Below, one piece after another: positions 1 through 64,000 of a stretch of 64,000 bases of DNA. A model generated the notes under the pieces. That model made no database searches, was not told where the DNA came from, and saw only the letters and a list, made by a program, of their open reading frames with translations. A program made the translations under genes and the position numbers. This DNA is from Apostichopus japonicus (lineage: Eukaryota; Echinodermata; Holothuroidea; Aspidochirotida; Stichopodidae), in assembly GCF_037975245.1 (NCBI RefSeq), contig NC_092563.1, positions 828,501 to 892,500 of the forward strand, given 5' to 3'. Every line of letters begins with the position of its first letter. The stretch's first letter is position 1.

Positions 1-1469
1 AATAGAAGCTACATTTGTTGAATTAATGTGTGCATGACCCCGACTCCTTTCTTGTCCTTCTCGTTTTCGCACATTATCTATTAAGATGTAACAGGTTCCA
101 GCATCGTTATTGGCTCCTATCAGGGATCTCACCATGCAATCCAAAGTTTGATCACACATTGAGTATGGCTCAGTATGCAGGTGTGAACATTCGCCATTTG
201 TTCCTACAAGCATCTGACCTCAAATGACCTCTGCACCCCTTACACAACAGGGTTAATATATGGGTCCACAAATATAGGCAAGTATGGTGCCTGCGGACCC
301 TCACATTCTCACATTTCGTCAGCTCCTAACCTGTCAACCTCAGACCAAGGCAACATATTGCAGTACCCTCCCTTGTATATATATGGACTTGTATATCCGC
401 TGGTATGGCGTGAGCACTGACACATTCAATGTAAATATCGACACCTGTTGTGATGGCGCGGGTTACGACTTCGATACCCGACGTTCAAGGATAAACTTGT
501 TAATTTTTTCGCAGCTCATTTGAAGAAAATACGAATTACTGTGCTTCTTTGTCCTTATGTAAAACCAACTCAGATGATGGGAGTTGAATATAACAAAATA
601 TATATATATTTTTTTACCAACCCAAATCTCAGATGGGGGGGCACCCGGGGGGGCACTAGGTTTTCCAGGGGGGCACGTGCCCCCCCTGGCCCCCCCTTGG
701 CGACGCCACTGGTTACCTTGTGCACCCACAATGCTCAAACTCTCAACACTTGTGTTCTTGTTAACGAGTCATATTAAAGGACTACTCTTTGTGTGAAGGG
801 TAACTTTGTTTTCCCAAATTATATTCTTATGGATTGGTGTACTGTATAAATCTCATGTTAACTCGGAGTTTATCAGACAGTTATAATAAAATTTGCACAG
901 GTCTGGTTAATGGGAATACGAATATGACTACGCAAATCTGAACTGCAAGTGAGCAACCGCTCCCAACTACTGCTGCCCCCCCCCCCGCACCCCACCCACC
1001 TAAATTCACAAGAATGTACTTGCAATAAACATTACCAGCTTATGTAAAATGAAAGACACCTTAAGGAGACGCTATCTCATTTCTGGTGTTAGTCTGTAGT
1101 AATGCCTCAACCTGGGAACCATGGACTTTAGGGACAAATTAAAGGGGTTTGGGGATTTTATGTGAGGGTGGGGGGTTGGATTGGGGGAAGGAGGGATTGT
1201 GTGTGAAAGTGGCCACAAGTTTTCACCATTATAACAGTGAACACAAAATTTGTTTGAGAGAGAACCATGGACTGCTTCTCAAGCTTGAGTAAATTATAAT
1301 TTAGGATTTGTGGTGAAAGTGAAAGACTTCCTTTAGTCAATATAGAAACCAGCCTGTTAGACAATATTCTTGGTTTATTTGGCAAGCTATTGGAGTCGAT
1401 TAAAGCACAATAAAGATGTTGATGTCTCTGACTCCTGGTTAGGAGAGGAGTCGTTCACTAAGTTCTTAC
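1..1469. other. ANO10 intron/left-edge sequence; no exon found
   Basis: This stretch follows the ANO10 exon donor at 1469. I looked for the next conserved block (the helix after FYIAFYMQDM) in all minus frames and did not find it, so the intron probably extends past the edge. It contains a poly-G/poly-C hAT-like fragment (about 620-711) and otherwise AT-rich unique-looking DNA. Confidence 0.6.
620..711. mobile_element. Fragment of hAT-like element (3' terminus)
   Basis: G-runs and C-runs end in GGCGACGCCACTG at 699-711, the reverse complement of a CAGTGGCGTCGCC-type terminal inverted repeat. This resembles the complete element at 3808-4174. No matching left terminus or target-site duplication was found, so it appears truncated. 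Confidence 0.5.
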
Positions 1470-4400
1470 CTTCTTGAGTCTTCCCATGTCTTGCATGTAA
1501 AACGCGATGTAGAACAAACACATGAAACAATTAGCAAAGTCAAACTGAAGAGAGAAAGAGAAATAAAACAAGTTAGAGATATAAACAAGAGCCCCATGGG
1601 CACTATGATTCCTTGCTTAGTGGAATATTAAAGTGCTGTATGTCAACATCCAATATCATAATATTTATACCCACATGTACCAGCTATTAACCAACAACTG
1701 TATTCCAAGTTTGGATACAATTAGATTTTAAGGTGGAGTTATCACAATTTTAAAATTTGACCACTCCCCAAAAAATTTGGTCTGATAAAATTTTGCGCCC
1801 AAACAAAAGTGGCTCAAAAATATATTTGACCCAAAATTTTGAACCCCCAAAATGTGGGCCCAAATGGTCCTAAAAATATTGGGCACCACAGATTTGGGTC
1901 AAAAGAATGTATCCCAAGATTTGAGGTGGAAATGAAAACTTGGGCCTCTTTTGAGGAAAAGATAAAGGAAAAGCAAGAAAACAGAACAAAAACACAGAAA
2001 CTTACCACAACCAACTTCAGGATAAGGCTGTTTTCATAATCGGATTGCAGCCGATGGTTTTCTGTACAGGATTGAGAGAGTAAAGACTAAAATTCAGAAA
2101 ATTCAACAGAGGTTTCGTAATAATCTCCTTCAAACATATAATACATTCTAATTCACAAAGGAAACCCCTCAGTCTAAGAGATCAACAGTTCTACTTATAA
2201 TTTTCATGTTTTATCTTCAATTTTTCATACTGTAATGGATTTTACTTTTACTAGATGTAAATTAAATTACTATGTTACATTTCATAATACAATTCTTATA
2301 CACCACAATCCTCCAAAATTACTTCACTTTGAAACAAAGGTATGAAAACTCTTCATAATCACATTCATTAATCTCAATATTATGCACAAAATCAAGATAT
2401 GACCTAAATGAGTTAACTTTCTGGTGTCTTTGGACTTGCTTTTCTCTAAATCACCCTCATTACCAACTCTTCACATGTGACCATAATGGATGTGTGGCAC
2501 CTTAATTACTGGGCCATCATAATAATATGTAATTAAGAGAATATCTTATGATAAAAGACAGGCCATCTATAGAAAAGGATGGTAATTTTACAACAAATAC
2601 TGATTTTATTGCTTATAGTATTCATTCATCTAGTCGGACAGGGTCATTTCATAATGATCTCTGGAAACTTAAAAGCAACTGGTCATGCTTTATAATAATA
2701 TACCACTTCTCATTTAATAACCATCTACAAAACTAAACAAATATAAAACTTCAGTTTTATTACCTCTTTTTTCAAACATTTATGAGATATGCTTTTCTTT
2801 TTTGTTGTGCATCCCTCTCCCTAATCAATATATAACAAAGGTTACCATGACAACCAATTTTCATAAAGAAACATTTTGTAAGGAAAGTTATATGATTTCC
2901 AGTATAAATCCCTTGTGCTATTGCATTTAAAAAATAAATATAATTGCAGTAAAATGACAAAGCTATGTGATCACTGCATGAACTTAAAATGATATGATAT
3001 AAAGGGTGTAGCAAACAAAATGGCTGACTACTGCATGGCAACGAAGCAGACATTCAAACCACAGCAAACAACACAAAACAAAAGAAGAAGATTGGTTTTG
3101 CATGCAGTGAGCTTGGCTGATAAAATCTAATATGCAGATTTACTATGTAGTATGTGAGTAAGAGCGATTTAAAACATGTGATGCCTGTTGTATGAAATGT
3201 GTCAAGAAGTAAGAAGAGCTGTGATAAATTAATTGAAGCAATACATAATTATAAATGACAAACGAAGCACTTTAAGAAAATTATTGTTCACACAAATAAC
3301 TTGTATAAGGATAGTAACTTGCAAGAGCATTTACTTTCTTCTTTGATTCCTAACGAGGGTGGGAGAGGGGTGACAGGTGGGTGGGTGGCAGGGGAGGGGT
3401 CTGGATGGTGGGGATTAAACAGCAAGACTGATGTAAAATATTTGAAATTTAACCTGAGAACTACCAGAATACATTTTGAATCTTCAGAATTAATGGTAAA
3501 TTTTCTGAAACTTAAGAGAATTTATAAAAAGAATACATACAACAGGACACCTTAAATAACTCTCTCCAAACTTAGAATGATAAAACTTTGTGCCATAACA
3601 ATACTTAGACACCAGGCATGCAAACTAAAAGTAGACATGGACTTAGACATTCCACATGAATCATAAAATATTAATTTATAGATATGCACATTCAATACTG
3701 ACACTTAACTGAAGTTTTGCTATCAATCAGCCTCACTAGTTTGTGAAAGGTTTTATTCATCAATTCTGTACTTAATATTTAATCCAACCCTATGATGAAT
3801 ACCCTATCAGTGGCGTAGGAAGTTACTTTTGAGTGGGGGGGCTGAAGACTGATGGCCGGCCTGGGGGAGGGGTCTAAGGGGAGGGGGTGTCCCCCTCCCC
3901 TTTGGATTTTTTTTGCATTTCCAGGTGGCCTCAGATGCAATTTGGTGCAATATAGCACACTTCAACACCCACTCCATTTTGTAAACTTAATTTTGTATTT
4001 TCACCTGGCCTTAGATGCAATTTGGTGCTCCAAATGAGATTTTTTTCTCATTTGGAAATGAAAAAGGGGTTTTTTGACTTGCGAAGTGGGGGGGCGGAAT
4101 GATACTTCCGCCCCTCCACATTTTTCACTGGGGGGCTGGCGCCCCCCCCAGCCCCCCCGGTTCCTACGCCCTTGTACCCTATTAACTACCAACTACGCTA
4201 GTTTAAAGAAAACTGCTTTTTGACATTTTTCACTCACAGAGTAGTTTTACTCGATGAGTCATTTATTTATATCTAATTTGATATTTTGGAATAATTTGGT
4301 GAATTAGAACCTGTGAGCAATTTCTACACAAACAAATTTCAAATCTAGAAACTAGATTTCTGTCTGTAATATTAATCCTTTTAAGCCTTGAACAAATGGG

Positions 4401-7400
4401 ATGCCGTTAGATAAACTTTCAAGATACAGAAGGTTTTTCAACTTTTTGATCCATCTCATTTTTCAGGTTTTCCCTTATTATACAGTATACACCTCCTACA
4501 TACAGTTCCAATTGTAGGGTCACAAAGTTTTACTTTAAGCTGAACAATTTCAGATCCTGAACTCTGTTGAAACCTGATAACTATTGTAAAATTTGAGAAT
4601 GGAAAATTGAGTTAAAACAAAAGTTTCACAACATACCTTACTTATTCCTAAACCACAAATTTATGATTCGAGCAAAAATTCATTCACAGATATTTTGAAT
4701 CGTTCCGTCTCAATTTCAAATTTAGAAAAATTGTCTCACATCCAGGTTACCTTTAAATTCTTGACAGTTATTAATTTGCATATCAATTGATGTTATTCAT
4801 TCGATCCTATTGGACAATTAACAAGAAGATAATAGAATCAGATGCTTTATGGCAAAGCAAAACCATTCTATCAAACACACACACCAACATACCCTAACAC
4901 TGCTGCTCTCACTGGCTTGTGTATATCTCTCAGCCTGTGAAAAATATAATTGGCAAGTTTTCTTGGTTTTCATTGGAAATACTTTGAATTTCTTATTTTG
5001 CAAAACTTCAGTTGCAGGAAAGGGAGGTGCACTACTGCTAAAATAAAATGTGATATTTCATGAAATTCCTCCTTAAAGTTGACTGCCCTGAAAAATAATT
5101 TCTAAGAAAAGTCACTCAAAGATTGAGCCTGGGTGTGATAACCAAACAACTTTAACTGATCCACTCTCCGCCGCAGTCCCATTTCATCGAGACTGTGATC
5201 GTGATGATGTTACGTCTTATGTGTATCGCGAGTCCCTTGGAAAGAGAATACATCTACACATGATCATTAGCCACAAGACAGAGTAGCTGACAACAGAGTG
5301 GAAAGGGAGTATATACTACAGATGGTCTTAATAGCCAAAAGACTGAGCTGCTTGAACCCCCCTTAAAGGTACAGTCTACATCATTTTAATATCTAGTGTC
5401 TGTGGTATCTTTCTTTGAAGCACAGACTTGTGAACTTGTGACATGTCCTTTAATAACATTTTTCTGACGACTGATCAAATCCACCTAGAAAAGTTAAAAA
5501 TCTCCTAGCCTCACCAGATATCCCAAAATCTGAAAAGAAATCGACAATTTTGAAGGAAAGAATGGTCACAATGGGATCAATCAATTCTTGTCTTTGATTT
5601 TCTTGATACTTCCAATGCTTTTCTTCTCATTCAAAACTCTATTCTTATATTTTGATCCCACAGATGGCTACAAAATAATTTGGCAGTTTAGAATCCATAG
5701 GAAGAAATGTTTGGAAAACTTTCTAGTAATTTTATCCTGATGAAATACTGCCTCTAATATAGCTTTGTAGTAAAAAAAACCCATCTTTTCTATCCAAAAT
5801 TGTTGTTTTCTGTTTCAATTTTCAATTCAGCAGACAATGATATGTGAGTGAGCTTTTAGCGTGTGATTTTGCAGACACTTACCCCAGTCATTGAGATGAG
5901 CCGCTACTTTACGATAAAAGGAATTCATGACAATGATGACAATGGCATAGACGGAGCTTGGAAGGAGCATCACCATTCGGCCAAGAGACGATTCGATATC
6001 AAATCGAGTCTTGAGCCAATCTTCAAACCAAAAGCTTGCAAGCATGACAAAAAACGCAACAACGAGGAATACCAAGATAATCGGCCAGGAGACTCCGAAC
6101 ATCTTCAGTTGACGGGTGGACTTCGGGGAAGATGGCTCCCTCCGCTGCGTGACAGGGTTGATGGTGATCTGTCCGACAAACTCGGGTCTGGCTTCCTCAA
6201 ACTTGACTGCGCCGTAGGTGCCCCAGTTGAAGGCCATGGCGTTGCAGTGTCGTTTCCACATCTCCAGAAAGACTGTGGTCCATATGAGGTTGAAAATGGC
6301 AAAAAAGGCATACATGTATCCCAGACGATAAATGAATGTATCCACCAGGAAGTAGACCAGACCAATGGTGGCAGGCAGTATCAGTCCAACGGTGTAAAAA
6401 CCCAGGAACGAGAAGTAGATAGCCACGGCCTCACCAAAATACTTACGGATTGCCTCTGTAAACAAAAAAATAGAACACAATCTTTATAACTTCAAAAGGA
6501 CAATACTGCATGACCCATACAAAGGCATGACATCATTGAATAGGTAAGAAACTTCAACATTAGAATAAACAAATGACTTTATGCATGACACACACAAAAG
6601 CATCGTTGCATAGGTAAGAAACTTTCCACATTAGGATAAACAATGACTTTATGCATGACCCATATATAGGCATCATTGTATAGGTAAGAAACTGTCCACA
6701 TTAGAATAAACAAATGACATTATGCATGACACATACAAAGGCATGACATCATTGTATAGGTAAGAAACTTTACACATTAGAATACACAAATGACTTTATG
6801 CATGACCCATACAAAGGCATGACATCATTGTATATGTAAGAAACTTCCACATTGGCATAAACGACTTTATGCATGACCCATACAAAGATATCATTGTATA
6901 GGAAAGAAACTTTACACATTAGAATACACAAATGACTTTATGCATGACCCATGCAAATGCATCATTGTATCTAGGTAAGAAACTTTACACAAAGACATGA
7001 CATGCCTAATTACAACTGATAATGGTAATAATATCATTAAGAAGCCTTCCTAGACTCTCTTGTTTCAGGCACAACTTACAACTGGCCATTACGTATTAAA
7101 TGATAGGTGATGAGAAATTTGAAGCCTACTGTATGTTGTGGATTTGTGTCTGCCTGTAGCCACAGCTGGATGCAAAGGAAACTTCTGATAGAAGGAAGAC
7201 TTGCCTGGCATCACACTTATATCGGTATACTCATCGTTATGCTATAGTTTGTAAACAATTTTCCATTTCTTTCAAAGAACTCAAGACTCACCAATAGGCT
7301 GGGTGGCAAAGGAACCAAGGTTGGAATACCATCCTCTAATCAGGTTTTTGAGTTCATCCTCTTCGTGTAAGGGATACACCTCCTCAATGATCTTCTTACT

Positions 7401-10400
7401 AAGGCATCTCGGAACTGACAAAACATGAAACACAAAATAACGCTGAAGTTAGTTAAGGGTAAGACAGTATAATCACCACTGTTCTAGTGCTCTGAAACTT
7501 GATTGTGTTTGCAATATATATACATATATGTTTATTTATAATATGGAATCAGGACCAAGTCTTGCTACTTAAGGTTTCAATCACTACAGTGACCTTCAGG
7601 CAAGAGATTCCCTAAAACCTGAAAAACTCTCTTTCTAACAACCTCACGGCTTTCTCCGTCCTTGGTTCAGTTCTATGTCTGCATTTGGACACACAATTGC
7701 TTCCTTTGTTGAGTGTGTTTTCTTTCTGCGAGTGAGCGGTGCTAATCGCAAGTTTTTCTTCTAGGCACAAGTTGCACTACGCAGCAATCTTTTTGTTGGT
7801 GCTGGTGTTTTTCAAGATTGACCATGTTATTGAGAAATCTTGCTTGTTCTCTTTGAGGTCCCAGACAAACTTACATAATTCAGTTTCATTTGTGCAGATT
7901 TTGTTGCAGACAGATTTGGTGTTTGCCACCAGGAAATCCATCTAAGTGATGAAAATGCAACAAACCAGGGACAGACTGACAGTGATCTGAGCCCTCAGGC
8001 AAACATGGTCATTGTGCCTTACTTTCACCAGTGGCATACCAGTACCAAGAAAGTGAGGTCATGCAGTCCACACTCCCCCCCCCCTCCCTCCTATGACAAA
8101 ATGTAAAGATTAAGCCAACTTCTGAATGCAGCCAATCTTACGTGGGTTAGTCCCTCAATAGTGGTACACAAGCCTAGTAAAATAACAGATTCCATAAGGA
8201 GGCTATGGAGACTATAGTGGCCCCCCATTGCTCTGGTTTCTCGGGCACTGTTGATTTACTGACCGGTCAGTCCACCCCTGTGAACAACTATTAAAGTACA
8301 TCAGTACCACTCCTTAGTATGCTAGAAACACAGTAAATGGTCAGGTAACCTAGGATCAAATGATGACACTTTACTTTGTGTCTCCTTTAAAGCATCATTT
8401 TCACAATGTAGCCCACATATCATGTGTCAATTGAGCAATTGCATATTATCTTGGGATAATATGAAAATTACTGCAAGCAATAAACTTTTAGGAACATTCA
8501 AGAAGGTGTGACCTTTAAACTCAATTTGAAATAAGCTCTCATTTGAAATTCTCTAAATAACTTATTCCATGCTGTATTCCACATAAATGCCTCTTCCTTG
8601 GCACTGCAATACATAATTCATCATCATGTTTTTACAAATATCTCAGCCACTAGTTATTTCACAACCAAATACCATAATCAAGCAATTGCATATTAAATCT
8701 ACACACAAAAACTCACAAAACCATTTATAGCACCGTACTGCACAATTAATACTAAAATAAAGACAAATACTTTCTAAATATGCATCTGATATTTTGTCAA
8801 AAGATTGACATAAATTTCCAAAAATTTGTTTAATTTCCCTTTAAAATAATTTAAAGTAGAAAATATTATTACAATGCAATTATCAAGTCAAAAGATAGTG
8901 TAAAACAATGAGACAAGCCCCCCACTTATAATACTAAATGGTTCTACTGCAGTGAGATGTCATCAATTGTTACGTCTGATTATGTAATACACTTTTACAG
9001 CGTGTCCTTACCATACATTGCTCAAAACCTGCTGGTTTCTATTTCATACACACAGCATCATATAGATTTACAGACAGTGTTGCTTGTGAGCATACATTAC
9101 ATTGATACCGGATATGGACTGAGAATACAACTGATCTGCTTCAGTCATCAATATATACCGAAATATGCTAGAGAGACAAATATGCAAATCAGTCTCTCAT
9201 ATGTAACTGTGGGGGCTTCTTTTTTTTTTATAATCTCAAAGCAACAATAAAAATATAAATTTTACATGCAACCTTGTTGCTGCATGAATTGCCCCAGGAC
9301 ATTTGCAGCCTGGGCACTTTCTATCTTGTACAAATGTAAATATTTCAACAAAACGGAACCAGCTGGTGAAGGTATAAATCCAAGCGTGAAGTATCTAAAT
9401 ATGACCATTAAAAGACTCACTGATTCTTTGTTCTTTGTAAAGGCTGATATCGGTTCCTGGGATCTGTTCTGCCTCTTGGCTGCGTATGTGCATGAGGTGG
9501 TAGTAAATGATGCGTTGCTTCTCATTGCTCGTCAGGAAGCTTGTAGCTTTAACAGGAGAAATGGTGACAGTTGGAGACAATAAATATATGGACCATACAT
9601 TCTCATTAACTACTGAAGGGAGATTAAATACAAAATAAAAGCAAATAAATACTTGTAAAATGACAACAGAATCAAAATGTTTTGCTTTTGCAGTCAAGCG
9701 ATCATAGACACACAGTTAACTCTAACATGCACTTAGTAGTTATGTGCAGAGTTATCACTGGTTTAAATGAGATGTATAAGGTTCATCAAAAAGAAAGGTT
9801 TGATCAATTTGGATCTCCAAGCCACGCCCTAATCAACGAAAGGCCTTTCATATGTCAGTCTTCTCTTATTCCACAAAAGTCGCAGTCTCTAAAATCACTG
9901 AGAATTCCTTTGAGGAATCTCTGATTGGCACTTCTGGGCAGACTACCAGCACATTCCCTAATTCACACATACTGTAACTAGTGACATACTGTAGTTGAGC
10001 TATTAGTTGGTTTGTACCACTCATAGATTAGCATATAGTTTCTTCATTAGATCAGGTGAACTAGTTTTCAGTACACGATATTTTACACCACAATATGATC
10101 CATAAATTACATTGATTTTCTCTGGTACTGTATTCTTTTAAAATGAATGAAACTCTACACGCCATGATGGTTTAATTGCGCTAACAATACTATACATGCT
10201 GAATTAGCCTTGACTGTGATTGATTTCTACATTAATCCACTGAACCTGTACAACTGGATGGAACATGAAACCATTCAGAGTCTTTATAGTAACAGGCTAC
10301 ATAACAAACAAATACAAAATATCAATACACACCTGTGTTTACATATCCACTTCATTGATCAATTTTCCAGGTTAAACAATTGATTATCACACCTTCTTTG

Positions 10401-13400
10401 CTGTGAACTTATTAAGCCTATTTACATCATATGAAAAGTAGTTTATGTTGTTCAGATTCTTTTGTGAGTAATTTGATTTGAAAAGAAACAGGTTTTATTT
10501 TACATTGATGAATAGCCACAGACAAGGGTTGCACTGTAGCTAGTTCTGACTTAGTGGTGGCACTAGGACGATGGTCGTGGGAGTCATAAAGTAATGGTAA
10601 TTTCAGAGGATGATAACCCAAACAACATCACATCTTGCATAAATAAATTGCAACTTCTCCTCTTTGAACACTACATAGCAGAGACCAGAACCATGACTTG
10701 GTTAAAAATCAAAATTAAGCTCCATCAGTGTTCTTTGAAAATGTTAATTTGCACCATCATGCCCTGTGAATGATCTTTAGATTATTTTTAATTATAATTA
10801 TTTTTATAAACTTCTAAATTTTACGTAATAAACATGTAGCATGTGTCTGATGCAATGCCGCGCGCAGCTGAGTGCTATGTAGCGAGTAGAACATGTGGAA
10901 TGTGATTCAATCTTAATGCAGTATGCTCGGTACCCAACTATTCTTGACATTAGTAAATCGGATGCAACAAATTCATGTATTTTTCCCCTCCCCTTTACTC
11001 TTTCCCTCTGCTTTCTTCCTTTCCAATATTAGCTGATGTAATATTAGGTAGATACTGAAGTAATGTTTTTGAGAAATTTGATGTTAATTTGTTCATATTT
11101 GATAATATGATGTACTGATCCAGATGTACTGAATCAGATGTACGGATTAACATCTTATATTAAATCATTCTGCGTTGTTTGAATTTGGCATGACAAGGAT
11201 TTGCAATGCCTGTTAACTTACTCATATATGCGCAATCAAAGTCACCTTAACTGCTGCGCTGCATCCACACATGTGCCATGCCTTTGTCCAATAAATTACG
11301 TCAAGACCTGCTGTATTACAAAACTACTGTGAACACATAGCTACACACAAAATGCAAACACAAATTTATTTTAAAGCAGTCTACATAGTGCTTAAAGAGT
11401 GAACATTGCATGTTTTATAGCGAATTCATTCTATTTTATTGGCTAATGTAAGGTTCCCACATATGGATCCTTCAGTTGGAACGACTGCACCAGGTAGCTT
11501 CAATGAACTGCTTAAATTAGAACAGGTTCCACGGTTCCTTGACAACCCATTAAATCTAGATCACCTATTGATTTTACCAATTTGCTACATGTGCAGCCCA
11601 AAGGCCTCTGAAGAGGGATGAAAAGTTCAGCTCTCCTTCACAGAGAGTAATTACCATTGGTGTTTCTGCTCAACTTCCTCATAGGAAATAGAGCTATGAC
11701 TCATACAATGCACACACATAGCATTCCTGCCTGTGTACATACTACTTCATTATTACGATTCAAGATATGTACATAGATGAAACTTATCACAATTAACAAC
11801 ACCTCCATGCCTGTGCATCCTCTTCTAGAAGTTCAATCAAAATCCTTCATTCCTATATAATCATTTATGCAACAATTGTGGGTTATAACTGTGTAAAGTT
11901 TTCAAAAAGCAAAAACATTTAAGAATTACATCCAATCTGCCTGTTGAAAACATTTGCATTCATCAGAACAAGTAGGCACTACCTTAGTACTTTACTCATA
12001 CATTTGCATTCAGCAAAACAAGCAGGCACTTGCTTAGTACTTTATGCATACAAACCATCTGAGGTATTACTTTTGACCATACTATTCATGATTACTGAGG
12101 TGTGAGATGTCTATATAAAGACCTTTTGTGTGGATTAAACTCTGAAGTCAATTTACAATACCAAACACAGCTACTATTTATTTATTATATTAACACTTTC
12201 TTTATTCAAGGGTAACTTGGTAAGTCATAGTTTATCCTCCCCAAGGCCCTTGCTTACAAATCTGGATAAAAAATTGGCATAAAAAAACAAATTTTCTGTC
12301 TATAAATTTACTTCCACACTAAGACCTTTGGATACTATTCATAATGAAATTCTACTTCTGTTATTGTGCAAGTTTAGGACTTCATTTAACAGAAGATTAA
12401 TACTACCAAAGGAAGTGAAACCCAACTTGACTGAGTCTATTCTCAGTTTTCAACCATGAGATGAGTGTAGAGAGATAAACACAGACTGAATAAAACAACC
12501 CATTTCTCTACATCATGTAATACAATTGATACAATGACAGAATGTTTTAATTGGTTAAATGATTGGAAGAGTAATTAAATATGAAGATATTCCATTATAC
12601 TTACATTCACAATCAAACTGTGTCCTGACTGCACGATCAAAGTCTCTGATAGACCCATCTATACATTTCTTCCTCAGGGCCATGCTCTCTGCACCTTCGA
12701 GGAGCCTCTCATACTCTGCAGCGATGTACAGGTGACGATCCTCAATTCCAGTGGCACCGCTGGACCATACCTCAAGGCCTGCACCCCCATCGGTTGGTGA
12801 AGCCTAGAAGAAGATACAAATTACCTCTGGATTACTCAGACTGACTTTTAAATGTGATTCCAAAGGACATTTTAAACCACATATATGAAAATACTCTTGC
12901 ATATGATGACCAAACATGCTCTGACAAAACATGCTCTGGCCAAACATGACCAAACATGATGACCAAACCTTTTTCTGAATCAATCCACAATCTGACATTC
13001 TCCCTATTTTTGGCATTCACATTTTCACTATTTGGAAACTGATATTAAGCTTCTTTATCTGTGCATAAAGGCTCATACTGTTCAATTTAAGTAACCAGAA
13101 AATGGAAACGTTTACTGGTTCGGATGCCTAAACATATTCATAGTGTGGTAAGCCATACATGTTAATATTCATGAACTAATCCACACCAAAATGAAGAGGG
13201 ATTATGTATTGACTAATGCCGCAACATATAAAAGAAGGTACCAGGGATCAGTCATCATGTTTGCCAAAGTCTATTTAGTGACATGTATAAAAACAGATAC
13301 ATGAATGCTTATTAATGAAGTCAAATGTTATGATCTCATAAGCATGTATCTATATATACTTACATTGTATTTTCCAAGTACATGTAAAAAGCTAATTAGA

Positions 13401-13846
13401 CATACTATGTCAGAGATATGTGATTAAGAATGTTTTGGTCACTGATTAATATTCATGATATGCACACAATAAACAACACAGATGATTGTTGATTCTTATA
13501 TCATACAATCACAAATATAAAAAAAAACTTATATACATACGTTTCCAAAGAACCCTTTTAAGGTATCTGCAATAAAAAGATATTACCACTCGTGTTCATG
13601 GACCTATCTAGTATCTTAAGTTCATAAATCATCCACAACTCCAATCAAACATAAGAAAATTCTTATCAAAGGAGCTGTTCTGCAATAGGCCAGCCAAGAG
13701 CTATGTATGCATTTACTTTAAATACCTCAATTAGCTGTAGAAGCCACTCCTTGGTGTCTTTAGCAATGTCTTGTGGAAGTTCAATGATGCACAATGGTTC
13801 TGGGTGGCACTGGCTGGTATCTTGTCCCAAATGGATGGACTCCATA
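1470..13846 (-). CDS. ANO10: Anoctamin-10 (TMEM16K) orthologue, 5' seven coding exons; 3' part outside window
   Basis: Anoctamins are multi-pass membrane proteins; ANO10/TMEM16K is an ER lipid scramblase. Exons in transcript order: 13845-13726, 12803-12605, 9546-9421, 7414-7292, 6455-5883, 2061-2006, 1544-1470. All have AG acceptors and GT donors and phases agree throughout (1272 nt, 424 codons, no stop). The start is the ATG at 13845, one base after an acceptor, so a 5'UTR exon lies upstream. The N-terminus has IELPQDIAKDTKEWL, matching the ANO10 start. YFGEAVAIYFSFLGF begins TM1 in the large exon, and NDW-ENHRL joins across the 5883/2061 junction as in vertebrate ANO10. The last exon seen encodes FDFANCFMCLFYIAFYMQDM. 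Human ANO10 is 660 aa, so about 235 residues should lie left of the window. Orthology to ANO10 rather than ANO8 is inferred from these blocks and is strong. Confidence 0.93.
3355..3416 (+). repeat. G-rich low-complexity stretch in ANO10 intron
   Basis: Many GGG or GGGG runs occur within about 60 bp (GGTGGGTGGGTGGC, GGGGAGGGG), enough to meet a G-quadruplex pattern on the plus strand. This strand is antisense to ANO10. Confidence 0.5.
3808..4174. mobile_element. Complete hAT-like MITE with 8-bp TSD
   Basis: The left end CAGTGGCGTAGGAA (3808-3821) is inverted at the right end as TTCCTACGCCCTTG (4161-4174; two mismatches). The element is flanked by identical TACCCTAT at 3800-3807 and 4175-4182. 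An 8-bp duplication with CAG-starting inverted termini is the hallmark of hAT transposons. The 367-bp body has G/C runs near both ends and no credible transposase frame, so it is non-autonomous. It lies in the ANO10 intron between the 5883 donor and 2061 acceptor. Confidence 0.85.
5883..6455 (-). CDS. ANO10: ANO10 large transmembrane exon (TM1-TM4)
   Basis: This 573-nt exon (phase 1 in, phase 1 out) encodes about 191 residues. Hydrophobic segments include IYFSFLGFYTVGLILPATIG, YMYAFFAIFNLIWTTVFLEM, WPIILVFLVVAFFVMLASFW and MVMLLPSSVYAIVIIVMNSF. Between the second and third lies the conserved WKRHCNAMAFNWGT cytoplasmic segment. The acceptor is tttgtttacag and the donor GTAAGT. The long plus-strand open frame over the same bases is a shadow of this exon. 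Confidence 0.93.
6506..7005. repeat. Tandem repeat, ~65-78 bp unit, ~7 copies
   Basis: Successive units share the core TTTATGCATGACCCATAC, then CATCATTGTATAGGTAAGAAAC, broken here as CATCATTGTATAGG plus TAAGAAAC, and CACATTAGAATA. Units differ by short internal deletions (presence or absence of GGCATGACAT). The array lies in an ANO10 intron, 50 bp upstream of the acceptor of the 6455 exon. Confidence 0.85.
7415..9420. other. ANO10 intron; no gene
   Basis: AT-rich intronic DNA. A CAGTGGCATACCAG word at about 8030 followed by a C-run resembles hAT-like termini, but no partner end was seen. No RNA gene or conserved frame was recognised. Confidence 0.6.
9547..12604. other. Long ANO10 intron; no gene
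   Basis: About 3 kb of AT-rich DNA without a supported exon. It contains a two-copy direct repeat of about 50 bp at 11950-12050 (ACATTTGCATTCA... and ...TTAGTACTTTA). Confidence 0.6.
11949..12052. repeat. Two-copy direct repeat, ~50 bp
   Basis: Two adjacent copies both begin ACATTTGCATTCA, share AACAAG then AGGCACT, and end TTAGTACTTTA followed by CAT. They differ at a handful of positions, which indicates a local duplication. Confidence 0.7.
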
Positions 13847-15104
13847 CTGCCATAAAATGTTATAACAAATGATCAAAAACTCATCTGAAAGCAAACAGGT
13901 TCAATGTTACTTGCCATAACCAGTAAGGCATGTTGGAGGGGCCTGCCACATATCCCTTTCAAAGCCTCCGCCATCACTCTTATGAGCGATAAAAATCATT
14001 TGAAGTGAGGAAAGAGGATTAAACGCAACAGGGAGAAGGGAGACGGAAGGAGATTGAGGGGGGGGGGACAAGCTATTTGGAAATCCACACTACACAATAC
14101 CTCTTACAAAATTTCACATGGAAAATAGACCCAAACCAAGAGCGTACGGAACTGTTAACATATTTCATAAATTTCTTTCAATTTAATGCATTTTCAAACG
14201 AAACATTTATCTGATAGGAAAGAACTCACAAAACACAGATCTCTTGCAACAATTTTTTGATCATGAAGAAAACTCCTTGGCCTTTTGTACCTCATTGTCA
14301 TTAACAGGCCATTCACATTGGCATTTTTAATCAGGTGAAGCATTCTAGATCAACCCTGCTTGGTGCCAGGAGTGTCACCCTACTGGCAGAATACTGAAAT
14401 GGCTTGTGAAATACTGAAATTTTCTAAATATTTCACTGATATGGAATTTTCTACTATTTTGTAAGGTAATTACACAAATTTAGCAAGAGAAGAAACTTGT
14501 ATGTCAGGATACAGAGTTTCATTTCCAACTTGATAGCTACTTCATAATGTTGCAGATAAATCTGAGCAAACTTAATTAAATTGACACATGGCAGAACTTG
14601 CTAAGCACTATTTTAACTAGATAGATGTATGAGTTCCTGTAGTTAGCCCAATAACGGAGGCCTTTATGCTTTGGACTACTCCTACTTCAGTTGTCATCCA
14701 ACCTCTGCTGATCAATTTATCCCCCAAAAAGAATTGTATAAGCCAGAATAAAGTGTCTTCTTTTGAGTTGAACTCAGTTTTACAGACAGGTCAATAAGTA
14801 TGAATCATTGGTACTTGATAGGCCGACCCTTTTAAGTTTAAGTCCTCTTAGTCTTCTTGAACCTTCCATTGGGTATGTATGCCTTTAACTGTTTCCATGT
14901 GGTGAATTTAGAAATTTACTTTTGAATGCATCAAGAAGAGTTTCTATAAGAAGTTTACCTGATTTAATTGATTTATGGATAAGGAAAAGGGCTCAGGAAA
15001 TTTCCCACCTGTGAATATGTATCCAAAAACAACCTGGTAATTAGTCATTTTTACTGATATGTCTCTGTGTCACTATGTAACGTTACAAATAGGCCTACTC
15101 CTTA

Positions 15105-15312
15105 TTTAACCACAATCGGGTACATAAGCATGAGTGCATCGCTTATGTTAATGATGATCCAGTAGAGAAGCACCAGTGCATTGCTTATTTAACCAATGTG
15201 AAGAGTGCCATAATTATTGAACTGTGATATGCCTAAGGTAAGTAAGCATTAGTGCAATGCTACTTCAGTTCTTGAACCGACAATCGGGTAAATATGCAAG
15301 AGCGTCATAGGC
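15105..15312. repeat. Degenerate local repeat near ANO10 5' end
   Basis: CAATCGGGTA occurs at about 15112 and 15291. 'Agtgca(t/a)(t/c)gct'-type words occur at about 15133, 15173 and 15250. The spacing is irregular, so this is probably an old decayed tandem repeat. Confidence 0.4.
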
Positions 15313-15624
15313 CTAGGGTGAATAGCTTCCTGAATCACTTTATAAACTATAACTAAGGCTAAGTTTGAACCTCTATCCCAACAACTAGTACTTGGACCTC
15401 CTCCTACCACTATCAGTTCTACTTCTAGTTTAACGTTATGCTCCAGCCGCTACAAAATACAATCTTCTCTCGTCTGTTACTTAGTGTAATCCAACGTAGC
15501 CTAAGCATGTATGTAAGGCCAACATTTTTGTCCACGTTACCTACGTTAGGAATAAAAGTTACTTTCCCTGATTTGCTAAACAATCGCTTTCGTGCTATAA
15601 CCCAAGAATAGATAAAACTGTCGG

Positions 15625-15790
15625 TACTAACCTATGCAGTTTCTTGTGCCGACAATATAAACAGATGGACCACCATGTAACTGTAGACCGCTAAATTTTA
15701 AGTAAAGCCACCTGTACGCCGTGACTTAGGAAGTTTGCAACCTGTTAATTGGAAACGCTGTACATCCACACCTATCACTTTGCATTCCGT
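15625..15790 (-). promoter_or_regulatory. Possible ANO10 first (5'UTR) exon and promoter zone
   Basis: The ATG exon of ANO10 starts at an acceptor, so a non-coding first exon is expected upstream. On the minus strand a donor-like AG|GTTAGT occurs near 15632, after about 100 bp with no obvious repeat content. No TATA box or other decisive element was seen. This is inference from position and one splice-like site. Confidence 0.25.
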
Positions 15791-16205
15791 CTGACAGTAG
15801 AACGAGTGGGTTCCGTGGTTCATTCATATAAGTCAATGCACCTATTATATGCTGGTACAGTCCTTAACTTTTAGTTTTCTGTGTAGTTGTGTACTGTTAA
15901 TTTTGTTAATTTTTGCTCTGTTATGTTAGGCGAAAAAAAATCGGTTTCACCAAATTGACAACAAACTGGAAAGTGGATATTTTATCTATCTACAGCTAGC
16001 ACAGCAGGTTTAGATAGAAATGGGCGGAACATGGAAAGCTTTGGTGCCCTGTAATAACTATTTTGTAATCATTACACATCCCTGCACCCTCGGTATAACA
16101 TGTGGTAGCTTATGAATATTGATATCACCATAGCGATTTGAACACGTTCCATAGAACACGCTGTCGATTATTCAATTATTTATTTGAAGCCCTCATATAT
16201 CATGT

Positions 16206-16211
16206 GCCGAA

Positions 16212-16261
<50 letters not shown>

Positions 16262-16311
16262 AAATTCTCCGGAGAACTCGCATGAGTTCTGAACTTTCCC
16301 GGGTTTCGGCA
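16206..16311 (+). tRNA. tRNA-Phe(GAA)-like gene with 33-nt expansion of the T loop
   Basis: The acceptor strands GCCGAAA and TTTCGGC pair perfectly. The D arm GCTC...GAGC, the anticodon stem TCAGA/TCTGA and loop CTGAAGA (anticodon GAA, 16239-16241) are all intact. A box A match TAGCTCAGTTGG and a box B-like GGTTCAAATTC are present, and TTTT at 16316 could end Pol III transcription. The T stem strands CCTGG and CCGGG are separated by 40 nt rather than 7. The extra 33 nt include a perfect hairpin, AGAACTC-GCAT-GAGTTCT (16273-16290). Metazoan tRNA introns lie after position 37, so this is not an ordinary intron. It could be a pseudogene, a structural variant or a novel small RNA. Confidence 0.75.
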
Positions 16312-16562
16312 TTCCTTTTCTTTTATTTCAATCACCACACGAAAACAGAGCAATTTTCTTTTTCCTTTCCATTCAGTCACTTTGAAGTATCCACATTCTC
16401 ATAATTAGTAGATGGAATAAAATAAGGGAAAATGTAACATATGGATTGGCTGATTATCTATAACGTTTAGATATTTCTATTAAATAGTCATTTGTCATAA
16501 ACTTATTTCATGGGCTTAGGAAAATTTTAAACATGGGAAGGTGGGGGGGGGGGGCTGAGATC

Positions 16563-17181
16563 ATCCGCGTAGCCAGGGCTTTATCATGGGGTGTGTGTTC
16601 CAGGTTGTAATGACCTTAGCGCATCTGGTGGTTTCAGGGCAATATTGTGGGCATTAGAATGAAGTATTAAACCATCTTCAAATGGCATTGGATGCGCACT
16701 AAACAGTCCACAAAAATCACCATTTTGCTACCATTTTATATTTATCAAAATAAAATAAAACTGTTAGCAAACTGCTTATCCACTAGAGAGCCTGTGTAGG
16801 AGAATGTGTAAAAGTATGTTGGCCTGACGTTTCGATCCTAGCAGGATCTTCTTCAAAGGCTAAGTGCCATTTAGCCTTTGAAGAAGATCCGGCTAGGAAC
16901 GAAACGTCAGGCCAACTTACTTTTACACATTTTATATTTATAATAGCCGAATTCAGACTAACGGTCAGTCTTTGAGTGTGCGCGAATCGCGCCTTCAAAT
17001 AACACTTTATAAGAAATTTTAGTAATGTTTGACTTCATTTACATTGAAAAAGTTATCCATTATATTTAACCCCCCCCCCTTATTTCTATCGTCTCCTTTC
17101 TTTCCTTTCTTTTCATTTTTTCGACCCACTAATGGGATGGATTTGGACCCCTTCCCCCCCCCCCCTTGGCTACACGCCTAG
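16563..17181. mobile_element. hAT-like element, probable, containing a nested foldback
   Basis: The 8-mer CTGAGATC flanks the segment at 16555-16562 and 17182-17189. The ends ATCCGCGTAGCCAGGG and (reverse complement of the right end) CTAGGCGTGTAGCCAAGG are related but imperfect. The interior holds C-runs near the right end and the hammerhead-type foldback at 16761-16930. The matching octamers support one insertion, but the imperfect termini leave doubt. Confidence 0.55.
16761..16930. mobile_element. Foldback element with two opposed hammerhead-like motifs (copy 1)
   Basis: The arms 16805-16863 and 16871-16929 are inverted copies of 59 nt with three mismatches and a 7-nt loop (GTGCCAT). The right arm reads TTTGAAGAAGATCC, then GGCTAGGAAC, then GAAACGTCAGG on the plus strand; the left arm carries the same motif on the minus strand. 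A leader (CTGTTAGCAAACTGCTTATC) precedes it and is shared with the copy at 52213. The motif matches minimal hammerhead ribozymes of Penelope-like elements, with a C-to-U change in the first core base. No reverse transcriptase or GIY-YIG frame is nearby. Confidence 0.7.
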
Positions 17182-17189
17182 CTGAGATC

Positions 17190-18105
17190 GAAGGCCTCAC
17201 CAAATCGCAAAGTGCCAAGAGGGACTGCGTGAGAGAGCTTTTAAACCAGTCTTCGGCAGGGGGTGTGAGATCTATTATGATTAGGATGGTCGTCGTGGGG
17301 GAGGGGTCGAAGTGAAGGGGTCCCCCTACCCTCTGGGAAAGTTGGTCTTTTGGAAGGGGACTTAGATACAAAATGGTGCAACCGTTATCATCTACTTACA
17401 TATATTTATGTACTGAAATTTACTAATATTTGTAACAGGATGCTGACGGCGATAGGGGAGGAGGCACAATGCTCCCCTATTTCCGTCAGTCGGAGGGGGA
17501 GGACTATGAAAACCTAAAATCACTTCGGATAAATAAAGGGTAGATCATTCAACTAAAATTCTCCAATCAGTGCACTATATTTTGCGTAAGTGTATTCACC
17601 CATTAAAAGAAAAGATATGAAAAAAGGTTACAGCGAGCGAAGCCACCCAAGGTTTTTCCGAATCATATTTTAGGGAAAATATAAAGAGTAAGAATATTAA
17701 GTATATGGATGTAGGCTCCTTTGTGTGCTTCTGTGACCAAAGTAAAGTGTGCAATAGAAACGATGATTTGTACAGCCCACGGAGCGCGCGAAATTTTTAT
17801 GACCTGACTAAAGTCAAACAACGAAGAAAAGGAATAGGTCTTTTTGTCTTCTGTTAAAATGACGATACTTGCTTTAATCAATTGAGCAACACACAAGTTT
17901 ATACCATAATCCGAAGGATGGTTTGAATTTCTCTCATACGCGTTATTTGTTCATGTAAATTTGCAAATATCAGCAGAGATTACACATCTGACAGCTTTTA
18001 TCTCCAACATTGCACCCAAAACCCACCCATACAGTAAACATAGCACCTCAAATCATGAAGCTTACAATATCTCACATAGACCATATATACAGACTTCGAT
18101 AATCA
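17190..18105. other. Intergenic DNA with transposon scraps
   Basis: G-rich and C-rich patches at 17290-17340 and 17450-17510 (GGGGAGG, CTCCCC) look like remnants of the poly-G-ended elements. No gene or intact terminus was identified. Confidence 0.5.
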
Positions 18106-18113
18106 CATACATA

Positions 18114-18949
18114 CATGGGCGGCGATCCGTTCTTAAGAGTGGGGGGGATATGACCTTGTTGACTATCTAAGCGTAGCGCCACCATAGTTGGCGCGAAGCG
18201 TACAAGAAAATTTTGGGATTTACAAACCCTCTAGATGGTCGGAAACGGCACTTCCCGAGGTTTCCAAGCGGCATATACCCAACTTTAAAATAGGGATATC
18301 ATGTCCGAAATATCTCATAATCAGGATCCAAAATCCTTCTTTTTCTTTAATTTCGGGTGTTATTTTGGGGAAATTGCCCCTGTCAATCTGGTTTCAGGCG
18401 CTACGTTAGAATGTTCGAGAGCTCTTTTATATTATTCGATGAAGAAAATGGCCTCATGCAGGCTATTATAGGCCTATATACATGCAATACACAATTACAC
18501 ATAGTTACATTCCTAGGTACCGATTGCTAGGGCATCCAGGTGACACGTGTATTAAGCATTACCCTGGTAACATGAGATTCTCAGCGGTTCGAGGGAACAT
18601 GTACGTGTGTAGGCCATATAGGGCCTATATGAATACTATGAGGGTGCATATATGTACTATATCAATACCGTGGGCGCAATAATACATTTTGTTGTTAAAG
18701 GGCCAATGAAGCCTAGAGTCAACTATTCTTGCTTTATAACGGCGGTTTATTTGAAAAGATCGCACTGCGTTTATGGTAGGCGAGAAATGAAGCTAAAAAA
18801 GAGTCGTACATTCACGATGATGCATATAAAGGCATGAAAATATTCTTATCCCTGGCATTTGGTGGGGGGGATATGGTGTATTACATCCCCTCCACCCATT
18901 TTCATGGGGGGGATATATCCCCCCTTCCCCCCCAGGATCGCCGCCCATG
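18114..18949. mobile_element. hAT-like transposon, non-autonomous, 15-bp perfect TIRs
   Basis: CATGGGCGGCGATCC (18114-18128) is perfectly inverted as GGATCGCCGCCCATG (18935-18949). CATACATA flanks both sides (18106-18113 and 18950-18957). The left flank is a CATA microsatellite, so the duplication is weaker evidence than at 3808. The 836-bp interior has no transposase frame. Near the left end, CTATCTAAGCGTAGCGCCAC (18163 on) recurs at 48670, which links the two elements. Confidence 0.8.
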
Positions 18950-19269
18950 CATACATATGTATATGTAAGCAGGGAGTTGTTATGTAAGGTTATAAATCCG
19001 CGCGCTTGAAAAAGAGTTTATGTTTGTAATTATAGAAAAAGTTCAAAATATGATGATTATTTCGAAGCCTCTTTGTATACATGTTGAAACATTTTCACCC
19101 TCAAATTATTGGGGGGGGGGTGGGGCTGAAAATTATCTCACCGCAGTCAAGTTATTGGGCCTCAACCCTAGCCCCCCCCCCCCCCGCCTGATTTCTAAAC
19201 CTTTGCATTCCAAGATAGTTTCTCTTCTTCCGTGTAAAGCTGTTACATCCACTACGTAGCTATGACATT

Positions 19270-20040
19270 AAAACACTACTTGTTTAACAGAACTACACAT
19301 AACAGACTGGCAGAAAGGTTATTCCAATCCCTTACAGTGTTCGGCAATTAACCACATTTATAACAACTGGTCCTAGCAAATGACAGAAGTGCATATCATG
19401 AATAATTCGAGTCTTACAAATAGGTTCCGAAGAGTCTGCAGGGACAGTTACCTGACCAGAAACACTTTTAGTAAAGAGGATCAGCCTACTATGCTTGCAA
19501 CGCTCGGTCAGCAGGGCTAGGTCTAGTCTATAAGAAGGGACGTCATAGATCCAGATTTACAATAATTAGGAAATAAACCTAGCAGATCTCCTCTGGATAC
19601 TTTCCCGTTTATCCTGTAAGCTATCTGGTGGATCTCAGACATAACTAGAGTACTCCAGTACTGGCCTACAGGGACCTTTGTAGACAGACAGACGTCTCTA
19701 GAACAAAGAATCAAATTTCTGAGTATACCCAGAAACAACGATTCAGTTCCCTTTATTACAGATACTTAGAGCCGTATATCTAAATATACAGATCTGCAGA
19801 TACTCTGAATATGCCGCCCCCAATTGAGATCATGTGTAATAGAAACACCCATATATTTAATACAGTCAACTTTGGTTAGATAGACTTCGATTTCGGCATA
19901 CTTGAAAGAAATCAGTTTTTTTCCCTGGTAATTGTCATTATGTTACATTTAGTAGGCTGGAATCTCATGCCCCAAATTTAGACCAATGTCCTAAGTTTGT
20001 CAATTTTTTGGTGATTAAGTTAACATTACAGTATCTGAAA
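19270..20040 (-). pseudogene. Decayed LINE reverse-transcriptase C-terminal fragment (CR1/Jockey-like)
   Basis: Read on the minus strand with frameshifts, successive blocks match the C-terminal end of LINE polymerases: WGMRFQPTKCNIMTITR (about 19975-19925), MGVSITHDLNWGRHIQSICR (about 19860-19800), LILCSRDV...TKVPVGQYWSTLV (19738-19640) and RIIHDMHF, then WNNLSASLL near 19310. In such LINEs the order is NPTKC, LGV-hDLxW, the CSRDVRxxxYKTLVRPxLEY block and the final WNNLP. Several stops and frame changes show that it is inactive. The exact clade is not certain. Confidence 0.75.
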
Positions 20041-20895
20041 GAGGAAACTGAACATTACAAGAATACTGTTGCAAAATTGCCAACCAGTTTCAATTTTTGG
20101 TGAACTTGTAGTGGTCCAATGAGCTGTTATATTTGTTTGCTGTTTGAGTGCTTGCTGAACTGAAGAGGCATCTACATCTCATCAGTTGGAATATCAGAAT
20201 GAATTTGTCCTGTCATTTTTATTTCAGATCAATGTTTGTGTTCAAATTTGAGTCAAATACTTTATTTTAATGTTAGACAAATAAACCAGCAGGCTTAGTG
20301 ATTCATTGCCTTATAAGTTTATATATGGGTTCACCTGATTGATAGGGCAACTGAGGAAAATGTGTCCAAAAGTAGAGTACAAGAACATCAGAACATGTTC
20401 CAGATAACTTGACCATTGCAAAGGTACTAGCCTTCTGAAAGTTGATGACAGGTCATTAGTGGCAGTGGAAAACCCTTTCAGCCACATAACAGAGCAACAG
20501 TCAAATCCTGTGACAGTTATAGACATAGAAATGCCATTCATCAATGAATAGGTGTGAGTTTGAGAGGTTTACAAGGGTACCAGACTTGAACTGCTATTTT
20601 GACCATCACAGAAAACATCAAGTCTCTCAGGGGATTCAATCAAAGAAATCTTTAAAATTTAGAGTGATAATCATCCAAGTAGGACATGGTTAAATTACTT
20701 TATTGCTAAACCTGTCACTTTGTCTCTTAAATTTGGCTTGCTCGGCAGATACATGCATACTTGGCACAGAACTGCAACACCAAAATCCAATATATTTTAT
20801 TGAAATTAGATCTACATAAACCAGTAACGAAAACTACATAAGAATTCAAACAAACACAAAAAACATGAAATAATTCTTTAATTGTTTTTCTTCTT
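20041..20895. other. Intergenic DNA; nothing recognised
   Basis: AT-rich sequence between the LINE remnant and the RPL13 3' end. No conserved frame, RNA gene or clear repeat structure was seen. Confidence 0.5.
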
Positions 20896-20901
20896 TTTAT
20901 T
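20896..20901 (-). terminator. RPL13: RPL13 polyadenylation signal
   Basis: AATAAA on the minus strand, 38 bp beyond the RPL13 stop codon. The short 3'UTR is typical of ribosomal protein genes. Confidence 0.7.
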
Positions 20902-20939
20902 TCATTATTTTGGGCTTTACATTCACAGATTCACTGTTC

Positions 20940-23771
20940 TCACTTCCTTGGCTTAGCATTTGCAGCTGCCTCAGCCTTTTCTGCAGCCTTCTTCTTCCTG
21001 ATTCCGAACAGCCTTGCGTTAGCTCGTGCCATCCTCATGTCATTAAAGACGCTGGTCTTCTTCTCCTCTTCTGTCACTGCCCTGGCCTTTTCTGGCTTGT
21101 AGATTTGTTTGATTGGCATCACCTTTCCTTCGAGTTGGGTAGCCATCTTCAATTCTGCCTCCTGCATCAAACAAACAAACCACATCATGAATTATTTCTT
21201 TGTCAAAAGTTTAGTTTTTTAAAATTTGAAACAAAATATATTATGCCTAATGCCAAATACCAATGACCCCTCATACCATGGTGTCACATCTACCATATTC
21301 CCATTTTGAGAAATTTCAACAGCGCAATGCAGACGTAAAAACAGAATAGGAAATACTCTCTAGTTTTACAACACTGTTGAAATAACGAAGTAGAATTGAG
21401 GGGCATTTTGCATCATTTAGGTGATTAAGTTTACCAAATCTAGCAAGTATTTCTCAAATGAGATTGCAATTGATCAAACTAATGAACTCTTATAAATATT
21501 TTGCACAAATATGGTATAAATATTGCACAAATATTGCAAAATGTTAGTTGTCTAGTTTTGCATAATTGTAGTTTTGAAGTCTCTGAACTTTGTCCCTTAT
21601 GAAATAATATGGTTCCCTGTGTACAAAACTTGCAATACACCTGTGCACTTGTATAGCAATTTGAACATTTTGCATAGTATTTGCGATGCTGGATAAATAA
21701 TTCCCTGCAAATGAAGGTTATTGAGTGAGTATCCAATTTGATATGCTCGTTAACTTGTCCTGGCTGACAACTTGCGAATATGTCAAAATCTGAGACTCTT
21801 ACTTTACTTTTTCTTACTTGTTATCTAAAATGAATCTTGACCATTGAAGCTAACAACTACATTGATATGAGTCTTTTATATGCAAAAACATCTAAAACTT
21901 TGTTCCCTTTTGACATCTGTTCACAAGTAGCTTATTTTATTTGCAGCAAAATCTCTCCCTACCTCCTACTTTGCATGTAAGAAAGAAAGAGGACTGATGT
22001 TGTACTTGCTACTTTCATTTCTCTTATTTCTCTTAATTTCCAGTTTTCTGCGGGAGAAATGCTTACCCATTCATTTGGATTTCTTACAAACATAACTTTT
22101 GACCTGTTTGCTATTTTAATACAGAAATGCTTACAAAACATGGCAAATTGTAGGTTTTTTATGATTTGAACATCTAATTGGACATTTCCCTGCATAAACC
22201 TTAATAGGTAACAGCATTTAAGTTTGGACCATCTAACAAGAAGTTAAAATACAAAGGAAACATTCTAAATAGTTAGATACAAATACATACCTCACTGTCG
22301 CCCTCCTTAGGCTTGCCTGGCTTTCGTGGGAAGAGGATCAACCTAGACTTGTATTCCTTAAGGCGCTGCACATTTGCTTGTAAGCCCTCAACTGACAGGT
22401 TCCTGCGTCTGTGGTCCACAGAGATACCGATGGTACGTGCATGCTTCTTGGAGATTCCTGCAGACTATTGAATAATAGAACACAAATGGTTTGCCGATCA
22501 CTACATGTCAAATGAAATCTTGTATTCATGCTTTCACTATAAAAATGGACATAGGGCACACTCAATGCCAATTTTCCATGACAAATGATATTCTTTTTTT
22601 CTTTCTAGTTTCATCATTAGGGTAGTTTTCTTTTCTTTCTACAATATGTTTCTATAATGACATTATACTGGCATGGGTTTCAGTGTCAACAATGTTGACC
22701 TTGAAAATGTGAACGAATAAAAGAAGGAAAAGTAAAACATTTCACTTCCTAGCAGCACCACTGACATCAAAATATTGACAAAATGGCAGCTCCCTGACAT
22801 GAACTTTAATATTTCCTAAACAATGTTAAAACTTCCTTATATATTCTGTGCAGTTGTTTATCAAAGAGACATGTGATCACAGAGACCTATATATATGCAG
22901 CCTTCCCATATAAATCAGTTTTATATATACGTGACTAGTGACAAACGAAAATCGAATCCAAATCGGGCCGATTATTGCATAATCGGAACATAATCAGAAT
23001 CGGTAAAAAATTACGTGGCATACCAGAGATGTCATACCAATTATTCAAAAACTTATGGAAGGTGAAAATATCAACTGATGTTCAAGGTTTGTTCTTTTAC
23101 TACAAAACTTTAAAGAAAGACACCCTCTACAAATAAAAGACATTGAATTACAAATTAGTGCATCAAATACTGCACTACGGAGCATTTGATGCCTAAACAT
23201 CACCTATACTCAGCTAGTCAACATAGGCCTTATATATCCAGCACATTCGTTAATACACGAAATTGGTATTGTTACCATGATGCTTACTGTGCCGAGAAAT
23301 ATAAAGTCACTTACCACGAGGTAAGCAAAATCGGAGACCCTGGCAGCCTAATTTGATGAAATTACATTGTGAAAGACGCATAGAGGGTGCTCTGGTTTGA
23401 ATCAATTTTTTAGCTAACTCAAGTGGAGAGACATCTAGGAAGATACGAACATGGTCACTCACTCTATGCTAAATAAGAGTGACAGGATGCAAATGGACAT
23501 TTGAATAATGATATTACCTTAAGCTCTGCCAGACTGAATCCCCTTCCAGCCCTAATTTTTGTGTGGTACTTGAAGGTTGGGCACCTGACGATTGGTCGAA
23601 GAAGTCCACCAACTGGTTTGGGGGCAATCTTTCGTGCTTTGATGACTCTAGTACGTCTTCTGCGCTTCTTTCGCATCGGCTGGTTGAACCATGTTTTTAC
23701 ATGAGTTAGGTAACCCTTACTGTAGTGGGCATTGGGTATTTGCCCATTTCCTAAGCGAGTCATCTTGAAAC
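20940..23771 (-). CDS. RPL13: 60S ribosomal protein L13 (eL13)
   Basis: A structural protein of the large cytosolic ribosomal subunit. Coding exons are 23763-23518, 22464-22291 and 21161-20940, all phase 0, giving 213 aa (human 211). The N-terminal exon has TWFNQP-like [32 protein letters not shown] and [14 protein letters not shown]. The middle exon has [14 protein letters not shown] and [20 protein letters not shown]. The last exon has [10 protein letters not shown] and [14 protein letters not shown]. All are family hallmarks in order. The ATG exon begins at an acceptor (exon start 23771), so a non-coding first exon lies upstream, as is usual for this gene. The intron sequence was checked for a box C/D snoRNA like those hosted by RPL13 elsewhere; none was convincing. 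Confidence 0.97.
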
Positions 23772-24948
23772 CTATTAAGAAAAAATAAGGAAAGGTTGAA
23801 TGAATTCTGTACAAACTTACCTAACAGGTTTTCATGAACCAAGGATGTAATTAAGGTTCTTGGGGATGAATTAAGATTCTTTCTTTCAGTTGAAAAACTC
23901 TATCAAGTGGTAACATTAAAATTGGTCACAAAAATAATTTAATTTTAACTGGACTTCTTTCTATTCCACATTCATAAGTACATGTTGAAGATACGAACTA
24001 GCCTAGGCATGTGTATTCATGATATAATATCAAAATCATGTATGAAAATATGAAGCACATGCTAGCCTACTTGAAAACTGTCTACTAGATACACAGGCAT
24101 TGGACCCAAAATGATTCAAACAAACCCTTGTATTATTGGCACCTCTATAGGGTTAAGCTTCATGCAGTTATAATACACATCTGTTGTTGTCTAGCATACT
24201 GTACATGTCATGGTCACTGCTATTGGCATTGTAAGTAAGATAGGCCTAGCCTAAGCTAGTTCATATAATTGCAAGAACTTTGTTCTACATAGTTTGAAAA
24301 TTCTCATGGTCATATTGTATATAATGTTCACGAACTGGTTCAATGAAATTGAATTTCACATTGTATCAAAGTTAAGAATACAATTTTAACACCTAACCTA
24401 CACAACCTGCGTATATAGCCTGTAATATCAGTGTGTGCAGGGATGTGATTTTGCGAGACAAGTTCTACAACAGTGTGAGTCAGTCCGAATGTTGTCAGAA
24501 AATGACAGCAAGAGGACGGTTCTAAGTCTAAAATGTTGCCTATGTTACTAGAACTCCATCTTAAACATTTTCTTTTTAGTGAAATAATGAATTTGAAACT
24601 GATTCAAGTGATTCAAGGAGATATAAATCTTCGTCAAATAACTACCATGTAAAGGGTACTGGTTTCCAAAAAAAGAGGGCGCTAAAGTAAGATGCAAAGT
24701 TTAATTTAAATTTGTAAAAAGAAATATATTCCAAGATTAACTGTTGTATTAATCTCAATTTATTAATTTTACTACTAATAAAAATAATTTTGTATATTTT
24801 AAGTCTCATATAGTGTTTTATAATATCAATTTAATCTGATACCATTTTTCCTCGAGTAAACAAAATGGCAGCCTCCATGAAACAGACGTGAAATGACATG
24901 GAATTAAATGTATGTAGCATACTCTAGATCCATCGTAAAGAAGACGCA
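23772..24948. promoter_or_regulatory. Shared RPL13/LARS2 intergenic region, probable bidirectional promoter
   Basis: The start codons of RPL13 (minus) and LARS2 (plus) are 1186 bp apart and no other gene lies between. The RPL13 non-coding first exon must lie here. Two pyrimidine tracts on the minus strand could be 5'TOP starts: CCTCTTGCTGTC near 24515 and CCCTCTTTTTTTGG near 24678. Neither can be chosen from sequence alone. Confidence 0.55.
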
Positions 24949-37248
<12,300 letters not shown>

Positions 37249-37802
37249 CAAAGATTGACTGAATATTTCATATTGACAGGCTTAGTTCTCCTCCCAGCAA
37301 GAGAAATTTTGACTTGATCATTCTTCAGGTCTTGTTTAGCAGACAACTGGAAAAACTGGCATCTTGCTGATACTAGTTCAAAGATATTAGGTGTTTGTAT
37401 TTTAGGTCAAATGAGTGGTAGCTGCCATGGTAATGGAATTTAACCTACGTTACCTAACCAGTAGGACCCATAGAAAACTCCCATGTTGCTTGCCTTACTT
37501 AGACCCTCTTTGCATGAATTCCTATGATCAACTTGAGCTAAACTGACATGATACCCATGTCTCGTGATTTGCTTGCCTTACTGAGTGTCTTTACAGTCTC
37601 AGAATCTTTTTGTTGGGCTAATGAAAATGAACATATGTTATATGAGCAGTCCAGCTCAGCATGCCTTACTAAGACTGTCTTTGTGGCTCTACACCCCCCC
37701 CCCACCCTCACTTTTGGTCTATTGAACATTTGTTGCATCTGCAGTAGGGACCAAGATAGTTCTCCATTTTGCTTATAGTTGCTTGTTGGGCTAATGGAAC
37801 TT

Positions 37803-37808
37803 AATAAA
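37803..37808 (+). terminator. LARS2: LARS2 polyadenylation signal
   Basis: AATAAA lies 555 bp beyond the LARS2 stop codon, with a T/G-rich stretch after it. It is the first canonical hexamer on this strand after the stop. Confidence 0.6.
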
Positions 37809-39083
37809 CTCATTATTTGAGTAGCAGCAGATTTCTGTTATTTTCACTTTCAGTCACCTTGCATTTTACAAGATGCATATATTTCCAACAAGCCTGTTGC
37901 CTGCTCTTATTACAACATGGTTGTGAGAAATCAACAATCAGTGTTTTTATTGCACTTGTAACAATATTTGGGAGGTTATCTGTATGTGTTTGGTAGAAAT
38001 AGCTGCAAAAAAACCCATCAAAACCATTTTAGTTTAACTTTATTTATATGTTTTTTACACAAGCTTGTTTGTTATCAAAGGAAAGCACTTCCATCATTTT
38101 AATGAAGGTATTCAACTAAAACGTAAATGTCTTATGGGCAGAACACAGCTGGACAATAAATAAAAAAATATAAACATTTTGAAGATATGTTAATTAGTTA
38201 TTCCTTGCATATGTTTTGACTTTAATATTACATCTTTGTTATGTAATATGCAAATTTACAGGTAGACATACAAATATAGATTTACAGTTACTCCCAATAT
38301 GAAATATTGAAGCAAATATATACTATAATCCAACCATATACCTGTATATCAGAATCAAAATCAGTGAAAAAATGCCAAATATTAAACAATTGACATACTC
38401 AACATAGAAATCAATTTTCAACAAATGGTTTCAACTTTAACAATAGAGTGCTTGTTCTCAATTGTAATTATTTTTGCTAATGAACAAAGAACATTGTTCA
38501 TGAATTTCCTTCAAAATAATTTCATACAGAATTTCAAGGATGTTTTCACCATGTGATCAAATGACATATATCGTTGATATATAAATAAAATGTGATGTCT
38601 TTACAGCCTCATGTTTTCAATCTCGACAATCTAACCCTGTTTTTTGATACTAGTGTACCTGTAGTACATAATCACACAGACATGATGATGTACTTTGTCC
38701 CAAGAATTTTGTTCAAAAAGAGTGCAGGGATAGGGATCAGTATGTTTGTGTGTATAATAGAATGTATAATAGGGCTTAAAAGGTGACCAGTGTGGTTAAG
38801 TTTCCCTTTAATGTGTGCCATAAAATGTTGTCATATTTACCAGGGAGTTGTTATGGAACAACTCCCTGTATTAACTCCAATTTTTTATAAAACATTAAAT
38901 ATGTTATGTTATTAAATTTGTTATGTACAACACAATTCTTTGTATGATCTTGTTGTCTGAGGAAATAACATTTCCCATTGCCCCTCAATGTTTGTGCCTC
39001 CCCACCCCCTCCCATGCCCTTCCCCCAATGCAACCCTCTTCCATCATGCTTGGAGGAAGGTATTGACGATGAAAATGGTTTAC
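37809..39083. other. Intergenic region between convergent LARS2 and zinc-finger genes
   Basis: AT-rich DNA with no conserved frame or RNA gene recognised. Either gene's 3'UTR may extend into it. Confidence 0.5.
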
Positions 39084-39089
39084 TTTATT
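39084..39089 (-). terminator. Zinc-finger gene polyadenylation signal
   Basis: AATAAA on the minus strand, 194 bp beyond the stop codon at 39283. Confidence 0.5.
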
Positions 39090-39282
39090 TCCTGCAAATT
39101 AACATTTGAAAGGTTATAAATTATATCAGTTAGCTTTTCCCTGTTTTGACATAAGTAGTATAGGAGTTGGATGGCCTGTAGAAATCTTGGTTTGATACTC
39201 CTCAACCTCAGCAATAGTCCTTCCAAAAAGTATGCTTCTAAGAATTCAGTCCTTCCAAACAGTATGTTTCTAAGAATTCAGC

Positions 39283-41467
39283 TTAGGGATGAAGTTCTTC
39301 CACCATATCTAGGTGATGCTGATCCACAACGTGGAATTCTTCTATAACTGCCTTTGCTGCTGCTTCTTCTACATGATCGACATGAAATGTTTCAACTAAC
39401 GAATTGCTCAACGATTCCGCAAAGGCATTGCAATTGTTCTCTTGAGCTTCAATGGAGTCTCCATGAACTTTGACCTGGTGTCTCAGTAAATGATGTTTCC
39501 TTGGGAAGCGGTTATTGCACTTTGAACAAGCAAATCGCTGTCCCTGAGTGGTGTGTGCTTGGTAATGTATTTTGCAAGGAACCTCCGACGTGAACCTGAA
39601 AGTGCACCCCTTGAACGGGCACGGATAGGGTCTGTCCAAAGAGTGGACTTTGACATGTTTCCTCAGAGAGGAATACATATTACCACAGATGTGGCAGAGG
39701 TGAGATTGTTTTGGATGGATTCTGTAATGTTTATTCAGTGCTTGTGTGTCACCTGACTGGAAGCTACAGAGAGAACATTTGATTTTACCGTACGATGCAT
39801 TCAGATGGTCCTTTTTATGACTCCACAGTAGATGCCAGCTCCTGAACGATCTCCCACACTCTTCGCACAGAAACCTCTTCACGTTCAGATGCTTATCTGT
39901 ATGAGCTTGAAGCTTGCTGTGCGTCGCAAATTGCTTGGAACAGTAAAGACAAGGCAGTCCGATTACGGCGCCACCAGTGGTGAGAGTCTTCTCTCGCACC
40001 CGTCTAGACCTTCTCTCTTTGTCTTTTATCTTTTGCTCTAAAAGCTTTGACCTGTACTCCTGGAAGGAAGTAATACCTGGCTCTGTGACACCAGAGATTG
40101 TCTTTATTCGCACACTTTTCATCTTCTCAGATGAACACCTGTCCATGATTTCGGACTGGTGAGAGTCCATCATGTGTACAATGAGGCGATCCAAACAGTA
40201 CTTTTCAAAAGCTTCACAATACAAACAGATGTAGACTTCCCGTAAGTACCTAATGTTCTTCCCTGAGCTCTCTTTCATTCCAACTTGAAAAAGGAAATCT
40301 TTCTCATACTTTGTTACATCCACAGAACTGTCCAGGATTGAGGAAAACCTTCGTTCCTCCAGGGAGACACCATCTCCTTTCTCACCGGTGAAATTGTTCA
40401 CCTCCGAATGAATCATTTCTTGCGTCTCATTTTGGGTACATGCTGTCTCTTGCAGGTTGTGTTGCATACTAATTGCATCCCTCCCCTGAAGGTTGTCATT
40501 CATCCCTTGAGCACATATTATTATGACCTTCCTGTGTCCGTCACGGGCAGTCGATGAAGCCACTGCCGTCGATGCAAATCTCTTAATCTGCGTAAGAGCC
40601 GTTGAACTTAACACTGGATTTCTTTTAGGGAGGCAACTTTCAGGAGGTTTAAAAGAAGCCGGAAAATGTGAATATAAAGCAGACTTTTGTGTCTCGTCTT
40701 TATCACTCCCTTCAACACAACTTTCATCACTTCTAATTAAAACGTTTCCAATGTTAGATATGTTCTCCATGCCATTGTACTTACAACTCTCAAGGACAGG
40801 TAAGGTCTGGTTTACAGATTGAGCGGGATCAGAGGGGTTCCCCTTTAAGCAATGTTCCCTGCCTTCGGTAGCCCTCTCCTTTCCTGTACAAACAAACGGA
40901 CTAATCTTCGATTCTGAAGAGGTCGATGTAGATGCATCTCTATCGCATGATAAAATAATATGTTCTGGAGCTCCCATATCTTTGCTATGAAGGTTAACAG
41001 CTTCGTCCAAGCCTTGCTGGGTAACACTATGTGGCTTGGAAGAGAGGCAAGAAACTTCATCCAGGTTATCTGGTAGGATCTCCTCAGAGGTTAAAGTCTG
41101 CACATTATGGAAGTAGAGGTAGTGGTGATGAATGGATTCTTGTGAAAGTTCCTTTGTCTTGCATAACAGACAAAAATATATCCCATTCCAAGTGTCATCT
41201 GACATGAAAGGAAAAGAGATCACATATCAGGTGAAATATAATACATATATTTTATTTGAAAAACTAATTTATACAGGAGAACAGTGAGTGAGTAACCAAG
41301 TAAGTTTCCTTACGAGATATTTTGTGCCGCAGAAAATCCCCAGCCTCGTTACAAGCAATGTCGCATAGTCCACAGACGAAAATATCTAACTTGGTCTGCT
41401 GCACGCTGCTGAGTGGAGTAGTCTCATCAAGACCCTGTTCTGTAGTTTCCTTACTGCCTTCATTCAT
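39283..41467 (-). CDS. C2H2 zinc-finger protein, nine fingers, two coding exons
   Basis: Probable nuclear DNA-binding protein. Exons 41467-41314 and 41198-39283 (donor C|GTAAGG, acceptor TGTCAG) give 689 aa. The junction creates His52, the fourth zinc ligand of finger 1 (C32-C35-H48-H52, spacing C-x2-C-x12-H-x3-H), which strongly supports this splice. Finger 2 follows at once (C61, C64, H77, H82). After a long Ser/Glu-rich acidic linker, an isolated finger (residues about 376-397) and a basic KDKERRSRRVREK stretch lead to six clustered fingers (about 466-632), one of CX4C type (CPFKGC). The C-terminus is acidic. No KRAB, BTB or SCAN domain was seen. I do not recognise a named orthologue. Confidence 0.9.
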
Positions 41468-43112
41468 CTTTTACTTGTCACTTTGAATCTAAATGAAGAA
41501 ATTGAAAAGAGTAATTCACAGTCAATATTATTTGAAACAAATTTCATGAAGAACAACACTGTAACTGTAAACCTGCAAAGAAAAGTCATATTTTATTTGC
41601 TCATGAGAAAATTACACAAAGCAAACACAGATTTACATGCCAAACCTTTTCAAGTAAAGGATTAGAAAGATAATAATACCCCATCAGCCAGGAACTGATC
41701 TTAAAGTGGAAGTAACATAAAACAAATGTGAAATCTGAGCATTTGTTGCATTTGTTTATTGGGATGTGGTCACATCCTGTATTAATCCAACCTCATGCAG
41801 TTTCAACACATCCCTACATCAATACTTGTTTCTAGTATTCTACTTCGACTGACCATGAATGATACAGTATATATCATGTAATGTTGCATTCAAAATCATT
41901 CAAGATCAAGTATGGTTTCTCTGGTTCAATACGCTTGGATATCAGTTGTGGCAGGGTTATCAAGCAATATTTATACATAATATGTATACGTCCATTGGTG
42001 AATCCCATATGCCCTTTTACTAATATCAGAAATTTCTGTTTGTTGGGGAGCTGGTTGCGGAAGTAAATTGTAGCGAATCTGGTGCCTACACAAAGTTTGG
42101 GCATATGTCCATGGCAATACATCTCCACTCAAATTGCGGTGAAATAATCAAGTTAAAGGAAAGTTACAATAGCTTAGCAAACCTTTATCTCATTCTGTTA
42201 AGCAAGCGGTCAAATGGATTTTGCGTCTGAAATCTACATTTCTACACTCTTTTGACATAAGTCGGTAGCAGCATACTGGTTACCGTGATTGGGATCGAAC
42301 GGTGCAAAGTTACTACGTTTGGGAACGATAATGAAATTACACGTTCAGACCTATTGAGCGCAGAAAGCGCATAAACAAAATCATCGCTGATGCATCAAGA
42401 AGTTGCCATCGCATGAAAAACTCGCATGAACAGCGATCGCAGCACCAAAATCAATCGCAGCATAAAAACAATCATGTTACAAAACTCATTCTCAGCAGGA
42501 AAATAATCGTGTTATCGTAAACGATCATAGCATCAAAAATGTTCTTCCATATTTTGAAAAGTTCCATTTAGATCAAAATATTTCATAAATATAATTTATC
42601 TCAAAATATTTCCAAGCTATCTCCAAACAATGTTACTGTTAGGTGTCTTAAATGGAAATTTCTATATAAAATATGACATTGATATTAAAACAGACATCAT
42701 AAATTTAATATGGTCAATTTATAACTGTAAACTTTGAATACAAGTTGGGATTTTGTTCCTTACGGTTATCTCTATCACAATTAAGTCATTTTATGATGAC
42801 TTTCGGATGTACACCGTTTTTTCAACCTCACACAGATTATTTATTAGCAAAACCATTGCGTTTAGAGCTATAGACCTAATGTAAAGTCTAGCTACTATGC
42901 CTCGGAATGCACCTTTTTATGTTTTTTTCTTCTTTTTCTGAGGATGATCCCCGAGCCCCCTTGTGGGAGTCGGCTTCAAATTTCATATAATCATTGGTTC
43001 GCCTACGGCCCTTCCTCAAATGTTTATAGGCCCCTATCTAAATCAGGGTGGAATGTTGAATTCTCCTGCCCCACCTAAACATGAAATCCTGTGCACGCCA
43101 CCGGGGAATAGT
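41468..43112. other. Upstream of zinc-finger gene; no gene
   Basis: No conserved coding frame. 42370-42545 is locally richer in CG and repeats ATCGCAGCA-type and AATCATG-type words. 42940-43085 has poly-C/G-bounded transposon-like wording (GAGCCCCCTTGTGGGAG, CACGCCACCGGGG). Confidence 0.4.
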
Positions 43113-43365
43113 TAACCCTGCGGCAATGCCCGATTACATGCTCATCACTATATATGTCTACCTCTACAATTTAATAACAAAACGTTGCAAAGAAATGTGG
43201 AACTACCATTCAATTTCTTTGGGAACTAAAACTGTGAGAGCCGCGGTCGAAATACAAAGATAGCCCTACTTGCAAATGCAAATTAGTTAAAAGACTACAT
43301 ATCATTAAGATGCCCATTGGGAAAGAATAGCTGGTTGAAACGACAGCTGATTCAACTAGGGTACG
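43113..43365 (+). pseudogene. Decayed genomic copy of LARS2 last exon and intron edge
   Basis: ACCCTGCGGCAATGCC...TTACATG...CATCAC...TTAATAACAAAAC parallels LARS2 intron 17/exon 18 from about 37006. After about 50 extra bases, TTGCAAATGCAAATTAGTTA, AAAGACT, ATTGGGAAAGAATAGCTGG and CAACTAGGGT align in order with exon 18 (CTGGCAAATGAAAATCAGCT, AAAAGACTTC, GTTGGGAAAGAACATCTG, CATCTAGGGT). Stops interrupt the frame. Intron sequence is included and no poly-A follows, so this is a DNA duplication rather than a processed copy. Confidence 0.75.
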
Positions 43366-44910
43366 TGTACACCTTCACACTTGATATAGGATTCTATCCC
43401 AGTTTGCCTATTATTTCCGTGGTTTACATGTATACGTAATGTACTATGCGGTTAATGTTCATATTAACAGTACAAACTGAAGCCTCGCGATTTGGTGTTG
43501 CGTATTCGTGAACTCGAGGGTACCGCATTATAATAAAGATGATATCGTCGGCAACTTTTAATCACTTATCTTGCCTTTGAAAGCAGACCTCCTACCTTTG
43601 ATGCGCATATTTGATTGCTTATTGTACAGAAAATAGCAAAGAAATTCGAATGACCTTGCGGCTCTGAATAGGAATTAGAATTTGAAAATAGTCAGGTAGC
43701 ACCATGATACTTGATACTGATAGAGCAGAATATTCTGCTCTATGGGTGGCACCAGGCCTAACCTAGACCTAGCTACTGCAGTAGCGCAGAGTGAAGGCTG
43801 AGAAGCCTTTGCTACTTCCGGTGGGTTGGTTTTTCAACATTCATAAACATTACTGGTAATCCATGGCATTCAGTTCATGGATACTAGAAATCATCTTTGT
43901 TTTTTGTTCAACATGTTTTCTTTTATACCGCAGTTAGTTAGTAGGCCTAACGTACTAAGTTATAGTAGGTACTAGCAGTAGTAGTAGGCTAGTACTGGCC
44001 TAGTTTAGTAACTTGGAAGTAATCAATATGGCCCTAAGGTAAGGGGCCTGGTCAAGGTCAGAACAGTTTTTACTATGACTAACTTGTCAGAGTGAACTAC
44101 TAGGCTGGGCCTGTGACCAGATATTGATGTAATGTTACCAAATCCTTGAACCTACACCTTGATGGTACAGGCTTGTTCTGACAGTCTTCACAATCACAGC
44201 ATGCATATGCCTAGGCCTAAATCAGAAAAAAAAAATCAGCATGTTGACAGAACTGATGTTTTTATGGACACAAATCTTTCAGGTTTCCCCAAACCTCAAA
44301 TGTTGATCTGCATTATATATCTTTTCTGTTTTGTCAATTGTTTATGTAGATTTATTTCCGATCTTCTGAGATTTTTGACAAACATCTATCCACACTTCAC
44401 ACAACTTCTTTTGGAGCCCATCCACCTATACTAGGTGATTTAATGTGTGCTCAGATGTATAACTCAAGAGACCAAGTTTGGACAGCCTTTGTATGGTGTT
44501 TGCTTTTCTTCAAACCAGGAGACTAACACTACTGTGGCTTATATTCCTTGATTTAAAACTACTATTAGCCCTGCAATATAGTTATTTGTTTAAAACAAAC
44601 TTAACCTAGTAAATGGTTTACAGTGTAGTATCAAGTCAAGGCCTTCTCACACAACTTTTACAAAATTTAACCCCTTGTGATTGGTAACTTGCCACACCCA
44701 AGCAACCAAGTGTGCACAATTCAAAAAAGTTGCTCCCATGCAGGGCATTACAGAGCATCACATCAAAGTAGGCTATATGCCAGATTTTTCTTTCTTTTCC
44801 CATCTTTTTGGAACCACCTTATGAGGAGAAACAAATCCAGTCATCACCATTAACAAATTTGATAAGAGTTCAATGCCTTTAAAGGCATTGCATCATAATT
44901 ATGATGAACA
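43366..44910. other. Intergenic; possible promoter zone for right-hand gene
   Basis: CACTTCCGG-like CTACTTCCGGTGGG near 43815 resembles an ETS site. At 44029, ATGGCCCTAAG|GTAAGG would make a tiny first coding exon with a good donor, but no matching next exon was found. Two perfect palindromes, AATGCCTTTAAAGGCATT and ATCATAATTATGAT, lie side by side at about 44872-44905. Confidence 0.35.
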
Positions 44911-45552
44911 ATTTTTGGGTGTTACTAAAACGAATGACAATTGCGTTACACATAACGAATGACAATATGTTGTACACACTAAAAAATTGCGTTGACTAAA
45001 ACGAATGACAGTAATGACAGAACAGACATTTGCTTCAACCGGATATCACAGTTCAGACTTCGTGGGCATCTAGATCTAGTAAAGTACGGACAAGATAAAA
45101 ACGCACCTTATAGTAAGCGAAATTGTAAGTCTGATTTAAAAAAAAAAATTTAACGTCATTTTTCCGATATTAATTGTTAGAAACTAACAATACTATAATC
45201 TTGAAACGGCTTCAGATATATTTCTATATAAATCTACAGAGGTAAAAAGCACAGCACTCAAGCGCATTCTCACACACAAACTTTCCCCGTAGTTTCTATC
45301 CGTAAATTACACCAAAACCCTGCAACCACGTAACATGCGATTTCCTCAAATCATTTTTGCGCAGAAAACCAATAACCGCATTTACTCCTCTCCGTTAATC
45401 ATTCTATCTCCACTCAACACTTTCCTTCGTTGTCCTTCGTTGTCATTCGTTGTCATTCGCTGTCATTCGCTGTCATTCGCAAAGGATAATTAACCCTGTA
45501 CAAAGTCAATTGTCATTCGCTGTCATTCGTTTTAGTTTGTCCCCAATTTTTC
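44911..45552. mobile_element. TIR element with many subterminal CGAATGACA repeats
   Basis: The left end has TTTTTGGGTGTTACTAAAAC then GAATGACA; the right end is its inverse, TGTCATTCGTTTTAG then TTTGTCCCCAATTTTT. CTAAAACGAATGACA is identical at both ends. CGAATGACA or near variants occur four times on the left. TGTCATTCG or close variants (TGTCCTTCG, TGTCATTCGC) occur eight times on the right (45428-45519). No transposase frame was seen and no target-site duplication could be fixed. Family unknown. Confidence 0.6.
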
Positions 45553-48457
45553 CATATGTACCTGTACATACAAGATCCATTTGGGAGGTAGCATGTTTTA
45601 CATGTTCCTTCATATACTAGACTGAAGGTTTGAGTCAGTCTAAAGATGTAATCACACAGTCACAAGTGTTTAAGGTTTTAACCTTTTACCGTTGCATATT
45701 TTATTTTTTTTGGTCAATATATTGAAAAGAATACACAATGTATGAGATTGTTCAGGTATTTGAATAATATTTATCCTCTGTGCATTTTATGTGATTGTTA
45801 CCCATGAACAAACGTTTGCATCCTTTGCCAAAATCATTAAAACAATCAAATGCTTTTGTCATATATCATTGCTATTTATCATATATGTCTAAGTTTTCCT
45901 GTCTATCAGCTCACCATATTTTGTTGTTGTTCTAGCTTTCCTTTTATATTTTATTTCCTCTTCTAAACAAAGTGAAGAATATTTGATCTTATCTTCCACC
46001 TACACTCAGAGAACTATGACCTAGGTGTGTCCAAACAAAATGTTGACTTTTAGTGATATGTTACCTAGGTGTACACATCTAGACTCAATATTTAATCTTC
46101 CTCATTTAGCTGATGATAGACACTCTGTGACAACATTGTTGACCTTCAGATACCATCAAGTTAAGAAGAATTGTTTTGAAAGCCCTTTCCCAACTTTTGA
46201 AGTACATATCTGTACTGTCAGGAAGTAACAGTTACATGAACTGTGTACCAATTACTTTTGATATTCACAAGAGATTTGAACTCTTTTCTTGAGTTGAATT
46301 TTATATGTATGCACCTGTTTATCTTTCAGCTTCCCCACCCCCTTCCCCCCACATCATTCCCTTCCTCTCCCTCATGCACATATATGACTATAAAATAATC
46401 CATTATTAATCAATACTGTGATGCAACAGATGTTTTTATACTTGACTTGTAATGAGCCCATACTCATACATGTATTTGTTGTGTACTATGTAACCCCCCA
46501 CCCCTCCCCTTCCCCTAATGAAGTTTTCAACATACTCAGGGCATGTTGAAAATCTATTGTATTGCAGATACTAGTTCAAGGCCAACTGCTGGTACTCTGA
46601 CTTAGAGCCTTGTACTCAAACTCTTACTCATAACAAGGGGAATTCTACCTGTACTTGTAATCTGTGTTTTTCCTATTTCCAGTTTTAAGTTTGTTTAGTA
46701 CCTCAAGAAAGACTCTCAATTATGTAGGCCCCAGTTATATCCTGAAACCATAAGATCATTAAAATTTTGAAATATAATATTTTACCTCTTCACATGAAAA
46801 TTTCCACGTAAGTGCATTAATTACAGGACAGTGATTACACAACCTAAATGAAACATTTCAATTCATGCAGACAACCTAACAGGCAACTGAAAAAAAGGTT
46901 AACACAATTAGAAGGACTTGTATCGATTTCCAACTAGATGTACCCTGTATGGACAAAAACAATCAGAGCATAACAAGCTGTCACTTATGCACTTATTTCT
47001 GTAATAACTTAAAAGTTGTTTAAATATCTCTGACAAATTTCACATTAGAAAATTCTCTTTGTCTTGTTAGGCGTATACATGCATTACCGTTGATGTCATG
47101 ATGTATAGCAGGGCTCTGTGTCAAAAAGTCCTTCATTTCATCAAACTGAAAAATTAGTTTTGACATTGATAGAGATAAGAAGATTAGAGAGCAGTAGGTT
47201 TGTTTTTGATGGGTGATGTTTGCTCACCTTGTTCTTAACAGCAATTTGTTATTCCAAGTTTATGATTTATGATGGCTGTATGTCATTTATCTTTTACTTC
47301 CTTTTACTAGAATGACTGAGTATAGATTAGCACATCTTAATTCTTGTAAGAGTCTGTTATATTAATTGTATTTGCTGTTGAAACCTCAATTGAGTAGTTA
47401 AGATTATCAAATTGACTGATGTGTAATTATGTCCTATGGTTGTGGCTACATATGAACTCATCAAGTGAGGGTTTGATAGATGTTTTGTGCTTTAAATTTG
47501 GTTTTTACAGTAGTTTCAACATTTTAGGTTATCCAGGCCCTGAAATTCAGGCTATTAACTGGCTGTAAAACACCATTAGATTTCAGTAGAAAGCAAAATG
47601 CACTGGAACTTTTTTTGCCATTAGATATTAAGAACAATAACACACAATAACTTGGGTAACATTCATCTGTACAAACTTGGCATGATTTCTGTACCAAACT
47701 TAAGCCCAATTTCACTGTTTACTATCAGCAAGTTGAAGTGTGCTATTGAAGTAATATGTTTGCTGCAGTTCAGGCAAATGAATGCCAGTGTGAAATTAAT
47801 TTAAGCCGTTTACATTTCTTCGGGAAGAAACTGAAAATCTAAGCCTGTGATCACTATTTTCAAATGAACTCTTCTTTTGAAGTATGAAATCAAGCAGCCA
47901 TGTGTTTTTGTGTTTGTCAAAGAAATAACAATACATAATTCAGAATGATAGTTTGGAAAACCATATTATTCTCCCAAACACTACACCATTATAATAAAGT
48001 TATCTCAACTGAAAAGCATGGTAAATTTCCTCCAATTAACACACTCCAAAGTTCATGAGCTTGTTAATCAATTTGGCAGTCATGGGCTAAAATGATGTGC
48101 AAAAGTCAATTATTTTGAAATTTTCTGCTTGCTTGACCTCTTTTGGATGTGCTTAAATAACTATATGACAAACTGTCTGTGCAAGTGTATGCATTGATTA
48201 AAATCAGATTCATGAATCATTTCTTCATTATTCTTAACTTAATTGGTGGAACAAATCTGTGGAGATTTTGTCATATAACAGTCAAAATACATTTTCTGAA
48301 TGTGTTTAATTCTTTTATCAGAGTTATTCATGCAGTCTAAAGCTCAAGTAATGTTTGTTTTGAATTTATGATTTTTTTCTGTCTCCACTTCCCTGTATAT
48401 TGCACAATTTTATATTTTTATGATAATCTTTACCTCAGGATTTATTTTCCTTTGCAG
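45553..48457. other. AT-rich region; no gene
   Basis: No conserved frame. A segment at 47530-47620 (GAAATTCAGGCTATTAACTGG and following) resembles 52475-52560 (GAAATTCAGGCTATGAACTGG), suggesting an unnamed old repeat family. Confidence 0.45.
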
Positions 48458-49795
48458 AGTACATTTTTACATCATTCCACAGGGCAGATTGCACAACTTG
48501 TGGAATTGCTGAAAATGGGAAACAGAGGGAACATTCATCTTCTGCTGTGGAAGATTCAGGGCAATGCAAGTCCAAAGTCAGTGGCAGGTGCGTACAGTAG
48601 CTAGGAATTTGCCAAGGGAGGGGTGAACCTGTAGGCAAACTACCGGAGCCGTAGATACGGCATTGCAAACTATCTAAGCGTAGCGCCACCATGGATTGGG
48701 GCGAAGCGTACAAAAAAAATTCCTCCCAGATCTCTGGAAATGGCACTTCCCAGGCCTGGTGAGTTGCATATTAGCATTTTCTCTTTTGAAATTACTAGCG
48801 ATATCAAGAATACATACAATAAAAAATATGCTCAAGGGGGGGCTACACGCCTGGTTAGTAGCCTGAAACACTCGTCATTCCTAAGTTTTTTATCTGACTA
48901 CAGCCCATCTGTATAGGCTCATGGCCTAAAACAAATCAGTCCAGGGAAACTTTGAATAACCCCCACCCCCCTCACTAGTGACAGTAGTAATTATGTGACT
49001 ATTTGAAAAGAGCAAAGCATACATGTCCACAAGGTTTCCCATTACGCCTCATTACATTTAATTAAAGAAAAACAACTTACAAATCCATGGAAATCCTTGA
49101 GCCGATTAAAGTTACATGGAAATTCATCTAATTGTTTCACATTACAGAATGTTCCTGATTGGATCCTGTATTGGGCGTCTAACTTCAGGAGGTGTCATGA
49201 AACAACTGATTAACGAGGTAAAAATATGAAATGATCAGTTCTTGGTTTCACAGTTTATCATCAAGCAATCGTCGTTTCACTGATTTTTTTTTTTTTTTTT
49301 TTTTTTAGAGGGGGGGGGGGGGAAGTGCGATTGGAATTAGGAAATTATGAATCTGAGTTTGTCCTTATCTAACCATGAAACAAGATATAGATACCAATTT
49401 ATAGCCTTGGCATTATTGTTGAACATATATTGGTACATGTAGGAGTTTCTTAGGGCAATGTTAAACCTTGACAAAGGCTTGAAGAATATCCCTTTGAGGT
49501 GTTAGCAAGTATTGTTTTAAAATGATTAGAGAAGCCGGCATGCGAATCTACTGCAAAAACAAGTGGCAAAAAGGACTTTCACACCTGTGGCAGTCCCCAC
49601 CAAAGAATAAGTTATGAAAATGTTGGCAGTCTCTTACCAAAGCTTTTGCGAGTATCACAGCAGGAAGGAGTGATGATGTTTGACCTCGAGTTTACTGTCC
49701 ACTCCCGACCCTCAACCTCAAACGTCAAGTGGTTGGTCAATCACGGAGGGCCTAAGGTTACGACCTGCCAGATATCACTGCCCGCTATCATATGA
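48458..49795 (+). CDS. Putative three-exon gene end of unknown function
   Basis: Three segments, 48458-48587, 49148-49217 and 49664-49795, have AG acceptors and GT donors and stay in one frame across both junctions. They encode about 109 residues, including CTTCGIAENGKQREHSSSAV, MFLIGSCIGRLTSGGVMKQL and MMFDLEFTVHSRPSTSNVKW, then a stop. The first segment enters in phase 1, so earlier exons would be needed and were not found. The first donor (GTGCGT) lies at the edge of a transposon-like element. No family was recognised, and chance frame agreement cannot be excluded. AATAAA at 50643 could end the transcript. Alternatively this is non-coding RNA or nothing. Confidence 0.3.
48585..48853. mobile_element. 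Short hAT-like element related to the one at 18114
   Basis: The ends CAGGTGCGTA and TACACGCCTG are imperfect inverted repeats. The flanks GTCAGTGG (48577-48584) and GTTAGTAG (48854-48861) agree at six of eight positions. The interior CTATCTAAGCGTAGCGCCAC at 48670 and GGCACTTCCC near 48738 match the 18114 element in the same order. Confidence 0.6.
49285..49323 (+). repeat. Poly-T then poly-G tract
   Basis: About 20 T followed after AGA by about 14 G. This may be the edge of an eroded element; no partner end was identified. Confidence 0.6.
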
Positions 49796-50648
49796 GGCTG
49801 ACATTCTCTGGAGAGTCGCAAACAAACAAGGCAGATTGTCCATTTTGGATCGCTCCCTGATAGGCTCGCTGGTTCTTAGCACTCTTTGCATTCTTTCACG
49901 AACGGTTATTATTGGTTCCGTGACTTATCATCCAATTCGCAGTGAATTGACGGGAGCCTTGACCTGGCAGAGGGTCCTTATGGTTCTCTTTAGTGACCCA
50001 TCGACGTGTTTAGCTTTGCAAGGAGCCATTTTTATGGGATGTGACATGCTCCATACTTCCCGCTGGTGTGGGAGGAAAACGTTTAACGCCAGTCTCAAAG
50101 TTCTTGCAAAAATTTTCTGAATCTTTCCAAGAGTTTCGTAATGAGCATGTCAGCCGGAGTATTTAAAACATTTCATTTGTTTCCATTATAAAGGGATACC
50201 AAAGTTACATTACTTAACAGCTGATCCCTGTTACAAACCCCATTTGAAGCTATTAGTAACAGACGCACCCCGTGGCGCTTCGACTCACGTAAGTTTTGAC
50301 GTATTTACTACTGCTTCCCGGCATCCAATGATAGATACTGTAAACATATATATGTATATTTGCTACTTGAGTCATATGGCACAACAATTGTGTCTAAAGT
50401 TGATATTTCCAACTGTTTATACATTTTTTAGTCCCTTTTTGTCTTTCTTGTCTGCAGTTTCTTAGATGAATATATGCACTTTATATCAGACAAATCAAAC
50501 TTGTGTGGATTTTATGTTAAGTCAAGTCTCTTTGTTCTGCTTAAGAATTCAGTATGCTAGTTTGATTAATGACATACATATAGTCAATACTGTATTGGAT
50601 TATTATAACCAAAAGGTGTGTCCTTTATACTACGTTTAACATAATAAA

Positions 50649-52212
50649 GGTTAGGTTAGGTTTTCTCATGAATTATTTATGAATAAGTAGGAAGTCGATC
50701 CCCTCCTGTAAATTTGTAGAAAGTTGGGATTTGACCTGTAGAAATCAAGCAATCCAGTAGCACGTGTCATGAGGAAGAAGACAATTATAAATTGACCAAT
50801 AGAAAAATAATCAATGAGTTTGGAGCGGGTGGGATGGGGGTGGGTGGGACCTTGATGGGTCGTGGGAGTGGGAATGACCGGTATGGCAAAAAGAAAAATT
50901 GATAGGGTCACCATGCCATTGTTTTTCATGTATTTGGTTTCTGGAAGCCCTAAATGAATTAAAATACTGGTCATTGGTGAAACTGATGAATTAAGAAAAA
51001 AAATGCTTGAGTTCACTGAAGTGAAACTCGCTTTATTTACTACTCTTTGGCCATGTTTACATGAATCTGCCAGTACAAAGTGCATTTGCAAGCATTTCTA
51101 TTAACCACACTTACTCACCCCCACCCCCTAACTCACCATTCCCTTACTCACACCCCCTACGTAACCCACCTTTGTACATGCCACTTGACACAGTTCCAAA
51201 ACAAACAGCATTGCTGTCAAAGTTGCTGTCTAATGTGAAAAATTGAAATTACATGTCTTAACATGGACCTTTTGATTCTTCAATCATTCAACATTGTTTA
51301 TCATCAAACTCTCGTTGCATGTTTGTTTTAATTAATCACCTACAACCTCCTCTTTGTTGAATATTTGCAGATGAGACAAACACATCTTTTCAGTTTGTCT
51401 ATCAACTGATCCTAATTGTTTACTACACTCGTTCTTCGTCTGTTTTGTCAGACTGTTCTATCCCTTCTTAAATGCTGCCCTCATGTCATTCTTTAGGCCT
51501 ACGTATCATAACAGACATGTTGTACCTAAATGGTGCAATGTCCTGTCCAAAACAGTTACTTCATTCCACCCAAACTATGAAATATATGTTTAAAAGTATG
51601 TTGTGTTTATTCCTGTATGATTTTAATTTTTGGGTGGAGGTATGATGGGTTAGTAAGATTCAAAACAAAGTTTTGGTTCATTTATTATTTATAATCATAG
51701 CTGGCTTATAAATAACAATATTTAATTTGTCAAAGTGTGCCCTGCTTGTGAGTAATGATGAGTCTGCCATACATTCTGTGCATACCATTCATTTTTTATC
51801 CTGCAATAAAAAAGGAAATGAAAAACATGAATACTACAATGTGCACACAACGTGGAATTTGTTAGCATTGTTTAAAATAAATAAAATTAAACTTTGGTAT
51901 GAGTATTGAGTACAATATACAGGAAATACATGATACTACAGGCAAATAGTCAAAGCATTAATCATCAACCATCGGGTAGACATGTTTATGTTTAAGAAGT
52001 ATATAGATTTGTTTAGTCTTTTCAGTGTATTTATAACCATTTTCTATAATGAAGACCCACACAATGGAAGCAGGATATGTTTCTTCTGCGGTTTTGCAAT
52101 GTATTACCTTCACACCACTTGTGCAATATATTTACAAATGGTTTCCAAAATGATTATATGTAAAAGGAAGTCACTATTGCTGCCAAATGTACTAGGAATC
52201 AAAATAAAACAA
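50649..52212. other. No gene recognised
   Basis: AT-rich DNA with a GT-rich/GGG patch on the plus strand at 50825-50875 and a C-rich patch at 51115-51170. Open frames are short and lack splice support. Confidence 0.5.
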
Positions 52213-52383
52213 AACTGTTAGCAAACTGCTTATCCACTAAAGAGCCTGTGTAAGAGAATGTGTAAAAGTAAGAGGGCCTGAAGTTTTGATCCTAGCAGGA
52301 TCTTCTTTAGAGGCTGAAGAAGATCCTTCAGCCTCTGAAGAAGATCCTGCTAGGATCGAATCGTCACGCCCTCTTACTTTTAC
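52213..52383. mobile_element. Foldback element with two opposed hammerhead-like motifs (copy 4)
   Basis: The leader ACTGTTAGCAAACTGCTTAT is shared with copy 1. The arms 52261-52319 and 52327-52382 are inverted repeats with about five mismatches over 56 nt. The right arm reads GCCTCTGAAGAAGATCCTGC, then TAGGATCGAATCGTCACGCC: the CTGAAGA core and GATCC/GGATC stem II are intact, GAAAC has become GAATC. The left arm carries the same motif on the minus strand with other changes (CTAAAGA, AAAACTTC). Confidence 0.7.
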
Positions 52384-53775
52384 CCCAGTATACTAGGAAG
52401 AAAGAAAATCGTTTGAATCCTCTTGTTCACACTTGAGATGGTCAGTGTGGCCAATAATATATCAGTAAGTATGCCAGATCTAGAAATTCAGGCTATGAAC
52501 TGGTTAAATACCAAGGTGTTATTTGTCATTTGCCAGTAAAAAACAAAAGGGCACTTTGTATTTCTGACAGTTCAAAATTAATTTTGCTTTGGTATTAATG
52601 CAACAAAAGTGAAAATGAGAATTTAATTTTTAGCCCAGCAGATTATTTTTATGCAATGGCATCTTTAAGCAAGTGGTTAAAACTTGTAAAAGTTTTGGCC
52701 TGCAATTTGGCATATCATATCAAATTCTAGGCCTACATGCTAAACAATTAGTGAGATTTCCAAGTGTTCATACCTTCCAAAATGTTTCTAGACATTGAAG
52801 AGTGTAGTAATTTACAAACATATATTTCAGGGATCCTGATAAGTGCTTTGTTGAAATTTGAGTATAGCAACCATAATTTAAAGGCATTGAAGACTCGCTC
52901 CAAACCGCGTTCCGCGCTTTGAAAAGTTAACTTTCCGTTGCTTGCAAATGACATTTTCTTCTTGACGCTACAAAATGCAGACAGTAATGAAACGTGATAC
53001 CTTGTTATCTTTTATCTAGACCTGAGATGTCCACGCTGCTATGTACAATGTGTTGTGGGTATTGACCGTAGCTGTATGTATTGACTGTACACTAGTGTCT
53101 AATTACCGACGGTAGCAAGCTGTGTGTGTATTTTCTGGGATCGATGGTGGTGCCTAACACTTCTGTTACACCTCATTCGAAACTAGGTCAGATTACTGGC
53201 ATGAGACGTTTCTTTGTGCCGGAGTCTTCACACCCTTTAACTATCTAGTATAAGTAGGAGAAAAACCAATGACTTACCTCCCTCTTTGGCTTCAGTAGTT
53301 CTAACCACCCCCTCCCCTCCCCCCCTCCCTCCCCACACAAGTATATTAAACGTTGCTGTGAATGCCACTAAGAAAGGTAGTAAGCTCACACTGATCACTG
53401 TTGGATTTTATCTATCATGAAACGTATCATGTATTCTTTGTTCTTTGGTATACATATTTATATGGACTAACAGAGATATATTCTGTCTGCTTACCAGAGC
53501 ATCTCTGTTGAATTGAACTTATTTTTTTTTTTTTCATTTATTTCACACAAATTTTGCCCCCTTCTAACAATAGTATTAATAATAATAATATGTGAGTCAA
53601 TTGTTAATATGTCCAGGCTTGTACCTTGCTTACAACTTGGAATAGTGGAATACCATATACTAGTCCAAGAATTATTATCCAAACACAATTTGATGAATAA
53701 ATAAATATTACAATAAGTGAAAATGACTTTCACACTGTACCAAGTTACAAATGCCTCCATATTCATATGAGGTAA
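52384..53775. other. No gene recognised
   Basis: Contains a C-rich patch at 53305-53335 and the probable old repeat at 52475-52560. No coding or RNA gene was supported. Confidence 0.5.
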
Positions 53776-53787
53776 CATGTACAATGA

Positions 53788-53852
53788 CTTAATAATAATA
53801 AAAATAATAATAATAATAATTATAATTATGATAATAATAATAATAATAATGA
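53788..53852 (+). repeat. (AAT)n microsatellite
   Basis: TAATAATAATAA runs interrupted by AAA and TTATAATTATG. The poly-Ile minus-strand frame here is a repeat artefact. Confidence 0.9.
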
Positions 53853-54895
53853 TCAATGATGATGTTTTAGAAACAATTGAGGGGGTGGGGGAGGGGGAAT
53901 GAGAACATTTGTTATCCACATGTTATACTATACGTCAGCCAGCAATGCAGTCTTCACACTGCTATTATGTCTGTTGTGGTAACTTCTTAAAAATGTAAAA
54001 CAAACTGCCATTGCTTTGACAATCTAAAGAGAAAAATGAAAGTTGTAGGCTTCTAAAAATGAGCACATCATCTCCATTGAATTTTGTATTGCTTGTTATT
54101 GGTTTTCAGTACTGTTATGAAATTTCTGTCACAGAGAGATGCATTGCTCTTGATATATATGTAGCAGGCTACTCCTGGAATGGTGAGATGAAAGTACTGG
54201 CAGTACTTCAAATGCATTGGCTCAAAAGAAAAAATCCCTCTCCCCTCCCCCTCCCCCACCCCTACCTTTCTGAGAGGTGCCATAGTTTTTCTTAGTTTAT
54301 TTCATCTTAACATGAATTGTTACATATTTGCTTTATCTCAGAGCCCTCAGCCTTCTGTCTAAACTTGTTCATTTGATGGTCATATTGTTTAATAACCAAC
54401 AAAAATATATCATAAACTTCTACCCTTTTAATATTTAACAATTACTTCTTAAATGGTTGGTCGTAAATGTCATCTTTTTTTATTTTATTTTTTTACTTCA
54501 GATATGTTCAAAATGACTTGATTCCATTAGTTCAGTGTCAAGCTGAACAAATGCCGACACATGTCAGTTTCATTTTGTGGAGATATTTTTTGGTGAAAAT
54601 GTACTTTCCTTGGAGATTCTGAACCTGCAGTTACATTTAAGGAGTATTTCATTAGGGGACAAATTTTGCGAAAATTTGTAGTAGTAAAAGTTGTCCAAAT
54701 AATTTTCAACTTCAGTGACCATTTTTAAACTTTCTAGCATATATGTGAGGGCAGGATGGATATCCTATAAATGGTGACATTGTTCAGTTAATGTTTTTTT
54801 TTACTCCTCTCTTTGTTCATTGCTCCAATGTTTATAGTTATCTGTCCACCTGTCTAGTTCTAACACTTCATTAAATCTGTTTTCGTTTTCGGTTT

Positions 54896-54953
54896 GCATT
54901 CGAAGAAGATCCTGCACGCCTAGGATCAAAACGTCAGGCCCTCTAACTTTTAC
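54896..54953 (+). mobile_element. Hammerhead-like repeat fragment (copy 5)
   Basis: TTCGAAGAAGATCCTGCACG, then CCTAGGATCAAAACGTCAGG, then CCCTCTAACTTTTACA. Stem II GATCC/GGATC is kept with a larger loop, and the ACGTCAGGCC tail is intact. The core has two changes (CTGAAGA to TCGAAGA, GAAA to AAAA), so it is probably inactive. Confidence 0.55.
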
Positions 54954-56859
54954 ATTAACATAAATCTGGTTAAAAATGGCGTACATGACTACACAAGGTT
55001 TTAGTTAGGTCCATGATTTCCTACCAGCTTAATTGACCAATCAGTTTTGAAGTTGCTCTCGAACGACCTTCGCAAATATGTCTTTTATTAATCCCCCAAA
55101 AAAGCAAACACTTATAACAGTTGCTCTCTTTTCAGATAGGTACTCTTTGCAGTATCAAAGAATCCAAGTATTACAACTGTCATTGCAAAGAATGCTACCA
55201 GCAAATATGTTATCATTGGACTGTACTAAATAGATATCACATGAGCTTCATGAATTTGGAAAGCATTTCCTTTTATGAGCTTGTAACCAGTTGGTGTCAT
55301 GTTGGATTGCTGCAAATCATCCAGTATTATCCCGTTATTATCCCATTATTTTCTTGTTGCCGTGGCAATTTAAGTAGACTGGTGGTAATTACTTCCTTGA
55401 CATTTACCACAATGTATATTACATACATATTGTTGACGACGTGTAATGTACCAGGTCAATATTCACAGAATAAAGACATTATAGAATCATGATGTATTTT
55501 AACAAATGGGGGGGGGGGGGGGGATTTGATGTCGGTTGTGTGTGTGTGTGTGTCATGTGAGTCTCTGGCACAGGAATACACAAAATACTCTGTGAAAGAA
55601 GTACAATTGCTGAAAGCCTAAAAATAATGTGTTTGAGAATCAAAAAATATGGTTTGAATACTGCAAATGTTGGTGGATATGAAAAGAACAGGGAAGGGAA
55701 CAGTACCGTAGCCAGAGAAACCAATTTGGGGAGCACATCAGTGGTGTCCCCTCCCCTGAGGAATGTTTGCTTTTCTCAGGGGGATTAAATGCCAAATGTT
55801 ACACAATTAGGCTATTGTAGGCCTAGGTCATAAAACAAAGAAAATTGATGAAAAACAAAAATTGGGGGGCTATGTGCCTGAAAGGGGAATGGGCCATCAA
55901 GAAAACCCACTACTCAGGCTCATAATTTGGACATAACATTGTGTCAAGGTTGACTGCATACAAAATTTAGAAGTCCATAAGAGTCTAGTGCTATATACTA
56001 TTCTGTTGTTGACTATTTTAATTGGCTGTAATCATGGCACAAAGTAGGGGTGGCTTCAGGGGTGTTAGGGTATGTCCTCCCTGCCCACCTCCCTTTTCAA
56101 TCTCATTTCAAACAAATAGAAGTATCGTTGAAAGCACAAACCTGCATGTAAACTTAATTGTAGTGCACCTAATTTATAACCAAAGCATCCATCAAAATAC
56201 ACCATTTCACATCAGAATGTTTTTTTTTCAATTTCTGTTCCCCCTGTGATTCGAACCTAGACCCCCTCTACATGGGAGTTGGAACCTCAAATGCTCTCCT
56301 ATTTAAAATTGTGGATCCGCCTGTGCAAGCTATGTTATAATGTGAAATACAGTATAATGTGAAATACAACGTGACTATTTCTATGCTTGACTCAAATATT
56401 TCTGATGTTTTGAGCTGTGACAATTAGAAAATGTTGATCAAAGTAGTAACATCTAAAATTTAATAAGTATAGCAATGCATATGCAGTGGAATTAATACAG
56501 TAAACATAATGGTTTAAAATGAGATGATCTGGATAATCCAAGATTAAGATAATAGAACTCTGGATAATGCAGAACTGCTGTATACTCTGTTGTCATATGT
56601 CAATACTTCAATAGTTACATTAGTTACACAGTAAAGATTGCCAGATTAAACCTTGGAAGTAGCTATATTTCTTTCAAAGATAATACATACCATATAATCT
56701 ATGGTTGCTTTTTGCTGATAATGGTATTTATATTACTGTTATCTAAGCCTACTGATTAAAGAAACAAAGGGACTGTTTTTGAGCCTTGAACCAACTGCAG
56801 TTCTTGAAGGTTATCATGATCAAGCGATGACATTGTGGATGGGAATATTAAATGGGATA

Positions 56860-56861
<2 letters not shown>
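54954..56861. other. No gene; transposon scraps and simple repeats
   Basis: A G-run at 55507-55523 and a (GT)n tract at 55535-55552 are followed by G/C-bounded fragments near 55700-55880 (GTAGCCAGAG, GGGGGGCTATGTGCC) and 56045-56325 (GGGGTGGCTTCAGG, GTGGATCCGCC). These look like eroded hAT-like ends without confirmed duplications. A splice-like acceptor at 55134 was not supported. Confidence 0.45.

Positions 56862-56899
<38 letters not shown>
56859..56899 (+). repeat. (AT)n microsatellite
   Basis: About 20 uninterrupted TA dinucleotides, then GTATATATTT. Confidence 0.9.
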
Positions 56900-56906
<7 letters not shown>

Positions 56907-57104
56907 TTATTATTTATGATATTTTCTGTCACCAACATAATTTGTTAATTCATACTAGTCATTCACATGCAAAAGCAAAATGTGCACTTTTTCCTTTTCA
57001 AAATAACTTGAAATAGAGACAGCCAAGTTTCAATAATAAATAATAAATAACGTTACGTAAATCACTTCAGATAGCTGCTTTTACTGTTTCATGGAGGTAC
57101 AAAT

Positions 57105-58115
57105 TTCTTGTGTTGGAACACTAATGTGGATCCTATTGTTGTAACACTAATGAAACAGTCATGGAAATCAATGCAACATTGTTATAACACTAATGCAGTA
57201 ATCTGGCACACTTGTAACACTAATGCAAGACAATGGAAGACACACTTCTGATGCAAACTGTTCCAACACAAATGAAACAGAATGGAACACAAAGTTGTAA
57301 CACTAATTTAACACTAATGGAACACACTGTTGCAAGAATTACATGTAATAAAAGATAATGCACTACACTTTTTCGTTAACACCAATGGAATACTCTGTTG
57401 TATTAAAACTAATGGAACACTGTTGTTTTAATGGTAATGGATCAAACTGTTGTATTAATGGTTATGAAACACAATGTGGTAACACTGATGGAACCGAATG
57501 GAGCTACAGTATTATAACTATGGGACACGCTAATGGAATCACTTTTGTCTTACACTATTACTATAAAGCACAGTGTTGTAACACTGCTTATTGAACACAC
57601 CTTTGTTTGATCACCTAATGAACATAAATGGAACACTAATGAAATGTACACTGTTGTAACAATCAAATGTAACATGCTGCCGTAACACTCAAATGGAACA
57701 CTGTTGTAACACTCAAATGTAACACACTGTTGTAACATTCAAATGTAACACTGCTATAACACTTAAATGTAACACTGTTGTAACACTCAAATCTAACATG
57801 CTGTTGTAACATTCAAATGTAACACTGTTGTAACACTCAAATGTAACACAATGTTGTTACACTCAAATGTAACACTGTTGTAACACTATAATGTAATTCA
57901 TTGTTGTAGCACTAAAATGAACACATTGTTGTAATACTAAGGAACACTATATACTGGACATTGTAACATAAATGGATTGCAATAAACACAATGGACATTG
58001 TAACATTAATGGATTGCAATTAAACACACTGGATGTTGTAACATTAATGGATTGCAGTGAAACGCACTGGATGTTGTAACATTAATGGATCGCAATTTAA
58101 CACACTGTGGTAACA
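57105..58115 (+). repeat. Degenerate satellite of TGTTGTAACACT...AATG units (~1 kb)
   Basis: Dozens of units of roughly 20-27 bp. The left part uses GTAACACTAATGGAACAC-type units, the middle CTCAAATGTAACACTGTTGT, and the right end a ~47-bp unit with TTAATGGATTGCAAT and ACACACTGGATGTTGTAAC. Length and sequence drift from unit to unit. No gene overlaps. Confidence 0.9.
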
Positions 58116-61079
58116 CCAACAGTATGCTTTCTCTCAAAGTAAATGCAACCATGAGGGGTACCACATTGCAAAGACAATAAGCTGTAAGCCCTTATCCATT
58201 GAAACGGTCTACTAGATGGCTAATGTGGCTTAGCATTGTTTTTATAACATATGTTTGCGTGTTCATGACTTTGCCACACGTTAACCAGAACCGGCCTAAC
58301 TGGTATCAGCAAAGCGTTCTTCTATTTCTCTCTCTGCATAAATTTCCAAACAGCTAGTGGTGGTTTATGATAGCAAAGAGAATATTTCCCTTTCTATATC
58401 GGTGTAGCTCATCTAACAGTCATCAGCTAAAATCGTTAGGCAGCCTGAAACGTCTCATCAACATGTTACAATTGCCAGCGTACCGTCACGTCCGGAAGTT
58501 TCAAAACTTTTTTAGTTGAAAAAAGGAGTCCAATAGAAACAGGAAGTGGGCTATTAAGTGACATTGAAGTTCAAAAATTTCTTCCTGTGTCGCCGCTAAA
58601 GGAACAAAACTTTGCAAGATAGGAAATACTTGGACCTGGGGAAGTGCTTAAAATGATACACATATTGTTTGATTGTATTTACAAGGCCACGACGAACCAG
58701 GAAAACTAGATGTTTTAACTGAGCTTTGGCGCTTCCGACATTTTGAAAGCTTCTGAGGCTCAGAGTTTTTTTTCCTCTCTCTCTCAATTGTAGTACCACA
58801 GCTTGGCTTAATTTCAGGGTCTTCGTCTTGTGAATACTTACAGTGTTATATTTTTTCAACGGAATATAAGGTAACCAAAAAATGTTTTTTTTTTTTCTTC
58901 CTCAATGTATTGGAGAGATTGAAATTTTAATTTCATAATTTACTCAGGAATGTTAATAAATAACTGGTATATATTTAGCAAAAGCCTATCCATGTCAAAA
59001 GCAAGCGCTGAATTGTGGCCAACTATACAGTTTTTGGATATTTTCAAAGATTTTGGATGACAATATTGTCACTTTATCCTTGTTTGAATTATACCAGGAC
59101 ATATGAGGTGTAGAAATTCAGCTGGAATGTAAATTGCACTGCAGGAGAGAAAGAAAGAAAAAAGTACAAATTTTGAACTTGTCTTTGCTTCCTATCATGA
59201 GTTTTGAGTGACATTTTTTTGCTTTCGATCTGCAAGTTAAAACATGTGGTATAGTTGAAGATCTCTCATTTTTCTTCTCAATTTCTCAATAACTAAATCC
59301 AAAGAACAGAGGAATTTTTTTGGTGGGGGGGAGTGCTGGAAAGGGGAAAGGAGGAGGAGAGAGTCAGATCAGAATTGCAATTTTGGGATTGTCTTATTCA
59401 ATTACATATATTTTTATCAACTTAACAGACATAATTTATAGTCCCCGGCCACGGCCATCCCCTTTTGCAATGAGAACATTACAATGTAGTCTTCAGTACC
59501 ATGTATATATGTGTCCGTTAGGTACTATGTAACCTTCATGTCAAGGCATGATACATATTTCTGTCATGTTTGCACACAATGTTATTTTCTTCTGTAGATT
59601 AGGTCAGGTCATGGGGAAAATGAAATTGGAAGAGAAAAGAAAAAAATTGATGAGCACTTATATTAGATCAGAGCACTTAACTGATACTATTCATTTTACT
59701 TGTAACAATCTTTTACTGCACAAACAGGTAACCCTCACAATTTTGTTCTTCCGTGTGGCTACATTTAAAGTGAGAGAGTAGTGGTGGTACGTGGTCATGC
59801 ACAACAAAACCAACCGGGAACTACCCACAGTGGACAGTGATCGGTGAAAAGAATGATATTATTCCATATGTCTTCATTTTTCTTGGCCTATATATGGTGA
59901 TTGTGGGAGTTTTGAGTCCAGCATTATCATGGGGAAAAATACTGTGGATGAAAAGATTAAAAAGTTATTTTGTGGTGTTCACTTCCAGTTCACGAAGGAG
60001 AGGGCATTATAAAGGGGGCGAAGAAGGTGTCATTATTCCTAATATACTAGGAGAAGGTTAATGTGTGCTATATTTCAGACACGAATGTGTTGTTACCCTT
60101 TAAGATTCTCAGAACACTTTTGATACACATTCCCAGTCACAGTGCATGGTAACAGGACACCGTTCTTTCTGTTCTTTACTGCGGTTATAGAAGTCAAAAA
60201 GAAAGGAAGAAAGAAAGAAAGAAGGTAAAGACCACTGTGAGACATATGTATGGCCATGTTGCAAGGAGTGAAGGAATTAAACGGTTCAACATTTTTCGTG
60301 ATAGCTTCGATATTTTCACCTGGAAAATTGCTGTGTACTTTTACCAAGGATATTAACCTCTCTCTACGTTGTGGTAAGTTTTGAAAAGGTTTTGTAAAGC
60401 TTTAACTATAACAATTTGGTTAATGAAAGGGCATGTTGAAATTTTATGGCTAGGATATCATATGAATAATCTTTTGTTCAGACTTGTGAATACACCTGTG
60501 AACAATAGCTGTTTGTTAGCAACTGAAGAAGTAGTGGCTTTGCACCAGCACTTTAAGATAATGTGCTCGTTGGCCCGTATTTCTTTTCTTCGCTGTCTTT
60601 TTCCTCGTAGACTAAACTTGTTTGGTTTTTCTGTCCAATTTTAAGCTGACTATGCTTTCTTTTATGTTGCTGTGGCAGGTATAACAGAGAGTCTGCATGC
60701 ATGCATATATATATATCCCCTGTTGTCGTTATAACTTATAATAAAGATTATGTGTATATAACTGTAAGTTGTTTGTGATCAGTAAATATTTGCTTGGGTT
60801 TTACAACCACAGAAATTCAATGAATAAATATATCCAGATAAAGTGCTTTGTGCAAGATCTGGTCTCTCTCTGTACATGACTGGATTTATGAGAGGGTTTA
60901 AGGGCGGGCAATAAATTAAATTGTGGCAATTTATAGGTGAAGAATAGATTGTATATATCTGCACTTTGTAAAAACTTTTTTCTTTTTTTTTGCTGTCAGT
61001 ATAATTTTTTTTGTACATGACAACAGGATGTAAATCCACATTCTTTTTTATTATTTTCATTTCCCACTCCCACTCCTCT
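58116..61079. other. No gene supported; one promoter-like patch
   Basis: 58475-58560 has TACCGTCACGTCCGGAAGTT and GGAAGTGGGC, words resembling CRE and ETS sites, in a CG-richer patch. No exon with a consistent frame follows on either strand. A (GAAA)n run lies at 60200-60225. Confidence 0.35.
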
Positions 61080-61195
61080 TCATTCTATTGTCACCCCTTG
61101 ATCCTCGTTCTCTTCTCTTCCCCTGTCTTCCTCCTACCCTACCCTCTCCCTCCTCTCCCCCTCCTCTCCTCCTCCTCTCCCCCTTCCCCTCTCAC
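61055..61195 (+). repeat. CT-rich low-complexity tract
   Basis: CTCCCTCCTCTCCCCCTCCTC-like sequence; a shorter analogue of the LARS2 intron 16 tract. Confidence 0.8.
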
Positions 61196-61211
61196 GAATG
61201 CATACTTTTAG

Positions 61212-64000
61212 ACAATATATAGAGAGCGGATCCGTAGCGATGTCTCCGGTTATAAATCAGTTATTTGCCCTCTGCTTAATTTTTAAGATCCAACTTTTTT
61301 TCATAAATCTTTAGTCTGTAAACATTCTTTCTCTTCAATCTTTCGTGACAGCTGCATGCATTGGCTGAGGAACTTCACGAATGCCTCACTACATGTGCCA
61401 AATGCATCATTTAGGGAAGTAAATGTAGGAAGAAATATCTGAGATTTGGTATATGTGATTCTTGGTTAATGATATAGACCGTACAAGCCCATCTAAGTAA
61501 GACGTATGATTCTCACAGGTGGAGTAGCTACTTGCTATTACCATGGCAACTGTGTGTCTTTTTATCTATCTGTATTAGTGTTTGATTTGTCATCTTCCTA
61601 TTAACAATTACAAACAAAGTGGAATAGTTTAAGGATATGTGTGAGGATTGCAGGTCATCGATATTAGCCCCATATGCCAAAGATTTGCTGAGAGTTTTCG
61701 ACAGAATTCTTCCTTTTGGTCTCGGCCAGACCCCTTCAGGTAGCTCGCAAATTGTGCAGAATGTTGAATCGGACGATTTTGGCAGTGATCAAGGCAAAGT
61801 GCTTTGAGGAGTGATAGTTAAGAATTGTTTTAACATTGTTATCTCCAGTGACCATTTATTTGACTTTCTTAAGCATATTTTAGGGACGACCTAGCTAGGT
61901 GCTGAAGAAGTATCTTAACTAGATCCTGGTAATATTAATAAAAGAGATATCATGAAAAGAGCCTTCTTTATTCATGAAAGAGACAGGATATCTTACTTCA
62001 TACTTTTATGTTGGAACTCTCACTTCTGGACAATAATTAGCATGGTTAGAATTTAAGCACTGTGATGAGTTTATTGAACAATTTTATATTGCACGTTTTG
62101 ACAACTTTTTTCTTCTTGCCAATAGCAACGAATTCATGCAGAGGGGACTTCATGATACCATACATGTGTTTTATGTGCTCATTTTAATATATAGGTTTCT
62201 TTTACACTGATTGGTCTAATCCCCTTTCGCCTGTCCTTCCCATGATATTTAGTCAGATTTGCACTTCCATGTTTTGCCAAGAAATCGCTCATTTTACATC
62301 ATATTGTAATATATATGCAATTATGCATGTGTTAATGTTACAGTTGAAAGCCGTGGGTGTCTCTCTGAAGGTTTTTCTGTTTGTGACAGAAGATATGTTA
62401 AGCTTGCATTCCTTAATAAACATTTTCAAGCACCTAACATTGTCTTTCAACAATGTACAGTCATGAAAACAGCTGACTTGAAGCACCACAATTTGCACAG
62501 TTTAAACAGTAAACCCTTTATTTCCTCTCTGTTTTTTGGGGGTTGGGGGAAGGGGGGGCTGTAGGAAGGGGGTTGGAACCCAAGTATCATTAGATCATTG
62601 GTTAAAGCTTTCAGTCAACAAAATGTCTACCATTCTATCAGGAACATCACTATATACTTTTAAATTCTTTATGTTTTATAAATTTTTTTGGACCAATATC
62701 TGAGGGTTTTAGAAATAATGCACTTTATAGCCTTATTTATCATGGCAACTTCTGAAATTCAAAGGTGCAGATTCCACTGAGGCTAAGGAACAATGGATTT
62801 AAAAAGCAAAATGTTAACTGCTGTCCAAGTGGGTGATATATTTTCTTTTTATTGCACACTTCCACATGATTTGTTATGTAAAGAAACAACACCAATGTTG
62901 GCAACTTCCTGTATTTTGAGAAACCAAACTATACCACGATACAAGTATGTCCAGGCCATTATCTGTTGTTACTATTGGTTATCATGCATCGTGGACTATC
63001 AACAGCAGGGATATATATATATATGTATGTATATGTATTAGGCTAATATAGAGATTGTTGGGACTTTGGGTACAGATCTATATCAAAATGTCAATACCAG
63101 TACTTAGCTAAAAAATAATATCTGTGTAAACAGAAGGATTCTATTTAGTTTGTTGTGTGCTAGACAACCTTAAACCTGGTAACAAGCTTGCTATGACTTC
63201 AGACTTTGGATTATGACCTTTCTCTAGATGACGAACAAAAAAACTGGCTCAATGCAAACTGGGAAACAAATGTCCAAAACATGTTGTGTAATAAGGAAAA
63301 AAAAAAATTATTTGGTTTGCATTGGTAGTGTGATGATTAAAGGTCAAGTGTTTGGGTCACTTTCAAGATTTGAGTCATTTTTTTTCTTTATCTTAGTGAT
63401 GCAGTAAATAAGTAAAGTGGCTTAGGTAAACTTTTTATCTCGTTTGGTTTTATACTGTTTGCGAAGATAGCTCGTAAATGATACCAAAGTCCATCCTATA
63501 TAGATTGCACTTGATAGTAACATCTGCATAACTTTATATCTTTATATATTTTCACTCATGAATAACCTTCCATCGGCTTTGAAGACTTGCCTCAAACTTT
63601 TCATTGAGAGTGCTTTGAAATGTTTCCTAGTTTTTTTGTTTGGGTTTTTTTTGTTTGTTAACCTTTTGATGCAAGTAAACACTTTCAATTTGGGGGATTT
63701 TATTTCTGATATTTTGTTTCCGTTTTGATTGGCATGGAGAAGGACGCTGTTTCTAGATAAGTTCGGCTGGTAAGTAAAGTATTGATTATATTAAACATTA
63801 CAACGTCGTAAATCTTGATATGTCTTCCGTTAAGTGCTGCTTGTTTTAATTCTAGACTAGGAACTCATTTTTTTCTGGTTTTTTTTCCCTTTCTCACAAA
63901 AGCTCTTTTTCTTCTTTTGGTATAAATTTTGTAATGTTCTGGTCCACTCATATTCTGTGCTGTTGTTGCTCCATGTATCAGTCTGAAAGTAAGAAATGTT
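61212..64000. other. No gene recognised to the right edge
   Basis: AT-rich sequence with short T-runs and a G-run at 62535-62560. Open frames are short, AT-driven and without splice support. It may be intron of a gene continuing rightwards. Confidence 0.5.

What the first reader, a model, noticed from the sequence alone, without database searches (positions are those of the whole stretch)
16761..16930. Foldback with two opposed minimal hammerhead-ribozyme-like motifs
Seen: 59-nt inverted arms, each carrying [C/T]TGAAGA - GATCC stem II - GAAAC - GTC. The family consensus (from all copies) is GCCT-CTGAAGA-A-GATCC-TGCTA-GGATC-GAAAC-GTC-AGGC. GCCT/AGGC pairs as stem I and GATCC/GGATC as stem II. 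Stem III has no loop, so ACGT could pair only between two molecules. Known: minimal hammerheads proposed to act as dimers occur in the flanking repeats of Penelope-like retroelements. Inference: these repeats belong to that class. A foldback holding one motif per strand means either transcript direction would carry a ribozyme. One extra A after the core departs from the textbook CUGANGA layout.
Basis: partly seen in the sequence, partly recalled or inferred. Interest (0 to 1): 0.72.

Follow-up and report, generated by a model that had tools for sequence, protein, structure and literature searches.

The report
Penelope-type foldback with decayed ribozyme motifs
In a stretch of animal-type DNA, a small hairpin-shaped repeat carries two mirror-image copies of a known self-cutting RNA motif; it looks like a short, decayed leftover of a Penelope-type retrotransposon, and its ribozymes are probably inactive.

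Summary
In detail: 16803-16931 is a near-perfect foldback (64-nt arms, 94%, 1 nt apart), each arm with a minimal hammerhead-like motif. The window holds 7 motif copies at 5 loci. Four loci have 8-14 bp target-site duplications, so these are insertions; the foldback is really 16746-16927. A second foldback lies at 52199-52390.

The anatomy fits published Penelope-like elements: head-to-head inverted fragments, palindromic junction, optional tail on one arm, short duplications, a hammerhead without stem III near the 3' end.

Working ribozymes in both directions are unlikely: both arms have C3 changed to T; 1 of 7 copies keeps the core, with a damaged stem II. The insert's RNA folds arm to arm (-99 kcal/mol). 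No Rfam hammerhead model matched. The extra A is in 6 of 6 copies holding that region.

Verdict: a new, decayed member of a known kind. Best lead: foldbacks may form anew during insertion.

The parts
16732..16745 (.). left target-site duplication CATTTTATATTTAT of foldback A
   Evidence: exact 14-bp direct repeat with 16928-16941
16746..16802 (-). tail (3' extension) of the left arm, present on one arm only
   Evidence: shared with foldback D at the same place; ends at the duplication
16803..16866 (-). left arm A_L with hammerhead-like motif 16856-16826
16868..16927 (+). right arm A_R with hammerhead-like motif 16878-16908, short 3' end TTTTACA
16928..16941 (.). right target-site duplication of foldback A (its first 4 bases also continue the arm homology, so the border is ambiguous by 4 nt)
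26210..26322 (+). single copy B with a diverged long tail; motif 26221-26251, the only one of 7 with the full core, stem II 3 of 5 pairs; no duplication found
33093..33141 (-). single copy C, 49 nt, truncated inside the core, short 3' end TTTTACACA; duplication CTGTGTATATGTTG at 33079-33092 and 33142-33155
52199..52390 (.). foldback D: tail plus left arm (52262-52319), right arm 52326-52383, 6 nt between arms, 7 unexplained nt at the right end (52384-52390); duplication TACTAGGAA at 52190-52198 and 52391-52399
54880..54960 (+). single copy E, short 3' end at about 54954 followed by 6 nt before the duplication, 5-nt insertion in loop II; duplication TAAATCTG at 54872-54879 and 54961-54968

Best explanation
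The foldback is a very short, truncated Penelope-like retroelement insertion: two head-to-head pseudo-LTR fragments, each with a minimal type I hammerhead motif lacking stem III, the left one with the optional tail. It was made by target-primed reverse transcription: copying began at two alternative internal start sites on the RNA (short end near TTTTACACA, 18-21 nt after the expected ribozyme cut; long end after the tail, 80-81 nt after it), and the two inverted copies met or folded back about 10 nt upstream of the ribozyme core. Shown by sequence: the family, the duplications, the two 3' ends, the palindromic junction, the decayed cores. Inferred: the enzyme, its priming on both strands or self-priming, and that the motif once served the parent element as a dimer-acting or protein-assisted ribozyme. 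The present copy is most likely inert as a ribozyme; if transcribed it should form a long double-stranded hairpin.
For: Duplications at 4 of 5 loci, 14, 14, 9 and 8 bp; shared words at least that long occur in 57 (A), 137 (C), 236 (D) and 401 (E) of 20000 random placements. C and E show that one arm alone can be an insertion. Short 3' ends of A_R, C, D_R and E lie within a few nt of each other; long ends of A_L and D_L coincide. Published match: an optional 30-40 bp tail between two reverse-transcription start sites, start 111-118 bp into an ORF whose ribozyme cut is at 26 (so 85-92 nt after the cut, close to 80-81 here), cleavage and extension of both target strands, a hammerhead with stems I and II (PMC11167929); an inverted pLTR closing the insert, tail on one of the inverted pLTRs, duplications of 8-10 bp in the examples that have one, palindromes at the head-to-head junction (PMC3846280). 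Minimal type I hammerheads without helix III nucleotides by the thousand in many metazoan genomes, some in PLE pseudo-LTRs (PMC7761336).
Against: No coding part of a Penelope element was found: no RT or GIY-YIG domain in 10 of the 17 stop-to-stop ORFs of 120 aa or more. No Rfam hammerhead hit. The tail (about 57-59 nt) is longer than the published 30-40 bp and its predicted fold is no better than shuffles (z +0.98). Insert borders were chosen to abut the repeats, so abutting is by construction. D and E have 7 and 6 nt between the arm end and the duplication that are not explained. C sits close to a tandem array. B has no duplication. In the 43-column block the nearest relative of A_L and of A_R is C, and of D_L is E, not the other arm.
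Confidence: 0.78

Rival explanations
1. A mobile foldback (MITE-like or master foldback) family: one foldback arose once and was then copied as a unit, A and D being two copies of it.
For: A and D share both ends, the one-sided tail and the position of the centre to within a few nt.
Against: At 4 aligned columns the two arms of A agree with each other and differ from both arms of D; 0 columns support left-with-left or crosswise grouping. Single-arm copies B, C, E exist. Duplication lengths vary (8-14 bp), unlike most cut-and-paste DNA transposons (general knowledge). Gene conversion between arms could mimic the 4:0 pattern.
Confidence: 0.13
2. A hammerhead-bearing non-autonomous element of the animal retrozyme type rather than a Penelope fragment.
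For: Small, non-coding, type I hammerhead-like; animal retrozymes exist.
Against: PMC7761336 describes repeats of about 150-300 bp with hammerheads, in invertebrates mostly with a stable helix III; here single motifs without helix III, inverted arms and a one-sided tail.
Confidence: 0.06
3. The hammerhead resemblance is coincidental; the conserved parts serve reverse transcription or are just a palindromic repeat.
For: Only 1 of 7 copies has the full core; extra A; isolated motifs fold no better than shuffles; no Rfam match.
Against: The order stem I - YTGAAGA - stem II - GAAAC - GTC - stem I is present in the family, 0 of 100 shuffles hold the descriptor, and the motif lies upstream of the long end at about the distance (80-81 nt) that separates cut and RT start in the Anolis element (85-92 nt, from the figures).
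Confidence: 0.12

Closest known systems
PAc (Poseidon of Anolis carolinensis), Penelope/Poseidon clade (PMC11167929)
   Same: hammerhead with stems I and II upstream of internal RT starts; optional tail between two start sites; insertions end at these sites; long end 80-81 nt after the cut here, 85-92 nt there (calculated from the paper's 26 and 111-118)
   Different: PAc has an ORF beginning at stem II and a ribozyme that cuts in the presence of its protein; here no ORF was found, cores are decayed, and the tail is longer than 30-40 bp
Penelope families of Adineta vaga (PMC3846280)
   Same: head-to-head inverted pLTRs, palindromes at the junction, tail on one of the inverted pLTRs, duplications of 8-10 bp in several copies
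   Different: those hold an ORF and pLTRs of about 200 bp; here about 60 bp per arm and nothing between; the passages seen do not mention hammerheads (0 occurrences of the word)
minimal type I hammerheads of metazoan genomes (PMC7761336, citing Cervera 2014 and Lunse 2017, neither held)
   Same: lack helix III nucleotides, dispersed in non-coding DNA and in some PLE pseudo-LTRs
   Different: an extra A after the core in 6 of 6 copies here; whether that is common could not be checked

Membership tests
Penelope-like element (non-autonomous or truncated copy) | ORF with RT and GIY-YIG endonuclease in the parent element | not testable with these tools
   no genome held; no such domain in 10 of 17 window ORFs of 120 aa or more
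Penelope-like element (non-autonomous or truncated copy) | insertions flanked by short target-site duplications | tested here: met
   14, 14, 9, 8 bp at 4 of 5 loci; none found at B
Penelope-like element (non-autonomous or truncated copy) | two alternative 3' ends (optional tail) | tested here: met
   short ends in A_R, C, D_R, E; long ends in A_L, D_L; B has a diverged tail
Penelope-like element (non-autonomous or truncated copy) | head-to-head inverted pLTRs with palindromic junction | tested here: met
   A: 1 nt between arms; D: 6 nt; 2 of 5 loci
Penelope-like element (non-autonomous or truncated copy) | AT-rich target sites | tested here: inconclusive
   A's duplicated target is A/T but for one base; C, D and E are mixed
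hammerhead ribozyme (functional) | core CUGANGA ... GAA ... A-U, H17 (motif recalled; CUGAnGA also) | tested here: not met
   in the given foldback both arms have C3 as T; across the family 1 of 7 copies keeps the core (scored by eye on sequences)
hammerhead ribozyme (functional) | match to a curated covariance model | tested here: not met
   none at gathering score in the window, none at E up to 10 in 16700-17000; models that expect stem III may miss the minimal form, and no positive control was run
hammerhead ribozyme (functional) | self-cleavage after GUC | not testable with these tools
   needs RNA work

The most novel reading that the evidence does not exclude
Tiny foldbacks of this kind are footprints of two-sided priming by a Penelope reverse transcriptase: one cDNA starts at the tail site on one target strand, the other at the short site on the opposite strand, and both stop near the 5' edge of the hammerhead, so each foldback records where the RNA template ended and which start sites were used.
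Probability: 0.35. Interest if true: 0.5.

Novelty: new member of a known kind. Interest (0 to 1): 0.33.

Why it matters
How Penelope elements come to have inverted repeats is open in the papers seen: self-priming was hypothesised in 2013 (PMC3846280) and cleavage and extension of both target strands was reported in vitro in 2024 (PMC11167929). ORF-less foldbacks with readable ends, duplications and subfamily markers on each arm offer a simple genomic test between the two. As a ribozyme the locus itself is unremarkable.

Tried and rejected
Rejected: a microRNA reading. The Rfam hits to mir-4650, mir-368, mir-567 and other families lie below their gathering scores and most follow from the long hairpin. 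Rejected: a DNA transposon with duplications of fixed length (lengths vary, single arms are insertions too).

Led nowhere: exact pattern in IMG/VR, 0; looser hammerhead pattern in IMG/VR, 56 stretches, of which 2 of 56 pair 5 stem II positions in a row and neither of these has a stem I pair next to the core, so they look like chance; family patterns in genome contigs, 0 and 0; tail pattern in IMG/VR, 0. These collections are viral or prokaryotic, so the zeros say little about animals. Whether the extra A is usual in Penelope hammerheads could not be settled: Cervera 2014 and Lunse 2017 are not held (the DOI tried was recalled and wrong, the right one appeared). A hairpin in the tail was looked for and is not significant. 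ACGT pairing between two molecules was not modelled.

Full report
What is there. The window looks like animal DNA: Pfam finds an anoctamin domain and parts of a class I tRNA synthetase, among them the leucyl-tRNA synthetase editing domain, on separate ORFs as in an intron-bearing gene. At 16803-16931 lies an inverted repeat with 64-nt arms, 94% complementary and 1 nt apart. Each arm reads, in its own sense, GCCT-TTGAAGA-A-GATCC-NGCTA-GGAWC-GAAAC-GTC-AGGC. The pattern is beyond chance.

A family of insertions. BLAST inside the window gives five loci: foldbacks A (16746-16927) and D (52199-52390), and single arms B (26210-26322), C (33093-33141) and E (54880-54960). A profile built from the 7 arms recovers those 7; the next match has E 0.83. 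Direct repeats of 14, 14, 9 and 8 bp flank A, C, D and E; B has none of 6 or more. Shared words at least that long occur in 57, 137, 236 and 401 of 20000 random placements. The borders were set to abut these repeats, so only the word length is a test; C also lies close to a tandem array, and D and E have 7 and 6 unexplained nt between arm end and duplication.

Two 3' ends. In hammerhead sense A_R, C, D_R and E end around TTTTACACA, 18-21 nt after the C of GTC. A_L and D_L run on through a shared tail ending CTAACAGTTTTRTTTTATTTTG, 80-81 nt after that C. B carries a diverged tail with a 7-nt insertion. This resembles the optional tail of Penelope-like elements, which in the Anolis element PAc lies between two reverse-transcription start sites; there the preferred start is 111-118 bp into an ORF whose ribozyme cut is at 26, that is 85-92 nt after the cut (PMC11167929; main text section read in full, other passages). 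Penelope families of Adineta vaga have inverted pLTRs, a tail on one of the inverted pLTRs, duplications of 8-10 bp in several copies (others have none), and palindromes at the head-to-head junction (PMC3846280, passages only). Foldbacks A and D show this layout with the coding body missing.

How the foldbacks formed. Aligning the four foldback arms gives 44 invariant columns, 4 where both A arms agree against both D arms, 0 for either other two-two split, 9 with single differences or other patterns, and 2 gapped columns. So either each foldback was made from its own RNA subfamily, or its arms have been homogenised since. Against a simple sister-arm picture, in a 43-column block A_L and A_R are each nearest to C (1 and 2 differences; 3 to each other), D_L is nearest to E (2; 4 to D_R), and D_R is equally far (4) from D_L, C and E. 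That fits two subfamilies, A arms with C and D arms with E, rather than a special tie between arms. The centres lie 9-12 nt upstream of the core in both foldbacks, which could mark the end of the RNA template or of the cDNA; with n of 2 this is weak. Self-priming (hypothesised in PMC3846280) and extension of both target strands (PMC11167929) both fit.

Ribozyme status. Core scored by eye on the sequences printed, with numbering recalled: A_L and A_R have C3 as T, and A_R one stem II mismatch; B keeps the core but pairs 3 of 5 in stem II; C is cut off inside the core; D_L has changes at G5, G12 and the G of stem III; D_R has the A of the stem III A-U pair changed and a stem I mismatch; E has changes at C3, U4 and G12. 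So 1 of 7 keeps the core and 0 of 7 have core and stem II intact. Single changes do not prove loss: PMC10085705 (passages) reports that A-U to U-A in stem III cut activity at least 500-fold in an engineered sequence but occurs in working natural ones. PMC11167929 reports that C3G abolishes cleavage, that PAc's ribozyme cuts only with protein added, that ribozyme mutants still insert in vitro, and that no RNA reads begin or end at the cut site; the effect of C3 to U is not taken from a call. The extra A after the core is in 6 of 6 copies that hold the region, so it is a family trait. The insert as RNA folds arm to arm at -99.4 kcal/mol against a shuffle mean of -39.0 (z -15), while isolated motifs fold no better than shuffles. 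In Drosophila virilis, siRNAs of Penelope were thought to come from such long inverted repeats (PMC3136932, passages); the same fate is plausible here.

Limits. The host genome is not held. The ORF test covered 10 of 17 ORFs of 120 aa or more; the 7 left out are one antisense to the anoctamin ORF, five in CT-rich repeats and one around a TAA repeat. Rfam models may miss hammerheads without stem III, and no positive control was run. Statements on Cervera 2014 and Lunse 2017 rest on passages of later papers (PMC7761336; PMC6466107; PMC11722881). PMC6431247 was seen in passages on Terminons. Whether hammerhead foldbacks of this kind are already in print was looked for, in an open-licence library that lacks the two key papers, so I claim no priority.

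Noticed in passing
16213-16273 (+): tRNA-like sequence just above Rfam's gathering score (32.1 vs 29 bits) that ARAGORN with bacterial settings does not call; perhaps a SINE head or pseudogene.
   Followed up: partly
26210-26355: Copy B ends about 31 nt before a pyrimidine-rich tract and CAG that look like the splice acceptor of a leucyl-tRNA synthetase exon, so it sits at the end of an intron (sequence; gene matches).
   Followed up: no
32515-33055: Tandem array with periods near 64 and 130, ending just before copy C; the 14-mer duplicated around C is GT-rich like its units.
   Followed up: no
52305-52346: The centre of foldback D holds a further GAAGAAGATC, giving a 21-nt direct repeat around the palindrome centre; it may be a trace of slippage at the turn.
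   Followed up: no
35816-36447: Long CT-rich minisatellite with strong GC skew after the last synthetase ORF.
   Followed up: no
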